DNA of 64,000 nucleotides, from contig NZ_CP114786.1 of assembly GCF_027359675.1 (NCBI RefSeq), positions 1,678,501 to 1,742,500 on the forward strand, read 5' to 3'. Numbering within the stretch: position 1 is the first letter of the stretch; every line of letters starts with the position of its first letter. The position numbers and the translations under genes were made by a program. Below are positions 1 to 64,000 of this stretch, in pieces. Below the pieces are notes generated by a model that had not been told where the DNA came from, made no database searches, and saw only the letters and a list, made by a program, of their open reading frames with translations. The DNA comes from Roseibium sp. Sym1 (GTDB lineage Bacteria > Pseudomonadota > Alphaproteobacteria > Rhizobiales > Stappiaceae).

Positions 1-552
1 GGCAATCCGTGCGGCAATGTCGTCGGCGACCGCCTTGGCGACCCGCTCCTGGGCGTCGCGGTAGGCACGCTTGTTGGCAAAGCGCTGGCTGGAGAAGTCA
101 TAGGAAGCGGATTTGAAGGCGCGTCCCGTCATCAGCGTCTCATCGGTGGCAAGGTCGCTGAGTACGAAGGTCGAATTCATCGTGGTCGTATAGGCGGAGG
201 GCACGTCGGCGAAACGCTCGACGCCGACTTCCGAACTGCCGACATCCACCAGAACCTTCAGGCGATACTTTTTCGGAGGTGCTCCCGCGCCGCGTTCGAA
301 GCGGTAGGTGAGTTCGTTGTAAAGCACCCGAGCTGCGTCATCGTTGGCGTATTGGTTGCTGATCGAATCAAGGTCGATCGCCGCAAGTTCCGCCGCCACT
401 GGTGACTGGACCGTGCCGAAATCTCCGGTACCGGTGCCGTAGAGCGGCCGGACCTGGCATCCGCTCAAGACCGTTGCTGCAGCAAATGCGACGCAAAGGG
501 CGGCGCGGCGCATTGCGCCGCCGGTCTGGAAGATGTTGTCAAACAACGACAT
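1..552 (-). CDS. lptE: LPS-assembly lipoprotein LptE (3' end outside window)
   Basis: The product starts [20 protein letters not shown] and runs into a lipoprotein signal ending LSGC, followed by QVRPLYG, typical of alphaproteobacterial LptE. LptE is the outer-membrane lipoprotein that plugs LptD and helps insert lipopolysaccharide. The ATG at 552 has a good Shine-Dalgarno (AAGGA, 6 nt away) and overlaps the end of leuS by 14 nt, implying translational coupling. A second in-frame ATG at 513 would give a more standard signal peptide ([19 protein letters not shown]), so the true start is uncertain. The leuS-lptE order is the usual one in this group, with holA normally next. The C-terminus lies beyond base 1. 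Confidence 0.88.
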
Positions 553-3160
553 TCACGATCCTTTGCGGTACCACGATGATCTTTTTCGGCGGCTTGCCCT
601 CAAGTGCCTTCCTGACGGCTTCGAGTGCCAAGGTAGCCGCTTCGACCTCCTCTTTGGAAGCCTCTTTTGCAATGGAGAGTTCGGCGCGTTTCTTGCCATT
701 GATCTGGACCGGGTAGGTGACGCTGTCGTCGACCAGCAGAGCATCTTCCGGTTCCGGCCAGTTGACCTCCGAAATCAGGTTGTCGTGACCCAGGGCCGAC
801 CAGCATTCCTCTGCCAGGTGCGGCATCATCGGCGCCATCATCTGCACCAGGTAATCGGCAGCCTCGCGGACCGCGAACTCGGTGCCGGAATCGTCCGCAC
901 CGTCATTGAAGGTCTTGCTGATCGTGTTGACCAGTTCGTAGAGCCGGGCGACGGCGCGGTTGAAGCCGAGGTTTTCCAGATCGCCGGTGACCGCGTGCAG
1001 GGTCTTGTGGCAGGCACGGCGCAGGTCGAGCGCCTTGCCGTCAACTTCCGGTGCGCGGCCGCTGCGCGGTTCGATCTTCTCGGCGATGTCGCCGATCAGA
1101 CGCCAGACACGCTGGACGAAGCGCCAGGCGCCCTGGACACCGTCCTCGGTCCAGATCACGTCGCGCTCGGGCGGGCTGTCGGACAGCATGAACCAGCGGG
1201 CAGTGTCGGCACCGTAAGTATCGATGATGTCGGTCGGATCAACGGTGTTCTTCTTCGACTTAGACATCTTTTCAATCGAGCCGATGGTGACGTCCTCGCC
1301 CGTTTCCACGAGCACTGCGCGTCGTTTGCCGTCAACATCTTCGATCCGAATGTCTGCCGGGGCGACCCAGCGGCCGTTGGCGCCTTCACCGGCACGGTAG
1401 GTTTCGTGCGTGACCATGCCTTGCGTGAACAGGCCCTTGAACGGTTCCTTCAGGTCGAGCGCGCCGACCTTCTGCATGGCCCGGGTGAAGAAGCGGGAAT
1501 AGAGCAGGTGCAGGATCGCGTGCTCGATGCCGCCGATATACTGGTCGACCGGCAGCCAGCCGTTTGCGGCGTCAGGGTCGGTCGGCTGGTCACAGTCCGG
1601 AGCGGTGAAACGGGCGAAATACCAGGAGCTGTCGACAAACGTGTCCATGGTATCGGTCTCGCGCCGTGCCGGCTTGCCGCAGCTCGGGCAGGTCGTGTCG
1701 CGCCAGGTCGGGTGACGATCGAGCGGATTGCCCGGCTTGTCGAAATTGATGTCGTCCGGCAGCTGCACCGGCAGGTTCTCGTCCTTCTCCGGCACCATGC
1801 CGCAATCGTCGCAGTGAATGACCGGGATCGGGCAGCCCCAGTAGCGCTGGCGCGAAATGCCCCAGTCGCGCAGGCGGTAGTTCACCTGGCGTTCGCCCTG
1901 CGGCGCACCGTCCACCGCGATCGATTCCAGCTTCTGCGCGATGGCTTCCTTGGCGTCCGGGATGGAGAGCCCGTCCAGGAAATCGGAATTGAAGATGGTG
2001 CCGTCGTCCGTGAAGGCTTCGTCGCCGACATAGAAGGTGGCGGCGTCGGCGTCCTTCGGCAGCACGACCGGCTTTACGTCGAGGCCGTATTTGCGGGCGA
2101 AATCGAGGTCGCGCTGGTCATGGGCCGGGCAGGCGAAGATCGCGCCGGTGCCGTAGTCCATCAGGATGAAGTTGGCGACATAGACCGGCAACTCCAGCGA
2201 GGCGTCCAGAGGATGCCTGACGCGCAGGCCGGTGTCGATGCCCTTTTTCTCTGCTTTTTCAATAGCTTCTTCAGAAGTTCCGACCCTGCGGCATTCTTCG
2301 ATGAAGGCTTTCAGCTCCGGGTTGTTCTCCGCCAGTTTCACCGAGATCGGGTGGTCCGGCGACAGGCCCATGAAGGACGCGCCGAACAAGGTGTCCGGAC
2401 GGGTGGTGAAGATTTCGAGCGTCTTGTCGCCGGTCGGTGCCGCCTCGGTGAACTCGAAACGCACGCGCAGGCCCTCTGACCGGCCGATCCAGTTCTTCTG
2501 CATCAGCCGGACCTTGTCCGGCCAGCGGTCGAGCGTGTCGATCGCTTCCAGCAGGTCTTCCGAATAGTCGGAGATCTTGAAGAACCACTGGGTCAGTTCA
2601 CGCTGTTCCACCAGCGCGCCGGAGCGCCAGCCGCGGCCGTCGATCACCTGCTCGTTCGCAAGCACCGTCATGTCGACCGGGTCCCAGTTGACCTTGGCGT
2701 TCTTGCGGTAGACCAGGCCCGCTTCCAGGAATTTCAGGAACAGGCGCTGCTGCTGGGTGTAATAGCCGACATCGCAGGTGGCGAATTCCCGGCTCCAGTC
2801 GAGGGACAGCCCCATGATCTTGAGCTGGTCGCGCATGGTGGCGATGTTTTCGTAGGTCCAGTCCTTGGGATGGACCTTGTTCTGCATGGCCGCGTTTTCC
2901 GCCGGCATGCCGAAGGCGTCCCAGCCCATCGGGTGAAGGACGTTGAAACCCTTGGCACGCTTGAAGCGGGCAACCACGTCGCCCATGGCGTAATTGCGCA
3001 CATGGCCCATGTGGATGCGGCCGGACGGGTAGGGGAACATTTCCAGGACATAGTATTTGTCCCGGGGATCGTCGTTGTGGGTGACGAAGACGTCCTTGTC
3101 GTTCCAGATCTTCTGCCAGCGCGCTTCCACTTCGCGCGCATTGTACCGTTCCGTTGCCAT
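539..3160 (-). CDS. leuS: Leucyl-tRNA synthetase
   Basis: This 873-residue class I synthetase charges tRNA-Leu in the cytoplasm. The HIGH-type motif appears as PSGRIHMGH near residue 50 and the KMSKS motif as IEKMSKSKK in the C-terminal half. An editing (CP1) domain and a Cys-rich zinc-type insert ([12 protein letters not shown]) lie between them. The length is normal for the family and the C-terminus ends RIVNVVV. It is first in a run with lptE, which its 3' end overlaps. Divergent yggS lies about 320 bp away. I see no strong Shine-Dalgarno before the ATG, but similarity begins at this Met ([15 protein letters not shown]). Confidence 0.97.
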
Positions 3161-3478
3161 CCAGTGTGCCGTTTGTTCTTGCCGCCGGACCCGGCGGATT
3201 TGCTGAAATGATTGACTGCCGGACTGTCACCAGAAATCGTGTCCGCGGTCAACATGCGAGAAGCGAATGATCTTGCAGGTGCCTGTTTATGTCGCAATGC
3301 CGCATTCGTAAAGTATCGGGGCCGGATCTAGCCGGATTTCCGGTGCTGGCGCCAGGGCGGAGGGCTTGAGATGTCGGGGGATGCGGTCACCCGTGACGGA
3401 ACTTGCACTTGAGATTACTTGCCCGCCGGGCATAAGAGAAAGGCCCCTGTCCGATCACGGAAGTCCCGAGGAAACACC
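3161..3478. other. leuS-yggS divergent intergenic region
   Basis: About 320 bp separate the divergent starts of leuS and yggS. It must carry both promoters. I see no leucine-rich leader peptide, T-box or other riboswitch-like structure. The only promoter candidate I would propose is the one listed separately upstream of yggS. Confidence 0.6.
3409..3436 (+). promoter_or_regulatory. Candidate sigma-70 promoter for yggS
   Basis: A TTGAGA hexamer (3409-3414) and a CATAAG hexamer (3431-3436) are separated by 16 bp and lie about 45 bp before the yggS ATG. They match the -35 and -10 consensus at 5/6 and 4/6 positions. This is pattern matching only. Confidence 0.3.
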
Positions 3479-4150
3479 ATGAACGCCGCCACAGACCGTC
3501 TTGAGACCGTGAAAGCGGACATCCGCGATGCGGAACGCGACCATGGCCGGGATCCGGGATCCGTTACCCTGATCGCGGTTTCAAAGACCTTTGAAGCGGA
3601 TGACATCCGGCCCGTTCTGGGCGCGGGTCAGCGGGTTTTCGGTGAAAACCGGGTGCAGGAAGCGATGCACAAGTGGCCGGGCCTGCGCGAGGAATTTGCC
3701 GATATCGAACTTCATCTGATCGGACCGCTCCAGTCGAACAAGGCCAAGGAAGCGGTGGCCACGTTTGATGTCGTTCACACAGTGGACCGGCCGAAGATCG
3801 CCAAGGCGTTGAAAGCCGAGATGGACAAACAGGACCGGCATCTGCCCTGTTTCATCCAGGTCAACACCGGCGAAGAACCGCAAAAGGCCGGTATTGCTCC
3901 AAGGGACGTCGACGATTTTGTCCGGTATTGCCGGGACGAGGTCGGGCTGAACATTGTCGGCCTGATGTGCATTCCGCCGGTGGAGGAAGCACCCGGAGAA
4001 CATTTCGCGCTGCTGGAAAAGATCGCCAGGCGCAACGGTCTCGCGCAGCTCTCCATGGGCATGTCCGCGGACTACTCCGTCGCCGTCGGTTTCGGCGCCA
4101 CCCATGTCCGGGTCGGTTCGGCGATTTTTGGCTCGCGCGATTACGCGTGA
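3479..4150 (+). CDS. yggS: YggS/PROSC family PLP homeostasis protein
   Basis: This 223-residue protein belongs to the PLP-binding protein family (PLPBP) that controls free pyridoxal phosphate and amino/keto-acid balance in the cytoplasm; it has no known catalytic reaction. The PLP lysine is K36 in LIAVSKTFEADD, and the family motifs FGENRVQEA, HLIGPLQSNKA, MGMSADYSVAV and VRVGSAIFG are all present. The ATG at 3479 was chosen because GAGGAAAC precedes it; a longer frame opening at 3419 adds residues not seen in the family. It is monocistronic and convergent with nothing nearby. Confidence 0.95.
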   Translation: MNAATDRLETVKADIRDAERDHGRDPGSVTLIAVSKTFEADDIRPVLGAGQRVFGENRVQEAMHKWPGLREEFADIELHLIGPLQSNKAKEAVATFDVVHTVDRPKIAKALKAEMDKQDRHLPCFIQVNTGEEPQKAGIAPRDVDDFVRYCRDEVGLNIVGLMCIPPVEEAPGEHFALLEKIARRNGLAQLSMGMSADYSVAVGFGATHVRVGSAIFGSRDYA

Positions 4151-4521
4151 CCGCGATCCAGTGGCAGACAGGACCCTGGTGTAATACACCGGTTGTTTTT
4201 GGGTAAACTATAAAGAACTTTATTTTCAATATCTTATCGAGAAAACGAAGATATTCACCAGCCGCAGTTTCGCCCGAAATCATCAAAAGTGACAATATTC
4301 CGACTGGCCTGTGGCTGATCGTAATACTCCGACACAACATTGCCCCGAAGGTTCCAAAGAGCGGCCCTTTGACGGTCGCGATCGCTCAGCACAGTTTGCC
4401 CCGTTCCGGTTCGGCGGGTCGCAGGGGCCCGGCGGACAGACGGAACAGCGGGACCGTCCGCCGCCAAGAGGCGGCACAGTGGGGACGGCCCGAAACGACC
4501 CAAACAGTTGGAGGTCATATC
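4151..4521. other. Intergenic region with AT-rich segment and inverted repeat
   Basis: This 370-bp gap starts with an AT-rich stretch (about 4190-4310) containing an 8-bp inverted repeat, AATATCTT at 4228-4235 and AAGATATT at 4248-4255, with a 12-bp spacer. No T-run follows, so it is not an obvious terminator. The rest is GC-rich leader for the EF-hand gene. No coding region is supported here. Confidence 0.5.
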
Positions 4522-4752
4522 ATGTCCAAACGTCTTACGGCTGCTCTTCTCATCGGTGCATTCACCGTGTCTTCCGCGGCGCTCGCCCAGGGCATGTCCT
4601 TTCAGGCGGTCGACAGCGACCAGGACGGCTTCGTGAGCTTCGAGGAAATCACAGCCGCCGTGCCGACCATGTCGGAAGACCTTTTCAATGCAGCCGATGC
4701 CAACCAGGACAGCCTCCTGGATCCGGAAGAGTTCGCGACCGTTCAACCGTAA
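4522..4752 (+). CDS. Small exported EF-hand protein
   Basis: This 76-residue protein has a Sec signal peptide (MSKRLTAALL... SSAALAQ, cleaved near residue 23) followed by two EF-hand loops. Loop 1 is D31-E42 (DSDQDGFVSFEE) and loop 2 is D59-E70 (DANQDSLLDPEE), each with acidic residues at positions 1, 3, 5 and 12; loop 2 has Asn at position 3 and Ser in place of the usual Gly at position 6. It is therefore likely a periplasmic calcium-binding protein of unknown role. The ATG is preceded by GGAGGTC. A strong terminator follows at 4825-4858. The neighbouring genes give no functional clue. Confidence 0.8.
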   Translation: MSKRLTAALLIGAFTVSSAALAQGMSFQAVDSDQDGFVSFEEITAAVPTMSEDLFNAADANQDSLLDPEEFATVQP

Positions 4753-4824
4753 TTGCGGCATCGGGCGATCCCCCCAACAGGTTGGTTCAACCTCCAGGTC
4801 GCCTGATGTGAACGGACGCAAGAG

Positions 4825-4858
4825 AACCACCGCCGGAGGTCACGCCGGCGGTGGTTTT
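4825..4858 (+). terminator. Rho-independent terminator after EF-hand gene
   Basis: A perfect 12-bp stem (AACCACCGCCGG at 4825-4836 with CCGGCGGTGGTT at 4845-4856), an 8-nt loop and a T4 run. It sits between the convergent ends of the EF-hand gene and trkH. Confidence 0.85.
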
Positions 4859-4880
4859 CTCCGTTTGGGGAGGTGGCTCG

Positions 4881-6320
4881 TCAGTCGCACCAGAAATCCG
4901 GCGTCAGCAGGAGAATGCCGCCGAGAATTTCCAGCCGGCCCAGGATCATCTCAAAAGCCAGGAACCACTTGGCGATTTCCGGCAGGGACTGGAAGGTGCC
5001 GGAGGGACCGATCGTGTCGCCGACGCCGGGACCGACATTGGCAAGTGCCGTGATCGACGCGCTCAGGGCGGTCTGAAGATCCAGTCCGAGGGCCATGTAG
5101 ACCAGCGAAAAGGCCGCGAAGGCACCGGCATAGACAACGGCAAAGACGAAGACACCTTCCAGGACCGCGTTGGAGACGGACCGGCCCTGGTACTTCGTGT
5201 CGACGACCCTGTGGGGGCGGACCATGCGCTTCAGAAGGCCGCGGAAATGGCTGACCAGAATGGCAACGCGGAACATCTTGAAGCCGCCGGAGGTGGACCC
5301 TGCACAGCCGCCAAAGAAGGTCAGCACGAAGAAGATCGCGATGACGGCGGGTCCGAACTGAAGATAGTCGTTGGCCGCATAACCCGTGGTCGAAAGGACC
5401 GACACCACGTTGAACACGGCCAGGGTGAACATGTGGAACGGGGTGTCATGGACGATGTAACGTTCGAAATAGAAGACACCGAAGGCCGCCACCAGGACGA
5501 TGGTCAGAAGCAGGGCGATCTGGACGTCGTAGGCCGCGCGTCGGCGCTCGATGCCGCGAATGAGGTAGAGAAACGGCACGCTGGAGGCGATCATGAACAG
5601 GATCGCCACCCAGTAGACGGCAATGCCCTGGAACTGGCCGAAGGACTGGTCGGAGGTCGAAAACCCGCCGGTCGATACCGTGGTCATGGCATGAACGATG
5701 GCTTCGAACAGCGTCATCCCGCACAGGACGTAAAGGGTGATGCAGGCCAGGCTGAGGCCCGCATAGAGCGCGAGCAGCCGGAAAATGAACGGACCGACAT
5801 GGCCATAGGGCTTGTTGGCGGTTTCGGAGGTTTCCAGGGCGAAGAGCTGGCTGCCGCCGACCCTGAGGCCCGGCAACAGCCAGATACCTATGGCAATGAC
5901 GCCGATACCGCCGACCCACTGCAGCAGGGCGCGCCACAACAGGATGCCTGGCGGCATGTCATCGAGACCCGTGAGGATCGTCGAGCCGGTCGTGGTCAGG
6001 CCGGACGCGGTTTCGAAAAAGGCGTCCGTGAAGCTGATGCCGAGCTCGCTGGCGTAAAGCGGAATGGCGCCGGCCAGGGAAAACACGAACCAGGCGGCAT
6101 TCACGAAGATGATGGCCTCGCGGAAATTGCCCGGCGGCCGCTGGCCGTGAAAGGCGATGGTGGTCAGGACACCGGCAGTGGCCAGGACAACAGCGGAGAT
6201 CAGAAACACCTGCCAGTCGGGATTCCTGGCGAAGACGTCCGCAATCGCCGGCAGGATCATCATCAGTGAAATCAGGATAAGCAGGCGTCCGATCGGCAAC
6301 GCAATGGTGCGATAATTCAT
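4881..6320 (-). CDS. trkH: Trk-type potassium uptake protein TrkH
   Basis: This 479-residue integral membrane protein forms the K+ translocating subunit of a Trk/Ktr-type uptake system. It has roughly ten hydrophobic segments and the repeated pore-loop signatures of the family, seen as ASGLTTTGSTIL, TVSTGGFSTSD, SVLSTTGYAANDY and LANVGPGVG. TrkH normally works with the cytoplasmic NAD-binding regulator TrkA, which is not in this window. The ATG at 6320 gives MNYRTIALPIGRLL. It stands alone, with a terminator-bounded convergent neighbour downstream and the divergent TRAP operon upstream. Confidence 0.93.
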   Translation of the reverse strand: MNYRTIALPIGRLLILISLMMILPAIADVFARNPDWQVFLISAVVLATAGVLTTIAFHGQRPPGNFREAIIFVNAAWFVFSLAGAIPLYASELGISFTDAFFETASGLTTTGSTILTGLDDMPPGILLWRALLQWVGGIGVIAIGIWLLPGLRVGGSQLFALETSETANKPYGHVGPFIFRLLALYAGLSLACITLYVLCGMTLFEAIVHAMTTVSTGGFSTSDQSFGQFQGIAVYWVAILFMIASSVPFLYLIRGIERRRAAYDVQIALLLTIVLVAAFGVFYFERYIVHDTPFHMFTLAVFNVVSVLSTTGYAANDYLQFGPAVIAIFFVLTFFGGCAGSTSGGFKMFRVAILVSHFRGLLKRMVRPHRVVDTKYQGRSVSNAVLEGVFVFAVVYAGAFAAFSLVYMALGLDLQTALSASITALANVGPGVGDTIGPSGTFQSLPEIAKWFLAFEMILGRLEILGGILLLTPDFWCD

Positions 6321-6573
6321 TGACGATTCATCCGGGCCGATCAGCAGACAAAGCCAGCAGGCATGCGTTTCAAAAGACCCTTCTTATCTGCCTGTGCAGT
6401 GCAAAATGCAAGGATTCTGGCGGGCGCTTTCGTCCGGGCGGGCAGGAAACGGCGGCAAGATCATTGGGGGCCGCGATCATAGTTGAGAAAACGTCAGTCT
6501 TTCCTAGCTGTGATCTATATTGACCCTCCCTGTGCCGTTTGCCAGACTGCCGCTGTTCATTGGGAGGAACATC

Positions 6574-7566
6574 ATGAAAGTAATTTCCTGGGCCATGGGT
6601 GCTGCCCTGGCGCTCGGTCTTGCGGCCGGTTCGGCACAGGCCGCGGACACGACACTCCGCATTTCGCTGCAATTGCCGTTGACGAGCCATCTCGGCCAGA
6701 ATTTGCAGCTGTTCAAGGAAGAAGTGGAGAAAAACTCAAACGGTGACATCGCCGTCGAGATCTACGATTCCGCGCAGCTCTACAAGGACAAGGAAGTCCC
6801 GGCGGCTGTCGGATCCGGTGCGATCGAGATGGGCGTCGCCTCGCTGACGCGTTATGTCGGCGATGTGCCCGCTGTCGACATTTTCTACCAGCCGTTCCTG
6901 TTCGACACGGAAGAAAAGGTCAGGGCCGCGGTTGCTCCGGGTTCGCCCGTGCGCGGACCGCTGGACGAGGCCATCAAGGAAACCGGGTCCACGGTCCTGT
7001 GGTGGCAGGCCTATGGCGGCGCGATCATGCTGTCCAACGACGCGGCGGTGAAAACGCCTGAGGACATGAAGGGCAAGAAGGTCCGTGTCTTCGGCAAGAC
7101 CCTGGGCGATTTCGTAACGGCGGCCGGCGGTGCGCCGACGCTGATTTCCGGCTCCGAACAGTATCTCGCCTATCAGCGCGGCACGGTCGATATCGGCATG
7201 ACCGGTGTTTCGGGCGTGAAATCGCGCAAGCTCTGGGACGTGATGGACACGATCACCGTCACCAACAACGCCGATATCGAGTTCATCGTCGTGGTGAACA
7301 CCGATTTCTGGAACGGTCTTCCGGATGCACACAAGGAGATCATCCAGGCGGCGGCGCTGAAGGCGGAAGCGGATGTGCGTGATCGCATGTCGCAGATCGA
7401 GGCCAATGCCTATGCGGCGGCGGAAGAGAACGGCATGACCGTCTACACGCCGACGGCCGAGGAAATGGCCGCCTGGAAGGCCGTCAGCCAGCCTGTCTAT
7501 GACGCCTATGTCGAAAAGACCGGCGATCTCGGCAAGTCCGTCATGGACGCCGCGAAGAAGCTCTGA
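6574..7566 (+). CDS. dctP: TRAP transporter substrate-binding protein, DctP family
   Basis: This 330-residue periplasmic protein has a clear Sec signal peptide (MKVISWAMGAALALGLAAG, cleaved after AQA near residue 23). The mature part starts TTLRISLQLPLTSHLGQNL and has the DctP-fold landmarks: EVEIYDSAQLYKDKE-like segment, a MGVAS stretch, and KVRVFGK. It captures an organic acid for the DctQM membrane complex. The ATG at 6574 follows GGGAGGAA; a longer frame from 6520 is not needed. The neighbouring PEP mutase/isocitrate lyase family enzyme suggests a C4-C6 carboxylate or related oxo-acid, but the substrate cannot be read from sequence. Confidence 0.92.
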   Translation: MKVISWAMGAALALGLAAGSAQAADTTLRISLQLPLTSHLGQNLQLFKEEVEKNSNGDIAVEIYDSAQLYKDKEVPAAVGSGAIEMGVASLTRYVGDVPAVDIFYQPFLFDTEEKVRAAVAPGSPVRGPLDEAIKETGSTVLWWQAYGGAIMLSNDAAVKTPEDMKGKKVRVFGKTLGDFVTAAGGAPTLISGSEQYLAYQRGTVDIGMTGVSGVKSRKLWDVMDTITVTNNADIEFIVVVNTDFWNGLPDAHKEIIQAAALKAEADVRDRMSQIEANAYAAAEENGMTVYTPTAEEMAAWKAVSQPVYDAYVEKTGDLGKSVMDAAKKL

Positions 7567-7588
7567 GCTTCGCGTTTCCATTCGATTG

Positions 7589-7618
7589 AAACGGCCGGCT
7601 CTCAGCCGGCCGTTTCCC
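7589..7618 (+). terminator. Strong hairpin between dctP and dctQ
   Basis: A perfect 12-bp stem (AAACGGCCGGCT at 7589-7600, AGCCGGCCGTTT at 7604-7615) with a 3-nt loop, ending in TTT then CCCC. As a partial terminator or 3' mRNA stabiliser it would let dctP be made in excess over dctQM, as expected for a binding protein. Confidence 0.75.
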
Positions 7619-7679
7619 CGTCCGATCCTCTTCATTCTCCAGTTTGCCGAACCGGCGTGAACTGGCGCCGGGTGACTTC

Positions 7680-8189
7680 ATGAAAGCCTTGTCCCATCTC
7701 CTCTTGGCGCTGGCCTGGATTGCGGCGCTGCTGTTTTTCCTGGCCGGTGGCATGCTCTCCTACGAAGTGGCCGCGCGCTACCTGTTTGTCGCCCCGACCA
7801 TCTGGGCTGCGGAGCTGTCGCAGCTCTGCCTGATCTGGGGCACCCTGATCGCGATGCCCTGGCTGCTCTCGGCCAACCGCCATATCGCGGTCGATGTCCT
7901 GACCGAGCGCCTGAACCGGACGGGTCGCCGGCTGTGCCAGGCACTCGCCATGACCGCCATCGCCGCCTTCAGCGCGGTTGTCGCCTGGAAGGGCGGGGGC
8001 ATCTTCTATGAGTCCTTCGAACGGGGCCGGACCACCGGATCCATGCTGGACCTGCCGATCTGGATCTCGGAACTGGCGGTTCCCGTCGGATTCACGCTCC
8101 TTTTCCTGCAGGCCCTGATCGAAATCGGCAAGGCGATGCGCGGCATCGAGCCTGGAGATGCCGGTTCGCACGATGGTGCCGCCACATGA
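7680..8189 (+). CDS. dctQ: TRAP transporter small permease, DctQ family
   Basis: This 169-residue membrane protein has four predicted transmembrane helices and the DctQ signature around the second and third (VAARYLF, WAAELSQLCLIWGTLIAMPWLL, HIAVDVLTERL). It pairs with DctM to form the sodium-driven permease. I chose the ATG at 7680 (MKALSHLLLALAWIAAL), because the frame opening with TTG at 7644 adds only a hydrophilic lead. Its stop overlaps the dctM start (ATGA), so the two are translationally coupled. Confidence 0.9.
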   Translation: MKALSHLLLALAWIAALLFFLAGGMLSYEVAARYLFVAPTIWAAELSQLCLIWGTLIAMPWLLSANRHIAVDVLTERLNRTGRRLCQALAMTAIAAFSAVVAWKGGGIFYESFERGRTTGSMLDLPIWISELAVPVGFTLLFLQALIEIGKAMRGIEPGDAGSHDGAAT

Positions 8190-9457
8190 CCGTGATCCTG
8201 ATCCTTGCGGCGCTGTTCGCGCTGTTGCTCATTCGCGTCCCGGTGGCCTTTGCGCTGGGCGGTCTCGGTCTTGCCATGCTGGTGCTCGGTGGATTCTCGC
8301 CGCTGATGGCACCGCAGGCGATCCTGTCGACGCTGGACGGGTTCATCCTGCTGGCCGTGCCGTTGTTCCTGTTGATGTCGAACGTCCTGTTGAAGGGCGG
8401 TGTCGGACGGGACCTGTTCGCGGCCGTTCATGCCTGGGTCGGCCACTGGCCGGGCGGCCTGGCGGTGGCGACGATCCTGTCCTGCGGCATCTTCGCCGCC
8501 ATTTCCGGGTCCTCGGTGGCGACAGCGGCGACAATCGGCACCGTTGCCATCCCGGAAATGATCGGCAGGGGTTACCAGAAACGATTCGTTTACGGCCTGC
8601 TGGCTGCAGGCGGCACGCTTGGAATTCTCATTCCGCCCTCCATTCCGATGATCGTCTATGCCTTCGTCACCGAACAGTCGGTGCTCGATCTGTTCCTGGC
8701 CGGGATCGGCCCGGGCCTGCTGCTGGTGGCAATGTTCATCGTGTTCTCGATGATCTACGCGCGCTGGTTCGGCGGTTTCAAACCTGAGCCCGCGACCGGG
8801 TGGAACGAGCGGGGTCTCGCGACGCTTCGTGCCTTGCCGGCCGTGTTGCTGGCCGGTTACGTGATCGGCGTGATCTATACGGGCGCGGCAACGCCGACCG
8901 AAGCGGCGGCCCTGGGCCTTGCCGGAGCGCTGGTGATCACTCTGGCCATGCGGCGCCTGACTTTCAAGGCCTTCCGGGAAGCGATCTTCGACAGCATGGT
9001 CACCACGGTCGCGATCCTTTTGATCGTCGCAGGCGCCAAGGTGTTCGGCAAGGCGATCACGCTTTACCGGATCCCGCAGGACATCTCGGTCTTCATCAGC
9101 CAGACCATCGACACGCCGCTCACCTTCATTGTTGTTGTCTCGATCGTGCTTCTGGTGATGGGCCTGGTGTTCGAGGCGCTGTCCATGGTGCTGATCATGA
9201 CGCCCGTTCTGCTGCCGGCGGCCCTGGCGCTGGGCATCGACCCGGTCTGGTTCGGTGTCTACATGGTGGTGATGGTCGAATGCGCGCTGATCACGCCGCC
9301 GGTCGGGCTCAATCTCTATGTCATCCAGTCGGTTGCCAAGGCGGGTCTGACGGATGTCTCGCGGGGTGTGCTGCCGTTCCTGTTGCTCATGCTGCTCTCG
9401 GTCGTGATCCTTTATGTCTGGACCGACCTGGCGCTCTATATTCCCTTCAAGCTCTGA
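8186..9457 (+). CDS. dctM: TRAP transporter large permease, DctM family
   Basis: This 423-residue protein has about twelve hydrophobic helices and matches the DctM large subunit: RVPVAFALGGLGLA near the N-terminus, SSVATAATIGTVAIPEM, the motif GGTLGILIPPSIPMIVYA, and a C-terminal TPPVGLNLYVIQ. It forms the substrate channel with DctQ. The start overlaps the dctQ stop by 4 nt. The length is normal for the family. Confidence 0.94.
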   Translation: MTVILILAALFALLLIRVPVAFALGGLGLAMLVLGGFSPLMAPQAILSTLDGFILLAVPLFLLMSNVLLKGGVGRDLFAAVHAWVGHWPGGLAVATILSCGIFAAISGSSVATAATIGTVAIPEMIGRGYQKRFVYGLLAAGGTLGILIPPSIPMIVYAFVTEQSVLDLFLAGIGPGLLLVAMFIVFSMIYARWFGGFKPEPATGWNERGLATLRALPAVLLAGYVIGVIYTGAATPTEAAALGLAGALVITLAMRRLTFKAFREAIFDSMVTTVAILLIVAGAKVFGKAITLYRIPQDISVFISQTIDTPLTFIVVVSIVLLVMGLVFEALSMVLIMTPVLLPAALALGIDPVWFGVYMVVMVECALITPPVGLNLYVIQSVAKAGLTDVSRGVLPFLLLMLLSVVILYVWTDLALYIPFKL

Positions 9458-9470
9458 GGTTATTGGAAAC

Positions 9471-10343
9471 ATGCCGTCTCCGGCCGAAACGCTGCGCGCC
9501 CTTCTGGCGCTGGACAAGCTTCATGTCATGCCCTGCTGCTTTGATGCCCTGTCGGCCAAGCTGATCGAACAGGGGGGCTTCGATCTGACCTTCATGTCCG
9601 GTTTTGCCACGTCCGCGTCGCGGATCGGTCAGCCGGATCTCGGGCTGATGTCCTATGCGGAAGTGCTCGACCAGGCGCGCAACATCACCGAATCCCTCAC
9701 CATCCCGCTGATTGCCGACGGTGACACCGGCTATGGCAATGCCATGAATGTGCGGCGCACCGTCTCCGGTCTGGCCCGGGCCGGGGCGGCTGCCGTGATG
9801 ATCGAGGACCAGGTGGCGCCGAAGCGCTGCGGCCACACGCCGGGCAAGGCGGTGGTCGGCCGGGAAGAAGCCTTCGACCGGATCCGGGCGGCCGTCGACG
9901 CGCGGGAGGCGGGCGCGGACATCCTCATCCTGGCGCGGACCGACGCGCGTCACGAGCACGGGCTTGGCGAGGCTATCGACCGGGCCGCAAGGTACAAGGA
10001 GCTCGGGGCGGACATTCTCTTTGTCGAGGCGCCCAAGACGGTGGCCGAGATGCAGGAGATCTGCCGGGAACTGCCCGGGCCGAAAATGGCGAACATCGTC
10101 GAAGGCGGCGAAACCCCGGAGCTCTCCCACAAGGAGCTTCGGGACATCGGCTACGCCATCGCCGCTTATCCGCTGACCCTGATGGCCAGCGCGATGAAGG
10201 CGATGGTGAAGACCCTGGACCAGCTCAGGTCCGATCAGGACCGGACACCGGACCTGATGGATTTCAAGGAACTCAGGCAGCGGATCGGCTTCAACGACTA
10301 TTACGAGGTTTCGGCACAGTACGAAACATCGAAGCGGAGCTGA
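9471..10343 (+). CDS. Isocitrate lyase/PEP mutase superfamily enzyme
   Basis: This 290-residue enzyme has the metal-binding loop DGDTGYG (83-89) and the lyase-type active-site motif KRCGH (118-122), which in the family favours C-C bond lyases (methylisocitrate or dimethylmalate lyase) over true PEP mutases. The reaction is probably Mg2+-dependent cleavage of a substituted malate/isocitrate in the cytoplasm. It begins 13 nt after dctM and is probably in the same operon, so it may act on the imported compound. No prpC or prpD neighbours are present, so I do not call it prpB. The ATG at 9471 follows GAGG; longer frames overlap dctM. Confidence 0.82.
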   Translation: MPSPAETLRALLALDKLHVMPCCFDALSAKLIEQGGFDLTFMSGFATSASRIGQPDLGLMSYAEVLDQARNITESLTIPLIADGDTGYGNAMNVRRTVSGLARAGAAAVMIEDQVAPKRCGHTPGKAVVGREEAFDRIRAAVDAREAGADILILARTDARHEHGLGEAIDRAARYKELGADILFVEAPKTVAEMQEICRELPGPKMANIVEGGETPELSHKELRDIGYAIAAYPLTLMASAMKAMVKTLDQLRSDQDRTPDLMDFKELRQRIGFNDYYEVSAQYETSKRS

Positions 10344-10477
10344 CGGCGCGAATCCGCGCGGACCCCGATCGCTCCGACGAGCTGCGGCATGATCAGCTTG
10401 GCGCCACTCGGCGTTGGATTTATTGCGGCCGGAATGCTAGACCCTGCGCCACTTGGAATCTGTAACGGAAAACTTGA

Positions 10478-11092
10478 ATGCAGGGCGAGAGACGCCGAAG
10501 ACCTTCGCTGTCGCTGCCGATCCTGCGGACATCTCGCGATCAGCACCGGAACGGCACACTGACGCTCGGCAACTTGCTGTCTGCCCTGGGCGAGACCTCG
10601 TTCGGCTGGGCAATCGTGCTGTTTTCCCTGCTGACGCTTCTGCCGTTGCCGCCCGGCTCCTCTCTCATTACCGGTCTGCCCGTGCTGGTCACCACGTTCC
10701 AGATGGTGCTCGGTTTCCCGCATGTGAAACTGCCTGGGCCGCTCGCGCGCCTGAAGCTCGACCACACCAAGCTGAGGCGGACGATGGCGCGCATGCGTCC
10801 CGTCACCCGCCGGCTGGAGCGCATGCTGATCCAGCGCTACGAGGGTCTGTTCGCTGCGAGAAACGAACGTACGCTCGGGTTCGCGCTCTTCGTGATCGCG
10901 TTCACGCTGTTCCTGCCCGTGCCGCTCAGCGGCTGGTTTCCCGCAACGGCGCTGTTCATTGCCGGCGTCGGCATCGTCGAACGCGACGGGCTGGTGGTCA
11001 TCCTGGGGCTTCTGCTGGGTCTGGCAGCGGTTCTGCTCACCGCCGCCATCCTGACCTCGATTGCGATCAGCACGAACGCGCTGATGGTTTGA
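10478..11092 (+). CDS. ExoD family membrane protein
   Basis: This 204-residue membrane protein matches the ExoD family first found in rhizobial exopolysaccharide mutants. Recognisable segments are LGNLLSALGETSFGWAIVLF, LLTLLPLPPGSSLITGLP, FTLFLPVPLSGWFPA and a C-terminal pair of helices. It has about four to five transmembrane helices. Its molecular activity is unknown; mutants in rhizobia affect polysaccharide and alkali tolerance. The start ATG at 10478 is followed by a basic stretch (QGERRRR). It is separated from ffh by a 500-bp repeat-bearing gap. Confidence 0.85.
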   Translation: MQGERRRRPSLSLPILRTSRDQHRNGTLTLGNLLSALGETSFGWAIVLFSLLTLLPLPPGSSLITGLPVLVTTFQMVLGFPHVKLPGPLARLKLDHTKLRRTMARMRPVTRRLERMLIQRYEGLFAARNERTLGFALFVIAFTLFLPVPLSGWFPATALFIAGVGIVERDGLVVILGLLLGLAAVLLTAAILTSIAISTNALMV

Positions 11093-11593
11093 GCTAAGTG
11101 TGGGGAAAGCGCGTAAAGTGCGCCGACAGTTGCTTTGCGTTCAGTGTCACCCCGGACGACCGAAGGGAGATCCGGGGCCCACTCATTTCCAGAGCAGCCG
11201 AACTATGCACTACCTCCTTGAGACAAGGTCCACAGCTTCCGCAAGCTGCGATGCGAGTAGGCCCCGGATCTGCGCTGCGCTTGTCCGGGGTGACAGCTCT
11301 TGAAGAAGCGCAAGGACTGTTGAGGCGGCAATTCACGGAAATCCGCCACCTTCCTTGACTCTCGGTCCTCTTTCAGGCATATCCCCGCCAACTCCATACG
11401 AGTGACCGACAATTCAATCCGCCGACCGGGACCCGCACAGGTGTAAAGAGTGCCCGGAGGTCAACACCCGACAGCGCGATGCGCCCTCGGGTGCCAAACT
11501 GCTTTGCATGAAGCAGCTCCGGTTGGATTTGAGCGGCGGTCGCCCATATGGTTCGGGAGATTTCCCGAAACGTTCAATGCTCAAGGACTTCTG
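11093..11593. other. Gap between exoD and ffh with a palindromic repeat
   Basis: This 500-bp stretch contains the dispersed palindromic repeat listed separately (11145-11295). The remaining 300 bp before ffh hold no convincing gene. Frames opening there, including one running into ffh from 11450, lack family residues and Shine-Dalgarno sites. Confidence 0.6.
11145..11295. repeat. Long imperfect palindrome (dispersed-repeat type)
   Basis: Outer arms TGTCACCCCGGAC (11145-11157) and GTCCGGGGTGACA (11283-11295) are exact inverse complements, and inner arms GATCCGGGGCC and GGCCCCGGATC near 11169 and 11260 also pair. The element is about 150 bp, non-coding, and has the composition of palindromic repeats scattered between genes of alphaproteobacteria. 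Genome-wide copy number cannot be judged from this window, where only one copy is present. Confidence 0.75.
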
Positions 11594-13129
11594 ATGTTTG
11601 AAAGCCTGTCCGATCGACTAAGCGGTATTTTCGACAAGCTCACCGGCCGCGGTGCGCTGTCGGAAAACGACGTCAACGAGGCGCTGCGCGAAATCCGCCG
11701 CGCGCTGATCGAAGCTGACGTCGCGCTGCCGATCGTGCGGTCGTTCACCGACAAGGTCCGCAACCGCGCGGTTGGCGCGGAAGTGGTCAAATCGGTGACA
11801 CCGGGCCAGATGGTCGTGAAGATCGTTCATGACCAGCTGGTGGAAATGCTCGGCACGGAAGGCCAGCCGATCGACCTGAACGCCCCGGCACCGGTGGCGA
11901 TCATGATGGTCGGCCTGCAGGGCTCCGGTAAGACGACGACCACGGCGAAGATCGCCCGCCGCCTGACCCAGCGCGACAAGCGCAAGGTGCTGATGGCCTC
12001 GCTCGACACCCGCCGCCCGGCGGCGCAGGAGCAGCTCAAGGTGCTCGGCGAGCAGAACGACGTCGACACGCTGCCGATCATCGAGGGCCAGGGCCCGGTC
12101 GAGATCGCCAAGCGGGCCATGTCCGCCGCCAAGCTGGGCGGCTATGACGTGGTCATGCTCGATACCGCCGGCCGTATCCATATCGACGAGCCGCTGATGG
12201 TGGAGATGGCCGATGTCAAGGCCGCCGCCCAGCCGCATGAAATCCTGCTCGTTGCCGACAGCCTGACCGGTCAGGACGCCGTCAACCTGGCGCAGAGTTT
12301 CGACGAACGCGTCGGCATCACCGGCATCGCGCTCACCCGTATGGATGGTGACGGCCGCGGTGGTGCCGCATTGTCGATGCAGGCGGTCACCGGCAAGCCG
12401 GTCAAGCTGATCGGGACCGGCGAAAAATCAGACGCACTGGAAGATTTCCATCCGAAGCGGATCGCCGACCGCATTCTCGGCATGGGCGACATCGTCTCGC
12501 TGGTGGAAAAGGCGGCCGAGGCCATCGACGCGGAACAGGCCGCGAAGATGGCGAAGAAGATGCAGAAGGGTCATTTCGACCTGGACGATCTCGCCGAACA
12601 GCTCAAGCAGATGGAAAAGCTGGGGGGCATGTCCGGCATGATGGGCATGCTGCCGGGCGTCGGCAAGATGAAGAAGCAGATCGAGGCGTCCAACATCGAT
12701 GACAAGATGTTCAAGCGCCAGGTTGCCATCATCCAGTCGATGACGCCGACCGAGCGCAAGAAGCCCGACCTTCTGAAAGCCAGCCGCAAGAAGCGCATCG
12801 CCGCCGGGTCCGGCGTGCAGGTGGCCGAGGTCAACAAGCTTTTGAAGATGCACCGCCAGATGGCGGACATGATGAAGAAGATGGGCAAGGGCAAGGGCAT
12901 GCTCGGCAAGCTGATGGGCGGCATGGGCGGCGGCATGCCGGATGTCGATCCGAAGCAGCTCGAGGAAATGGCCAAGTCCGGGCAGTTGCCCGGCGGCATG
13001 GAGCTGCCGAAAGGCTTGCCCGGTGGCCTTGGCGGCGCCGGCCTGCCTCCGGGAATGCCGGGTCTTCCGGGCCTCGGCGGTCCGAAACTTCCCGGCCTCC
13101 CGGGCATGGGCAAGGGCAAGAAACGATGA
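11594..13129 (+). CDS. ffh: Signal recognition particle protein Ffh
   Basis: This 511-residue GTPase binds 4.5S RNA and signal sequences and targets ribosomes to the membrane through FtsY. The N domain runs to about residue 95. The G domain shows GLQGSGKTTTTAKIA, DTRRPAAQEQL, DTAGR and TRMDGDGRGG. The M domain (from about 300) is Met-rich (GGMSGMMGMLPGVGKMKKQ) with the RNA-binding ASRKKRIAAGSG. The C-terminus is a Gly/Pro/Met-rich tail of about 50 residues. The start at 11594 (MFESLSDRLSGIFDKL) is preceded by AAGGACTT; upstream residues in the longer frame are not family-like. It overlaps the chorismate mutase start by 4 nt. Confidence 0.97.
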   Translation: MFESLSDRLSGIFDKLTGRGALSENDVNEALREIRRALIEADVALPIVRSFTDKVRNRAVGAEVVKSVTPGQMVVKIVHDQLVEMLGTEGQPIDLNAPAPVAIMMVGLQGSGKTTTTAKIARRLTQRDKRKVLMASLDTRRPAAQEQLKVLGEQNDVDTLPIIEGQGPVEIAKRAMSAAKLGGYDVVMLDTAGRIHIDEPLMVEMADVKAAAQPHEILLVADSLTGQDAVNLAQSFDERVGITGIALTRMDGDGRGGAALSMQAVTGKPVKLIGTGEKSDALEDFHPKRIADRILGMGDIVSLVEKAAEAIDAEQAAKMAKKMQKGHFDLDDLAEQLKQMEKLGGMSGMMGMLPGVGKMKKQIEASNIDDKMFKRQVAIIQSMTPTERKKPDLLKASRKKRIAAGSGVQVAEVNKLLKMHRQMADMMKKMGKGKGMLGKLMGGMGGGMPDVDPKQLEEMAKSGQLPGGMELPKGLPGGLGGAGLPPGMPGLPGLGGPKLPGLPGMGKGKKR

Positions 13130-13449
13130 GCGAAGCGGAATCCCGGTTGGGAGACAGCGCCGCGCTTCAGGAGCTGAAGGCCCTGCGGTCTTCGATCGAC
13201 AACATCGACGCGGCGCTGGTTCACATGCTCGCCGAACGGTTCAAGTGCACCCAGAAGGTGGGTGTCCTGAAAGCCACCAACGACCTGCCGCCGGCCGATC
13301 CGGCGCGGGAGAAGATTCAGATCGAACGGCTGCGTCAGCTTGCCTGCGACGCCAATCTCGATCCTGACTTTGCCGAAAAGTTCCTGAACTTCATCGTTCG
13401 GGAAGTAATCCGGCACCACGAAGCCATTGCCGCTGAAGCCGGCAACTGA
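13126..13449 (+). CDS. Chorismate mutase, AroQ class
   Basis: This 107-residue single-domain enzyme converts chorismate to prephenate for phenylalanine and tyrosine synthesis. It is all-helical with the AroQ pattern LRSSIDNIDAALVHMLAERF, then CTQKVGVLKA (active-site Lys), PAREKIQIERL and the C-terminal helix FLNFIVREVIRHHEAI. It overlaps the ffh stop (ATGA) and lies 18 nt before rpsP, a gene order common in this bacterial group. Confidence 0.92.
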   Translation: MSEAESRLGDSAALQELKALRSSIDNIDAALVHMLAERFKCTQKVGVLKATNDLPPADPAREKIQIERLRQLACDANLDPDFAEKFLNFIVREVIRHHEAIAAEAGN

Positions 13450-13467
13450 AAAAACTGGAGAAATAGA

Positions 13468-13869
13468 ATGGCTACGAAAATTCGCCTGGCACGCGGCGGT
13501 TCCAAGAAACGCCCGTATTACCGCATCGTCGTCGCTGACATCCGCTCCCCGCGCGATGGCCGCTTCATCGAGAAGGTCGGTTCCTACGACCCGATGCTGC
13601 CGAAGGATTCCGAAAACCGCGTGCAGCTGAATGTCGAGCGCATTCAGTACTGGCTCGACAACGGCGCAAAGCCGACCGACCGCGTGCATCGTTTCCTGGA
13701 CACCGCCGGCCTGCTGAAGCGCGAGCCGCGCAACAACCCGAAGAAGGCCGAGCTGGGCGCCAAGGCGAAGGAACGCGTGGAAGCCAAGCGTCAGGCTGAA
13801 GAAGAAGCTGCTGCAGCCGCTGCCGAGCCGGCGGAAGAAGCCGCTTCCGAAGAAGCTGCTGCCGAATAA
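13468..13869 (+). CDS. rpsP: Ribosomal protein S16
   Basis: This 133-residue 30S protein starts [20 protein letters not shown], the S16 signature, and continues through [14 protein letters not shown] and VQYWL-like segments. It has an Ala/Glu-rich C-terminal extension of about 45 residues, usual in alphaproteobacteria. TGGAGAAA precedes the ATG by a good distance. It is the first gene of the rpsP-rimM-trmD-rplS series. Confidence 0.98.
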
Positions 13870-13916
13870 GCAGATGACCCTGGACGCACCGGTACCTGTG
13901 ACGGAGACCTTGTGAC

Positions 13917-14468
13917 ATGTCGTCAGACGATCAGAAGGTGCTCATGGCCAGGATCGGTGCCGCCCACGGCATTCGCGGGGAAGTGCGGGTCAAGCCGTTC
14001 GGCGACGATCCGCTCTCCTTTGCCGATTATGGCATCCTGACCACGAAGGACGGCAAGCGGTCCTTTGAAGTGGAAAAGGCGCGGGTGCAGAAGACGGTTG
14101 TGGTGACCCGGTTCAAGGGCATCACCGACCGCAACCAGGCCGAGGAGCTGAACGGGACCGAGCTCTATGTCTCCCGTGACCAGTTGCCCGAACCTGACGA
14201 AGACGAATTCTACTATTCCGACCTGAACGGTCTCGACGTCATCGACCAGGGCGGCGACACGCTCGGCAAGATCGTGGCGGTGCAGGATTTCGGTGCCGGG
14301 GACCTACTCGAGATCCGGCCAAAGCGCGGGCGAACCTTCTACATCCCGTTCACGAAGGAGTTTGTGCCCGAGATCAGCCTGGACGAAGGACTGGTGCGGG
14401 CGGACCTGCCGGAGGACTATTTCTCTGAGGGAGCCCCGGAGCCTTCCGAAGACGCGCCCGACAAATAG
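13917..14468 (+). CDS. rimM: Ribosome maturation factor RimM
   Basis: This 183-residue protein assists maturation of the 30S head by binding S19. The N-terminal RimM domain begins VLMARIGAAHGIRGEVRVKPF, and the PRC-barrel half contains FYYSDLNGLDVID and GDLLEIRPKRGRTFYIPFTKEFVPEI. GGAGACC lies before the ATG. Its last 52 bp overlap the end of a convergent VanZ-like gene. Confidence 0.96.
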   Translation: MSSDDQKVLMARIGAAHGIRGEVRVKPFGDDPLSFADYGILTTKDGKRSFEVEKARVQKTVVVTRFKGITDRNQAEELNGTELYVSRDQLPEPDEDEFYYSDLNGLDVIDQGGDTLGKIVAVQDFGAGDLLEIRPKRGRTFYIPFTKEFVPEISLDEGLVRADLPEDYFSEGAPEPSEDAPDK

Positions 14469-14941
14469 CGCGTGCGCACGGGCTCAAGCCCCATCTGACC
14501 CAGATCGAGATCTTCTTGCTGGCTTTCCTCACGAACCGCCTGGCGGGTCTCGGAGCGGATCAGCGCGATCAGCGCGACAATCAGGGCAACGCCGATCCCG
14601 TTGGCAACCGCGTCCTGCAGGGACATCTCGTGATGCGGCAGAAAGCCCTGGACGACTTCGCCGCCAAGCCCCATGCCGAAGGCGACGACAGCGGAGATGC
14701 GCAGCCGGCAGCAGAACAGCGCGTGGATCGAAAGGGTCAGCAGCGCGAAGAAGCCGATATGGATGACCTTGTCATAGGGGTGGCCGACGCCGGTGTTGAA
14801 CACCAGGCCAACCAGCACGCCAAAGGTCATCAGCGCGGCCAGCGGCAACACGCGGCTCAGGGAAATGTCGAGATAATGCCGATCGACATAGGTCTGGATG
14901 AACCCGGGAAGGTTCAGACGAAAGACTGGAAACTTGGCCAC
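14417..14941 (-). CDS. VanZ-like family membrane protein
   Basis: This 174-residue protein has about four transmembrane helices. The typical VanZ-like C-terminal half is visible: KVIHIGFFALLTLSIHAL, then GMGLGGEVVQGFLPHHEMSLQDAVANGIGV, including the family's E-QGF...D--AN-IG pattern. Function in non-vancomycin organisms is unknown. The longest frame uses GTG at 14941 with no clear Shine-Dalgarno, so the start is uncertain. It is convergent with rimM and overlaps its 3' end by 52 bp, breaking the rpsP-rimM-trmD-rplS series. Confidence 0.78.
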   Translation of the reverse strand: MAKFPVFRLNLPGFIQTYVDRHYLDISLSRVLPLAALMTFGVLVGLVFNTGVGHPYDKVIHIGFFALLTLSIHALFCCRLRISAVVAFGMGLGGEVVQGFLPHHEMSLQDAVANGIGVALIVALIALIRSETRQAVREESQQEDLDLGQMGLEPVRTRYLSGASSEGSGAPSEK

Positions 14942-15119
14942 GATAAAAGACCCGATTGAAACGCTCTTGCCACACTAGGGACGGAGCCTTAATCAGAGCT
15001 TTCCGTTTGAAAATTACCTTGTGAAAATCACAGGAATTCATCGAACTGGGTAAACGGACCTTTAACCAAAAGGTCATTTTTGAATGAAATCAGGATTTTA
15101 GCGGGAAAACAGCTGCCCC

Positions 15120-15830
15120 ATGGCTTTCAAGGCGACCATTCTGACGCTTTATCCGGACATGTTTCCGGGGCCGCTCGGCCACAGCCTGTCCGGCCGCGCG
15201 CTCGACAAGGGCCTGTGGCAGCTGGAAACCAGCCAGATCCGCGACTTTGCCACTGACAGGCACCGCTCGGTCGACGATACGCCGGCGGGCGGCGGCGCCG
15301 GCATGGTGCTGCGTGCCGATATTCTCGCAAAAGCCATCGATGCGGCAGCGCCGGAAGAGGATCCGCGGCCGAAGCTCCTGATGAGCCCGCGCGGGGAGCC
15401 GTTCACCCAGAAGCGCGCCCACCAGCTCGCCGAAGGCCCGGGCGCCGTGATCGTCTGCGGCCGCTTCGAAGGCGTCGACCAGCGGGTGATCGATGCGCGG
15501 AACCTCGAAGAAGTCTCCATCGGTGACTACATCCTCTCCGGCGGCGAGATCGGCGCCATCACGCTTTTGGACGCCGTCATCCGGTTGATCCCGGGTGTCA
15601 TGGGCAACATGGAAAGCGCGGACACGGAAAGCTTCGAGACCGGCCTCCTGGAACACCCGCATTACACGCGGCCCGCGGAATTCGAGGGCCTGACGATCCC
15701 TGAGGTGCTGACCTCGGGCAATCACCAGAAGATCCACGAATGGCGCATGTCGGAAGCCGAACGGCTCACCCGCGACCGCCGCCCGGATCTCTGGGACGCC
15801 TATATGGCGGACGAGGACGACGTGGATTGA
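15120..15830 (+). CDS. trmD: tRNA (guanine37-N1)-methyltransferase TrmD
   Basis: This 236-residue SPOUT methyltransferase puts m1G at position 37 of tRNAs and prevents frameshifting. The knotted SAM-binding core is seen in [33 protein letters not shown] and [16 protein letters not shown]. The C-terminal HQ-type helix [26 protein letters not shown] is intact. It has its own 180-bp upstream gap because the VanZ-like gene separates it from rimM. Its last 31 bp overlap a convergent lipoprotein gene. Confidence 0.97.
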
Positions 15831-16159
15831 GGGCCTAGGTATTTTTCAAGATCCGGTGAATCTCCGTATAGGTACTCAAGATTTCTTTGGTAACAGTCTC
15901 TAGATTTTTCGTATTCTTTATCACTAATTCGTTTCTCTGGAATGTAGTCCTCAAAAAGAACGGGCCCTTCTTCAGTCCTTGCTCCAATTGAAGTTTTTAC
16001 CCGGTTTTGTGTGGCTTCAGAAAGACATGATTCATATGTAAATTTGTTTGTTAGATTGATTCCGTATCTGGATTCTATTGAACATGCGCTAACCAGAGAA
16101 CTAACAAATGCAATAGAAAATAAACGAAGCATTCGATTAAGAAGAACAGATAGCAACAT
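15800..16159 (-). CDS. Small AT-rich lipoprotein of unknown function
   Basis: This 119-residue product starts with a hydrophobic signal and a lipobox ending LVSAC (Cys 26), so it is probably an exported lipoprotein. The mature part has two further Cys residues and many charged residues ([22 protein letters not shown]). I recognise no family. Its base composition is clearly more AT-rich than its neighbours and it uses AT-ending codons, which suggests recent acquisition. It lies opposite to trmD and rplS, overlapping the trmD end by 31 bp. A start at Met 10 is equally possible. Confidence 0.6.
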
Positions 16160-16472
16160 GCCGACCTCAAAAAATCTTATGAAAAGATCCTAATTGCCAC
16201 GAGCGACGCAAATGAGGCGTGACTGCAATTTCGAAAGCTTCGTGCACATTGGTAGATGACACTCGGCCAAAAATCCTGTATACGCGCGCCGAAGCTGGGT
16301 GAAGTTATGTCTTCCGTTAGGAGGACCTGCTTCCGGGGACTCGGTCCAACGTCAGGAAAGTGTTCAGGAAATCCGGCGGATATGCAAGCATGGCCCAAAG
16401 TCGGTGAACCCGTTTCCGGCCTCGAACCGGACAACGCTCTGACCGCTTTGTAATTGAAAAGGGAAATATGCC
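16160..16472. other. Intergenic region upstream of rplS
   Basis: About 310 bp between the divergent AT-rich lipoprotein gene and rplS. It should hold the promoter that rplS needs, since the usual operon is broken here. I see no further gene or a clear ribosomal leader structure. Confidence 0.5.
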
Positions 16473-16961
16473 ATGAACATCATCGAGCAGCTCAATGCTG
16501 AGGAAATGGCGAAAATCGAAGAGCAGCGCAAGCTGCCGGAATTTTCTCCGGGTGACACCGTGCGCGTGAACGTGCGCGTCACCGAAGGTACCCGTACCCG
16601 TACCCAGGCTTATGAAGGTGTCTGCATCGCCCGTTCCGGCGGCGGCATCAACGAGAGCTTCACGGTGCGCAAGATTTCTTACGGCGAAGGCGTCGAGCGT
16701 GTCTTCCCGGTCTACTCCCCGATGCTGGAAGGCGTGGAAGTTGTCCGCCGCGGTAAAGTCCGCCGCGCGAAGCTCTACTACCTGCGCGACCGCCGCGGCA
16801 AGTCCGCCCGTATCGTGGAAAACACCAATGTCCGTTCCAAGCGCCTCAACGAAGAAGTGCGCGCGGAAGTGTCTGCTGCCAAGGCGGCTGCAGCCGAAGC
16901 CAAGCAGGCTGCAAAGGATGCGGCCGCAGCTGCTGCTGCCGCGGATTCCGCAGCAGAATAA
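16473..16961 (+). CDS. rplS: Ribosomal protein L19
   Basis: This 162-residue 50S protein starts [20 protein letters not shown] and contains the L19 signature [29 protein letters not shown], then [20 protein letters not shown]-terminal Ala/Lys-rich extension of about 40 residues is typical of alphaproteobacteria. AAGGGAAA lies upstream of the ATG. A strong terminator follows. Confidence 0.98.
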
Positions 16962-16986
16962 GCAGAACCGGCGAAACGGTTTTCGA

Positions 16987-17015
16987 AAGGCGGCCCGATG
17001 GGCCGCCTTTTTTGT
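16987..17015 (+). terminator. Rho-independent terminator after rplS
   Basis: Perfect 11-bp stem AAAGGCGGCCC (16987-16997) with GGGCCGCCTTT (17001-17011), 3-nt loop, and a continuing T-run. Confidence 0.92.
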
Positions 17016-17214
17016 TTCTGGCTGTGGCGGGTCAATCCCAGTTGAATTCAGCTCAACTCGGAACGCTTGACCTTGAAGCGGCGCTGCGTCATTCACTAGC
17101 TACGATAAACGAGGATAGACCCTTGCGGCATGACGCGCCGCGACAGGGCATCACCGGGCGAACCGCAAACCTTAACGGGTTTGACGACGGCCCGGCTGGA
17201 CTGAGGAGAGACCC

Positions 17215-18627
17215 ATGGCCAAGGCACGCACGCTTTACGACAAGATCTGGGACGACCACGCGGTCGACATGCAGCCGGACGGCACCGGCCTGCTCTATAT
17301 CGACCGCCACCTGGTGCATGAAGTCACCAGCCCGCAGGCGTTCGAAGGCCTGCGCATGGCGGGCCGCAAGGTGCGCCAGCCGCAGAAGACGCTGGCCGTG
17401 GTCGATCACAACGTGCCGACCACCGACCGCCGCCACGGCATCGACGATCCGGAATCCGCGCTGCAGGTCGAGACGCTGGCCAAGAATGCCGCCGAGTTCG
17501 GCGTCGAATACTATTCCGAGCTGGACATGCGCCAGGGCGTCGTTCACATCGTCGGTCCGGAACAGGGCTTTACCCTGCCAGGCATGACGATCGTGTGCGG
17601 CGACAGCCACACGTCGACCCACGGCGCTTTCGGCTCGCTGGCCCACGGCATCGGCACTTCGGAAGTGGAGCACGTTCTGGCCACCCAGACGCTGATCCAG
17701 AAAAAAGCCAAGAACATGCTGGTGAAGGTCGAGGGCAAGATCCCGGCCGGGGTCACCGCCAAGGACATCGTGCTGGCGATCATCGGCAAGATCGGCACCG
17801 CCGGCGGCACCGGCTACGTCATCGAATATGCCGGCGAAGCGATCCGCTCGCTGTCCATGGAAGGCCGCATGACGGTCTGCAACATGTCGATCGAGGCCGG
17901 CGCCCGTGCGGGTCTGATCGCGCCGGACGAAACCACCTTTGCCTATATCAACGGCCGGCCGAAGGCTCCCAAGGGCGAAGCCTGGGACATGGCGCTGGCC
18001 TACTGGAAGACGCTTCATTCCGACGCTGACGCCTATTTCGACAAGGTTGTCGAGCTGGATGCCGCCAACCTGCCGCCGATCGTTTCCTGGGGCTCGTCGC
18101 CGGAAGATGTCGTCTCCGTCGAAGGCGTGGTGCCGAATCCGGATGATATCCCCGAGGAAAACCGCCGCGACTCCAAGAAACGGGCTCTGGAATACATGGG
18201 CCTGACACCGGGTACGAAGATCACCGACATCAAGATCGACCGGGCCTTCATCGGGTCCTGCACCAACGGCCGTATCGAGGATCTGCGGGCGGCCGCGGCC
18301 GTCGTCGGCAAGCACAAGGTCGCGCCCCATGTCAGCGCCATGGTGGTGCCGGGCTCCGGGCTGGTGAAGGAACAGGCGGAAGAGGAAGGTCTCGATCTCA
18401 TCTTCAAGGAAGCCGGTTTCGAATGGCGCGAGCCGGGCTGCTCCATGTGTCTGGCCATGAATGCGGACAAGCTGGCGCCGGGCGAGCGCTGTGCCTCGAC
18501 CTCGAACCGCAATTTCGAGGGCCGCCAGGGTCACAAGGGCCGCACCCATCTGGTGTCGCCGGCCATGGCGGCGGCGGCGGCGATCGCAGGGCATTTCGTC
18601 GACATCCGGGAGTGGACTGTCAACTGA
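17215..18627 (+). CDS. leuC: 3-isopropylmalate dehydratase large subunit
   Basis: This 470-residue aconitase-family enzyme isomerises 2- to 3-isopropylmalate in leucine synthesis and needs the LeuD small subunit, not present here. The 4Fe-4S cysteines are in GSCTNGR and [10 protein letters not shown]. Substrate-binding segments [20 protein letters not shown] and the C-terminal [23 protein letters not shown] ending are clear. GAGGAGAG precedes the ATG. A terminator follows at 18652. Confidence 0.97.
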
Positions 18628-19013
18628 TTCGATTGATGAATCCGCGATTTCAGGGGCGCCTCAGGGCGCCCTTTTTCGTGGCAATCGTAAAACTGCCATA
18701 GTGACGCAGGGGAGCTCGTTTTTGCGCAAATGATTCATGTATTTAAGAAAAATCCTTTGCCAGAAAACGCCTTTCAACAACTGTGGTCAGAAATGAATTA
18801 ACCGGGCTTCACAAGACTGTCACCTCGGCACTACAATACTCCCGTCACAAAAGGACTGTTCCGCTGTCCGATTGACCGGGCATCGGGCCATCCTGACGGA
18901 TGATCCTGCTTTCCCGTGATGCCGCGGGAATGCAGGGTGATCGGACTTTGATAGTTGGAGCAGTCCGGTTTCCTGTCGTGGGGAAGGAATGCTCTTGAAG
19001 TGAGGAGCGGAAG
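18628..19013. other. Intergenic region between leuC and the HNH gene
   Basis: This 390-bp gap holds the leuC terminator at its start, an AT-richer segment around 18720-18800, and the leader of the HNH gene. No coding frame is convincing, and I see no repeat or RNA gene. Confidence 0.55.
18652..18676 (+). terminator. Rho-independent terminator after leuC
   Basis: Stem AGGGGCGCC (18652-18660) pairs with GGCGCCCTT (18665-18673) with one G-U pair, a 4-nt loop and a run of five T. Confidence 0.85.
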
Positions 19014-19571
19014 GTGACGATAGCGGTTTCGTCGGGGGCTCATCCGGCGTTGGTGCTCAACGCGGATTACCGGCCTTTGAGCTACTACCCCTTGTCCTTG
19101 TGGAGTTGGCAGGACACCATCAAGGCAGTGTTTCTGGATCGGGTGAACATTGTCGCGGAATATGACGCGGCGGTCCGAAGTCCGAGCTTCGAGTTCCGAT
19201 TGCCCAGCGTCGTCTCGCTCAAGAGCTTCGTCAAACCCAGCCGATACCCTGCCTTTACCCGCTTCAACGTCTTTCTCCGCGACAAATTCCAGTGCCAGTA
19301 TTGCAGCTCCAAAGAAGAGCTGACCTTCGACCACCTCATTCCGCGCTCGAAGGGCGGTCTCACCACCTGGGACAATGTCATCACCGCCTGCTCCCCGTGC
19401 AACCTGCGCAAATCCAACAAGTCCTGCCAGCAGTTGAACATGTGGCCGATGCACATGCCCTTCCAGCCAACCATCCAGGACCTGCACAACAACGGTCGCG
19501 GATTTCCGCCGAACTATCTGCACGAGAGCTGGATGGACTTTCTCTACTGGGATACGGAACTGGAACCCTAG
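19014..19571 (+). CDS. HNH endonuclease family protein
   Basis: This 185-residue protein has an N-terminal domain (PALVLNADYRPLSYYPLSLWSWQDTIKAVF) and a C-terminal HNH nuclease fold. Zinc-type CxxC pairs are at 94-97 (CQYC) and 126-129 (CSPC). The catalytic DHLIPRSKGG starts at D106, with the Asn in WDNVITAC. It is a widely conserved, stand-alone chromosomal HNH gene in Rhizobiales rather than a homing enzyme, and its physiological role is not established. The start is GTG at 19014, chosen because GAGGAGCGG precedes it. Confidence 0.9.
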   Translation: MTIAVSSGAHPALVLNADYRPLSYYPLSLWSWQDTIKAVFLDRVNIVAEYDAAVRSPSFEFRLPSVVSLKSFVKPSRYPAFTRFNVFLRDKFQCQYCSSKEELTFDHLIPRSKGGLTTWDNVITACSPCNLRKSNKSCQQLNMWPMHMPFQPTIQDLHNNGRGFPPNYLHESWMDFLYWDTELEP

Positions 19572-19783
19572 GGGCGCCACGGGCGGTCGACTTCGGTTCC
19601 GGATTCGGCAGGCTTGCCGGATTACGGGAGCAACTGTGTCCCGTTTCTTCCCTGCGCTGTCCGGGACACGCAAATCGGAATGCCCGTCGCGAAAATTAAT
19701 GACTTGTTAATCTTTCCTGTATGATCCGGTTAATAGATTAGGTACATTTCTGTAGTAACTGTCGGGAAAATCTCGAGGCAGTT

Positions 19784-21199
19784 ATGCGTTATTTGCACTC
19801 ATTCAGATCCCTGACGAAAAATTTCCTTGCCGAAAGCAGCGGATCTATACTGCCGATCTTCGGCCTCATGGTCATCTTGATGCTGGTGATTGCAGGGGGC
19901 GCGTTTGACATTTCACGCACGGTGAACGCGCGCGAGAAGCTTTCCTATGCCATCGACGCAGCGGCACTGTCGGTTGCGGCCGACCTGTCGACAACCGTCA
20001 TGTCGGACGCCGAGATCACCCAGGCACTTGAGGATTCCTTCCGCGCCAATCTCAGCCAGGCGGAATTCCTGGACGACGTGATCGTCAATCTCGAATTCGA
20101 CGTGGATCCCGAAAACGGCACGATCGAGGTCTGTTCGTCGGCCATGCTCGGCACCTATTTCATTGACCTCGGAGGCTACGGCAAGGACGCCCTCGGACCG
20201 GACGTCCTGGGCTTCGGCACCTGTGGCAGCGTGACGTACTCGCGGTTCGACGTTGAGCTGGCCCTCGTTCTCGACGTTACCGGATCCATGCGCAACGACA
20301 TGGATACGCTGCGGGATGCCGCTGACGGCCTGGTCGACATCCTGATCCCGGACGGGACCGACGAGGAAGACAGCAAGGTCCGGATTTCGCTGGTCCCCTA
20401 CAGCCAGGGCGTCAATCTCGGGCCCTATGCCGACAAGGTCAAGGGAGATGCCTACGGCTATTCCGACGGTAGTGACTGTGTCACGGAACGCCAGGATTAT
20501 GACGACGGCAGCGAAACCTTTGAGGTGAAATACACGGACGATCCGTACGACTATTACGACGAGACGGATCCGCCGCCGGCGGCGACATTTTACGGCGGGG
20601 GCAGCAACCGCTGCTCCTCGGTTTCCGAAATGATCCCGCTGACGGCCGATCGAGAGGTTCTTGTGGATGCGATCGCGGCCCTTGACGACAATGGCGGTAC
20701 CGCGGGTCAGACCGGGGTTGTCTGGGGCTGGAACAGCCTGTCGCCGTTTTATGCCGAGGTCTGGCCGACAGACAGCAAGCCGGAAGCCTACGACAACGAC
20801 GATGTGCTCAAGTTCGCCATCATCATGACGGACGGCGACAACAACCGCTACTACGAGTTCGTCGAGGAAGAAGAGAACTGCGGCTGGCAATACTCCTGGA
20901 GCGGCTGGCGCTGGGAATGCAACACGGTGACCGTGAATGACTGGCGCGAACGCGGCGAAAGCGAGAGCTACTCAAACACCTCGTCGACCGATCAGCGCGC
21001 GCTCTGCGAGGCGATGAAGGAAGCCGGTATCGAGATCTTCGGTGTCTATTTCGGCTCCAACAACAGCTCCGCCGGTTCGCGGAACATGCAATCCTGTGCA
21101 AGCGACGGCAATTACTACCAGGCGACCAGTGCGGATGAACTCATCAATGCGTTCAGCAACATCGCCAAAAAGATCCAGCAGATCTTCATTTCCAGCTGA
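19784..21199 (+). CDS. TadG-like pilus-assembly protein with von Willebrand A domain
   Basis: This 471-residue protein has one N-terminal hydrophobic segment (about 20-40, SGSILPIFGLMVILMLVIAG) preceded by a short leader, as in TadE/TadG pseudopilins. A vWA domain begins near residue 157 with the MIDAS motif DVTGS (164-168); a second conserved acidic block is FAIIMTDGDNN. The insert between them is rich in Asp and Tyr. It ends SNIAKKIQQIFIS. Most TadG genes sit in a tad pilus cluster; this one is isolated. It is probably anchored in the inner membrane with the vWA domain outside, acting in adhesion or envelope structure. Confidence 0.87.
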   Translation: MRYLHSFRSLTKNFLAESSGSILPIFGLMVILMLVIAGGAFDISRTVNAREKLSYAIDAAALSVAADLSTTVMSDAEITQALEDSFRANLSQAEFLDDVIVNLEFDVDPENGTIEVCSSAMLGTYFIDLGGYGKDALGPDVLGFGTCGSVTYSRFDVELALVLDVTGSMRNDMDTLRDAADGLVDILIPDGTDEEDSKVRISLVPYSQGVNLGPYADKVKGDAYGYSDGSDCVTERQDYDDGSETFEVKYTDDPYDYYDETDPPPAATFYGGGSNRCSSVSEMIPLTADREVLVDAIAALDDNGGTAGQTGVVWGWNSLSPFYAEVWPTDSKPEAYDNDDVLKFAIIMTDGDNNRYYEFVEEEENCGWQYSWSGWRWECNTVTVNDWRERGESESYSNTSSTDQRALCEAMKEAGIEIFGVYFGSNNSSAGSRNMQSCASDGNYYQATSADELINAFSNIAKKIQQIFISS

Positions 21200-21227
21200 C
21201 CGAACGGGATACCGCCCGCCGAAAAAG

Positions 21228-21256
21228 AAAAGGCCTGCAGGATTTGCAGGCCTTTT
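21228..21256. terminator. Bidirectional terminator between tadG-like gene and acs
   Basis: Perfect 12-bp stem AAAAGGCCTGCA (21228-21239) with TGCAGGCCTTTT (21245-21256) and a 5-nt loop. It gives a T-run on both strands and lies between two convergent genes. Confidence 0.92.
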
Positions 21257-21288
21257 GTCGTTGGCGGGCAACCGTCGTTCCGGTCCGG

Positions 21289-23226
<1,938 letters not shown>

Positions 23227-23431
23227 GTGAAACCTCCCAGAAACCACAATTGGGCCGGCGGCGGGCTTTCTCCCCCTCACCGCGGCCTTGTTTTCCGGGG
23301 CCATTATGCGTATGGCCCCCTGACCCGTCCAGAACCTGGACTTGGTACTTTAGTCGGCCAGTCTTTGGTCTATGACAAGGCCTAAGACCTTCAAATGCGG
23401 ACGGTTTTACTCCTGAGCCCTTACGTTTGCG

Positions 23432-23830
23432 TCAGCTTAGCCAACCGATCAGGATTCCCTGAACCAGCAGCACGCCGAGCCAGTGACCGCCATCGATCAG
23501 GGTCAGTCGCCATGGCATGCCCTGGAACCGGTGATTGACAATCTGTGTCGTCATGACGATGCCGACCCAGATCATAAGCGCGGAGATGATCCCTGTGCGG
23601 ATGTTGGTCTCGCCAGTGTGGTAGATGATGCCGGCGAAGACAAAGGCCATGATCACCTGGCAGAAAAAGGCGGTGCCAAAGACCACCGGATTGGGCTTTG
23701 TCTGTTCCTCGGTCAGATCGGCTGCCTGCATCCAGGCCTTGCCGAGAACCCCGTACCAGAGCGCACCGAAAATGAAGGACGTTATGGCGGCAGCGGCCAC
23801 CGCAATCAGATTGACGCCATCGAACATCAT
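23432..23830 (-). CDS. DUF1761 family membrane protein
   Basis: This 132-residue protein has four predicted transmembrane helices and the DUF1761 N-terminal signature FIFGALWYGVLGKAWM. The remainder, with a TGETNIR loop and GHWLGVLLVQG at the C-terminus, fits the family. Function is unknown. GGAGGG stands 7 nt before the ATG. It is probably monocistronic. Confidence 0.85.
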   Translation of the reverse strand: MMFDGVNLIAVAAAAITSFIFGALWYGVLGKAWMQAADLTEEQTKPNPVVFGTAFFCQVIMAFVFAGIIYHTGETNIRTGIISALMIWVGIVMTTQIVNHRFQGMPWRLTLIDGGHWLGVLLVQGILIGWLS

Positions 23831-23882
23831 GGACCACCCTCCGCAATTTTAAGGAGCAGCGTGGGCGGTATTGATCCAAAGA

Positions 23883-24593
23883 TCAAGTACCGGATTTCAG
23901 CCAGACCGACAGTTTTCCGCAGTCTTCGAAGCCGAGCTGCCGGTAGACGGGCAGCAGCGCGTCGTCGGTCTCGTAGGTACAGACCGGCTTGTGGCCGTAA
24001 GGCTCCAGAAGTTCCTGCAAAGCGCTGTAGCGCCAGTTTCTGCGGCAGAACATGTTGGTAAGGCCGACCACTTCCTTGCCGTCCAGCTTCGGACCGGTGT
24101 TGAATACGGCGCCAGCCTTGAGCTGGCCATCCTTGCTGATCGCCGCGAAGTCGATTGACCGGTTTTTCAGGAGCCTTGACGAAAACACGCCATGCAGCTG
24201 GTCATTGCTGTTCCACGCGGCAAGCCATTTTTTCAATGCCTCGCCGTGGGCGACCTTGTGCCAGTCCGGCCGGATCGGCGGCCGTTTGTCCGTTTTGGCC
24301 TTTCTGAACAGCCAGGTGCCGGAAAAGAGCTTTTCAAATCCGATCGGCGCAAGATCCAGGCTATCGAAACTGTCCTTGACCGCAGCACCCTCGGGCAGGG
24401 TTTCGAGGTTCTCGTATACATCCGCGCCCGGACTGGCGGTCAGCGTGACCATGTTCGGATAAAGCGGCAGGGACTTTTCCCGCGCAATCCAGTGGCCGTT
24501 GTGGAATTCGGTTTTCGCCCCGGCGGCCTTCAAGACCGCATTGCACCAGAACGCATTGTTGTGCGCGCAGGCGTCCTGTCTGTCAGCAATCAT
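23883..24593 (-). CDS. GNAT-like acetyltransferase, hypothetical
   Basis: This 236-residue protein has an N-terminal part without a recognised family (MIADRQDACAHNNAFW) and a C-terminal half with the layout of a GNAT fold: FAAISKDGQLKAGAVFN, then GLTNMFCRRNWRYSALQELLE, and ending VYRQLGFEDCGKLSVWLK, where YRQLGF is the usual last GNAT element. It starts 18 nt after ureG on the same strand and may be co-transcribed with the urease genes, though no link to nickel or urea is evident. Substrate unknown. Confidence 0.7.
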   Translation of the reverse strand: MIADRQDACAHNNAFWCNAVLKAAGAKTEFHNGHWIAREKSLPLYPNMVTLTASPGADVYENLETLPEGAAVKDSFDSLDLAPIGFEKLFSGTWLFRKAKTDKRPPIRPDWHKVAHGEALKKWLAAWNSNDQLHGVFSSRLLKNRSIDFAAISKDGQLKAGAVFNTGPKLDGKEVVGLTNMFCRRNWRYSALQELLEPYGHKPVCTYETDDALLPVYRQLGFEDCGKLSVWLKSGT

Positions 24594-24611
24594 CGAGATC
24601 GTCTTTTGAAT

Positions 24612-25229
24612 TCAGGCGTCCAGCCCACCCTTTTGAACGACGAACTCTACCACGGATTCGATGCCCTCGCCCGCCTTCATGTTGGCAAAGACAAACGGCC
24701 GGTTCTTGCGCATCTTCGCCGCGTCCCGGTCCATCACGCCGAGGTCGGCGCCGACATAAGGGGCCAGATCGGTCTTGTTGATGATCAGGAGGTCCGAGCG
24801 GGTGATGCCCGGTCCGCCCTTGCGCGGGATTTCCTCGCCGGCGGCAACATCGATCACGTAAAGCGTCAGATCGGCCAGTTCGGGCGAGAATGTCGCGGCC
24901 AGGTTGTCGCCGCCCGACTCGATCAGGATCAGGTCAAGGTCCGGGATCGATTTGCTGAGATCGGCGACGGCGGCAAGGTTGATCGAGGCGTCCTCGCGAA
25001 TGGCGGTATGCGGGCAGCCGCCCGTCTCGACACCGCGGATGCGGTCGCTGGTCAGGGCCTGGGAGCGCATCAGCGCCTCGGCATCCTCGCTGGTGTAGAT
25101 GTCGTTGGTGATGACGGCGAGCGAGTATTTCTCGCGCATGGCCTTGCACAGCCTGTCGGTGAGCGTGGTCTTGCCCGCCCCGACCGGGCCGCCGATACCG
25201 ACACGCAAGGGACCGTTTTTGGAACTCAT
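24612..25229 (-). CDS. ureG: Urease accessory GTPase UreG
   Basis: This 205-residue SIMIBI GTPase delivers nickel during urease maturation. The P-loop is [17 protein letters not shown] near residue 10, followed by [26 protein letters not shown] (nickel-binding CPH), [15 protein letters not shown] and the [13 protein letters not shown] base-recognition motif. The start overlaps the ureF stop (ATGA), so translation is coupled. Confidence 0.97.
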
Positions 25230-25939
25230 GATCGGAACAACCTCGAATACTGGGTTTCATGGGTCATGGAGGCGATATCGGCCAGGAAGGTGGAACTGCC
25301 GAGCTCGGCAAGATCCGCCGCCGCGGCCTCCCTGGCGATCTCGAAAATGACGGTTTCCAGACCGGCCAGCACACCCTGGCCCTCGCTTTGGCCGAGCGGC
25401 ACGGTGCGGATAGCGGCATGGACCAGATTGGCGGCAAAGGCCTGCAGGTAGGCGGTCAGTGCAGCCTCTTCGGCAATGTCATGTGCCGCGCAGGTCAGGC
25501 CGACAGCCACCGGATACGGCCAGGGTTCGTCGTTTGCACCGGTGAGCGCGCGAAACAGGTTGGCTGCCGGGGCCGCGCCCTCCGGAAGCCAGCTTGCGCG
25601 GATTGCGGTGATGAAGGCCGTGCCCTGGGCACTTGTTTCCAGGTGCCGTTCCCTTGATGGCTGCAGTGCCAGGCCGAGATCGCGCAGTTCCGTCACTTTT
25701 TCCGAGTTGCCGTCCCGGGTCGCGCGCAGGGTCTCCTTCAGCAGGATGCCGTCGGTACGGCCGGCGCCGTAGCGCAGGACGTCCTCCAGCCAGGATCTGA
25801 GGACGGCGGCGTCGGCGACCGAGCCCTCCTCGACCACCTGCTCCAGTCCGTGGCTGTAGGTGAAGGCGCCGACCGGAAAGCCCGGCGACAGAAAGGTCAT
25901 CAGCCGGTAGAGGGCCGAAAGGGAAACCGGGTCAGTCAT
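25226..25939 (-). CDS. ureF: Urease accessory protein UreF
   Basis: This 237-residue all-helical protein forms the UreD-UreF-UreG complex that activates urease. Family residues are [23 protein letters not shown] near the N-terminus and the C-terminal RLFRS. The ATG at 25939 ([19 protein letters not shown]) is preferred because it overlaps the ureE stop by 8 nt; the open frame extends to 25999 inside the ureE His tail without family similarity. Confidence 0.94.
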
Positions 25940-26438
25940 GGCTGTGGTGATGATGATGTCCGTGGGAATGCCCGTGACCATGTCCGTGGTCGTGTCCATG
26001 GGTCTGGCCGTGGCCGTAGGCGCCGCCTTCCGGATCGAACGGCGCGGAGATTGGCGTCAGTTTGCCGCCGAGCTTTTGCACCATGTCCTCGATGACGTGA
26101 TCGCGGCGGATCCTTAACGTGTCGCCCATCAGTTGGGTCGGCAGGTGCCGGTTGCCGAGGTGCCAGGCGATCTTCACCAGATGGGCGGTATCCCGGGCGG
26201 CGATTTCGACAAGGTCTTCCGGCTCGGCCAGAACCTCGACAATGCGGCCGTCCTCCAGTTCCAGGCCGTCCCCGTGGCGCAGATGCACGGCGGCCGGTTC
26301 ATCCAGCAGGAATGTCAGACCGGCATCGCCGGTCAGCACCGCGCGGCGGCGGTGGCGGTCTTCCCGGTCGAGGGTGACACGGTCGGCGGCCTCCCCCTGC
26401 CAGGTTCCGGCTTCATGAATTCTCTCGATCCGGATCAT
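25932..26438 (-). CDS. ureE: Urease accessory nickel chaperone UreE
   Basis: This 168-residue metallochaperone has the N-terminal UreE domain ([20 protein letters not shown]) and the metal-binding C-terminal domain with YHLGNRH-like [11 protein letters not shown]. The C-terminus is an extended His-rich tail (about 20 residues of GH/DH/HH, ending HHHHSHD), which stores nickel. The start overlaps the GST stop by 4 nt. Confidence 0.95.
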
Positions 26439-27040
26439 GCCGCCTCGGTCACTTTCGCCATCATGGCCTGGAAGGCGGGACGCTCGCGCAGGCGCTTGAA
26501 ATAGTCATGGACCGGGCCTTCGCCGGGCAGGTCGAACTTGGCGGCGACAGCCCAACCGGCGCAATGGCCGATAATGATGTCGGCGATGGTGAAGGTTTCG
26601 CCCATGGCATAGGGGCCGTCGCCGATCCGTGCTCCGAGGATCTCGAGACCGCGCGCGAATTCGTATCGGCAGACATCCTTGACGTCCGGCGCGCGCTTGT
26701 CTTCCGGATTGATGAAGGTGTTCTTGGCCGCCGTCCACAGCGCGCCTTCCAGCACGTCGACGCCGAACTGTGAAAAGCTGTCCTGCCGCGCGCGCTCCAG
26801 CGTGCCGGCCGGAAAGGTGAACTTGCCGTGCTTGTCCGCGAGATAGGTGCAGATGGCAACGGAATCCGTGATCGGCTCGTCGCCGTCCATCAGTACCGGC
26901 ACCTTGCCGCTCGGATTGACCGCCCGGACCGCGTCCGACTGCGGCAAGGCCGGGTCGAGCTCGTAAGGCTCGCCCAGTTCCTCCAGCAGCCACATCACCC
27001 GCATGGCGCGGGTGCGCGGAAAACCGATGACCTTGTACAT
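26435..27040 (-). CDS. Glutathione S-transferase family protein
   Basis: This 201-residue protein has a thioredoxin-like N-terminal domain starting [22 protein letters not shown], the cis-Pro segment NPSGKVPVL, and [12 protein letters not shown], which contacts glutathione in the family. A helical C-terminal domain follows ([15 protein letters not shown]). It lies inside the urease operon between ureC and ureE, 31 nt after ureC and overlapping ureE by 4 nt, so it is clearly co-translated. Its role there is unknown; thiol protection during nickel handling is one speculation. Confidence 0.9.
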
Positions 27041-27071
27041 GTGCTACTCCCTGTGTTTCCCGGCGCGGAGC

Positions 27072-28784
27072 TTAGAACAGGAAATAGCGCTGTGCCATCG
27101 GCAGCACGTCTGCGGGTTCACATGTCAGCAATTCACCGTTCGCGCGGACTTCGTAGGTCTCCGGATGCACCTCGATCTCCGGTGTCATGTTGTTGTGGAT
27201 CATGGATTTCTTGGAAATGCCGCCCCTTGTGTTCTTGACGGGCAGCACGAGGCTGTCGAGTCCTGCCTTTTCCTTGACCCCGATGTCATAGGCGGCCTGG
27301 GACACGAAGGTGACGCGGCTGTGGGTCATCATCTTGCCGTAGGAAGCGAACATCGGCCGGTAGTGAACCGGCTGCGGTGTCGGAATGGAGCCGTTCGGAT
27401 CGCCCATCGGCGCGGTCGCGATCGAGCCGAACTTGAGCACCAGGGACGGCTTGATGCCGAAGAATTGCGGGTCCCAAAGGACGAGGTCCGCCAGCTTGCC
27501 GATCTCGACGGAGCCGATGTGTTCGTCAAGCCCGTGGGCAATCGCCGGATTGATGGTGGTCTTGGCAATGTAGCGCTTGACCCGGAGGTTGTCGTTGTCG
27601 CCGGTTTCCTCCGCCAGGCGGCCCCGCTGGACCTTCATCTTGTGGGCGGTCTGCATGGTGCGGATGATGATTTCACCGACGCGGCCCATGGCCTGGCTGT
27701 CGGAGGAAATGATCGAGAAGGCGCCCATGTCGTGGAGAATGTCTTCCGCGGCGATCGTCTCCTTGCGGATGCGGCTCTCGGCGAAGGCAACGTCTTCCGG
27801 AATGTCCTTGTGCAGGTGGTGGCACACCATGAGCATGTCGAGATGCTCTTCCAGGGTGTTGACCGTGTACGGACGGGTCGGGTTGGTCGAGGACGGGATC
27901 ACGTTCATCTCGCCGACCACCTTGATGATGTCAGGCGCGTGGCCACCGCCTGCCCCTTCCGTGTGGAACGCATGGATGGTGCGGTTCTTGAACGCCGCCG
28001 TGGTGTTTTCGACGAAGCCGCTTTCGTTGAGCGTGTCGGTGTGGATCATCACCTGGACGTCGTATTCGTCCGCCACGGACAGGCAATTGTCGATGGTCGC
28101 CGGCGTAGAGCCCCAGTCCTCGTGAATCTTCAGGGCTGCGGCGCCGGCCATGACCTGCTCTTCCAGGGCCGCGGGCAGCGAGGCGTTGCCCTTGCCGGCA
28201 AAGAGCATGTTCATCGGAAAGCTGTCGGCCGCCTGCAGCATGCGCGTGATGTGCCACGGACCGGGTGTGCAGGTCGTCGCGTTCGTGCCCGTGGCCGGGC
28301 CTGTTCCGCCGCCGATCATGGTGGTCACACCCGAACACAGCGCCTCGTCGACCTGTTGCGGACAGATGAAGTGGATATGGGCGTCGATCGAACCGGCCGT
28401 CAGGATCTTGCCCTCGCCGGCGATGGCCTCGGTGCCGGGACCGACGATGATGTCGACACCGGACTGCACGTCCGGATTGCCGGCCTTGCCGATGCCGACG
28501 ATCCTGCCGTCCTTCAGGCCGACATCGGCCTTGACGATGCCGGAATGGTCGATGATCACGGCATTGGTGATCACCGTGTCGACGGCGCCGGCGGACCGTG
28601 GCGCCTGCGACTGGCCCATGCCGTCGCGGATGACCTTGCCGCCGCCAAATTTCACCTCGTCGCCCGGGGTGGTGTAATCCTTCTCGATCTCGATGACGAG
28701 TTCCGTGTCGGCGAGACGCATGCGGTCGCCGGTTGTCGGTCCGAACATGTCCGCATAAGCGGCGCGGGACATTTTGTAAGCCAT
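27072..28784 (-). CDS. ureC: Urease subunit alpha
   Basis: This 570-residue catalytic subunit hydrolyses urea to ammonia and carbamate. The dinickel ligands are present: IDAHIHF, the carbamylated Lys in [12 protein letters not shown], and the histidines in MIHTDTLNE and [14 protein letters not shown]. The mobile flap [22 protein letters not shown] with its Cys-His-His is intact. It ends [17 protein letters not shown] precedes the ATG. It is separated from ureB by two DUF1311-type genes. Confidence 0.98.
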
Positions 28785-28818
28785 TTTTTCTCCAATCAGC
28801 GATCAGAAATCGGTGTCA

Positions 28819-29247
28819 TCAGTTGCCGTAATCTTCCAGCGTTGCGGTCAGGTCGTCGGTACGCTTCATCGTCAGGACGATCTTGCAGTTGCGGTAAAGC
28901 TCCTGGCCGCGGGTGCCGCCCATAAACGGAAACGCATAGGCGGTGCAGTCCTTGTCGGCATAGTCCGTCCAGACGGTCTGGGCTTTCTCGAGCGCGTCCG
29001 GACTGCCCTTGAGGTGTTCCGGCAGGGCGTCATCCAGTTCAACGACCTTGGCGTGCAGTTTCACGTAGGCCGCCGCCATTCTGGCCTCGGCATCCTTCAG
29101 GGCCTTTTCGGCGCAGAAGGTGCGCTCGGAATTGTTCAGCGGATAGCCGCAATCGATCGTGTCCTGGGCGGCTGCGGGCATGACGGGGGCTGTCGTGAGA
29201 CAGGCGGCTCCCAAAAGGGTGCCGGCAAGGGTGTGTCCGCAGGTCAA
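28819..29247 (-). CDS. Exported LprI/DUF1311-type protein, second copy
   Basis: This 142-residue protein has a signal peptide (MTCGHTLAGTLLGAACL... PAAAQD) and then the DUF1311/LprI pattern: DCGYPLNNSERTFCAEKALKDAEARMAAAYVKL and WTDYADKDCTAYAF. Some family members inhibit lysozyme, but others are uncharacterised. The start is TTG at 29247, overlapping the stop of the preceding paralogue (TTGA) and preceded by GGAGGGG. It is tandem with the next gene and embedded between ureB and ureC, an unusual position. Confidence 0.8.
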   Translation of the reverse strand: MTCGHTLAGTLLGAACLTTAPVMPAAAQDTIDCGYPLNNSERTFCAEKALKDAEARMAAAYVKLHAKVVELDDALPEHLKGSPDALEKAQTVWTDYADKDCTAYAFPFMGGTRGQELYRNCKIVLTMKRTDDLTATLEDYGN

Positions 29248-29678
29248 TTGCCGAGCCCCTCCGCGAGGGATTGCAGTTCCGTCACCCGTTGCCGGGTCAG
29301 GTCGGCCCGGCAGCCATAAACCAGCATCGGCTCCATCGTGCCGCCCCGGGCGAGAAAGCCGTAGGCCTCGCAGGCCTTGTCGCGGTAGGGGATCCAGGCG
29401 CGCTGGGCGTCACGCAATGTGTCGGCGGCCCCTTTCAGGTCATCCGGCAGGTAGCTGTCGGTCTCGCGCATCTTCGCCATGGCCTTCTTGTAGACCGTGT
29501 TCAGCTCCGCATCCGCCTTCTGCCAGTCGAGATCCGCGCAACGGGTCATTTCCGACTGCGTCATGGCGTTGTCGCAGTCGGGCGTCTCCTGCGCGGCCGC
29601 GGAAAGCGGCCATGCAATCGCGGCCAGTGCAAGCATTGCCGCCGAAACGCCGACCGCCCGGTACGGGGCCTTCGACAT
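29244..29678 (-). CDS. Exported LprI/DUF1311-type protein, first copy
   Basis: This 144-residue protein has a signal peptide (MSKAPYRAVGVSAAML... LSAAAQE) and the DUF1311 pattern: DCDNAMTQSEMTRCADLDWQKADAELNTVYKKAM and WIPYRDKACEAYGF. It resembles its downstream neighbour in layout, length and paired Cys, so the two look like a tandem duplication. The frame is open to a TTG at 29699 that overlaps the ureB stop; I prefer the ATG at 29678, which gives a normal signal peptide. It is co-directional with the urease genes. Confidence 0.78.
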   Translation of the reverse strand: MSKAPYRAVGVSAAMLALAAIAWPLSAAAQETPDCDNAMTQSEMTRCADLDWQKADAELNTVYKKAMAKMRETDSYLPDDLKGAADTLRDAQRAWIPYRDKACEAYGFLARGGTMEPMLVYGCRADLTRQRVTELQSLAEGLGN

Positions 29679-29695
29679 GATGGTGGTCCGTCCGT

Positions 29696-30001
29696 TCAAA
29701 GCTTGCCCATGACTTTCTGGTTGAAGCCATAGACCGTGCGGTCGCCCGCGTAGGGCACCAGCGTCACGGTGCGGGTCTGTCCGGGCTCGAAACGCACGGC
29801 GGTGCCTGCGGGAATATCCAGCCGCATGCCACGGGCCTTGTCCCTGTCGAAGGACAGGCCCTCGTTGGTTTCGAAGAAATGATAGTGACTGCCGACCTGA
29901 ATAGGCCTGTCGCCGGCATTGGACACATCCAGGGTCACGGTCTCCAGACCCGCGTTCAATTCGATTTCGCCCTCTGCCGGGAACAATTCTCCAGGAATCA
30001 T
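29696..30001 (-). CDS. ureB: Urease subunit beta
   Basis: This 101-residue structural subunit starts [20 protein letters not shown] and contains [22 protein letters not shown] and [16 protein letters not shown], all diagnostic of UreB. It ends at the usual short C-terminus. CAAGGAGAC precedes the ATG. It lies 20 nt after ureA. Confidence 0.97.
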
Positions 30002-30021
30002 GTTGTGTCTCCTTGCAAGGG

Positions 30022-30324
30022 TCAGCGGATCGGTTCGTGCACGGTCACGAGTTTGGTACCGTCGGGAAATGTGGCTTCCACCTGAACATCGTGGATCATT
30101 TCGGAGACGCCTTCCATGACCTGGTCACGGGTGAGCACCTTGGCACCTGCGGACATCAGATCCGCTACCGTGCGGCCGTCCCGAGCCCCTTCAACGACAA
30201 AATCGGTGATCAGCGCGACAGCTTCCGGATGGTTCAGCTTGACCCCTCTTTCGAGGCGACGGCGGGCCACCATGGCGGCCATCGATATCAGCAGCTTGTC
30301 TTTTTCACGTGGCGTCAGGATCAT
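30022..30324 (-). CDS. ureA: Urease subunit gamma
   Basis: This 100-residue subunit starts [20 protein letters not shown] and has [19 protein letters not shown], then [25 protein letters not shown], the UreA hallmark. GGAGGACC precedes the ATG. It is second in the operon, 18 nt after ureD. Confidence 0.97.
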
Positions 30325-30342
30325 ATGAGTGGGTCCTCCAAA

Positions 30343-31197
30343 TCAGCAATGCCAGACACGCGGCAACTCGGCCGAGCGGTATCCGGTCAGAAAAGTCATC
30401 AGGGTCTTGCGCAAATCATGACTGTTGGCAGAGACGAACCTTGCGGCAAGAACACCGTTCCAGGCGCTTGCGGCGGCCCGGGTCTCCGACGGCGGGCGGT
30501 CGTCCAGAAGGCGGCGCGCAAGCGGAAGCCGGTCTTCCGCGTCGGTTGCGCAATCGACCAGGGTGGCAAAGGCACAGCCGCCCTCGCCGGTCGCGGGGCC
30601 CTTGAAGAAGGTGTCCGGGTCTCCCTCGAGACGGATATCGTCGGCGAAAACCAGCTTGCCGTTTCTGCGAATGCGCCAGCAATCCCTGAACCGGATGTCC
30701 CGAATCGTCTCGCCCATGGCCTTGCGGCCGAGAACGGCGCTTTCCAGCATCAACAGGCGGCTGTCCGTGCCAAGGTCGGCTTCGATCGAACGCGAGAGAT
30801 TGGATTTTTCGAAGAGAATCGTTTCCTGCGGCAGCCATTCCAGCGTCGCGCCGTCTGCGGCGGAAAACCGCCCTGTCACTTTTGCGGAGCCGCCGGTGCT
30901 GCGATAGGCGCGCTCGGCGGTCTGGCTGGTCACAATCGCGTGTGAATGGTCTCCGGCAGCAATGTCGAACGCAAAGGCGTCTCCGCCGGTCAATCCTCCC
31001 GACGTGTTGATCAGGACGGCGGTGACAGGCTGGCCATAGACCTTGGGCAGGCGGATTTTCATCGACCCGCTCTGGTAGAGATCGGACAGGCGGGTCCGGC
31101 CGCCGGAAATGTCGAATCGGATGCGTCCAACGCCGTTGGCGCGCTGCATCGATCCGGTGTCGAGGCCTGAACTTGATGCTATTCCAGCATCATACAT
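30343..31197 (-). CDS. ureD: Urease accessory protein UreD
   Basis: This 284-residue scaffold protein binds apourease and UreF/UreG and carries nickel to the active site. Family motifs include LINTSGGLTGGDAFAFDI, TSQTAERAYRS, EWLPQETILFEKSNLSRSIEADL and the C-terminal YRSAELPRVWHC. It is the first gene of the urease operon. GGACGGAAAAAG precedes the ATG. The urease promoter should lie in the upstream gap shared with the dacF-like gene. Confidence 0.95.
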   Translation of the reverse strand: MYDAGIASSSGLDTGSMQRANGVGRIRFDISGGRTRLSDLYQSGSMKIRLPKVYGQPVTAVLINTSGGLTGGDAFAFDIAAGDHSHAIVTSQTAERAYRSTGGSAKVTGRFSAADGATLEWLPQETILFEKSNLSRSIEADLGTDSRLLMLESAVLGRKAMGETIRDIRFRDCWRIRRNGKLVFADDIRLEGDPDTFFKGPATGEGGCAFATLVDCATDAEDRLPLARRLLDDRPPSETRAAASAWNGVLAARFVSANSHDLRKTLMTFLTGYRSAELPRVWHC

Positions 31198-31550
31198 TCT
31201 TTTTCCGTCCCTGGATTCCTGACCGCATGAATGGCCGGTTCAATTGCGCCCAGCTTGTTCCGAAGTCGGCCGGGGAAACAAGATGGAACATGACCTCGCG
31301 ATAATTAGCAAGAGCCGGGCCATTCCAGGATGGAAGGAAAACAGAATTCCTTCGGCGCAAAAAGGGACTATTTTTTCAGGACTTACAAACGTTTCCGGCC
31401 AGAAGCTGCCTGCCTGGCCACCAGTTGCCTAAAAAACAGGCATGCAAACACCCCGGGGAGGGACTTGCCCTAACGGACGTGTTCCGGTTTTTTAGGGGCA
31501 GCAGATTCAAGGAGCTGCAACTTGGTAATGTGCGTCCCCTGTTCCACAGG
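31198..31550. other. Divergent gap between ureD and the carboxypeptidase gene
   Basis: About 350 bp that must carry the urease promoter on one strand and the carboxypeptidase promoter on the other. I found a short inverted repeat (TGCCT/AGGCA near 31425-31445) but no recognisable NtrC, NikR or other named operator. No gene is convincing. Confidence 0.5.
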
Positions 31551-32966
31551 ATGACAAGCGAGGGATCCTCAGTGATTGCAAGCAAGACGGGCCGTCTGAC
31601 ATCCGTTTTCGTGACCTTGCTCGTCCTTGTCCTGTGCCTGTCCGCGGGACCGGCCAGGGCGGATATCGGTGCCTATGTGCTGATCGACGCCAACTCGGGC
31701 GCGGTCATCGAGCAGGAAAACGCCACACGCAAATGGTATCCGGCGTCGCTGACCAAGATGATGACGGCCTATGTCACCCTGAAGGCGATCCGCGAAGGCC
31801 GCGCGACCCTGAACTCCACGGTGGTGCAATCGAAGAATTCGCAGGCTGAACCGCCCAGCAAGATGGGGTTCAAGGTCGGCACGAAATTCACGGTCGATAC
31901 CGCTTTGAAGATCATCCTCATCAAGTCCGCAAACGACGTGGCCGTGGCGCTCGGCGAGGCGATCGCGGGATCGGAAGCGGGCTTTCTCGCGATGATGAAC
32001 GCGCAGGCCAAGCAGCTCGGCATGACCAATACCCGGTTCACCAATCCGCACGGACTGCCCGACAACAACATGGTGACGACGGCCCGCGACATGGCCATCC
32101 TGGCGATGGCGCTCCGGCGTGACTTTCCCGAGGCCCGGGAGATCTACAAGCACCCGGGTATCCGCTTCGGCAAGAAGACGCTGCGTTCGGCCAATCGCGA
32201 GTTCCTGCTGCGCGTGCCTGGCGCCAACGGCATGAAGACCGGCTATATCTGCAATTCCGGCTACAATGTCGCGGCCAGCGTGACCCGGGGCGGGCGCACG
32301 CTGATCGCGGTCATCCTGGGGGCCGGCTCCGGTCTGGAACGCACGGCCTTCGCGCGTCAGCTGTTCGACGAGGGATTCCGCAAGCGCGGCGGCCAGAATG
32401 TCACCAGCCTGCGCGGCACGTCCGGAAACCCGCCCGCCAACGGCTATTGCCGGCGCAACCGCAGCCCGGGGGCGAAAGGCTACATGGCGCGGTTCGACAT
32501 GGAAAACGAGAAGAAGGGCGGTTTCCTGTTCTTCAAGGCCAACCGGAAAAACGACGACAAGGTCGACGAAGCCGGCTTCACCCTCGCCAACGGCAAGCCG
32601 GACTGGGCCAAGATCCTTGACCGGACGCTCGGGCCGCGCCGGATTGCCTACCGACCGATAACGGTGGGACTGGGCAAGCCGACGGGATCGCCGGTTGCCG
32701 GTGCCGCGGTTGCCGTGTCCGTAACGGACGTTGAGCTTGAGGACGTGCCGCTGCCGGTGGCCAATCCCGTGCGCCGGGCAGAAATTGAGATCCGCGAGAA
32801 ACTCCAGAAAACCGCGGAAGCCAGCGGTGCCGCCGCGATTGTCCCGACGGAAGACGTCCGGCCGGGTGCGGCTGCAAGCACCGCGAATGCCGCTCCCGGT
32901 TCGATTTTCCGCAAAGGGATGGATTTCACCGTACCGGTTCCCGCTAAGAGCCCTCTCAAGCAGTAG
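31551..32966 (+). CDS. D-alanyl-D-alanine carboxypeptidase, DacF/PBP5 type
   Basis: This 471-residue serine peptidase (S11 family) trims peptidoglycan stem peptides in the periplasm. A signal peptide (about 15-37, ending GPARA) precedes the catalytic domain. Active-site motifs are SLTK (S66-K69), SAN (126-128) and KTG (229-231). A long C-terminal region of about 160 residues (PITVGLGKPTGSPVAG and a Pro/Ala-rich tail) has no typical PBP5 anchor helix that I can see. The start could be ATG 31551 or GTG 31572, which has a better GAGGGA site. Confidence 0.92.
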   Translation: MTSEGSSVIASKTGRLTSVFVTLLVLVLCLSAGPARADIGAYVLIDANSGAVIEQENATRKWYPASLTKMMTAYVTLKAIREGRATLNSTVVQSKNSQAEPPSKMGFKVGTKFTVDTALKIILIKSANDVAVALGEAIAGSEAGFLAMMNAQAKQLGMTNTRFTNPHGLPDNNMVTTARDMAILAMALRRDFPEAREIYKHPGIRFGKKTLRSANREFLLRVPGANGMKTGYICNSGYNVAASVTRGGRTLIAVILGAGSGLERTAFARQLFDEGFRKRGGQNVTSLRGTSGNPPANGYCRRNRSPGAKGYMARFDMENEKKGGFLFFKANRKNDDKVDEAGFTLANGKPDWAKILDRTLGPRRIAYRPITVGLGKPTGSPVAGAAVAVSVTDVELEDVPLPVANPVRRAEIEIREKLQKTAEASGAAAIVPTEDVRPGAAASTANAAPGSIFRKGMDFTVPVPAKSPLKQ

Positions 32967-33155
32967 TGTTCTGCGCCCCAGGCGCGGGTTGCTTTGTTGC
33001 CGGAAGGTTCATTAACCCTTTATTTACGCTGCTCGTTAACACTGTCGTAAGCATATTTCTGAAATCCGCCCCGCGGACCTGAAATATGCAGTGACGCCCG
33101 TAGCGTCATCTTGGGCATAGGACCTGCCGAAACGAGCAACGCGAGAGATCGCCTC

Positions 33156-33506
33156 ATGATGGAACCGAGATCCACCGCCACTATCCGGGCGCTAGCAAGC
33201 CTCGCGGAACTGTCTGCCAACCAGCTTGAAGATGGAGGCTCTGTGGAAGAGGTGATCGCCACCCTGCGCAGGGCGGCGGAAGCGGTCAGGCTCGTCGTCG
33301 ACAATGACGAGAGTGACGACTTGGGCGAGATCGAGGCGTTCGACGAAGACGACGCCGACCTCGAAGAGGACGAGACCGATATTGTCCAGGACCTGACCCC
33401 GATGGACCTGTCCGAGGAAGAGGCCGACAACAAGATTGTCACTCTGGACAAGAAGGACGCCGAGGCCGAGCCGGACCTGGAAGAAGAAGTCCTGAACGCG
33501 GGCTGA
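33156..33506 (+). CDS. Acidic hypothetical protein
   Basis: This 116-residue protein has a helical N-terminal half (STATIRALASLAELSANQLED, then VEEVIATLRRAAEAVRL) and a strongly acidic second half (EDDADLEEDETDI). It has no signal peptide or membrane segment and I recognise no family. Two adjacent ATG codons (33156 and 33159) could start it. Codon use and composition match the neighbours, so it is likely a real, lineage-specific gene. Confidence 0.65.
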   Translation: MMEPRSTATIRALASLAELSANQLEDGGSVEEVIATLRRAAEAVRLVVDNDESDDLGEIEAFDEDDADLEEDETDIVQDLTPMDLSEEEADNKIVTLDKKDAEAEPDLEEEVLNAG

Positions 33507-33638
33507 TCAACAGCCACCTTACCCGCCAGTTCCCCATTGCGTGCGGCGCGATTGCGCTGACGCATCATTCTGCCTATGTGTCTGCAGACCCTTGCCGTCT
33601 CCCGCCAATCCTTGGACGGCAACATCTGGAGGAACACC

Positions 33639-34829
33639 ATGGCCGCGCCGACACCGGCTTCCGGGGGATCCGTGCCCAAGGGGCCGAAGCCTCCCATACC
33701 GCTTTCCGTCCTGACGGGTTTTCTCGGATCCGGCAAGACCACCCTGCTGAACCGGATCCTGAAGGACCCGGCCATGGCCGACACGGCGGTGATCATCAAC
33801 GAGTTCGGCGAGATCGGGCTTGATCACCTGTTTGTCGACCAGGCCGGCGACGGTATTGTCGAGTTGGCGTCGGGCTGCCTGTGCTGCACCATTCGCGGCG
33901 ATCTCGTGACCACTCTGGAAAACCTGCTGCGACGGCTCGACAGTGGCCGCACCGAAAAGCTCAGCCGGGTGATCATCGAGACCACGGGCCTTGCCGATCC
34001 CGCGCCGATCCTGCACACGGTCATGCTGCATCCCTACCTGGTGATGCGGTACCGGCTGGACAGCGTGATCACGCTGGTGGACGCCGTCAACGGCTTGTCG
34101 ACACTGGAAAACCATGAGGAAGCCCGCAAGCAGGCCGCCGTGGCCGACAGGATCGTCTTCACCAAGACGGATCTTCTGGAAGGTGACGCGGCCCGGCGGT
34201 CCTTCGACCTGTTAAAGGAACGGCTTCAACAGCTCAATCCCGGAGCCAGGCGTCTGGATACGCAGTCCTCAGAGGCGACACCCGACACCCTCTTCAACGC
34301 CGGGCTATACGATCCGAAAAGCAAGATCCCGGACGTGGCTGCGTGGCTGAACGCGGAGGCCTATGAAAACCGGCACGACCATCACCACGGACACGGGCAT
34401 CATCACGATCATGGTCGAGATCACGGGCACGACGTGAACCGGCACAGCGACAGCATCCGGGCGTTCACGCTGTCGACCGACCGGCCGGTCTCCGCATCGG
34501 CTCTGGAAATGTTCCTGGATCTGCTGCGCTCGGCGCACGGGCCGAAACTGCTCAGGGTCAAGGGGATCGTGCAGCTGGCCGAGGACCCGGAGCGTCCCGT
34601 CGTGATCCACGGTGTCCAGCATGTCTTCCATCCACCGGCAACCCTGGAAGCCTGGCCGGACCAGGACCGGCACACGCGCATGGTGTTCATCACGAAGGAC
34701 CTACCGGAAGGATTTGTGCGCAAAATGTTCGAGGCCTTTTCGGGCGCCCTCCTGCCCGACACGCCGGACCACCAGGCGCTCACCGACAATCCGCTGGCGG
34801 TGTCGGGGTTCACCAGTCCGGCGCGGTGA
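33639..34829 (+). CDS. COG0523 (CobW/HypB/UreG family) GTPase metallochaperone
   Basis: This 396-residue SIMIBI GTPase has the P-loop GFLGSGKT (27-34), NEFGEIGLD, the metal-binding CxCC motif (C80, C82, C83), ETTGLADPAP and FTKTDL. A His-rich stretch (HDHHHGHGHHHDHGRDHGHD) separates the GTPase and CobW C-terminal domains (PVIHGVQHVFHPP). It likely hands zinc, or possibly cobalt or nickel, to a client enzyme. GGAGGAAC lies before the ATG at 33639. There are no cobalamin or zinc-uptake neighbours to narrow the metal, although a cobalamin adenosyltransferase lies 6 kb away. Confidence 0.9.
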   Translation: MAAPTPASGGSVPKGPKPPIPLSVLTGFLGSGKTTLLNRILKDPAMADTAVIINEFGEIGLDHLFVDQAGDGIVELASGCLCCTIRGDLVTTLENLLRRLDSGRTEKLSRVIIETTGLADPAPILHTVMLHPYLVMRYRLDSVITLVDAVNGLSTLENHEEARKQAAVADRIVFTKTDLLEGDAARRSFDLLKERLQQLNPGARRLDTQSSEATPDTLFNAGLYDPKSKIPDVAAWLNAEAYENRHDHHHGHGHHHDHGRDHGHDVNRHSDSIRAFTLSTDRPVSASALEMFLDLLRSAHGPKLLRVKGIVQLAEDPERPVVIHGVQHVFHPPATLEAWPDQDRHTRMVFITKDLPEGFVRKMFEAFSGALLPDTPDHQALTDNPLAVSGFTSPAR

Positions 34830-34853
34830 TTTTCCAGCCGTCCCACAAACAAA

Positions 34854-34967
34854 AGCGTCATCCTGAGGAAGCGCGCTAGCGCTGTCTCGAAGGATCTGCC
34901 GCGTGTACATGTGTACTTGTGGCGGATCCTTCGAGACGGGCCTGAAGGCCCTCCTCAGGATGACGCT
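34854..34967. repeat. Palindromic dispersed-repeat element
   Basis: Arms AGCGTCATCCTGAGGA (34854-34869) and TCCTCAGGATGACGCT (34952-34967) are exact inverse complements. Inner arms GTCTCGAAGGATC and GATCCTTCGAGAC also pair, and the centre is itself palindromic (GTACATGTGTAC). The GTCATCCTGAGG end is one I know from abundant intergenic repeats in Rhizobiales genomes. It lies directly beside the truncated tesB copy. Confidence 0.85.
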
Positions 34968-35002
34968 GTGTGTTGGGCTAGTTCCCCAAAAAGGAGATAT
35001 CC

Positions 35003-35164
35003 TCAGGCATCCTTGCGCAGGCGGATCAGGCCTTCCTGGGCGGTGGAGGCGATCGGGACACCGTCTTTCGTGAACGGCGAGCCGCGGTTCATGCCGCGCG
35101 AGCCGGAGCTCGAGGTGCTGTCCGTGGCATGGAGCAGCCCATAGAGCAGCCAGTCGCCGGCCCG
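35003..35164 (-). pseudogene. 3' fragment of tesB (direct repeat of intact tesB end)
   Basis: Read on the minus strand this encodes RAGDWLLYGLLHATDSTSSS... to IRLRKDA then stop, which is the last 50 or so residues of the TesB at 36710-37576 with a 4-residue in-frame insertion (a 12-bp duplication) and a few substitutions. The two copies are in the same orientation about 1.7 kb apart, with the adenylate-forming gene between them. No start or upstream tesB sequence is present, so it is a remnant. The frame is still open, which hints at a fairly recent event or transfer from a related genome. Confidence 0.85.
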
Positions 35165-35243
35165 AATTCGCGGATTGCGACGGCTGCAAGCCCGCGATAC
35201 GCTTGCTGTCTCCGCTTTCGAATAAAAGGCATTGTCGGCCAAT

Positions 35244-36635
35244 ATGCGTTTCAGGCTAGCGAGAGCATTGGGGTATCTGATCGGCGGGTATTGGACCGCC
35301 TTGGGTGGACGGAAGCGGATCGAAGCGAAGCAGCTCCGAAACCTGCGGCGTCTCGTGAAAAAAGCACGGCGCGACTCGCCATTGTTCCAGCGACTCTACG
35401 CGGATGTCCCCCCCTCGGACGTGGTCGAACTGCGCGACTTGCCGGTGACCCGAAAACCCGATCTCATGCGGGAATTCGACGACTGGCTGACCATCCGTTC
35501 CCTTACCCTCGACAGGGCGCGGGAGCATCTCCGTGATATCCGGAAGGTTGGCGTTCCCATCGACGATGTTGCCATCTTCCAGACTTCCGGAACATCAGGG
35601 GAGCCGGCGGTCATCGTGTTGCCTTCATCGTTCGTGGAATTTGCCTACGGCATCATGCTGGCGCGTTTCGAACGGTACCACTGGAAGCTCACACGGGATG
35701 TCCGCAAGCTCGGCGCGAGGGTGACGGTCACCGGGGGCAATGGCCACTTCGCCGGAAACGGGCTCAACAAACTGGTGCAACGGCTGAATCCGGGTCTGGC
35801 GAGAAGGTTCGGCGTGACCTTCATCGCGGCCGAACAGCCGATCGATCAGGTCGTTGGCAGACTCAATGCGATCGGAAACGTTGCGTGGATTGTGACGTAT
35901 CCAAGCATGCTGACCATCCTTGCCAAGGAAAAGGAGGCGGGGCGGTTGCTTGTCGAGCCTGTGCTTTTCAGTACCGGTGGTGAAACACTCACGGATGATC
36001 TTCGTCATCGGGTTCATAAGGCCTTTCCTTCGCTGAAATACCGCATTTCCGATTTCTATGGATGCACAGAATGCCTGGCGCTTTCGTTCGAGTGCAGCCA
36101 CGGGCGGAAACATGTGAACGAAGACTGGGTCAGTCTCGAAGCGGTGGACGAGGCGATGCAACCGGTTCCCGACGGCACGTTGTCGGCGACGGTGCTGCTG
36201 ACGGTACTCGCCAACGAGGTTCAGCCCTTCATCCGATACGATCTCGGCGACTGTGTTCGCTTCCACGAGGATCCCTGCCCCTGCGGGTCGCCGTTTCGCA
36301 GCTTTCTGGTGGAGGGACGCCGTGCGACGCTGGTTCACGTGGGCGAGGTGACGCTCTCACCGCTTGTCTTCGACCTGGAGCACGAGCATGCCCGGCGTGT
36401 CCAGCTGGTCCAGACCGGTGACAGGGAATTCGAAGTGCGGATAGAACCGGCCGGCGAGAGGGCGCACGGGGATGTCTTCAGCGACGTCATCACCTCGGTG
36501 AAACGCGTTTTTCGCGATAACGGCCTTGAGAATGTCACGGTAAGTGAAAGTTCCGCCCCGCCCGAATTTACCGCAAGCGGCAAGTTCCACGAAGTGGTGC
36601 CCTTGCGCGGCATCGACGCGCAAAAGGCGTCATGA
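35244..36635 (+). CDS. PaaK/CapK-like adenylate-forming enzyme
   Basis: This 463-residue protein resembles phenylacetate-CoA ligase and the CapK group of the adenylate-forming family. The N-terminus has the RRLVKKARRDSPLFQRLY segment typical of the group, the P-loop QTSGTSGEP (about 113-121), a YGCTEC motif where ligases have YG-TE, and the RYDLGD hinge. It probably activates an unidentified carboxylic acid with ATP. The ATG at 35244 was preferred to TTG 35232; neither has a strong Shine-Dalgarno. Its flanking tesB repeats suggest it was inserted here. Confidence 0.82.
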   Translation: MRFRLARALGYLIGGYWTALGGRKRIEAKQLRNLRRLVKKARRDSPLFQRLYADVPPSDVVELRDLPVTRKPDLMREFDDWLTIRSLTLDRAREHLRDIRKVGVPIDDVAIFQTSGTSGEPAVIVLPSSFVEFAYGIMLARFERYHWKLTRDVRKLGARVTVTGGNGHFAGNGLNKLVQRLNPGLARRFGVTFIAAEQPIDQVVGRLNAIGNVAWIVTYPSMLTILAKEKEAGRLLVEPVLFSTGGETLTDDLRHRVHKAFPSLKYRISDFYGCTECLALSFECSHGRKHVNEDWVSLEAVDEAMQPVPDGTLSATVLLTVLANEVQPFIRYDLGDCVRFHEDPCPCGSPFRSFLVEGRRATLVHVGEVTLSPLVFDLEHEHARRVQLVQTGDREFEVRIEPAGERAHGDVFSDVITSVKRVFRDNGLENVTVSESSAPPEFTASGKFHEVVPLRGIDAQKAS

Positions 36636-36709
36636 GCCGGCTTCCGAAAGGCAAAATGGGCTCGGGGCCGGCCCTGCATGCATAAGCGGCGAAGATTGGC
36701 TGCCCTTGC

Positions 36710-37576
36710 TCAGCCGTCCTTGCGCAGCCGGATCAGGCCTTCCTGGGCGGTGGAGGCGATCAGGACACCGTCTTTTGTGAACAGCGAGCCGCGGTTCATG
36801 CCGCGCGAGCCGGAGCTCGAGGTGCTGTCCGTGGCATAGAGCAGCCAGTCGTCGGCCCGGAAGGAGCGGTGAAACCACATGGCGTGGTCGAGGCTGGCAG
36901 CCTGGATCTTCGGGTTGAACACCGAGGTGCCATGGGGAAACAGGGACGTGTCCAGAAGGGTCATGTCAGAGGCGTAGGCCAGCACGCATTGATGAATGCG
37001 CTCGTCGTCCGGCAAGGGGCCGGTGGCCCGGACCCAGACATATTGCTGGGGCGGCAGCGGTTTCTTGCTGAAATAGTGGGTCATGTCGACCGGCCGCATC
37101 TCGATGGGGCGTTCGCGCTCCCAGTAGAGCCGGATGTTCTCCGGCGCCATGGAGAGAAACTTGTCCTTGAGCTCCTGCTCGCTCGGCAGGTCGTCGGGGG
37201 CCGGAACATCGGGCATGTCCAGCTGGTGCTCAAGTCCCTCCTCGACGACCTGGAAGGAGGCGGCCATGGAAAAAATCGCTTCGCCGTGCTGGATGGCGAC
37301 CACGCGCCTGGTGGTGAAGCTGCCACCGTCGCGAATCCGGTCGACCTCGTAGATGATCGGCACCGACGGATCGCCGGGCCTGAGGAAGTAGCCATGCAGC
37401 GAATGCACATGCCTGTCCTCGACAACGGTTCGGGACGCCGCCACCAGCGCCTGGCCGATCACCTGGCCGCCGAACACGCGCTGCCAGCCGACCTGGGGGC
37501 TGCGACCACGGAACAGGTTGCGTTCCAGCGGTTCCAGGTCGAGAATCCGGAGTAGGTTGTCAATGGCCGTGTTCAT
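36710..37576 (-). CDS. tesB: Acyl-CoA thioesterase II
   Basis: This 288-residue double-hotdog thioesterase hydrolyses medium- to long-chain acyl-CoA. Family landmarks are the N-terminal NLFRGRSPQVGWQRVFGGQVIGQAL and the HSLHGYFLRPGD catalytic region, with the C-terminal half containing SLDHAMWFHRSFRADDWLLY and ASTAQEGLIRLR. The length is normal. Its last 150 bp are repeated as a fragment at 35003-35164. Confidence 0.96.
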   Translation of the reverse strand: MNTAIDNLLRILDLEPLERNLFRGRSPQVGWQRVFGGQVIGQALVAASRTVVEDRHVHSLHGYFLRPGDPSVPIIYEVDRIRDGGSFTTRRVVAIQHGEAIFSMAASFQVVEEGLEHQLDMPDVPAPDDLPSEQELKDKFLSMAPENIRLYWERERPIEMRPVDMTHYFSKKPLPPQQYVWVRATGPLPDDERIHQCVLAYASDMTLLDTSLFPHGTSVFNPKIQAASLDHAMWFHRSFRADDWLLYATDSTSSSGSRGMNRGSLFTKDGVLIASTAQEGLIRLRKDG

Positions 37577-37709
37577 CGGCGCGATCCCTGCTAGATAGTG
37601 ACCCGGCAGCCCTGCCGGCGTTTTCGGTCTGATGAACGCACTCTTGGACGGCAGCTGACGTTAAAGTCAAGATGCCTTTGGGGAACCTGAAGGCGAGGAG
37701 CGGAAGACA

Positions 37710-38948
37710 ATGGCAAAGAAGAAACGTGCCACCGACATGTTCGATGTTGTGATTGCAGGAGGCGGATATGTGGGTCTTTCGCTGGCGGTCGCGTTGAAAC
37801 AGGGCGATGCCGGTCTCTCCTGCGCGGTCGTCGATCCGAAGCCGATGGCGGACCTGCACAAGGATCCGCGTGCATCGGCGATTGCCGCTGCCGCGTCGCG
37901 CATGCTCACGCAGCTCGGCGTCTGGCCGAAGATTGCGGACAAGGCCCAGCCGATCAACGAAATGATCGTGACGGACAGCAAGCTGCGGGACGCGGTCCGG
38001 CCGGTGTTCCTGACCTTTGGCGGCGAGGCGAGCGAAGGGGAAGCCTTTGCGCACATGATGCCGAACGGTGTGATGATGCCGGCGCTCTACAAGGCGGCCA
38101 AGGCGCTGGGCGTCGAGTTTTTCGCGCCCGGGACGGCCGAGACCTTCCGCAGCCATGCCGATCATGTCGACCTGCAGCTGGAAGATGGCAGCGTCCTGAA
38201 AAGCAGGCTTCTTGTGGCCGCTGACGGGGTCCGCTCCAGGCTGCGCGAGCTTGCCGGCATCCGGACGGTCAACTGGGACTACGGCCAGTCCGGCATCGTG
38301 ACGACGGTGAAACACGAGCGGCCGCATGAGGGCCGGGCCGAGGAGCATTTCCTGCCGGCCGGTCCCTTCGCGATCCTGCCCCTGCCGGGCAACAGGTCTT
38401 CTCTGGTCTGGACCGAAAAGACATCGGACGCCGAGCGGCTGGTGCGCTCCGACGAGTTCACGTTCGAGCTCGAGCTGGAGCGCCGTTTCGGCCATCACCT
38501 GGGTGCGCTGGAGCTTGACGGCCCACGGCGGGCCTATCCGCTCGGCCTGAAACTTGCGCGCGATTTCGTCAAACCCCGCTTCGCGCTCATTGGCGATGCG
38601 GCCCATGGCATTCATCCGATCGCCGGTCAGGGGCTCAACCTGGGTTTCAAGGATGTCGCCGCACTTGCCGAGGTGCTGGTGGAGGCGCGCCGTCTGGGGC
38701 AGGACCTGGGAGGCTTCGACGTGCTGGAACGCTATCAGCGCTGGCGGCGCTTCGACACGTTCCAGATGGGCGTCGTCACCGACGTGCTCAACCGGCTGTT
38801 TTCCAACGACAACGACATCCTGCGGGCCATGCGGGATTTCGGTCTTGGCGTTGTCGACCGCATGCCTTCGCTGAAATCCCGCTTCATCAAGGAAGCGGCG
38901 GGCTTTGCCGGCCCGGTGCCGAAATTGCTTTCCGGGGAACCAATCTGA
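37710..38948 (+). CDS. UbiH/UbiF-type FAD-dependent hydroxylase
   Basis: This 412-residue flavoprotein monooxygenase is most like the ubiquinone ring hydroxylases. The FAD motif is VVIAGGGYVGLSLAVAL near residue 13, the DG motif is LLVAADGVRSRLRELAGI, and the C-terminal FAD/ribityl motif is ALIGDAAHGIHPIAGQGLNLGFKD, characteristic of the UbiH family. Which ring position it hydroxylates cannot be assigned. It is divergent from tesB. ATG at 37737 is a possible alternative start. Confidence 0.9.
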   Translation: MAKKKRATDMFDVVIAGGGYVGLSLAVALKQGDAGLSCAVVDPKPMADLHKDPRASAIAAAASRMLTQLGVWPKIADKAQPINEMIVTDSKLRDAVRPVFLTFGGEASEGEAFAHMMPNGVMMPALYKAAKALGVEFFAPGTAETFRSHADHVDLQLEDGSVLKSRLLVAADGVRSRLRELAGIRTVNWDYGQSGIVTTVKHERPHEGRAEEHFLPAGPFAILPLPGNRSSLVWTEKTSDAERLVRSDEFTFELELERRFGHHLGALELDGPRRAYPLGLKLARDFVKPRFALIGDAAHGIHPIAGQGLNLGFKDVAALAEVLVEARRLGQDLGGFDVLERYQRWRRFDTFQMGVVTDVLNRLFSNDNDILRAMRDFGLGVVDRMPSLKSRFIKEAAGFAGPVPKLLSGEPI

Positions 38949-38991
38949 TAGGAATTCGGGGCCCCGTCCCTTTCCGCCGGATTCCGTTTGA

Positions 38992-39864
38992 ATGAATGAT
39001 TATCCCGAGAGCTTTTCAAAGCCGCGCTCGATCCTGATCACAGGCTGCTCTTCCGGTATCGGTGCTTCGGCGGCCCATATCCTGCGCGGCCGTGACTGGC
39101 GGGTGTTTCCGGCGGCACGGCGGCAGGAGGATGTCGACCGGCTGACGGATCTGGGTTTCGAGGCGATCCGACTGGATTACGAGGACGGCGCCAGCATTTC
39201 GGCGGCGGCTGACAAGGTTCTGCAGCGGACAGACGGCAAGCTTGAGGCGGTGTTCAACAATGGCGCCTATGCGGTGCCGGGCGCGCTCGAGGACATTCCG
39301 GCCAAAGCGATGCGGGCCCTGTTCGAAGCCAATTTCATCGGCTGGCACGAGCTGACCGCACGGCTGATTCCCGCGATGCGCACAAATGGACGGGGCCGGA
39401 TCGTGCAATGTTCGTCCGTGCTCGGTTTCGTGGCGCTCAAATATCGGGGCGCCTACACGGCATCGAAATTTGCGCTCGAGGCCTACTCGGACACGTTGCG
39501 CCAGGAGCTGAAGGGGTCGGGCATTCACGTCAGCCTGATCGAACCCGGCCCGATCGACACGCGGTTTACCGAAAACGCGCTGGCCAATTTCGACCGCTGG
39601 ATCGGCGCAGAGGGCCTGCAATCCTCCGTACATCGTGAGACGTATGAAAAACGCCGGGTGCGCATGGAAGCGGGAGAACCGGGGCCGTTCAAGCTGCCGC
39701 CGGAAGCGGTCGTGAAGAAGCTGGTGCATGCGCTCGAGGCAAAGCGGCCGAAAGCGCGCTATCATGTCACGGTACCGACGACGTTCATGGCCGTGGCAAA
39801 ACGGGTGTTGCCGACCAGCCTTCTCGACCGGCTCTGTGTCTGGGCGGCCGACAACGAAGAATAG
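38992..39864 (+). CDS. Short-chain dehydrogenase/reductase
   Basis: This 290-residue classical SDR has the cofactor motif TGCSSGIG near residue 18, NNGAYA in place of NNAG, the catalytic Ser in QCSSVLGFV and YTASK for the Tyr/Lys pair. The C-terminal part (TSLLDRLCVWAAD) resembles the group sometimes annotated as retinol-dehydrogenase-like. An AARR segment after the second strand hints at NADP preference. Substrate unknown. It is followed closely by the small membrane protein and cobalamin adenosyltransferase genes. Confidence 0.92.
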   Translation: MNDYPESFSKPRSILITGCSSGIGASAAHILRGRDWRVFPAARRQEDVDRLTDLGFEAIRLDYEDGASISAAADKVLQRTDGKLEAVFNNGAYAVPGALEDIPAKAMRALFEANFIGWHELTARLIPAMRTNGRGRIVQCSSVLGFVALKYRGAYTASKFALEAYSDTLRQELKGSGIHVSLIEPGPIDTRFTENALANFDRWIGAEGLQSSVHRETYEKRRVRMEAGEPGPFKLPPEAVVKKLVHALEAKRPKARYHVTVPTTFMAVAKRVLPTSLLDRLCVWAADNEE

Positions 39865-39918
39865 GACTTCAGGCCGGTGATGCGGTGCCTCCGCTGCCGG
39901 CCTCACGAGGAAACCAAG

Positions 39919-40116
39919 ATGGCAGACTTCATCAACGTGCTTATCCCGATCGGAATGGCGGCTGTGGCCATTGTGCTTCTGCTCGGGATCTGGAACATGT
40001 TCCGCAACGGGCCCGCCAACCGGTCCCAGATGCTGATGCGCTGGCGCGTGGGACTACAGTTCCTGGTTATTGTGCTTGTGATGGGCGGGCTCTATTTTTT
40101 CGGCTCCGGTCACTGA
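39919..40116 (+). CDS. Twin-transmembrane (HIG1-like) small protein
   Basis: This 65-residue protein has two transmembrane helices (about 8-26 and 46-61) joined by a loop with NMFRNGPANRSQMLMRWRVGLQF, matching the HIG1-type family found in alphaproteobacteria. In mitochondria, HIG1 proteins associate with respiratory complexes; the bacterial role is not settled. GAGGAAACC lies before the ATG at 39919, so the longer frame from 39877 is not needed. Confidence 0.85.
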   Translation: MADFINVLIPIGMAAVAIVLLLGIWNMFRNGPANRSQMLMRWRVGLQFLVIVLVMGGLYFFGSGH

Positions 40117-40150
40117 ATACCGGATTTGAACGCAACAGGGGGCGGGCACA

Positions 40151-40726
40151 ATGGTCGTGCTGAACAAGATCTACACCAAGACCGGAGACGACGGCACCAC
40201 GGCGCTCGGGTCCGGTGAACGCCGTCGGAAGAACGATCTCAGGATCGAAGCCTATGGAACCGTCGACGAGACCAACGCGGTGGTTGGCCTGGTCCGGCTG
40301 CAAACCGCGGAAGCCGCGCCGGAGATCGACGTGACGCTCGGCCGGATCCAGAACGACCTGTTCGATCTCGGCGCGGACCTGGCCACGCCCGAGACGGATC
40401 AGGATCTGGGGTACGAGCCGTTGCGGATCACCGACGCCCAGGTGGATGCGATCGAGGAAGCCATCGACAGCCTCAACGCGGATCTCAGCCCGTTGCGATC
40501 ATTCGTGTTGCCGGGCGGCAGTCCGGCGTCGGCGCATTTGCATCTCGCCCGAACGGTTTCGCGCCGCGCGGAGCGTCTGATGGTGGATCTCGGTGCCCGG
40601 GAACAGGTCAATCCCGCCGCCGTGCGCTACATGAACCGTTTGTCCGACTATTTTTTCGTCGCGTCACGCTTTCTGAACGCCAAGGGGACGGACGACGTTC
40701 TGTGGGTGCCCGGGCAGAACCGCTGA
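40151..40726 (+). CDS. Cob(I)alamin adenosyltransferase, PduO type
   Basis: This 191-residue enzyme transfers the adenosyl group of ATP to cob(I)alamin to make coenzyme B12. The ATP-binding N-terminus YTKTGDDGTTALGSGERRRKND is clear, followed by AYGTVDETNAVVGL, the LPGGSPASAHLHLARTVSRRAER signature and RLSDYFFVASR. The length is normal. It lies 35 bp after the HIG1-like gene. Confidence 0.95.
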   Translation: MVVLNKIYTKTGDDGTTALGSGERRRKNDLRIEAYGTVDETNAVVGLVRLQTAEAAPEIDVTLGRIQNDLFDLGADLATPETDQDLGYEPLRITDAQVDAIEEAIDSLNADLSPLRSFVLPGGSPASAHLHLARTVSRRAERLMVDLGAREQVNPAAVRYMNRLSDYFFVASRFLNAKGTDDVLWVPGQNR

Positions 40727-40774
40727 CACTCGCTTCCCTCGCGAAGCGCCCGATCGCATGAGGCCGCCCACCGG

Positions 40775-41467
40775 ATGTTCATTCCCCTTCATGACCACAA
40801 TCGCCTTGTCCACGTTCCCCTGCCCTACGTGAACCTGGCCATTATCGCAGTCACCGTGCTGATTTTCCTCGTGTTCCAGGACGCCGGAGAGCAGCAGGCC
40901 GTCGCCGCGTCGTCCTATTCTTTCGGGTTGATCCCGGTGGTGTTCTTCGACCTGCGCGACCTGGCGCCACAGTTGCAGGTGCTGCCGGAGTGGACATCGG
41001 TCGTGACCTACGCCTTCCTGCATGGCGGGTTCATGCATCTCATCGGCAACATGCTGTTCCTGTGGGTGTTCGGAGACAATGTCGAGGACGCCATGGGCCA
41101 TCTGCGCTATCTGGCCTTCTATCTGGTCTGCGCGGCTGCAGGCGGTCTCGCCTATGCGGTCATGGACGTCAATTCCGAGGTTCCGCTGATCGGTGCCAGC
41201 GGTGCGGTGTCCGGCGTGGTCGCGGCCTATCTGATGCTGCATCCGAGGGTTAAGGTCTGGGTGCTGGTGCTGGGGCGCATTCCGGTGCGCCTGACGGCGG
41301 TCTGGCTGCTTGGAGCCTGGATCCTTTACCAGGTCTTCAATGCGATCACCGCGGCGGACAGCCAGGTCGCCTGGATCGCGCATATCGGCGGCCTGGCCGC
41401 CGGCGCCGTTCTGGTCCTGGTGCTGAGGCGCCCGGGCGTGCCGTTGTTTGACCGAAACCTGGCCTGA
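40775..41467 (+). CDS. Rhomboid family intramembrane serine protease
   Basis: This 230-residue polytopic protein has six or so helices and the rhomboid catalytic dyad: Ser142 in LIGASGAVSG and His203 in AHIGGLAAG. The N-terminal WTSVVTYAFLHGGFMHLIGNMLFLWVFGDNVED is the second hallmark. It cleaves membrane proteins within the bilayer; its substrates here are unknown. It follows the adenosyltransferase by about 50 bp. Confidence 0.93.
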   Translation: MFIPLHDHNRLVHVPLPYVNLAIIAVTVLIFLVFQDAGEQQAVAASSYSFGLIPVVFFDLRDLAPQLQVLPEWTSVVTYAFLHGGFMHLIGNMLFLWVFGDNVEDAMGHLRYLAFYLVCAAAGGLAYAVMDVNSEVPLIGASGAVSGVVAAYLMLHPRVKVWVLVLGRIPVRLTAVWLLGAWILYQVFNAITAADSQVAWIAHIGGLAAGAVLVLVLRRPGVPLFDRNLA

Positions 41468-41495
41468 ACCGCGTTCTTGTCGTCAACCGGAACCG

Positions 41496-41885
41496 CTACG
41501 CCGCCTTCCAGACCGCGTTGGCTTGCCGGCAGGCGACGCCCTTGCGGCGCATGGATTTCCCCGACGCCAGCCTGATCACTTCGTTATAAGAACGACAATA
41601 GGTTCCCCTGGTGGTTTTCCAGGTCCTGGTCGGCGTGACCGAACCGCTTGCGCCGCTTTTCGCATTGCGCCAGTTCAGCGTTTTTCCGGAAACCGAATTC
41701 TCGAGGGCTTTTTGAAGATTTCTGGTGGCCAGGGTCTGGTCCGAGCGCTGCAATTCAGGCTCTGCGGACAGGGATTCAGGCTCGGGGCCCACCTGTCCGG
41801 ATGTTGCCGAACAGGACGATACCGTCCCCGCGAACACAATTAGGACCGCTACCCTTTTGGGGAGCCCACCAAATATTCCCGCCAA
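41496..41885 (-). CDS. Lipoprotein sharing the anti-sigma extracytoplasmic domain
   Basis: This 129-residue protein has a signal peptide with lipobox VSSC (Cys 25), then a Pro/Glu linker and a domain from about 57 to 126. That domain has the pattern LQKALEN-VSG, TPTRTWKT, TYCRSY and GVACRQANAVW, like rickettsial surface-antigen-type C-terminal domains, and closely matches the C-terminal domain of the anti-sigma candidate at 43227-43919. The only usable start is TTG at 41885, 21 nt after the repeat-protein gene, so the two form an operon. Two Cys (97, 119) probably pair in the periplasm. Confidence 0.78.
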   Translation of the reverse strand: MAGIFGGLPKRVAVLIVFAGTVSSCSATSGQVGPEPESLSAEPELQRSDQTLATRNLQKALENSVSGKTLNWRNAKSGASGSVTPTRTWKTTRGTYCRSYNEVIRLASGKSMRRKGVACRQANAVWKAA

Positions 41886-41906
41886 TACCGATCCCGCCTC
41901 TTGGAT

Positions 41907-42509
41907 CTATTTCCAGCCGTTCTGGATCGCTTCCTGTTCCTGACCCCTGGAAAGCGGCTTTCCGGAAGGTTCACTGTCGCCGGAAAATTGGCGACCGCCG
42001 AATAGTCGCTGCAGAAGACTGCCAGATCCAGGCTTTTCTTGGGCAGAGTTGCCAGAATCGTTGTTGCTTGCGGAATTGGCCGGGGAATTTGCAGTGCTGT
42101 CGTCACTGTCCGGAGCGCGTGTCTCGGACTTGCTTTGCGATGACGCGCTGCGATCACTGTCCCTGTCCCGGTCAGAACGACTGCTTCGTTCATTGCGGTC
42201 CGACTTGTCATTACGGTCGTTCTTGTCGCCGCGGTCCGACTTGTCATTACGGTCGTTCTTGTCGCTGCGGTCCGATTTGTCACCGCGGTCGCTCTTGTCA
42301 TTGCGATCCGACCTGTCGCTGCGGTCCTTGCCCCCTCCGCCACCACGTTCGCCGTGCGATTGTGCGGCAGCGGAAATGCTGTCCTTCATGTCGATCAAGG
42401 GGCTGAAGAGGACAAGAGAGAACACCATAACCGCTGCCACAGCACCCGGCAGTACGCTAATCATCACAGAGAGGCGGTCTTGCAATGTTATCTGGCGGGT
42501 GGGTTTCAT
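41907..42509 (-). CDS. Membrane protein with Arg/Ser/Asp repeat region
   Basis: This 200-residue protein has a short cytoplasmic N-terminus (MKPTRQITLQDRL), one transmembrane helix (about 15-38), and then a hydrophilic low-complexity region made of DR/DK and SD/ND units (KSDRSDKNDRNDKSDRG) spanning about 65 residues, followed by a Ser/Asn-rich stretch and a C-terminus ending EQEAIQNGW. I recognise no family. The repeats come from a 36-bp tandem DNA repeat. It is the first gene of an operon with the lipoprotein, divergent from the ECF sigma gene. An upstream ATG at 42620 is possible. Confidence 0.7.
   Translation of the reverse strand: MKPTRQITLQDRLSVMISVLPGAVAAVMVFSLVLFSPLIDMKDSISAAAQSHGERGGGGGKDRSDRSDRNDKSDRGDKSDRSDKNDRNDKSDRGDKNDRNDKSDRNERSSRSDRDRDSDRSASSQSKSETRAPDSDDSTANSPANSASNNDSGNSAQEKPGSGSLLQRLFGGRQFSGDSEPSGKPLSRGQEQEAIQNGWK
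42195..42329. repeat. 36-bp tandem repeat inside the Arg/Ser/Asp repeat gene
   Basis: Units begin at 42195, 42231 and 42267, each 36 bp, with a partial fourth unit to 42329. The first two units are identical except for the last base; the third and fourth have diverged. Each unit is itself two related 18-bp halves and encodes 12 residues in frame, so length changes would keep the gene open. Confidence 0.9.
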
Positions 42510-42603
42510 CAATTCGGTTTCTTGCGGTTTCTGTTGGGGGCAACGTTGCGAGAGAGCTTTTTTGCTGCCGTCGCTCCCATAACACCCGAGTGTTCTTTCT
42601 TCT

Positions 42604-42632
42604 TCCCGAGAATAGCCCAAAAAAAGTCGGGA
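42604..42632. promoter_or_regulatory. Inverted repeat in the sigma/repeat-protein divergent region
   Basis: TCCCGA (42604-42609) and TCGGGA (42627-42632) form a 6-bp inverted repeat around an A-rich centre, between the divergent starts. It could be an operator, but 6-bp arms occur by chance. I found no EcfG-type GGAAC...CGTT promoter. Confidence 0.2.
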
Positions 42633-42687
42633 TAAAAAAGTTTAATTAGGTGTTGTTAGTCGTGAGAGCGGTTTTGCGGAGAACTCC

Positions 42688-43230
42688 TTGCCTGAAGAAA
42701 TGTTAAAGACGGAGATGATCCGTCTGCTCCCGAAGCTGAGGAGTTTTGCTTTAAGGCTGTGCCGGAATGCGGATCAGGCGGATGATCTGGTTCAGGCGAC
42801 CTGTGAGCGTGCGATCCGGTCGCTTGACCAGTTCGATCCGGCGACCAGGCTTGACAGCTGGATGTTCCGAATCCTGCAGAACCTCTATTTCAATACGGTC
42901 CGGGACACCGCCAACCGGGCAAGGCTGTTCGATCTGGCCATGCTGGATTTCGAGGAAAGCTATGACGGCGCGAAGGCGGCGGCCAGCAGTCTGGAGCTGC
43001 AGCGGGTGCAGGTCTTTATCGGTGAACTTGAAGAGGACAGCCGTGATGTCCTGTTGAAGATCGCCGTGGAAGGCCGGAGTTACAAGGACGTGGCGGAGGA
43101 ACTCGGCGTTCCGATCGGCACCGTGACCAGCCGGCTGGCCCGGGCGCGGCTCAAATTGCGCGAATGGCTGGAGGCCAAGGATGCCGGGCCGCAAGCCAGG
43201 CTTCGCACTATGCCAGGGGGTGTGGGATGA
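42688..43230 (+). CDS. ECF-type RNA polymerase sigma factor
   Basis: This 180-residue protein has sigma region 2 (RSFALRLCRNADQADDLVQATCERAI and DSWMFRILQNLYFN) and region 4 (EDSRDVLLKIAVEGRSYKDVAEELGVPIGTVTSRLARARLKLREWL), with no region 1 or 3, as in ECF sigma factors. The start is TTG at 42688, chosen for GGAG 6 nt upstream; ATG at 42700 is the alternative. Its stop overlaps the next gene (ATGA), a typical sigma/anti-sigma pairing. It is not EcfG-like in context: no nepR or phyR is nearby. Confidence 0.92.
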   Translation: MPEEMLKTEMIRLLPKLRSFALRLCRNADQADDLVQATCERAIRSLDQFDPATRLDSWMFRILQNLYFNTVRDTANRARLFDLAMLDFEESYDGAKAAASSLELQRVQVFIGELEEDSRDVLLKIAVEGRSYKDVAEELGVPIGTVTSRLARARLKLREWLEAKDAGPQARLRTMPGGVG

Positions 43231-43919
43231 CTTTTGACGAAAGGCGCGAGCAGATCCTGCTTGCCAAGGATATCGGCAAGGTACTGGACGGGGAATGCGC
43301 CGAAGAAGAACGCGCGGCGCTGCGCGAACGCATCGAGAAACTGGATGGCGGCCCGGAGCTCATGCAGCAGATGGCGGCAGACAACTCGGCACTCCAGAAA
43401 GCTGTACCAGCCGCCGTACCCGATGCCTCGATGGAGCGCTTCCAGTCGCTGATCGACCGGGAATTTGCCAGGCGCAGCCGTCCGGCAGGCGCGGGCGCGC
43501 CGTGGACAGGTGTCGTCGCGCAGATGGCGGCGGCGCTTGTGCTGATCGCCGGCACCTTCGCCTTCACCACCTACTGGATGCAATCGCGCATGGACGACGC
43601 GGTGTCCTCGCTGGCCGCCCACATGGAAACCGAACGGATCCTGCTGGCGCAAACGGTGCAGGAGGCCCTTGAGACCAAGGTGAGCGGGGAACCGGTCCTC
43701 ATCGGCCAGGAAGGCGCCTGGAGCGAGGTCCTCACCCCGATCAAGACCTACCGCAGCAAAAGCGGGCACTGGTGCCGGCAGTATCTGCGCCAGACCACGT
43801 TCGGCGGCCTTGACCTGTCCATCAGGGGAACGGCGTGCCGGGACGTCAACGGAACCTGGACCACGGTATTCGCGGAGCCGGTGTCCGACAAATTCTCTCC
43901 GGAAACGCCAGGCATCTAA
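43227..43919 (+). CDS. Putative membrane-spanning anti-sigma factor
   Basis: This 230-residue protein has a cytoplasmic helical N-terminus (1-90), one transmembrane helix (about 95-117) and a periplasmic C-terminus (about 118-230). The N-terminal part (LAKDIGKVLDGECAEEERAAL) has the size and layout of an anti-sigma domain but no zinc HxxxCxxC motif. The C-terminal domain, VQEALETKVSG... TPIKTYRS... HWCRQY... GTACRDVNGTW, matches the lipoprotein at 41496-41885. It is coupled to the sigma gene by an ATGA overlap. It should bind the sigma factor inside and sense an envelope signal outside. Confidence 0.75.
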   Translation: MTFDERREQILLAKDIGKVLDGECAEEERAALRERIEKLDGGPELMQQMAADNSALQKAVPAAVPDASMERFQSLIDREFARRSRPAGAGAPWTGVVAQMAAALVLIAGTFAFTTYWMQSRMDDAVSSLAAHMETERILLAQTVQEALETKVSGEPVLIGQEGAWSEVLTPIKTYRSKSGHWCRQYLRQTTFGGLDLSIRGTACRDVNGTWTTVFAEPVSDKFSPETPGI

Positions 43920-44229
43920 AAAAACACCGGGGACCTTCGGGATCCCCGGCCAGGGTCTGGCGTAAAGGGTTTTGCGCCCGCCAGACCCGATTTTCCAAGC
44001 CTTGCTGCGCTGCCGAACTATCATCATTGCGACGCATGCTTTTCCAGGCACGGCAAATTGCCGCCTTAGACCTTTTACCGCAATTGACAGCCGCCGCATC
44101 GGTCAGTACCGTCCCGCGCCATGCGCCACGGTTGGCTCATTTCCGCCATTTGTGACCTAACGTCATCTGGGGGATGTGGCCTGAAGATGCGGTGCGGTGA
44201 AAGCCGGCCCAGCAAGAGGTTGAGACCAA
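43920..44229. other. Intergenic region before etfB
   Basis: This 310-bp gap holds a terminator candidate at 43953-43994 near its start and the etfB leader. Just before the terminator is a second GC-rich hairpin (CCGGGGACC/GGGATCCCCGG around 43927) preceded by an A-run. No coding frame is convincing. Confidence 0.5.
43953..43994 (+). terminator. Terminator after the sigma/anti-sigma operon
   Basis: A perfect 10-bp stem GGGTCTGGCG (43953-43962) with CGCCAGACCC (43979-43988), a 16-nt loop and then GATTTT. Confidence 0.65.
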
Positions 44230-44979
44230 ATGAAAATCCTCGTACCCGTGAAGCGGGTCATTGACTACAACGTGAAGGTTCGCGTCAAAGCGGACGGTTC
44301 CGGCGTCGATCTCGCCAACGTCAAGATGTCGATGAATCCGTTTGACGAAATCTCCGTTGAAGAAGCCCTGCGGCTGAAGGAAGCCGGCAAGGCGAGTGAA
44401 GTGATCGTCGTCTCCGTGGGGCCGCAACAGGCTACCGAGACGCTGCGCACGGGCCTCGCAATGGGCGCGGACCGCGGCATCCTTGTCAAAACCGACGAGA
44501 CCACGGAACCGCTCGCTGTCGCGAAAATCCTGAAAGGGATCGTCGAAGCCGAAGAGCCGGGTCTCGTGGTCGTGGGCAAACAGGCCATCGACGACGACTG
44601 CAACCAGACCGGCCAGATGCTGGCCGCCCTGCTCGGCTGGAGCCAGGGAACGTTCGCTTCCAAGGTCGATCTCGGTGACGGCACCGTGGACGTCACCCGT
44701 GAGGTCGATGGCGGCCTGCAGACCGTCAAGCTGAAGCTTCCGGCCGTCGTTACGACCGACCTGCGCCTCAACGAGCCGCGTTATGCGTCGCTGCCGAATA
44801 TCATGAAGGCGAAGAAGAAGCCGATCGACGAGAAGACTCCCGAGGATTTCGGTGTCGATGTCGCGCCGCGCCTGACCGTGGTTTCCACCGCCGAGCCGGC
44901 CTCGCGCCAGGCCGGCATCAAGGTCGGATCGGTCGGCGAGCTTGTCGACAAACTCAAGAACGAGGCCGGCGTCCTTTAA
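44230..44979 (+). CDS. etfB: Electron transfer flavoprotein subunit beta
   Basis: This 249-residue AMP-binding subunit starts [20 protein letters not shown]. The EtfB hallmarks are [19 protein letters not shown], the ALA-type AMP-binding region [22 protein letters not shown], and the recognition loop [21 protein letters not shown] that docks acyl-CoA dehydrogenases. It carries electrons from beta-oxidation dehydrogenases to ETF-ubiquinone oxidoreductase. etfA follows after 25 nt. Confidence 0.97.
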
Positions 44980-45004
44980 GGACCGCTGCAGGAGGAAAAC
45001 TCTC

Positions 45005-45937
45005 ATGACAACACTTCTTGTGGCTGAACATGCCGGCGGCGCACTCAACGACGCCACGGCCAAGGCCCTGACCGCCGCGGTGGCTCTTGGCGGCGATGTT
45101 CATATCCTGGTGGCCGGAAAAGGCGTCCAGGGCGTTGCCGAGGAGGCTGCAAAGCTTTCCGGCGCAGCCAAGGTCCTGGTGGCCGAAAGCGACGCGCTCG
45201 AGCATCAGCTGGCCGAGCCGACCGCCGACCTGATCGTCGGCCTGGCCGGCGATTATGACGCCATCGTTGCCCCGGCGACCGCCAACGGCAAGAACACCCT
45301 GCCGCGCGTTGCCGCGCTGCTGGACGTGATGCAGATCTCCGACATCACCGCCGTCGTCGATGCCGAGACCTTCGAGCGTCCGATCTATGCGGGCAACGCC
45401 ATCCAGACCGTCAAGTCGGGTGACCCGAAAAAGGTGATCACCGTGCGGACGTCCACGTTTGCCGCCGCTGAAGCCGGTGGTTCGGCCACGATCGAAACAG
45501 TCGGTGGTACCGACGGAGCCGGGCTTTCGGAATTTGTCGGCGAGGAACTGTCCAAGTCCGACCGTCCGGAACTGACCTCCGCGAAGATCATCATTTCCGG
45601 TGGCCGCGCGCTCGGGTCTTCGGAAAAGTTCCAGGAAGTCATCATGCCGGTCGCCGATGCCCTGGGCGCCGCGGTCGGTGCGTCCCGCGCCGCCGTCGAC
45701 GCGGGCTACGCCCCGAACGACTGGCAGGTGGGCCAGACCGGCAAGGTGGTGGCGCCGGATCTCTATATTGCCTGCGGTATTTCCGGTGCCATCCAGCACC
45801 TCGCCGGCATGAAGGACAGCAAGGTGATCGTCGCGATCAACAAGGACGAGGAAGCGCCGATCTTTCAGGTCGCCGACTACGGCCTGGTCGCGGATCTCTT
45901 CGATGTCCTGCCCGAATTGAAGGCTGCCGTCGAGTAA
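45005..45937 (+). CDS. etfA: Electron transfer flavoprotein subunit alpha
   Basis: This 310-residue FAD-binding subunit starts [22 protein letters not shown]. The FAD-binding C-terminal domain has [37 protein letters not shown], and [21 protein letters not shown], followed by [27 protein letters not shown] precedes the ATG at 45005. A hairpin terminator follows. Confidence 0.97.
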
Positions 45938-45960
45938 GACCTGCGGCAAATTGATCACGG

Positions 45961-45998
45961 ACCCCGGGGTGAATGACAGTTTTCGCTCCGGGGTTCTT
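45961..45998 (+). terminator. Terminator after etfA
   Basis: Stem ACCCCGGGGTGAA (45961-45973) pairs with TTCGCTCCGGGGT (45982-45994) using two G-U pairs, with an 8-nt loop and a short T-rich tail (TCTT). Confidence 0.6.
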
Positions 45999-46074
45999 GC
46001 TGTTCGGCGCAAGACTTGCCAAAAATAGCCGCAACCCGATCATTCGGGATGTTTCTAAGGATCGGATTTTACGG

Positions 46075-46956
46075 ATGGCAGTCGAAATCAAGAAAGTCGG
46101 CGTGATCGGCGCTGGTCAGATGGGCAGCGGGATTGCGCATGTGTGCGCACTTGCCGGCTTCGACGTGGGTTTGAGCGACCTTTCCATGGAACGGATCGAG
46201 TCGGGCCTTGCCTCGATCAACGGCAACCTGGCCCGCCAGGTCTCCAAATCCCAGATCAGCGAAGATGAACGCAAGGCGGCACTGGACCGGATCAAGCCGG
46301 CGGAAGACCTCGACCTTTTGCGCGACGCGGACCTTGTGATTGAATCCGCCGTCGAAAACGAGCAGGTGAAACGCAAGATCTTCTCCCAGCTCTGCCCGAT
46401 CCTGAAGCCCGAAGCCATTCTGGCAACCAACACCTCGTCGATTTCCATCACCCGGCTTGCCGCCACGACGGACCGCCCGGAGCGGTTCATCGGCATTCAT
46501 TTCATGAACCCGGTCCCGCTCATGGAGCTTGTGGAACTGGTTCGCGGCATTGCCACGGAAGACGAGACCTTCGAGGCGTCGAAAGGTTTCTGCGACCGGC
46601 TGGGCAAACAGATCGCCGTGGCGGAGGATTTCCCGGCCTTCATGGTCAACCGCATCCTGCTGCCGATGATCAACGAGGCGATCTACACGCTTTACGAAGG
46701 CGTGGGTTCGGTGGAATCCATCGACAAGGCCATGCGCCTGGGCGCCAATCATCCGATGGGACCTCTTCAGCTGGCCGATTTCATCGGTCTGGACACCTGC
46801 CTGTCGATCATGCAGGTGCTCTATGAAGGCCTGGCCGACACCAAGTACCGCCCGTGCCCGCTGCTGGTGAAATATGTCGAGGCCGGCTGGCTCGGCCGCA
46901 AGACCCAGCGCGGTTTCTACGATTACCGCGGAGAGCATCCGGTTCCGACCCGCTGA
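46075..46956 (+). CDS. 3-hydroxybutyryl-CoA dehydrogenase
   Basis: This 293-residue NAD(P)-dependent enzyme oxidises or reduces 3-hydroxyacyl-CoA. The Rossmann motif is [20 protein letters not shown], then [27 protein letters not shown] and the catalytic His in [15 protein letters not shown]. The C-terminal domain has [19 protein letters not shown] and [13 protein letters not shown]. It lies just after etfBA, which takes electrons from the preceding step of beta-oxidation. The ATG at 46075 fits family alignment; the frame is open from 45973. Confidence 0.95.
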
Positions 46957-46960
46957 CGCA

Positions 46961-48460
46961 ATGAATCTTGCCCGTTACTGCCTGACCAATGCCGCGCCCG
47001 ATCCGGACAAGACGGCGCTGGAAGTGGTCGGTGCGGGCGGAGCTCTGCTGGAGCGGTGGAGCTTCGGCGCGCTGACGCAGGCGGTGCTTGCGGTTGCCGC
47101 CGGCCTGCAAGAGACCGGGCTCCGCCGGGGGGATCGTGTTCTCCTGCGGATCGGACATTCCAGTGATTTTCCGCTGCTGTTCTTCGGTGCGATCGCCGCG
47201 GGTGGTGTTCCCATTCCCACGTCCTCGCAACTGACCGGCACTGAAGCGGGCGCGATCCTGGCGGACAGCGGTGCCCGGCTTCTTCTGCATGACGGCGGCA
47301 CGTCCCTGCCCGGCGACCCGGGTGAGGTGATCTTTATCGGGCCGGAAGCGATTGCCGAACTCAAACGCACGCCACCGGGCGGGTTTGCGGACACGGCATG
47401 GGATGATCCCGCATTCCTGATCTATACCTCCGGTACCAGCGGCAAGCCGAAGGGTGTCCTGCACGCGCAGCGGGCGGCGGCCGCGAGACGCCCCATGGAC
47501 CGTGGCTGGTACGGCATGTGCGCCGGGGACCGGTTGTTGCATGCCGGAGCCTTCAACTGGACCTATACGCTGGGGGCGGGCCTGATGGACCCCTGGGCAA
47601 ACGGGGCGACCAGCATTGTCTATGACGGTCCGCGCGACCCGGATCTCTGGCCTGACATCCTGACCGCCAGCCGCGCAACGCTTTTTGCCGCCGTGCCGAG
47701 CCTGTACCGCCGGATCCTGAAATACGGCGCGGTCACGCCGCGGAGCTTTCCGGACCTGCGTCACGGACTGACGGCCGGCGAGGCGCTGTCCGCAAGTCTT
47801 TACGAGGACTGGAAAACCCGAAGCGGGCGTGACCTTTACGAGGCGCTCGGCATGAGCGAGATCTCGACCTATCTGTCCAGCGGTCCGGACGTGCCTGTGA
47901 AACCGGGCTCCCCCGGCAAGCCGCAGGTTGGTCGCAAGGTCACGGTCCTGAGCGAATCAGGCGATGCCGGGGAAGCCGCGGCAACGAACGAACCGGGTCT
48001 CCTGGCCGTACACCGGGAAGAGCCCGGGCTGATGCTGAGCTACTGGAACAATCCGGAAGAAACCCGGGCGGCCTTCAGGGGCGACTGGTTTCTCACGGGT
48101 GACCGGGCGCGGGTGGATGCGGACGGCTACTACTGGTATGAGGGCCGGGCCGACGACCTGATGAACGCCTTCGGCTACCGGGTGGCGCCGGAAGAGGTGG
48201 AACGCGTCCTGGCCGCCGATCCGCAGGTCCAGGAGGTCGCCGTGACCTCGGTGCCGACCCGCGACGGTATCAGCCTGATAACCGCTTTCGTGGTCCCCGT
48301 GGACCCGGCCGGTTTCGACACCGACCGGCTGGCTGCGCACGCAGTGGAGAACCTCGCGGAATACAAGCGGCCGAAAGTCTATCGCGTGCTCGAAGACTTG
48401 CCACGAACACCCTCCGGCAAGGTCCGTCGCTCCGTCCTCCGGCACGAGCCGGGCAGCTGA
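46961..48460 (+). CDS. Acyl-CoA synthetase, AMP-forming
   Basis: This 499-residue ligase has the P-loop IYTSGTSGKPKGV, the adenine region YEALGMSEIST, the hinge TGDRARVDADGYYWYEGRADDL and the catalytic Lys in LPRTPSGKVRRSVLR. It resembles the benzoate/acetate-type AMP-binding group and may activate a short- or medium-chain acid. It begins 4 nt after the 3-hydroxybutyryl-CoA dehydrogenase stop, so it is in that operon. The ATG at 46961 is the natural start. Confidence 0.9.
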   Translation: MNLARYCLTNAAPDPDKTALEVVGAGGALLERWSFGALTQAVLAVAAGLQETGLRRGDRVLLRIGHSSDFPLLFFGAIAAGGVPIPTSSQLTGTEAGAILADSGARLLLHDGGTSLPGDPGEVIFIGPEAIAELKRTPPGGFADTAWDDPAFLIYTSGTSGKPKGVLHAQRAAAARRPMDRGWYGMCAGDRLLHAGAFNWTYTLGAGLMDPWANGATSIVYDGPRDPDLWPDILTASRATLFAAVPSLYRRILKYGAVTPRSFPDLRHGLTAGEALSASLYEDWKTRSGRDLYEALGMSEISTYLSSGPDVPVKPGSPGKPQVGRKVTVLSESGDAGEAAATNEPGLLAVHREEPGLMLSYWNNPEETRAAFRGDWFLTGDRARVDADGYYWYEGRADDLMNAFGYRVAPEEVERVLAADPQVQEVAVTSVPTRDGISLITAFVVPVDPAGFDTDRLAAHAVENLAEYKRPKVYRVLEDLPRTPSGKVRRSVLRHEPGS

Positions 48461-48529
48461 CGGAGCTGCATGTGTTAACGCCCGTTTAAGGCGCGGCCGA
48501 TAGAGTGCGCGGGAATCGAGGAGTTCCAG

Positions 48530-48733
48530 ATGGACAGCATCGGCATTGCCAACACATTCGTTGCACAGTCCCAGGCCGAAACGGCCCAGGCGCTGCAATC
48601 CAAAATGCTGAAAATGGCCGCCCAGCAGGATGCCAATCTGGTGGCGCTTCTGCAGCAGGGTGCCGACAACCTGCAGTCGGCCCAGGCCGCGCCCGCACCG
48701 GGCCTTGGCGGCACCGTCGACGTGACCGCCTGA
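48530..48733 (+). CDS. YjfB-like mini-protein (putative motility family)
   Basis: This 67-residue protein has no signal or membrane segment. It is Ala/Gln-rich and helical (QAETAQALQSKMLKMAAQQ) and ends GLGGTVDVTA. The pattern of an N-terminal MDSIGIAN segment, central MLK helix and a C-terminal G--VD motif resembles the short YjfB putative-motility family. GAGGAG precedes the ATG. A terminator follows at 48769. Confidence 0.65.
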   Translation: MDSIGIANTFVAQSQAETAQALQSKMLKMAAQQDANLVALLQQGADNLQSAQAAPAPGLGGTVDVTA

Positions 48734-48768
48734 TCCCGGCACCCCTTTCCGTTTCTTAACCCGATACA

Positions 48769-48797
48769 GCCGCCCGGACCGTTCCGAGCGGCCTTTT
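48769..48797 (+). terminator. Terminator after the YjfB-like gene
   Basis: GCCGC (48769-48773) pairs with GCGGC (48788-48792), CGGA (48775-48778) with TCCG (48783-48786), a 4-nt loop, and a T4 run. Confidence 0.7.
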
Positions 48798-48885
48798 CGT
48801 GTCGGCTTCCGGCCCTGGGCTGCCCAGTCGCGATTTGCGTGCGCGGTTCCAGCCGGAGCGTAAATCGTTTTCTTTCAATGCCTTG

Positions 48886-48921
48886 GCGTGAAAAGTGTTA
48901 AATTTTAGATAAATTTCACGC
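48886..48921. promoter_or_regulatory. Inverted repeat GCGTGAAA-N20-TTTCACGC
   Basis: Exact 8-bp arms at 48886-48893 and 48914-48921 flank a 20-bp AT-rich spacer, 115 bp upstream of the second mini-protein. It looks like an operator site for a dimeric regulator, but no consensus is recognised. Confidence 0.45.
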
Positions 48922-49035
48922 AACCCTCAGTATTCGATTAACTCTGACCTAAGGTAAGTGTTCGTCTTTACCTTTAAGTTCAGCTATTTGTTTCAATATG
49001 ATATCGCAGTATCGTATCCAAGGATTGGAACGAAG

Positions 49036-49296
49036 ATGCCTGAAGCAATAGGATATGGATCAAGTCAGGCGTTTCAGCCGACCGTAGACTCTTCGAGAGC
49101 CAAGCAGATCGCCGAACAGGCAGAGGTAATCAAGGCGAAACGGTCGGAAGCAGCTGCGGAAAAAGCGCAAATCGCAGCGCAGTTCAGCACAAACCGGGCC
49201 GAGTATCTCAGTCTGAAAGCTGAACAGCTGGAAAGCCGCGCAGAAACGCGCCGCCTGGAAGAAGGGCTCGGGACCCAGATCAACATTCTGGCCTAG
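49036..49296 (+). CDS. Mini-protein with GLG C-terminal motif (second of three)
   Basis: This 86-residue protein is strongly helical and charged (AKQIAEQAEVIKAKRSEAAAEKAQ, then LKAEQLESRAETRRLEE), probably a coiled coil, with no signal or membrane segment. It ends GLGTQINILA, a variant of the tail shared by its two neighbours. Its leader is AT-rich, but the coding part resembles the chromosome. The ATG at 49036 has only a weak Shine-Dalgarno (GGAACGAAG). Confidence 0.6.
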   Translation: MPEAIGYGSSQAFQPTVDSSRAKQIAEQAEVIKAKRSEAAAEKAQIAAQFSTNRAEYLSLKAEQLESRAETRRLEEGLGTQINILA

Positions 49297-49363
49297 GAGC
49301 CCGCAGGACCGGAGAATGCCGGCCGCAGGCGTAACCCCATCACCACGCCAAGGGAGTACCGTA

Positions 49364-49576
49364 ATGGCGAGTGTATCCGACAGCACCTCCTCCTCGGCCG
49401 CCTACAGCGCCGCAAGTGTTCGAAATGAACTGGCCGCCAACGCGGTCAAGGATCAGAACGATCAGGAGCGGCAGGTTGCGGAACGGCTGGAAGACGCCCA
49501 GGCGACCCAGGAAGAGGACCGCCGCGAACAGCGCCAGATTCCGGGTCTCGGCAACGCCGTCGACATCACGGTCTGA
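49364..49576 (+). CDS. Mini-protein with GLG C-terminal motif (third of three)
   Basis: This 70-residue protein begins Ser/Ala-rich (MASVSDSTSSSAAYSAA), continues with a charged helix (NDQERQVAERLEDAQATQEED) and ends GLGNAVDITV. AAGGGAG precedes the ATG. It lies 67 bp after the second mini-protein. I recognise no family, but the tail is shared with the YjfB-like protein at 48530. Confidence 0.6.
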   Translation: MASVSDSTSSSAAYSAASVRNELAANAVKDQNDQERQVAERLEDAQATQEEDRREQRQIPGLGNAVDITV

Positions 49577-49593
49577 CGGCTGGTACGGCGCCG

Positions 49594-50256
49594 TCAGGCG
49601 CCGGTGGGCTTGATCACCGATTCAATTAATGCCTTGGCCTCGCCGGATGCCCATTCGGCGGGGCCATACATTGTTCCGATCTCGCACCCCTCGGGGCCAA
49701 CCAGGATCGTGGTCGGCAATCCGGTCGCGCGGGCAACCTTTCTCAGGTCCTGAAGCAGCTTGTTTGAACTGTCCTGGTAGAACGCGAGGTCGCTGACACC
49801 GATTTCGGACAGGAACGCCTTCGGCTTGTCCGGACCGCCCCGGTCGAGATTGACCGCAACCACCTCAAATCCGTCGCCGCCCAGATCCGCCTGCAGCTCG
49901 TCCAGCGCGGGCATTTCCGCGCGGCAGGGCGCGCACCAGGTGGCCCAGAGATTGAGAAGGACCGTCTTGTCCCTGAAATCCGCCAGGGTCACCGGCTGGC
50001 CGTCCTCCCCCGCAAATGTCAGATTCTGAAGGTCGAGCGGCTCACTCGCGGGCAGGAACGCGGCCACTTCTCCGGTCGCGAACGGCTTGGCGGCACCGGC
50101 CGCGTTCAGTGCCGCTGTGCAGCTTTGCGTGTCGGCGATATTGCCATTCGGTCCAACGATCACGTATAGAGCCGCTACGGCGGCCACTGCACCGGCGAGC
50201 CCGGCGGCAAAAAGGCCGCGTCTGGAGCTTTTTGCGGGTTCGGTTGGCTTGGTCAT
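49594..50256 (-). CDS. tlpA: TlpA-type thiol:disulfide oxidoreductase
   Basis: This 220-residue protein is anchored by one N-terminal helix (about 14-34) with a periplasmic thioredoxin domain carrying the WCAPC active site (Cys 107 and 110). [18 protein letters not shown] and the cis-Pro segment [14 protein letters not shown] are standard for TlpA. Such proteins reduce thiols in cytochrome oxidase or cytochrome c assembly. It is convergent with the mini-proteins and divergent from argH, with about 40 bp to the argH ATG. Confidence 0.9.
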
Positions 50257-50298
50257 TCGTTCACACCCCTCGACGGGGCGCCTTCTAAAGGACAGGAC

Positions 50299-51684
50299 AT
50301 GAGCAATCGCATGTGGGGAGGCCGGTTCGCCGAGGGACCGGACGCCATCATGGAGGAGATCAACGCCTCCATCGACTACGACCGGAAGCTATATAGGCAA
50401 GACATCGACGGCTCGAAAGCCCATGTGCGCATGCTCGCTGAAAAAGACATCGTGACGCGGGACGATGCCGACAAGATCGTTCAAGGTCTAGACACAATCC
50501 TGTCAGAGATCGAGACAGGTGAATTCACCTTTTCCAGGGCGCTGGAAGACATCCACATGAACGTGGAAGCACGCCTGGCCGAACTGATCGGTCCGGCGGC
50601 CGGCCGTCTTCACACCGCGCGCTCGCGCAACGACCAGGTGGCCACCGATTTCCGCCTGTGGGTGCGTGACACGCTGGACACGCTGGACGCCCAGCTCACG
50701 GAGCTGATGCAGGTTCTTGCCGAGAAGGCCGAGACCCATGCCACGGTCGTCATGCCCGGGTTCACCCATTTGCAGTCGGCGCAGCCCGTGACCTTCGGTC
50801 ATCATCTTCTGGCCTATGTCGAGATGTTCGGCCGCGACCGCGGCCGGGTGCGCGACGCGCGCAAGCGCATGAACGAATGCCCGCTCGGTGCGGCGGCCCT
50901 TGCCGGAACGTCCTTTCCGATCGACCGCAAGATGACCGCTGACGCCCTCGGGTTCGACCGTCCGTCCGCCAATTCCCTCGACGCGGTGTCGGACCGGGAC
51001 TTCGTGATCGAGGCTCTTGCTGCCGCGTCGCTGGCGGCCATGCACCTGTCCCGCCTGGCCGAGGAAATCGTGATCTGGTGTTCCGCGCAATTCGGCTTCG
51101 TCAAGCTGTCGGACAAGTTCTCGACCGGCTCCTCGATCATGCCGCAGAAAAAGAACCCGGACGCCGCCGAGCTGGTCCGTGCCAAGACGGGCCGTATCTA
51201 CGGTTCCCTGCAGGCGCTGCTGGTGATGATGAAGGGCCTGCCGCTGGCCTATTCCAAGGACATGCAGGAAGACAAGGAACAGGCATTCGACGGGCTGGCC
51301 AGCATTTCCCTGGCCCTGGCCGCGATGACCGGCATGGTGCGCGACCTGGAGCCGGTGGTGAAGGCCATGAAAAAGGCCGCAGGGTCCGGCTACTCCACGG
51401 CGACGGATCTGGCCGACTGGCTGGTGCGCGTGCTCGGCCTGCCGTTCCGCGACGCCCATCACGTCACCGGCCGGATCGTGGCGATCGCGGTGGAGAAGAA
51501 CGTCGAGCTGCACAAGGTGTCCCTGGAAGAGATGCAGGCGGTCGAACCGAAGATCACCGGGGAAATCTTCCAGGTGCTTTCGGTCGACAAGTCCGTGCGC
51601 AGCCGCACAAGCTATGGCGGAACCTCGCCGGTCAATGTTCGAAAACAGGCGCGCCGCTGGCTGAAAGAGCTGGCCAGGGGCTGA
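50299..51684 (+). CDS. argH: Argininosuccinate lyase
   Basis: This 461-residue enzyme splits argininosuccinate into arginine and fumarate. It starts [25 protein letters not shown], and the fumarase-superfamily signature is [16 protein letters not shown]. Other active-site parts are [17 protein letters not shown] and [13 protein letters not shown]. The gene order argH-lptM-lysA is common in proteobacteria. Its length is typical. Confidence 0.98.
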
Positions 51685-51791
51685 AGCCCTTGCCGAATGC
51701 GCCGTCTCATGCGAGGAGAAGAGCCGGTGCTAGCATTCGAAACGCAGCCCGCGATCCCCGGAACGCGGGCCAACCGGTTCAAAGAGGCGGA

Positions 51792-52007
51792 ATGGCAATG
51801 ACAACCCGGTTCAAAATCCTGGCCTTGCTCGGTCTTTGCCTGAGCGTGACCCTGACCGGGTGCGGTAGAAAGGGCGGGCTGGACGATCCGAGCGCGGCCG
51901 CGTCGCAGGCGGAAACCGCCGTCGATCCTGCAATCGCCCCGGCGCCGCCTCAAACGGAACCGCCGGAAAGCGAAAAGTCCTTCCCCCTGGACTTCCTGAT
52001 CCAATAA
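51792..52007 (+). CDS. lptM: LptM-type small lipoprotein
   Basis: This 71-residue lipoprotein has a signal ending LTGC followed by GRKGGL, the LptM/YifL signature (C-G-KG-L), and a Pro/Glu-rich tail ending FPLDFLIQ. LptM associates with LptD/LptE and promotes disulfide maturation of the LPS translocon. Two ATGs (51792 and 51798) can start it; AGGCGG precedes both. Its position between argH and lysA supports the call. The gene lies in a different frame from an unrelated long open frame overlapping argH. Confidence 0.88.
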   Translation: MAMTTRFKILALLGLCLSVTLTGCGRKGGLDDPSAAASQAETAVDPAIAPAPPQTEPPESEKSFPLDFLIQ

Positions 52008-52056
52008 GACCGGCATGGCAGCCATTCGGCTGCGCCCAGCTGCATGAGGGTGTCCC

Positions 52057-53331
52057 TTGCACCATTTTGATTACAGAGACGGCGTGCTCCACGCCGAAGA
52101 TGTGGCGATCGAAGAGATCGCGCGCGCGGTCGGCACGCCGTTCTACTGTTATTCCACCGCAACGCTGTCGCGCCACTTCGAGGTGTTCTCCTCCGCGTTC
52201 GACGATATCCCGTCGCTGGTCTGCTACGCCATGAAGGCCAATTCGAACCAGGCGGTTCTGAAGACGCTGGCGGATCTGGGCGCCGGCATGGACGTTGTCT
52301 CCGAAGGCGAATTGCGCCGGGCGCGGGCCGCCGGTGTGCCGGCGGACAAGATCGTCTTTTCCGGTGTCGGAAAGACGGAGGCCGAACAGGCCCATGCGCT
52401 GGAAGAAGACATTCTGTGTTTCAACGTGGAATCCGAACCGGAATTGCTGCAGCTGTCCAAGGTTGCCGACCGGATGGGCAAGACGGCCCGGGTCTCCATG
52501 CGTATCAACCCGGATGTCGATGCCAGGACCCACGCCAAGATCGCCACCGGCAAGGCGGAAAACAAATTCGGTATTCCCTGGCAGCGGGCCCGGGAGGTCT
52601 ATGCCGAAGCGGCCGCGCTTCCGGGCATCAAGGTTTCCGGTATCGACATGCATATCGGATCCCAGATCACCGAGCTGGAGCCGTTCGACAATGCCTTCGC
52701 GCGGCTGGGCGGCCTGATCGCCGAACTGCGCTCCGAGGGTCATGTGATCGACCACGTCGATCTCGGCGGCGGTCTCGGCATTCCCTATGTCACCGACAAC
52801 AATCCGCCACCGCATCCGGACGCCTATGCCGAAGTGGTCAAGAAGCATGTCCGGGAGCTCGACTGCAAGGTGATGTTCGAGCCCGGCCGCATGATCGCCG
52901 GCAATGCCGGCATCCTGGTGACCGAGGTCATCTATGTGAAGGAAGGTGCGGACAAGACCTTCGTGATCGTTGATGGCGCCATGAACGATCTCATCCGGCC
53001 AACTCTTTACGACGCCTATCACGAGGTTCGCCCGGTGCAGGAGGCGGATGCGCAAACCGCACGAATCAAGGCCGACATTGTCGGCCCGGTCTGCGAAACC
53101 GGGGATTTTCTTGCCCAGGACCGGGATATGCCCAGGGTAAAGGCCGGCGATCTGCTTGCGGTCTATTCCGCCGGAGCCTATGGCGCGGTCCAGTCCAGCA
53201 CCTACAATTCGCGCCTTCTCGTGCCGGAAGTGCTCGTAAATGCTGGTCAATTTGCCGTTGTCCGGCCACGGACAAGCTACGAGGACCTGATCGGCCTGGA
53301 CCGGATTCCGGATTGGCTCAAGGGTTCGTGA
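52057..53331 (+). CDS. lysA: Diaminopimelate decarboxylase
   Basis: This 424-residue PLP enzyme makes lysine from meso-diaminopimelate. The PLP lysine is K60 in CYAMKANSNQAVL; HIGSQITELEPF, HVDLGGGLGIPY and FEPGRMIAGNAG bind phosphate and substrate, and VCETGDFLAQDR supplies the partner-subunit Cys. The start is TTG at 52057, chosen because GAGGG lies 6 nt upstream and because MHHFDYRDGVLHAEDV is the family N-terminus. Confidence 0.96.
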   Translation: MHHFDYRDGVLHAEDVAIEEIARAVGTPFYCYSTATLSRHFEVFSSAFDDIPSLVCYAMKANSNQAVLKTLADLGAGMDVVSEGELRRARAAGVPADKIVFSGVGKTEAEQAHALEEDILCFNVESEPELLQLSKVADRMGKTARVSMRINPDVDARTHAKIATGKAENKFGIPWQRAREVYAEAAALPGIKVSGIDMHIGSQITELEPFDNAFARLGGLIAELRSEGHVIDHVDLGGGLGIPYVTDNNPPPHPDAYAEVVKKHVRELDCKVMFEPGRMIAGNAGILVTEVIYVKEGADKTFVIVDGAMNDLIRPTLYDAYHEVRPVQEADAQTARIKADIVGPVCETGDFLAQDRDMPRVKAGDLLAVYSAGAYGAVQSSTYNSRLLVPEVLVNAGQFAVVRPRTSYEDLIGLDRIPDWLKGS

Positions 53332-53468
53332 CACAATCTTCGGACAATTAGTTGTTCCGACAGGTTGCCGGAAGGCCTCCTTTGCCTCACCTTAGTGGGG
53401 GTGGACAGGTCCTGCGGCTGCGTAGCGTGATCGACTGGCAGCTTTCGGGATGACAACCGGAGGCCCCA

Positions 53469-56039
53469 TTGAGCCCGACTGACAGCAATCAAGATCCCAT
53501 CAGGCCACAATCCCCCGAGTCCTATGGCTGGCGGGCCTTCATCAAGGCGCGCCTCGACCGGCTTGTCGGGCAAAGCCGCTGGGCCCTGTTCGTGGAACGG
53601 CTCTGGCGCGCGCTTCTGCCTGTTTTTGTTGTCGTCGGGTTGTTTGTCGGCCTGTCCTGGCTTGGCCTCTGGCTGATCCTGCCGGCCTGGGCGGGACCTC
53701 TCGGCGTGATCGTCTTTGCCGGCGCGGCACTTTATGCGGCCAGGGACCTTCTGAATCTCAGATGGCCGTCGCGCGAGGATGCGCTCAGCCGGGTCGAGAA
53801 GGCCTCCGGCTTTCAACATCGTCCCCTCACCGCGCTCGAGGACGAACTGTCCGTCGGGTCCGGCAATCCGGAAAGCCAGGCGATCTGGGCCCTGCATCAG
53901 CGCCGGACGGCGGAAGCCGTTGCGTCGATCCGCACCAAGGCTCCCGATCCGCAAGCCTTCCGGCGGGATCCCTGGGCCTTGCGTGTGATCGCCGCCAGCC
54001 TGATTGTGATCGGGTTTTCCACGGCGAGCGGTGACCGGATGGTCCGGCTCGGCTCCGCTTTTCAAAACCCGTTCAAGACCGTCGAACCGCCCAGCCGGCT
54101 CGATGCCTGGGTCACGCCGCCGCTCTATACCAGCGAGCCTCCGGTCTACCTGACCGGCGAGAGCGCGCAGCTGCGCGATCCCGGTGCGCCCGTGTCCGTG
54201 CCCGAAGGGTCCGTCCTGGTGGTCAGAAGCCAGGGTGCCGGCGAGCTGGTCATGACATTTGCGGGTGCGGATGGGGCCGAGCCCCGTGTCGTCGCGCCGG
54301 AGGCAACCGCTGAAACCTCCGATCCGGAGCTGGCGAAGCTGCTGCCGGTCGAACGCCGCCTGGAGCTGGAAACGACCGGGGTGGTGGAACTTCTCAACGG
54401 TGAAGAGCGCCTGTTGAGCTATGTTTTCGCGGTCCGCCCGGACGATGCACCGACAATACGCCTGACCGACGACCCGGAGGAGCAACTCAGCGGCGCCCTG
54501 AAATTCGCCTACCTGGTCAATGACGATTACGGTGTGGTGGCTGCAGAAGCCCGGATCACGCCCCTGCCCAATCCGGACCACGGCAACCGCGTGCCCCGGC
54601 CACTCGTGGAGGCGCCCCAGTTCCCGTTGTCGCTGCCCTCCCGAGCCGGCACGGCCAAGACGGCCGAGACCATCCGCGACCTGACGTCCCATCCCTGGGC
54701 GGGGTCCGAAATCGACCTGACGTTGATGGCGCGGGACCAGGCCGGCCAGGAAGGCATGTCGCCTGCCTACCGGATCACGTTGCCGCAGCGCCGGTTCGGC
54801 AAGCCTCTGGCCCGGGCAGTGGTCGAGCAGCGCCGCAATCTGGCGCTGGACGCGCAGAACCACGCCCAGGTCATCACCGCGTTTGATGCGCTGATGCTGG
54901 CGCCACAGCACTTCGGCTTCAAGCCGCGCAACTATCTGGGCATGCGCTTCGCCTATGGAGAACTTGTCCAGGCTCAGACGGACGAGGACCTGAAAAACCT
55001 GTTGCCGCTGCTGTGGGACCTTGCCCTGTCGATCGAGGACGGGGACCTGTCCGCCGCGGAGCGGAAGTTGCGCGAAGCGCAGGAAGCCCTGCGCAAGGCC
55101 CTTGAGGAAGGGGCAAGCGACGAGGAAATCGCCAAGCTGACGCAGCAGCTGCGCGAGGCGCTCAACGAATACATGCAGGCGCTGGCGGAGCAGATGCGCC
55201 AGAACCCGCAGGCCATGCAGCCCTTCGACGGCAATCAGCAGTCGCTCAACCAGCAGGACCTGAGCGAGATGCTGGACCGGATCGAGGAGCTGGCGCGCAC
55301 CGGCTCACGGGACGCGGCGCGCGAATTGCTGGCCCAGATGCAGCAGATGCTGGAGAACCTGCAGGCTGGCCGGCCGCAGATGATGCCGAACGGCATGAGC
55401 AGCGAAATGATGGAGATGCTCAACCAGCTGGGCGAGATGATCCAGAAACAGCAGCAGCTGATGGACGAGACCCACAAGTTCAATCAGGACCAGCAACAGC
55501 AGCGCGGCGGGCAACAGCAGCAGCAGCAGGGCCAGGGCCAGCAGATGACCCGGGAGCAGCTTGAACAGATGCTGCAGCAGCTGCAACAGGGTCAGGGAGA
55601 CCTCGCCCAGCAGCTGCAGGAACTGATGGAACAGCTCAATCAGAACGGGATGGGGCAGAACCAGGCTCTCGGGGAAGCCGGCGAGTCGATGGGAGATGCC
55701 CAGCAGTCGCTTGGCGAGGGCGAGGGCCAGCAGGCCCTCGGTCAGCAGGGCAATGCGCTCGATGCGCTGCGCCGTGGCGCACAGGGCCTGACAGAGCAGA
55801 TGATGGGCCAGGGCGAGGGCGCGGGCTCCCCCAACGGCCCCTCGCCGCTGGACGAGGATCCGCTCGGACGGCCGCGCCGTACCGAAGGACCCGATTTCAA
55901 CAACCGGGTGCAGATCCCCGACGAGATCGACGTTCAGCGCGCCCGCCGCATCCTGGAAGAACTGCGCCGCCGTTTCTCCGACCCGTCCCGTCCGAAGCTG
56001 GAACTGGACTATCTGGAGCGGCTGCTGAAGCGCTATTGA
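53469..56039 (+). CDS. TIGR02302/DUF4175 family protein
   Basis: This 856-residue protein has two N-terminal helices (about 45-95), a third near 175, a large predicted extracytoplasmic middle region with Pro-rich beta segments (DAWVTPPLYTSEPPVYLTG), and a long Gln/Met-rich, helical C-terminal region (about 560-780; QQQQQGQGQQMTREQLEQML). This is the layout of the alphaproteobacterial TIGR02302 family. Its function is unknown. The start is TTG, with GGAGG 5 nt upstream. It commonly lies near lysA in this group. It ends LDYLERLLKRY. Confidence 0.9.
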   Translation: MSPTDSNQDPIRPQSPESYGWRAFIKARLDRLVGQSRWALFVERLWRALLPVFVVVGLFVGLSWLGLWLILPAWAGPLGVIVFAGAALYAARDLLNLRWPSREDALSRVEKASGFQHRPLTALEDELSVGSGNPESQAIWALHQRRTAEAVASIRTKAPDPQAFRRDPWALRVIAASLIVIGFSTASGDRMVRLGSAFQNPFKTVEPPSRLDAWVTPPLYTSEPPVYLTGESAQLRDPGAPVSVPEGSVLVVRSQGAGELVMTFAGADGAEPRVVAPEATAETSDPELAKLLPVERRLELETTGVVELLNGEERLLSYVFAVRPDDAPTIRLTDDPEEQLSGALKFAYLVNDDYGVVAAEARITPLPNPDHGNRVPRPLVEAPQFPLSLPSRAGTAKTAETIRDLTSHPWAGSEIDLTLMARDQAGQEGMSPAYRITLPQRRFGKPLARAVVEQRRNLALDAQNHAQVITAFDALMLAPQHFGFKPRNYLGMRFAYGELVQAQTDEDLKNLLPLLWDLALSIEDGDLSAAERKLREAQEALRKALEEGASDEEIAKLTQQLREALNEYMQALAEQMRQNPQAMQPFDGNQQSLNQQDLSEMLDRIEELARTGSRDAARELLAQMQQMLENLQAGRPQMMPNGMSSEMMEMLNQLGEMIQKQQQLMDETHKFNQDQQQQRGGQQQQQQGQGQQMTREQLEQMLQQLQQGQGDLAQQLQELMEQLNQNGMGQNQALGEAGESMGDAQQSLGEGEGQQALGQQGNALDALRRGAQGLTEQMMGQGEGAGSPNGPSPLDEDPLGRPRRTEGPDFNNRVQIPDEIDVQRARRILEELRRRFSDPSRPKLELDYLERLLKRY

Positions 56040-56294
56040 GCCGGAAATTTTGTTTTTGGGCGACAGAATCTCGACTGTATTTGTAGATCAACTCAGTGAT
56101 TTACATCGGGTACGCTACTTTTTGAGAGAGCTCGCGCTTTTGCCGTGTTTCAGCAGCAGTACTTTTTCTTTAGCTTAATCAGTATCTTACCTGCCGAAGT
56201 TACTCTCAATGACCTGCCGAATCCATTTGTTGCGAGCGCCCGATAGCGAGTTGTTGTTGTCTTGTCAATATTAAAACCATATATTTGCTTAGAA

Positions 56295-56300
56295 TATGAT
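56295..56300 (+). promoter_or_regulatory. Candidate -10 box for the toxin-antitoxin pair
   Basis: TATGAT matches the -10 consensus at 5/6 and ends 14 bp before the antitoxin ATG. There is no clear -35 hexamer at the right distance and no Shine-Dalgarno, so a nearly leaderless transcript is possible. Weak evidence. Confidence 0.25.
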
Positions 56301-56314
56301 TCGACGGTGCACAT

Positions 56315-56899
56315 ATGGATTGGGTCGAAGACACGCTTAGCAGGAGTGCTTACAAATTTCACCTTTCAGGCGGTCAAAGACGTTTGAAAGAGGCAATCCT
56401 GTATGTCTGCAAGGCATGCGAAGACTTGGATTATTTTGGCGCCATAAAACTAAACAAGATTTTGTGGCGGTCAGATTTTCAATCGTTCAAAGATCGTATG
56501 GTCCCTGTTACGGGGCGGCAATACCAAAGGTTAAAGATGGGCCCCGCTCCCGTTGAAATGCCGCCGGTAATTAATGAAATGTTGCGCGATGGGTTACTTC
56601 GAATTGAGTTGCGTGAGATGGGCCAATTCACTGAAAAACGGCATATCGCATTAGAAGATCCTGTAATGCGATACTTCAGCCCAGAAGATTTAGAATACAT
56701 TGATGAGGCAATTGAACATTATCGAATTATGACCGGAACTGAAACTAGCGATAGCTCGCATGGAACAGCCTGGAAAACTCGAAAAAATGGCGATCCTATG
56801 CCTTATCAGTCAGCATTCCTAGAAGACGCTCCACTGCCGGACGAAGCACTTAAAAAGTTCGAGTTGATGGGGATAGAAAGGCGCTGGCGGTCGCAGTAA
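56315..56899 (+). CDS. Panacea-domain (DUF4065/SocA-like) antitoxin
   Basis: This 194-residue protein carries a Panacea-type domain (about 26-105): AIKLNKILWRSDF, then a PVTGRQYQRLKMGPAPVEM segment and LRDGLLRIEL, the usual order of KL-K-L--AD, P-TG--Y-- and GP-P motifs. The Panacea domain is the neutralising module of many two-gene toxin-antitoxin systems. The stop overlaps the ATG of the next gene by one base (TAATG). The region is visibly AT-rich relative to its neighbours, indicating horizontal transfer. No strong Shine-Dalgarno precedes the ATG. Confidence 0.8.
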   Translation: MDWVEDTLSRSAYKFHLSGGQRRLKEAILYVCKACEDLDYFGAIKLNKILWRSDFQSFKDRMVPVTGRQYQRLKMGPAPVEMPPVINEMLRDGLLRIELREMGQFTEKRHIALEDPVMRYFSPEDLEYIDEAIEHYRIMTGTETSDSSHGTAWKTRKNGDPMPYQSAFLEDAPLPDEALKKFELMGIERRWRSQ

Positions 56900-57168
56900 T
56901 GCGCCAAATTATCGCAACGAAAAATTTCGATGAAGCTGTAAAAAAACTCGGTGGCTATCGTTCAATTGATGCCGCGATGGAACCGATTATCGAAAGTTTG
57001 ATTCACGATCCCTATGGATTTCCGATATTCGAAAGTGACCTAGTTTCTTTTCGGTATGCGAGAGTGCAACGGATCGGAAACGATCCTCCGCTGGTTGTGA
57101 TTTTTCAAATAGATGTAAACAAAAACGTAATTCTAGATCACGTCGAAGAAGACAACTTCGGTTATTGA
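56899..57168 (+). CDS. Probable toxin paired with the Panacea antitoxin
   Basis: This 89-residue basic-to-neutral protein has a predicted alpha-beta layout: MRQIIATKNFDEAVKKLGGY, IDAAMEPIIESLIHDPYGFP, then strands FRYARVQRIG, PLVVIFQIDV and NVILDHVEED. The size and strand pattern recall RelE/ParE-type small toxins, but I cannot assign a family by sequence alone. Its start overlaps the antitoxin stop by one base, so translation is coupled. The AT-rich composition matches the antitoxin gene. Confidence 0.7.
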   Translation: MRQIIATKNFDEAVKKLGGYRSIDAAMEPIIESLIHDPYGFPIFESDLVSFRYARVQRIGNDPPLVVIFQIDVNKNVILDHVEEDNFGY

Positions 57169-57270
57169 GCAGGGAAAGCTAAATCTTGCTTGCGTTTTGC
57201 TCGCGAAAAAAATCCTCAAAATAAACTGTGTGAGTTCACAATCACTTCGGTTTGCAGTGTGCTTACTGAA

Positions 57271-57666
57271 TTACGCGTAGCGGCGGGTTTCCCGGACCGC
57301 CTCGCCGGAGATGGCCTTGCGGACCGCCTTGCGGATGTCGGCGAGCGAAAACGGCTTGGTGATGACGTCGTGCACCAGGGATTCCAGGCCGTTGGCGCGT
57401 TCGCGCTGGTCGGCGAAGCCGGTCATCAGCAGGATCGGCAGCTGCGGATGGTCGCGCGCCGTGTGCAGGGCCAGGGCAATTCCGTCCATGACCGGCATCT
57501 TGATGTCCGAGAGAAGAAGATCGAAGGCACCCTTTTCCCGGGTCAGGGATTCCACGGCTTCTCCGCCATCCTCGACCGCCTCGACGGAATGGCCGTCGAG
57601 TTCGAGCGCGCGCTTCACGAAGCTGCGAACCGCTTCATCGTCTTCGGTAAGAAGAATGCGAGCCAT
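57271..57666 (-). CDS. cpdR: CpdR-type single-domain response regulator
   Basis: This 131-residue receiver-only protein starts MARILLTEDDEAVRSFVKRA, the CpdR signature. The phosphoacceptor is D54 in LLSDIKMP, with the Thr in LLMTGF and Lys in VITKPF completing the site. In Caulobacter and rhizobia unphosphorylated CpdR delivers cell-cycle proteins to ClpXP. The hpt-cpdR adjacency, 2 nt apart here, supports the assignment. ATG 57666 is preferred to the longer frame from 57744. Confidence 0.9.
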   Translation of the reverse strand: MARILLTEDDEAVRSFVKRALELDGHSVEAVEDGGEAVESLTREKGAFDLLLSDIKMPVMDGIALALHTARDHPQLPILLMTGFADQRERANGLESLVHDVITKPFSLADIRKAVRKAISGEAVRETRRYA

Positions 57667-57668
57667 GC

Positions 57669-58232
57669 TCACTCTCCTGTGTTGCCGTCGGCCGTGCCTT
57701 CCTCGGGCACGACAACGTATCCAATATAGGGCAACTGCCGCCAAGCGTGGCCCATATCCATACCATATCCGACGACAAACTTATCAGGACAGGCAAACCC
57801 GACATAATCGGCAGATATGGCAGCTTTGCGGCGCTCCGGTTTGTCCAGCAAGGCGGCAACCTTGACAGAACGAGCGCCCCGGTCACTCAGCCGTTCGCGC
57901 GCAAAGGCGAGCGTGCGGCCCGATTCCAGAATATCATCCACCAATATTATATCGCGCTCGTTAACGTCACTTTCAACATCGCGCAAAATCCGGATGGTAT
58001 CGGACCCTTCCGTCCCCGCCCCGTAGGAGGACAGATGGATGAATTCCATTTCCGGCTGCAGGCCCGCGCGGTGCATGGCGCGCACAAGATCGGCCGCGAA
58101 GATGAAGCTGCCCTTGAGAACGGCCACCACCAACAGGTTCTGCGGTCTGCCTTCGGCGATTTCCTCCGCGAGCGCGTCGACACGCTGGGCAATGGCGTCT
58201 TCATCGAAGAGGGTATGAATATGTGCGGTCAT
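57669..58232 (-). CDS. hpt: Hypoxanthine phosphoribosyltransferase
   Basis: This 187-residue enzyme salvages hypoxanthine and guanine with PRPP. The PRPP motif is DIILVDDILESGRTL; VVAVLKGSFIFAADLVRA and VKVAALLDKPERR are also family features, and VGYGMDMGHAWRQLPYIGYV is the base-binding C-terminus. The upstream MJ0042 protein gene ends 2 nt before it and cpdR begins 2 nt after it, so the three are one operon. Confidence 0.95.
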   Translation of the reverse strand: MTAHIHTLFDEDAIAQRVDALAEEIAEGRPQNLLVVAVLKGSFIFAADLVRAMHRAGLQPEMEFIHLSSYGAGTEGSDTIRILRDVESDVNERDIILVDDILESGRTLAFARERLSDRGARSVKVAALLDKPERRKAAISADYVGFACPDKFVVGYGMDMGHAWRQLPYIGYVVVPEEGTADGNTGE

Positions 58233-58234
58233 GG

Positions 58235-59176
58235 TTACTCGAGAACTATCTGGCGCTTGCCGCGCTCGACAAAACGGACTTGGATGTCGGAAGCATTTCC
58301 GGGCGGGTCGGCTAATATCGTTCTGAACCGGGTTTCGTCCAGTGCATTCAGCGATTTTGTCCGCGGTTCCACGGTCCAGGCATAGACTTCCTGCATGTCG
58401 GAGCTGCGGATCGACAGCCGGACCGCGGGAACGGTGTTGCGTTCCTCGAGCAGGTTGCGGATCGATCCCTCGACGACCAGCACCCGTTTGCCGTCCTCGA
58501 CTTCCGTGAAGGTCCTCAGATTGCGGAACTCGAGACCGCGCAGGTTGACCTCGAGACCGATCAGCTGGAACAGGCTGGCAAGATCGGGAGATTGCTTGAC
58601 CACGTTGTCGCGCATCAGGATGAACATGGCGCAGACGGCGAGCGCCCCGCCGAAGAGCACGATGCCGCCGATCCGCCGGTAGTTGCGCCGGAGCAGCCAG
58701 TTCAGCAGCGCGCCGATATGGTTTCGGCGGAACTTGTTGGGATTGACGATGATCTTGGGCCGCTTGGCCATGGACTCGATGTCGGACTTGTTGCCGGTCT
58801 CCTCCGGCTCGTCCTCTTCCATGTCCGCGGCAAATTTGTCTTCGTCGGTGCTGGCACGTGAAGTGGCCGGTTCCGGAGCAAAATCGCCGGGGTCGTCGTC
58901 TTCTTCTTCGGTCGCCTCCGCGGAGGCGGGACCGTCGTCATCGGAGTCGGCAGCCCATTCCGCCTCGTCCTTGCCGGAGTCCTCTCCGGGTGCATCGGCG
59001 ATGTCTTCCGGTGTGTCCGCGCCGCCTCGGAATTCGACCGAGCCGTCCTCGTCATCCTCGGGCGCGACGAACCAGCGGTTGCCGCACTTGGCGCATTTGA
59101 CGCTGCGGCCTTCCGCGCCGACGGCTTCCGCACTAATTTCGTAGGACGTACTGCAGTCCGGACATTTGATCTTCAT
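58235..59176 (-). CDS. MJ0042-type zinc-ribbon membrane protein
   Basis: This 313-residue protein has an N-terminal zinc ribbon with Cys at 5, 8, 28 and 31 (CPDC... CAKC), an acidic low-complexity region (about 40-130), one transmembrane helix (about 169-188) and a C-terminal domain resembling DUF3426 (GLEFRNLRTFTEVEDGKRVLVVEGSIRNLLEE), predicted periplasmic. It is divergent from ftsE and upstream of hpt, an arrangement conserved in many Rhizobiales. Function is unknown; cell-envelope or division links are suggested only by position. Confidence 0.88.
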   Translation of the reverse strand: MKIKCPDCSTSYEISAEAVGAEGRSVKCAKCGNRWFVAPEDDEDGSVEFRGGADTPEDIADAPGEDSGKDEAEWAADSDDDGPASAEATEEEDDDPGDFAPEPATSRASTDEDKFAADMEEDEPEETGNKSDIESMAKRPKIIVNPNKFRRNHIGALLNWLLRRNYRRIGGIVLFGGALAVCAMFILMRDNVVKQSPDLASLFQLIGLEVNLRGLEFRNLRTFTEVEDGKRVLVVEGSIRNLLEERNTVPAVRLSIRSSDMQEVYAWTVEPRTKSLNALDETRFRTILADPPGNASDIQVRFVERGKRQIVLE

Positions 59177-59418
59177 GCGCGAAGACCTTTCGTCATGGCA
59201 TGCTCAAACGGTTCTGACGGGAACCGACAGGGTCGAAATCCGGCACGAAATATTGGACAAAGGCCAGCAAATCGGATGTCGGGGTTTCAGGTCCCTACTG
59301 GACCTTTATATGTTTAATGCAGCGTTAACGGCCAGGCTATAGAGCGGGATGCAATTAAGAACCGTACCCACCATTATGATTGAGCACGGCAACCGGTGCA
59401 GTCGACAGGAGTGATTTC

Positions 59419-60078
59419 GTGATCCGCTTTGAAAATGTCGGATTGAGATATGGCATGGGCCCGGAGATCCTGCGTGATCTGAGTTTCGAGATCGAACCGC
59501 AGTCGTTCCAGTTCCTGACCGGTCCCTCGGGTGCGGGCAAGACCAGCCTGATCCGGCTCCTGTTCATGTCGTTGAGGCCGACCCGCGGGCTCATCAAGGT
59601 GTTCAACCGGGACCTGAGCGTGCTGGATAAACAGGAATTGCCGAAACTCAGGCGCAAGATCGGCGTCGTCTTCCAGGATTTTCGCTTGCTGGACCACCTG
59701 ACCACCTATGAAAACGTCGCCTTGCCGCTGCGGGTCGTCGGCAAGGAGGAAGCAGAGTACCGCTCGGACGTGATCGACCTTCTGAAATGGGTCGGGCTCG
59801 GCGACCGCATGCATGTGCTGCCGCCGGTCCTGTCCGGTGGGGAAAAACAGCGTGCCGCGATCGCGCGGGCCCTGATCACGCGCCCGGAAGTGCTTCTCGC
59901 CGACGAGCCGACAGGCAACGTCGACCCGCCTCTTGCCCGCCGTCTGTTGCGTCTGTTCATCGAATTGAACAAACTCGGCACGTCCGTCGTCATCGCGACT
60001 CACGACATCGCGCTGCTGGAACAGGTGGATGCCCGCCGCATGGTGCTTGCGGACGGGCGCCTTTCAATATTCGACTAG
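59419..60078 (+). CDS. ftsE: Cell-division ATP-binding protein FtsE
   Basis: This 219-residue ABC ATPase has Walker A GPSGAGKTSL, signature LSGGEKQRAAIARAL and Walker B VLLADEPTGNVD. With FtsX it regulates peptidoglycan amidases at the septum. The start is GTG at 59419 (VIRFENVGLRYGMG), with GGAG 7 nt upstream; a longer frame begins at 59380 but is not family-like. FtsX follows after 8 nt. Confidence 0.95.
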   Translation: MIRFENVGLRYGMGPEILRDLSFEIEPQSFQFLTGPSGAGKTSLIRLLFMSLRPTRGLIKVFNRDLSVLDKQELPKLRRKIGVVFQDFRLLDHLTTYENVALPLRVVGKEEAEYRSDVIDLLKWVGLGDRMHVLPPVLSGGEKQRAAIARALITRPEVLLADEPTGNVDPPLARRLLRLFIELNKLGTSVVIATHDIALLEQVDARRMVLADGRLSIFD

Positions 60079-60086
60079 GCGGCACA

Positions 60087-61136
60087 ATGGTTCAGTCCGA
60101 CGACACCGATAAAACCAAGGGCGCTGCTGCCGCAGTCAAGCCGCCGAAACGTACCGAGCGTCCCAAGCGCAAGAAGCGGCCGGTGCGCAAGGCGTCACCG
60201 AAACCGAAGCAGGAGCCCCAGGGCGACGACGCGAAGCTGCGGCCCGCCGCGGCGATCGTGCCGCCGCAGTCGGTGGCCGGACGGGCGCTGACGCTGGTGG
60301 TGGCGATCATGAGCTTCCTCGCCTGCCTCACGGTCGGCGCGGTGTCGGTCGTGTGGGATGCCGCCGATGCCTGGCAGAACGACCTGGTGCGCGAAATCAC
60401 CATCCAGATCCGGCCGGTTGAAGGCGTCAACATGCTGCGCGAGATCGACAAGGCCGTCGCGCTGGCACAGGAATTTCCAGGCATCGACACTGTCCGGGCG
60501 TTGTCGGACGCCGAGACAAAGTCCCTGCTGGAGCCCTGGCTCGGGGAGGGGCTGGAGCTTGAAGGCCTGCCCGTGCCGCGGCTGATCCAGATCACAGTCG
60601 GCGATCCGACGCTGCTCAATCTTGCCCAGCTCAGGTCGGTCGTGTCGGAAAACGTGACCGGTGCCAGCGTCGATGACCATTCCGTGTGGACCTCGCGCCT
60701 GTCCGCCATGGCCGGAGCGGTCGTCGCGGGCGGTGTCGCCATCATGGTCCTGGTGCTCGGGTCGATGGTCCTGAGCGTGGTCTTTGCCACGCAGGCGGCC
60801 ATGGCAGGCAATAAGGACGTGGTTTCGGTGCTGCATTTCGTCGGAGCCGAGGACAGCTTCATTGCCCGTGAATTCCAGAGGCACTTTCTCATGCTTGGCC
60901 TCAAGGGCGGTGTCTCGGGGGGGCTGGCCGCGATCCTGAGCTTTGCGGTCCTTGATATGTTCACCCGGCAAAGCTCCGGCCAGGCGGGGTCGGACCAGCT
61001 GTCGGCGCTGTTCGGTGGCATCTCGGTGAGCCTGCCCGGATATCTTGGTGTTTTCGGTGTCGTCTTCCTCGTCGCCATTCTCACGGCGCTGACGTCGGGC
61101 CTCGCGGTCAAGGCGCATCTGGCGAAAGTGGATTGA
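60087..61136 (+). CDS. ftsX: Cell-division protein FtsX
   Basis: This 349-residue permease-like protein has four transmembrane helices (one near 67-87, three in the C-terminal third) and a periplasmic loop between the first two that recruits amidase activators. It has a long, very basic cytoplasmic N-terminus (about 18-50, PKRTERPKRKKRPVRKASPKPK), longer than in enterobacteria. The C-terminal block DVVSVLHFVGAEDSFIAREFQRHF matches FtsX. The ATG at 60087 follows the ftsE stop by 8 nt. Confidence 0.93.
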   Translation: MVQSDDTDKTKGAAAAVKPPKRTERPKRKKRPVRKASPKPKQEPQGDDAKLRPAAAIVPPQSVAGRALTLVVAIMSFLACLTVGAVSVVWDAADAWQNDLVREITIQIRPVEGVNMLREIDKAVALAQEFPGIDTVRALSDAETKSLLEPWLGEGLELEGLPVPRLIQITVGDPTLLNLAQLRSVVSENVTGASVDDHSVWTSRLSAMAGAVVAGGVAIMVLVLGSMVLSVVFATQAAMAGNKDVVSVLHFVGAEDSFIAREFQRHFLMLGLKGGVSGGLAAILSFAVLDMFTRQSSGQAGSDQLSALFGGISVSLPGYLGVFGVVFLVAILTALTSGLAVKAHLAKVD

Positions 61137-61188
61137 TTTTCTGTGTAAATGCCGTGAAATTGGCCGAATCACCTATCATAGTCGCGCC

Positions 61189-61878
61189 ATGACACATGCT
61201 GACACAGTCATAGACCCTGCTTTGGAGGACGGTGCTCCGGTTTCCGTGGAGCGTGGCGCGACCGTGTCCGCGCCGGCGCCCAGAAAGCGGTTCGGACTGC
61301 GCATCGTTTTCGTGGCTGTCCTGACCGCGTTGCTGGCCGGCGCAATCGGACAGTTTGCACTGTTTGCCCACACGATCGCGACGGCCAAGGTGCCAAGCTC
61401 CGCGAATGCCGATGCCATCGTTGTCCTGACCGGAGGACACGCCCGTGTCAGCGAAGCGGTGCGCCTCCTGGAAGAGGGCCGGGCCAACCGGCTGCTGATT
61501 TCCGGCGTTCACCCGGGCACCACCCGGGAACAGCTGGCAGCGGTGACCGCATCGGCCATGCCGCTGGAAAAGGCCAGCGTCGATCTTGACCGGGTCGCGC
61601 TGAACACGGCCGGAAATGCCGCGGAAACGGCGGCCTGGGTCAAGAAAAACGGCTTCGGTTCCCTCCTCGTCGTCACAAGCGCCTATCATCTTCCCAGGGC
61701 CGAGGCGGAACTGTCCGGCGCGTTGCCGGATGTCGATCTGATTGCCTATCCGGTCTTCTCCAAGGACCTGAAATTGGAGTCCTGGTACCAGGAACCGGCG
61801 ACGATGCGGCTTCTCATGCGTGAATATGTGAAGTATATCCTCGCCCGACTCCGGATTACTGTGAAGGGGGCGCGCTGA
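61189..61878 (+). CDS. YdcF/SanA-like DUF218 protein
   Basis: This 229-residue protein has one N-terminal transmembrane helix (about 36-59) and a DUF218 domain with ADAIVVLTGGHARVSEAVRLLEEGRANRLLISGV, TAGNAAETAAWV and VVTSAYHLPRAEAEL. Family members are envelope proteins of unclear enzymology. It follows ftsX by 52 bp and may be co-transcribed with it. Confidence 0.9.
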   Translation: MTHADTVIDPALEDGAPVSVERGATVSAPAPRKRFGLRIVFVAVLTALLAGAIGQFALFAHTIATAKVPSSANADAIVVLTGGHARVSEAVRLLEEGRANRLLISGVHPGTTREQLAAVTASAMPLEKASVDLDRVALNTAGNAAETAAWVKKNGFGSLLVVTSAYHLPRAEAELSGALPDVDLIAYPVFSKDLKLESWYQEPATMRLLMREYVKYILARLRITVKGAR

Positions 61879-61934
61879 AGCGGGCCTGATCGCGGCATTC
61901 CGGCCGACCGCCCAAGATCCGCGATTACGGTGCC

Positions 61935-62711
61935 ATGCTTCTTCTGCGTTCTACCCTGTTTCAGGTCCTGTTCTATTTCGTCACCCTGGTTCTGATGATC
62001 CTGTTTTCCCCCGTGATGCTGCTGCCGCGCCGGTGGGGATGGTGGGTGGTGCCAACCTGGTCGAGGATCCTGCAACTGCTGATGCGGGTGTTTGCGGGCA
62101 TCCGGGTCGAGGTTCGGGGTAAGGAAAACCTGCCCGAGGGCGGTTTCATCGCGGCCATGAAACACCAGTCCGCATGGGAAACCGTTGCGATGATCCCGCT
62201 CTTCACCAGTCCGACGTTCATTTTGAAGCGGGAGTTGCGCTGGATTCCGATTTTCGGCTGGTACACGGCCAAGTTCAAGCAGATCCCGATCAACCGGGGC
62301 AAACGGTCCGAAGCGCTGGCGGCCATGATGGAAGCGGCCAAGGAAGCGATCGCGGAAAAGCGCCAGATCCTGATCTTTCCGGAAGGTACACGCCGGCCTG
62401 CCGGTGCCGAGCCGAAGTACAAGTTCGGCATCGCCCATCTCTACCGCGACCTGAAATGTCCGGTGGTACCGATCGCCCATAATGCGGGCCTCTATTGGCC
62501 GCGGTCGTCCTGGACGGTCCATCCGGGAACCGTGATCGTGGAAATCCTGCCGCCGATCGAGGCAGGTCTGAAGCCGGATGCCTTTTACCAGCGCATGGTG
62601 TCCGACATCGAAACGGCAAGCGACCGTCTGCTTGAGGAAGCCCGCCAGGCAAGACGGCCGTCGCCGGTCCTCGACCAGGTGGATGCGCGCAGGCAGGCTC
62701 AGGCCGGTTAA
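61935..62711 (+). CDS. 1-acyl-sn-glycerol-3-phosphate acyltransferase (PlsC type)
   Basis: This 258-residue membrane enzyme has an N-terminal hydrophobic region (about 10-32). The acyltransferase block I is H77-QSAW-E82, so the usual H-x4-D has Glu in place of Asp; block III is FPEGTRRPAG. It probably makes phosphatidic acid. Many alphaproteobacterial PlsC-like proteins have this HQSxWE form, so it is not obviously inactive. It lies 56 bp after the YdcF-like gene. Confidence 0.9.
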   Translation: MLLLRSTLFQVLFYFVTLVLMILFSPVMLLPRRWGWWVVPTWSRILQLLMRVFAGIRVEVRGKENLPEGGFIAAMKHQSAWETVAMIPLFTSPTFILKRELRWIPIFGWYTAKFKQIPINRGKRSEALAAMMEAAKEAIAEKRQILIFPEGTRRPAGAEPKYKFGIAHLYRDLKCPVVPIAHNAGLYWPRSSWTVHPGTVIVEILPPIEAGLKPDAFYQRMVSDIETASDRLLEEARQARRPSPVLDQVDARRQAQAG

Positions 62712-63025
62712 GCGCGTGAACGCATGAAGTCCTGCGGCAGATGGCGCGGGGCGCCCGCCGGGGGAGAATGATGTCCGTATGCGCTTTCACACGGATGGTG
62801 CTTCCCGGGACGGTATTTCAAGTAAAAAATAAGTAACTCACAAAACACGGGGCTGTGATTTCTTTTATTTGTAATAACTTTTCCTTCACAGGCGAGTTAT
62901 GACTATTTTTTGTTTGTATAAACTTCCCATATTCGGTGTGTCACGACGTATACCGGTCAGATGAGGCCGCTCAGCAAGAAAGAAGAGTGGTTCTGTCCGG
63001 TCAAACCAACACACGGAGCTTTAAC
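62712..63025. other. AT-rich leader of the exported repeat protein gene
   Basis: This 310-bp gap turns markedly AT-rich from about 62820 to 62930, which suggests a promoter region for the gene at 63026. I could not pick a reliable -35/-10 pair. No other gene is evident. Confidence 0.5.
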
Positions 63026-63397
63026 ATGCGTACAACCAGAAAAATTATCGCCACCTTGCTGACGGCCGGCGTCGTTTCCAGCGCTGCGATCGGGTCGGCA
63101 TTTGCGGATTTCCCGCGCCAGGCCTATGGCGACTTGTCCGGCGACGAACCCGTGTCCGTCCGTCAGATGCAGATTGCCAATGAAAAGGCCCTGCGCGCCG
63201 CGCGCGGCAATCGTGTCCAGATTGTCAAACCTTCTGCGACCGCGGATTTCCCCCGCCAGGCCTACGGCGACCTCAACGGTGAAGAAAGGGTGCCCGTGCG
63301 CGAGCTGACGAATGCCAGGCAGGGCGGCAATGTCCTGATCCTGCCTTTCCTGGGCGATTGGAACGGCACTGCCAAGGCCGGTTTTCCGCACCACTGA
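63026..63397 (+). CDS. Exported protein with two DFPRQAYGDL repeats
   Basis: This 123-residue protein has a Sec signal (MRTTRKIIATLLTAGVV... GSAFA, cleaved before D28) and two internal repeats. Both start ADFPRQAYGDL (residues 27 and 73) and continue with an acidic Gly/Asp/Glu stretch and VPVR- or VSVR-type segments. The first repeat starts right at the predicted mature N-terminus. It ends with WNGTAKAGFPHH. I recognise no family. Its leader is AT-rich and a terminator follows, so it is monocistronic. Confidence 0.7.
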   Translation: MRTTRKIIATLLTAGVVSSAAIGSAFADFPRQAYGDLSGDEPVSVRQMQIANEKALRAARGNRVQIVKPSATADFPRQAYGDLNGEERVPVRELTNARQGGNVLILPFLGDWNGTAKAGFPHH

Positions 63398-63418
63398 CGG
63401 CGCGACACGATCGTTGAA

Positions 63419-63454
63419 AAAGAAAGGGCCGTGCATTGCGCACGGCCTTTCTTG
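63419..63454 (+). terminator. Terminator after the exported repeat protein
   Basis: GGGCCGTGC pairs with GCACGGCC (63440 onward) around a 5-nt loop, flanked by AAGAAA/TTTCTT that extends the stem with one bulged G, then TTG. It also serves as a T-run on the opposite strand. Confidence 0.75.
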
Positions 63455-63512
63455 TTTGCGGTCCGCACGGTTTCCGGCCGGGCACGCCGCGCAAGATCCC
63501 GCACGGCGGATT

Positions 63513-64000
63513 TCAGTTTTCGGGCAGGCCCTTGAGGCGGTCCGCCAGCCAGGCCAGCCCGGTGTCCCGGATGCCCATCTCCGCCAGGTGAGCCGCGGTG
63601 TTGATGATATATTCGGGGTTCTCGCCTGATTTTCCGACGGCCCCCCTCACGATTTCAAGCTGATCTTCCAGCGGCAGTGCGCCGGCATATTGCTGATGGC
63701 TGTGGTCGACCATGTAGACCAGGGCCTGGACCTTCTCGCCACTGTCGAATTCGATATGATGATGGTGTTCCTTGTAGACCATGGTGGTCTGTTCACGCGC
63801 GCGCAGATAGTCCAGCACCTGTGGCCAGATATCTTCGGCAACCTGGTAGGCAATGCCCTGGCAGGCGCCGCCATTGTCCAGCCCGAACACCAGTCCCGGC
63901 CGTTCCTGGGTGCCGCGATGGACCCAGGAATAGACGCAGAGCGACCGGTGAGCGCCCCTCAAAAGGGCCCGTTCCGCACGCAGGAAGTCAAATCCGGGGT
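63513..64000 (-). CDS. Gamma-glutamylcyclotransferase, ChaC type (5' end outside window)
   Basis: The visible 162 codons encode the C-terminal part of a ChaC-like enzyme that degrades glutathione to 5-oxoproline and Cys-Gly. The family pattern is HRSLCVYSWVHRGTQERPGLVFGLDNGGACQGIAYQV, followed by VYKEHHHHIEFDSGEKVQALVYMVDH. The reading frame is open through base 64000 (PGFDFLRAERALL before the Met at 63962), so the true start and the substrate-binding YGSL segment lie upstream of the window edge. Confidence 0.88.
   Translation of the reverse strand, partial: PGFDFLRAERALLRGAHRSLCVYSWVHRGTQERPGLVFGLDNGGACQGIAYQVAEDIWPQVLDYLRAREQTTMVYKEHHHHIEFDSGEKVQALVYMVDHSHQQYAGALPLEDQLEIVRGAVGKSGENPEYIINTAAHLAEMGIRDTGLAWLADRLKGLPEN

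What the first reader, a model, noticed from the sequence alone, without database searches (positions are those of the whole stretch)
41496..43919. ECF sigma/anti-sigma locus with an extracytoplasmic domain shared by a neighbouring lipoprotein
The putative anti-sigma factor (43227-43919) has a single helix and a periplasmic domain at about 144-211. The divergently encoded lipoprotein (41496-41885) has the same domain at about 57-126. Direct comparison shows LQKALEN-VSG against VQEALET-VSG, then TP-[RK]T-[WY], [YW]CR-Y, and ACR----W, with two Cys at matching positions. No zinc-type anti-sigma motif is present. The lipoprotein could compete with, mimic or hetero-dimerise with the sensor domain, so that lipoprotein level or localisation sets sigma-factor release. 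I know of no described system of this design.
Basis: partly seen in the sequence, partly recalled or inferred. Interest (0 to 1): 0.82.

Follow-up and report, generated by a model that had tools for sequence, protein, structure and literature searches.

The report
Split-sensor sigma switch with lipoprotein twin
A marine bacterium carries a gene-control switch whose membrane sensor seems to lack a small end piece, and that piece sits instead on a neighbouring secreted protein made together with a lipoprotein twin of the sensor, which suggests an untested way for a cell to watch its own surface.

Summary
Confirmed, and larger than reported. Window 42688-43919 encodes an ECF26-like sigma factor and an anti-sigma factor whose periplasmic domain is homologous to a neighbouring lipoprotein, 41496-41885 (BLASTP E 9e-12; PF16998 for the lipoprotein). 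In 22 of 22 Roseibium genomes with the anti-sigma gene the lipoprotein gene lies divergently nearby; none of 15 congeners without it has the lipoprotein ortholog. A linked copy of the domain recurs in 8 of 12 comparable loci (6 other families). Ordinary anti-sigma factors of this group carry that tail in cis (profile-profile probability 96%, E 3.7e-9), predicted as an ordered strand plus helix, and have an S8 peptidase gene nearby (21 of 22 loci); the Roseibium anti-sigma lacks the tail and its locus lacks the peptidase. Two back-to-back copies of one ECF-type promoter motif face sigma/anti-sigma and tail-protein/lipoprotein. Best reading: a split sensor, the tail supplied in trans and contested between anti-sigma and lipoprotein. 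Tail binding, and its sign, are inferred. New variant of a known kind (ECF26-type signalling).

The parts
42688..43230 (+). ECF sigma factor gene (TTG start), ECF26-like
   Evidence: Pfam Sigma70_r2 3.8e-14 and Sigma70_r4_2 8.7e-15; promoter type
43227..43919 (+). anti-sigma factor gene, overlaps the sigma gene by 4 bases; tail-less type (19 residues after the ACR..W motif)
43227..43478 (+). cytoplasmic anti-sigma domain (residues 1-84, four helices)
43656..43871 (+). periplasmic 17kDa_Anti_2-like sensor domain (residues about 144-215) with two invariant Cys (183, 204)
41910..41990 (-). C-terminal tail QFSGDSEPSGKPLSRGQEQEAIQNGWK
   Evidence: E 1.1e-15 here, next best in the genome 2.2; hhalign to cis tails of anti-sigma factors, E 3.7e-9
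41496..41885 (-). lipoprotein gene, second gene of the divergent pair
   Evidence: PF16998 E 1.1e-8; lipobox-like motif in its orthologs
41508..41717 (-). domain shared with the anti-sigma factor (lipoprotein residues 57-126)
42629..42656 (+). ECF-type promoter-like site towards sigma/anti-sigma
42579..42606 (-). ECF-type promoter-like site towards tail protein/lipoprotein, back to back with the other

Best explanation
The locus is a self-contained ECF26-like sigma switch with a split sensor. SHOWN by sequence: the anti-sigma factor has an N-terminal anti-sigma-type domain, a membrane helix and a 17kDa_Anti_2-like periplasmic domain, but lacks the C-terminal tail that ordinary relatives carry in cis; a homologous tail sits on the predicted secreted low-complexity protein encoded divergently; a lipoprotein with a second, likewise tail-less copy of the domain is encoded next to that protein; matching promoter-like sites face both gene pairs. 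INFERRED: the sigma factor drives both pairs, including its own sensor parts; the tail docks on the tail-less domain in trans (a strand plus helix, like a donor strand); [quoted passage not shown] Most likely sign: tail-bound anti-sigma is stable and holds sigma; loss of the tail (failed export, capture by lipoprotein, cleavage) exposes the anti-sigma factor to proteolysis.
For: Homology of the two domains. Strict co-occurrence: 22 genomes with both, 15 with neither, of 37 of the genus (Fisher 1e-10, not corrected for kinship). Gene order held in 22 of 22. Length after the ACR..W motif is bimodal: 9-22 aa in 13 and 49-64 aa in 22 of 36 other-family loci, 1 undetermined. Linked domain gene in 8 of 12 tail-less against 0 of 22 tailed loci; in the 20 loci taken by score alone, 5 of 7 against 0 of 13, p 0.0014. 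S8 peptidase ORF in 21 of 22 tailed loci, in 0 of the 8 loci with trans tail and linked domain, and in 0 of 22 Roseibium loci: the two arrangements replace each other. A profile of Roseibium tails alone has as its top 6 of 2384 ORF ends low-complexity tail proteins of such loci (E 1.8e-8 to 3.5e-4), then cis tails of anti-sigma factors at ranks 7, 8, 10 and 12 (E 0.006-2.2); hhalign of the two tail profiles: probability 96%, E 3.7e-9. The cis tail is predicted ordered: residues 241-272, block pLDDT 89-97, helix, strand, helix. Matching promoter sites face both gene pairs. Domain tree: copies tend to group by type across families, which suggests an old pair.
Against: No binding was shown; no complex could be modelled and no coordinates were available, so docking of the cis tail on the domain is inferred from confidence values and secondary structure alone. 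Cis and trans tails align over only 21 columns, and with the Roseibium-only profile the 20 cis tails range from rank 7 to rank 458, one unlisted. The Roseibium anti-sigma domain is modelled with high confidence (block pLDDT 88-96 for residues 141-220) without any tail, so the tail may not be needed for folding. Four tail-less loci (L151, L158, L194, L195) lack both the trans tail and the linked domain gene, so a tail-less anti-sigma can exist without them; two of these have an S8 gene. The near-constant pairing of cis tail and S8 peptidase could mean that the tail serves the peptidase. The tail call in L150 is by eye. No significant PDB match of either model by Foldseek. Regulon and sign are untested.
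Confidence: 0.42

Rival explanations
1. One reading: the lipoprotein domain binds the anti-sigma domain directly (hetero-dimer, mimic or decoy for an outside ligand), so lipoprotein level or place sets sigma release; the tail protein is only a co-regulated product.
For: Shared domain and strict linkage.
Against: Does not explain why the linked domain gene goes with the trans tail (8 of 8 against 0 of 4) nor why cis-tailed anti-sigma loci lack it (0 of 22). No evidence of domain dimers.
Confidence: 0.15
2. Client assembly only: tail protein and lipoprotein form a surface structure, the lipoprotein anchoring the tail at the outer membrane; the sigma factor makes them, and the anti-sigma factor senses something else.
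For: Tail and linked domain gene co-occur and lie in one gene pair; stringent promoter sites in the genus are mostly at this locus (25 of 44 hits, plus 4 in the same back-to-back form, in 41 genomes).
Against: The tail is homologous to the anti-sigma factors' own cis tail, and the anti-sigma factor has the same domain as the presumed anchor, which this reading leaves unexplained.
Confidence: 0.2
3. Protease-site model: the tail is the recognition or cleavage site for a periplasmic protease (in ordinary ECF26-type loci the neighbouring S8 peptidase); moved to another protein, it makes that protein a decoy or substrate of some other protease.
For: S8 peptidase ORF in 21 of 22 cis-tailed loci (8 of these confirmed with Pfam, L099, L239); a divergent serine protease is reported as widely conserved in ECF26 (PMC6180224, section 7 read). 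My confidence was raised from 0.12 to 0.15, and that of the best explanation lowered from 0.45 to 0.42, when one search replaced an earlier incomplete count (11 of 22).
Against: No S8 ORF in 22 of 22 Roseibium loci or in the 8 other loci with the trans tail, so the tail outlives the peptidase; the tail is predicted as an ordered part of the model, not a loose end. L199 is tailed without S8; L151 and L158 have S8 without a tail.
Confidence: 0.15
4. Redox sensor: the two invariant Cys of the periplasmic domain open or close a disulfide under oxidative or sulfite stress; lipoprotein and tail are accessories.
For: Both Cys invariant in the aligned sets and cross-strand neighbours by the strand registers; ECF26 members RpoE1/RpoE4 respond to sulfite (PMC3511301, passages).
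Against: The same Cys are invariant in the lipoproteins, which suggests a structural disulfide; no redox gene was recognised among the immediate neighbours tested.
Confidence: 0.08

Closest known systems
ECF26 sigma/anti-sigma systems (Sinorhizobium meliloti RpoE1, E3, E4, E6 with EcfR anti-sigma factors; PMC6180224 section 7 read, PMC3511301 passages)
   Same: Sigma with co-transcribed anti-sigma (anti-sigma domain, one TM, periplasmic C-terminal domain); promoter -35 GGAATA / -10 GT; a divergent secreted-protein slot. The plasmid loci L239 and L240 have homologous sigma and anti-sigma.
   Different: In the loci examined here of that kind the anti-sigma factor has the tail in cis and the neighbour is an S8 peptidase (in the plasmid examples with a signal peptide and an Asp/Gly-rich linker); in Roseibium the peptidase is absent, the tail is in trans and a lipoprotein copy of the sensor domain is added.
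PF16998 17kDa_Anti_2 / RT0821/Lpp0805-family surface lipoproteins
   Same: Domain of the lipoprotein, and in weaker form of the anti-sigma sensor; the lipoprotein's relatives bear this name in their sources.
   Different: Described members are stand-alone surface antigens of unknown function (recalled); here one copy is fused to an anti-sigma factor.
Cell-surface signalling anti-sigma factors (PupR/PupB PMC7186176; FoxR/FoxA PMC11637429; abstracts read)
   Same: Works like: the periplasmic domain of the anti-sigma factor is contacted by a domain of another envelope protein that the same sigma controls; partner binding stabilises the anti-sigma factor.
   Different: No TonB-dependent transducer among the immediate neighbours; the partner element is a C-terminal tail on a low-complexity secreted protein, and a lipoprotein carries the sensor domain.
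RseA/RseB/DegS (PMC8103513, passages)
   Different: There the C-termini bind the protease DegS, not the anti-sigma domain; no homology to RseA or RseB was seen in the scans made.
ChrR and RsiW zinc anti-sigma factors
   Different: No zinc ligands in the window protein; unrelated periplasmic part.

Membership tests
ECF26-type sigma/anti-sigma | Sigma co-directional with a downstream anti-sigma gene (anti-sigma domain, TM, periplasmic C-terminal domain) | tested here: met
ECF26-type sigma/anti-sigma | Promoter -35 GGAATA / -10 GT (consensus quoted in PMC6180224) | tested here: met
   GGAAGAA / GGGATcAA..GTGTTgT in the Roseibium loci; GGAATAA..cGTTGT in several other loci
ECF26-type sigma/anti-sigma | Assignment by the published group HMM | not tested
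   no ECF group library on hand; of the 25 NCBIfam models shown only the general TIGR02937 passed its cut-off
ECF26-type sigma/anti-sigma | Divergent serine protease (reported as widely conserved for the rpoE6 type, not for all members) | tested here: not met
   no S8 ORF in 22 of 22 Roseibium loci; the divergent gene is a low-complexity protein
PF16998 17kDa_Anti_2 (lipoprotein) | Score above the curated cut-off of 26.6 bits | tested here: met
   35.4 bits
PF16998 17kDa_Anti_2 (anti-sigma domain) | Score above the curated cut-off of 26.6 bits | tested here: inconclusive
   17.3 bits for the window protein; two homologous anti-sigma factors score 42.0 and 32.0
Zinc-binding anti-sigma (ZAS) | H-x3-C-x2-C zinc motif (recalled) | tested here: not met
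   one Cys and no His in residues 1-84; zf-HC2 below cut-off
Anti-sigma factor | Anti-sigma-domain fold | tested here: inconclusive
Anti-sigma factor | Binds and inhibits its sigma | not testable with these tools
   needs two-hybrid or co-purification
TonB-dependent cell-surface signalling | TonB-dependent transducer with an STN signalling domain | tested here: not met
   immediate neighbours are rhomboid and etfB plus the module itself; only adjacent genes were tested

The most novel reading that the evidence does not exclude
[quoted passage not shown] The cell thereby measures unassembled against assembled client with one and the same domain, a donor-strand type of sigma control not found in the paper searches made here.
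Probability: 0.35. Interest if true: 0.85.

Novelty: new variant of a known kind. Interest (0 to 1): 0.68.

Why it matters
How ECF26 sigma factors are activated is called hypothetical in the S. meliloti study (PMC6180224, section 7). This variant puts sensor domain, tail and a rival copy of the sensor domain on different genes, so each can be deleted or overproduced alone; that makes the role of the tail testable for the whole group. It also gives a candidate role to one PF16998 surface-antigen lipoprotein, and suggests that a cell can watch an exported client by giving its sensor the same receptor domain as the client's anchor.

Tried and rejected
Solved-structure search by sequence with the anti-sigma protein: none at E up to 1. 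Foldseek for both models: no match at E 0.001; the VIA second look for the window model gave only middling Z (best 6.2), so no fold name is claimed for the sensor domain. The window model gave no anti-sigma row in that list; the anti-sigma fold claim rests on relative P0072.

A third promoter-like site in the own genome (G000 C1 5595179) overlaps open reading frames on both strands of its locus and is taken as chance. Strict-pattern hits outside the locus in the genus (15 of 44, against 9 hits of the reversed pattern in 41 genomes) give no support for a wide regulon at this stringency. The strict pattern hits the locus in 17 of the 22 genomes; the other 5 (G013, G019, G023, G030, G032) have variant sites.

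I first translated the middle protein in the wrong frame (rows 'mid'); corrected. In 13 of 22 genomes the lipoprotein frame runs straight on from the middle gene's stop; read-through was considered and dropped because the frames differ in the other 9.

Selection and dropped rows: L139-L158 are ranks 2-21, taken without regard to neighbours. L188-L200 came, where for G467, G681 and G709 a neighbouring domain hit was already visible, so that part of the sample is biased. L192 (contig edge; its genome has the partner gene on another contig, L193) and L241 (split anti-sigma gene) were left out of the linkage counts. The script missed the linked gene of L152 because it overlaps the anti-sigma gene by 4 bases (searches show it), and its S8 pattern missed most S8 genes; one search replaces it (its profile was built from 11 of these peptidases, which match by construction; the hits in L099, L140, L141, L143, L146, L148, L151, L153-L155, L158, L196 and L197 are independent). 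L156/L157 and L194/L195 are congeneric and L190 is of the family of L156/L157, so loci are not independent. The lipobox pattern is loose: it matches 22 of 22, but in L086, L091 and L092 it caught an earlier Cys than the likely one.

Cross-family promoter scan: p up to 0.05 for 7 of 10 sigma-ward and 8 of 10 divergent sites in tail-less loci (L192, L194, L195 not scanned), and for 9 of 17 sigma-ward sites in tailed loci (5 not scanned); L150 sigma-ward and L158 divergent were plainly negative. At phylum level (299 genomes) no further full-length tail-less anti-sigma appeared at E 1e-20.
Full report
OBSERVATION. Their domains are homologous: BLASTP 9e-12; the lipoprotein passes PF16998, the anti-sigma copy is below cut-off, while two homologous anti-sigma factors of other families pass. 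No zinc anti-sigma motif is present. The two Cys are invariant in 36 aligned anti-sigma factors and in 13 lipoproteins. By the strand registers of both models they lie opposite each other on a hairpin (183 and 204 on strands 182-192/195-205; 192 and 209 on strands 191-199/202-210), so a disulfide is likely.

LINKAGE IN THE GENUS. Of 37 genomes of the genus (G000-G036), 22 have the anti-sigma gene (E at most 6.9e-83) and all 22 have the lipoprotein hit within about 2 kb. The lipoprotein ortholog (E at most 1.7e-24) is found in the same 22; in the other 15 the best hit is 4e-10 or weaker, or there is none. Named relatives are Roseibium, Labrenzia and Stappia records and a few unclassified ones. 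The order lipoprotein(-), middle gene(-), sigma(+), anti-sigma(+), followed by etfB, is kept in 22 of 22; the rhomboid and cobalamin adenosyltransferase-like genes flank it in 21 of 22 (no hit in L090). Lipobox-like motifs precede the domain in the lipoproteins (loose pattern, 22 of 22).

THE MISSED PART. The middle protein (41907-42509) has a signal peptide or TM segment ending in A.A, a mature part that changes composition between species (Ser/Asp/Arg to Gly/Ser to Gly/Asp) and has no Cys in 22 of 22, and a conserved C-terminus FxGxSExSGxxLSxxEEREAIxNGW[KQR]. A profile of this tail finds nothing else significant in the window's genome (E 1.1e-15 for the locus, next 2.2).

WIDER FAMILY. The direct search with the anti-sigma factor gave 70 proteins; the sources that name an organism name Roseibium, Labrenzia or unclassified bacteria. 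A relative in another family of the order (L099: sigma and anti-sigma) opens a large set of proteobacterial anti-sigma factors with the same CR.[YF]...ACR..W domain (motif in 107 of the 120 listed of 284 hits), some called anti-sigma factor RsiW, RskA or ChrR by their sources. In the loci examined two architectures appear: tail-less (9-22 residues after the motif; 13 loci; Roseibium 19 or 21) and tailed (49-64 residues, typically ending G..L...EE..LI..GW; 22 loci), one undetermined. A separate gene with the same domain lies beside 8 of 12 tail-less loci (L142, L150, L152, L156, L157, L188, L189, L190, six families) and 0 of 22 tailed ones (Fisher 2.7e-5). Among the 20 loci taken by score alone it is 5 of 7 against 0 of 13 (p 0.0014). 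Loci are related, so the p values overstate the evidence.

TWO ARRANGEMENTS THAT REPLACE EACH OTHER. An S8 peptidase ORF lies in 21 of 22 tailed loci (not L199), in 2 of the 4 tail-less loci without a linked domain gene (L151, L158), in 0 of the 8 tail-less loci with it, and in 0 of 22 Roseibium loci of about 6 kb or 12 longer ones (Pfam confirmation of several). In the plasmid examples the peptidase has a signal peptide and an Asp/Gly-rich stretch before its protease domain, so the tail-bearing protein looks like a counterpart of that gene without its peptidase domain (inference).

TAIL IN TRANS. The same 8 loci have a divergent low-complexity protein ending in a tail like that of Roseibium; in the 4 tail-less loci without the linked domain gene none was found. 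Strength differs: L142, L156, L157, L188 and L189 are found by the Roseibium-only profile at E at most 3.4e-4 among 2384 ORF ends, as is the contig-end protein in L193 at 3.5e-4; L190 and L152 by the wider profile at E 0.011 and 0.034; L150 by eye and pattern only. After these the Roseibium profile ranks cis tails of anti-sigma factors at 7, 8, 10 and 12 (E 0.006, 0.15, 0.57, 2.2); the 20 cis tails as a whole lie at ranks 7 to 458, one unlisted. A profile of cis tails finds trans-tail proteins among and below the anti-sigma factors: L190 8e-4, L188 0.012, L152 0.055, L142 0.063, L156 0.097, L193 and L189 0.13, L157 1.6; L150 not. Profile-profile comparison gives probability 96.1%, E 3.7e-9 over 21 columns. 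In the model of a tailed anti-sigma factor the tail is confidently ordered: helix 240-252, strand 253-257, helix 260-268, block pLDDT 89-97 from residue 241, after a linker block of 57. That it packs on the sensor domain is my inference; no coordinates were available.

REGULATION. The Roseibium intergenic regions hold two back-to-back sites, GGGATcAAA..GTGTTgT towards sigma and GGAAGAA..GTGTTgT towards the middle gene (alignment of 22; pattern matches in 21 of 22 each). A strict pattern scan of 41 genomes of the genus gave 44 hits: 25 at this locus (17 of 22 genomes), 4 in the same back-to-back form in two further genomes, 15 elsewhere, against 9 for the reversed pattern. Comparable sites lie before sigma (7 of 10) and before the divergent gene (8 of 10) in other tail-less loci at p up to 0.05, and before sigma in 9 of 17 tailed loci scanned. 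This agrees with the published ECF26 consensus, -35 GGAATA / -10 GT (PMC6180224 section 7).

HISTORY. A tree of 58 domain copies (81 columns, weakly resolved: 26 of 55 inner branches open) separates the tailed copies (with one unlinked copy, L057) from the rest (96/91). It groups lipoproteins of different families (Roseibium with L142 and L188, 95/77; L189 with L156/L157, 83/91) and anti-sigma copies (Roseibium with L188, 84/92; L189 with L156/L157, 81/32). This suggests an old pair rather than repeated local duplication, without proving it.

MECHANISM. Shown: parts, homologies, linkage, matching promoter-like sites. Inferred: the tail completes or clamps the tail-less domain in trans; anti-sigma factor and lipoprotein compete for it; the sigma factor adjusts both. 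Precedent for a partner that stabilises an anti-sigma factor: PupR/PupB (PMC7186176) and FoxR/FoxA, where the partner protects FoxR from proteolysis (PMC11637429); abstracts read. Loss of the tail would then release sigma and raise production of tail protein and lipoprotein, a homeostatic loop. The opposite sign (free tail as activating signal, as C-termini of misfolded porins act through DegS on RseA; PMC8103513 passages) is not excluded.

NOVELTY. Searches of the paper library for this design found none; their listings were mostly not opened. The 2021 ECF reclassification paper is not held, so its group tables could not be checked; the design may be mentioned there. The system is filed as a new variant of ECF26-type signalling, not as a new kind.

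Noticed in passing
L190:6612-7766 (+): In this tail-less locus the divergent low-complexity protein carries a Hint-like segment right after its signal peptide (Pfam Hom_end_hint 5.9e-7, Hint_2 1e-5, both just below cut-off), which hints at self-processing.
   Followed up: no
L194:4305-5666 (-) and L195:4148-6094 (-): Divergent low-complexity proteins of two congeneric tail-less loci end in a dockerin-like Asp-rich stretch (DVDGNGVVDDRDL..) instead of the GW tail; these loci lack the linked domain gene and the S8 gene.
   Followed up: partly
L241:5010-5764 (+): The anti-sigma gene of Rhizobium sp. CC-CFT758 is annotated as two consecutive ORFs; a broken ECF26 anti-sigma gene is also described for S. 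meliloti 1021 (PMC3511301 passages).
   Followed up: partly
window 40775-41467 (+): A rhomboid-type intramembrane protease gene (Pfam E 4.4e-35) lies convergent to the lipoprotein in 21 of 22 genomes; whether it cleaves the anti-sigma factor is untested, and L090 has no hit at the locus.
   Followed up: partly
window 41885-41907 and orthologs: In 13 of 22 genomes the lipoprotein frame continues in frame from the stop codon of the middle gene, often through a similar short stretch (IQEAGS) that may reflect its ribosome-binding site.
   Followed up: partly
L139-L141, L143-L149, L153-L155, L191, L196-L198, L200, L239-L241, L099: S8 peptidase ORFs accompany nearly every cis-tailed anti-sigma gene examined (21 of 22, plus L241), so peptidase and cis tail may act together.
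   Followed up: partly
G000 C1:6242671-6242973 (-) and 6635993-6636310 (+): Two further PF16998 genes in the window's genome, not linked to this locus; one (L001) groups with other unlinked copies in the tree.
   Followed up: no
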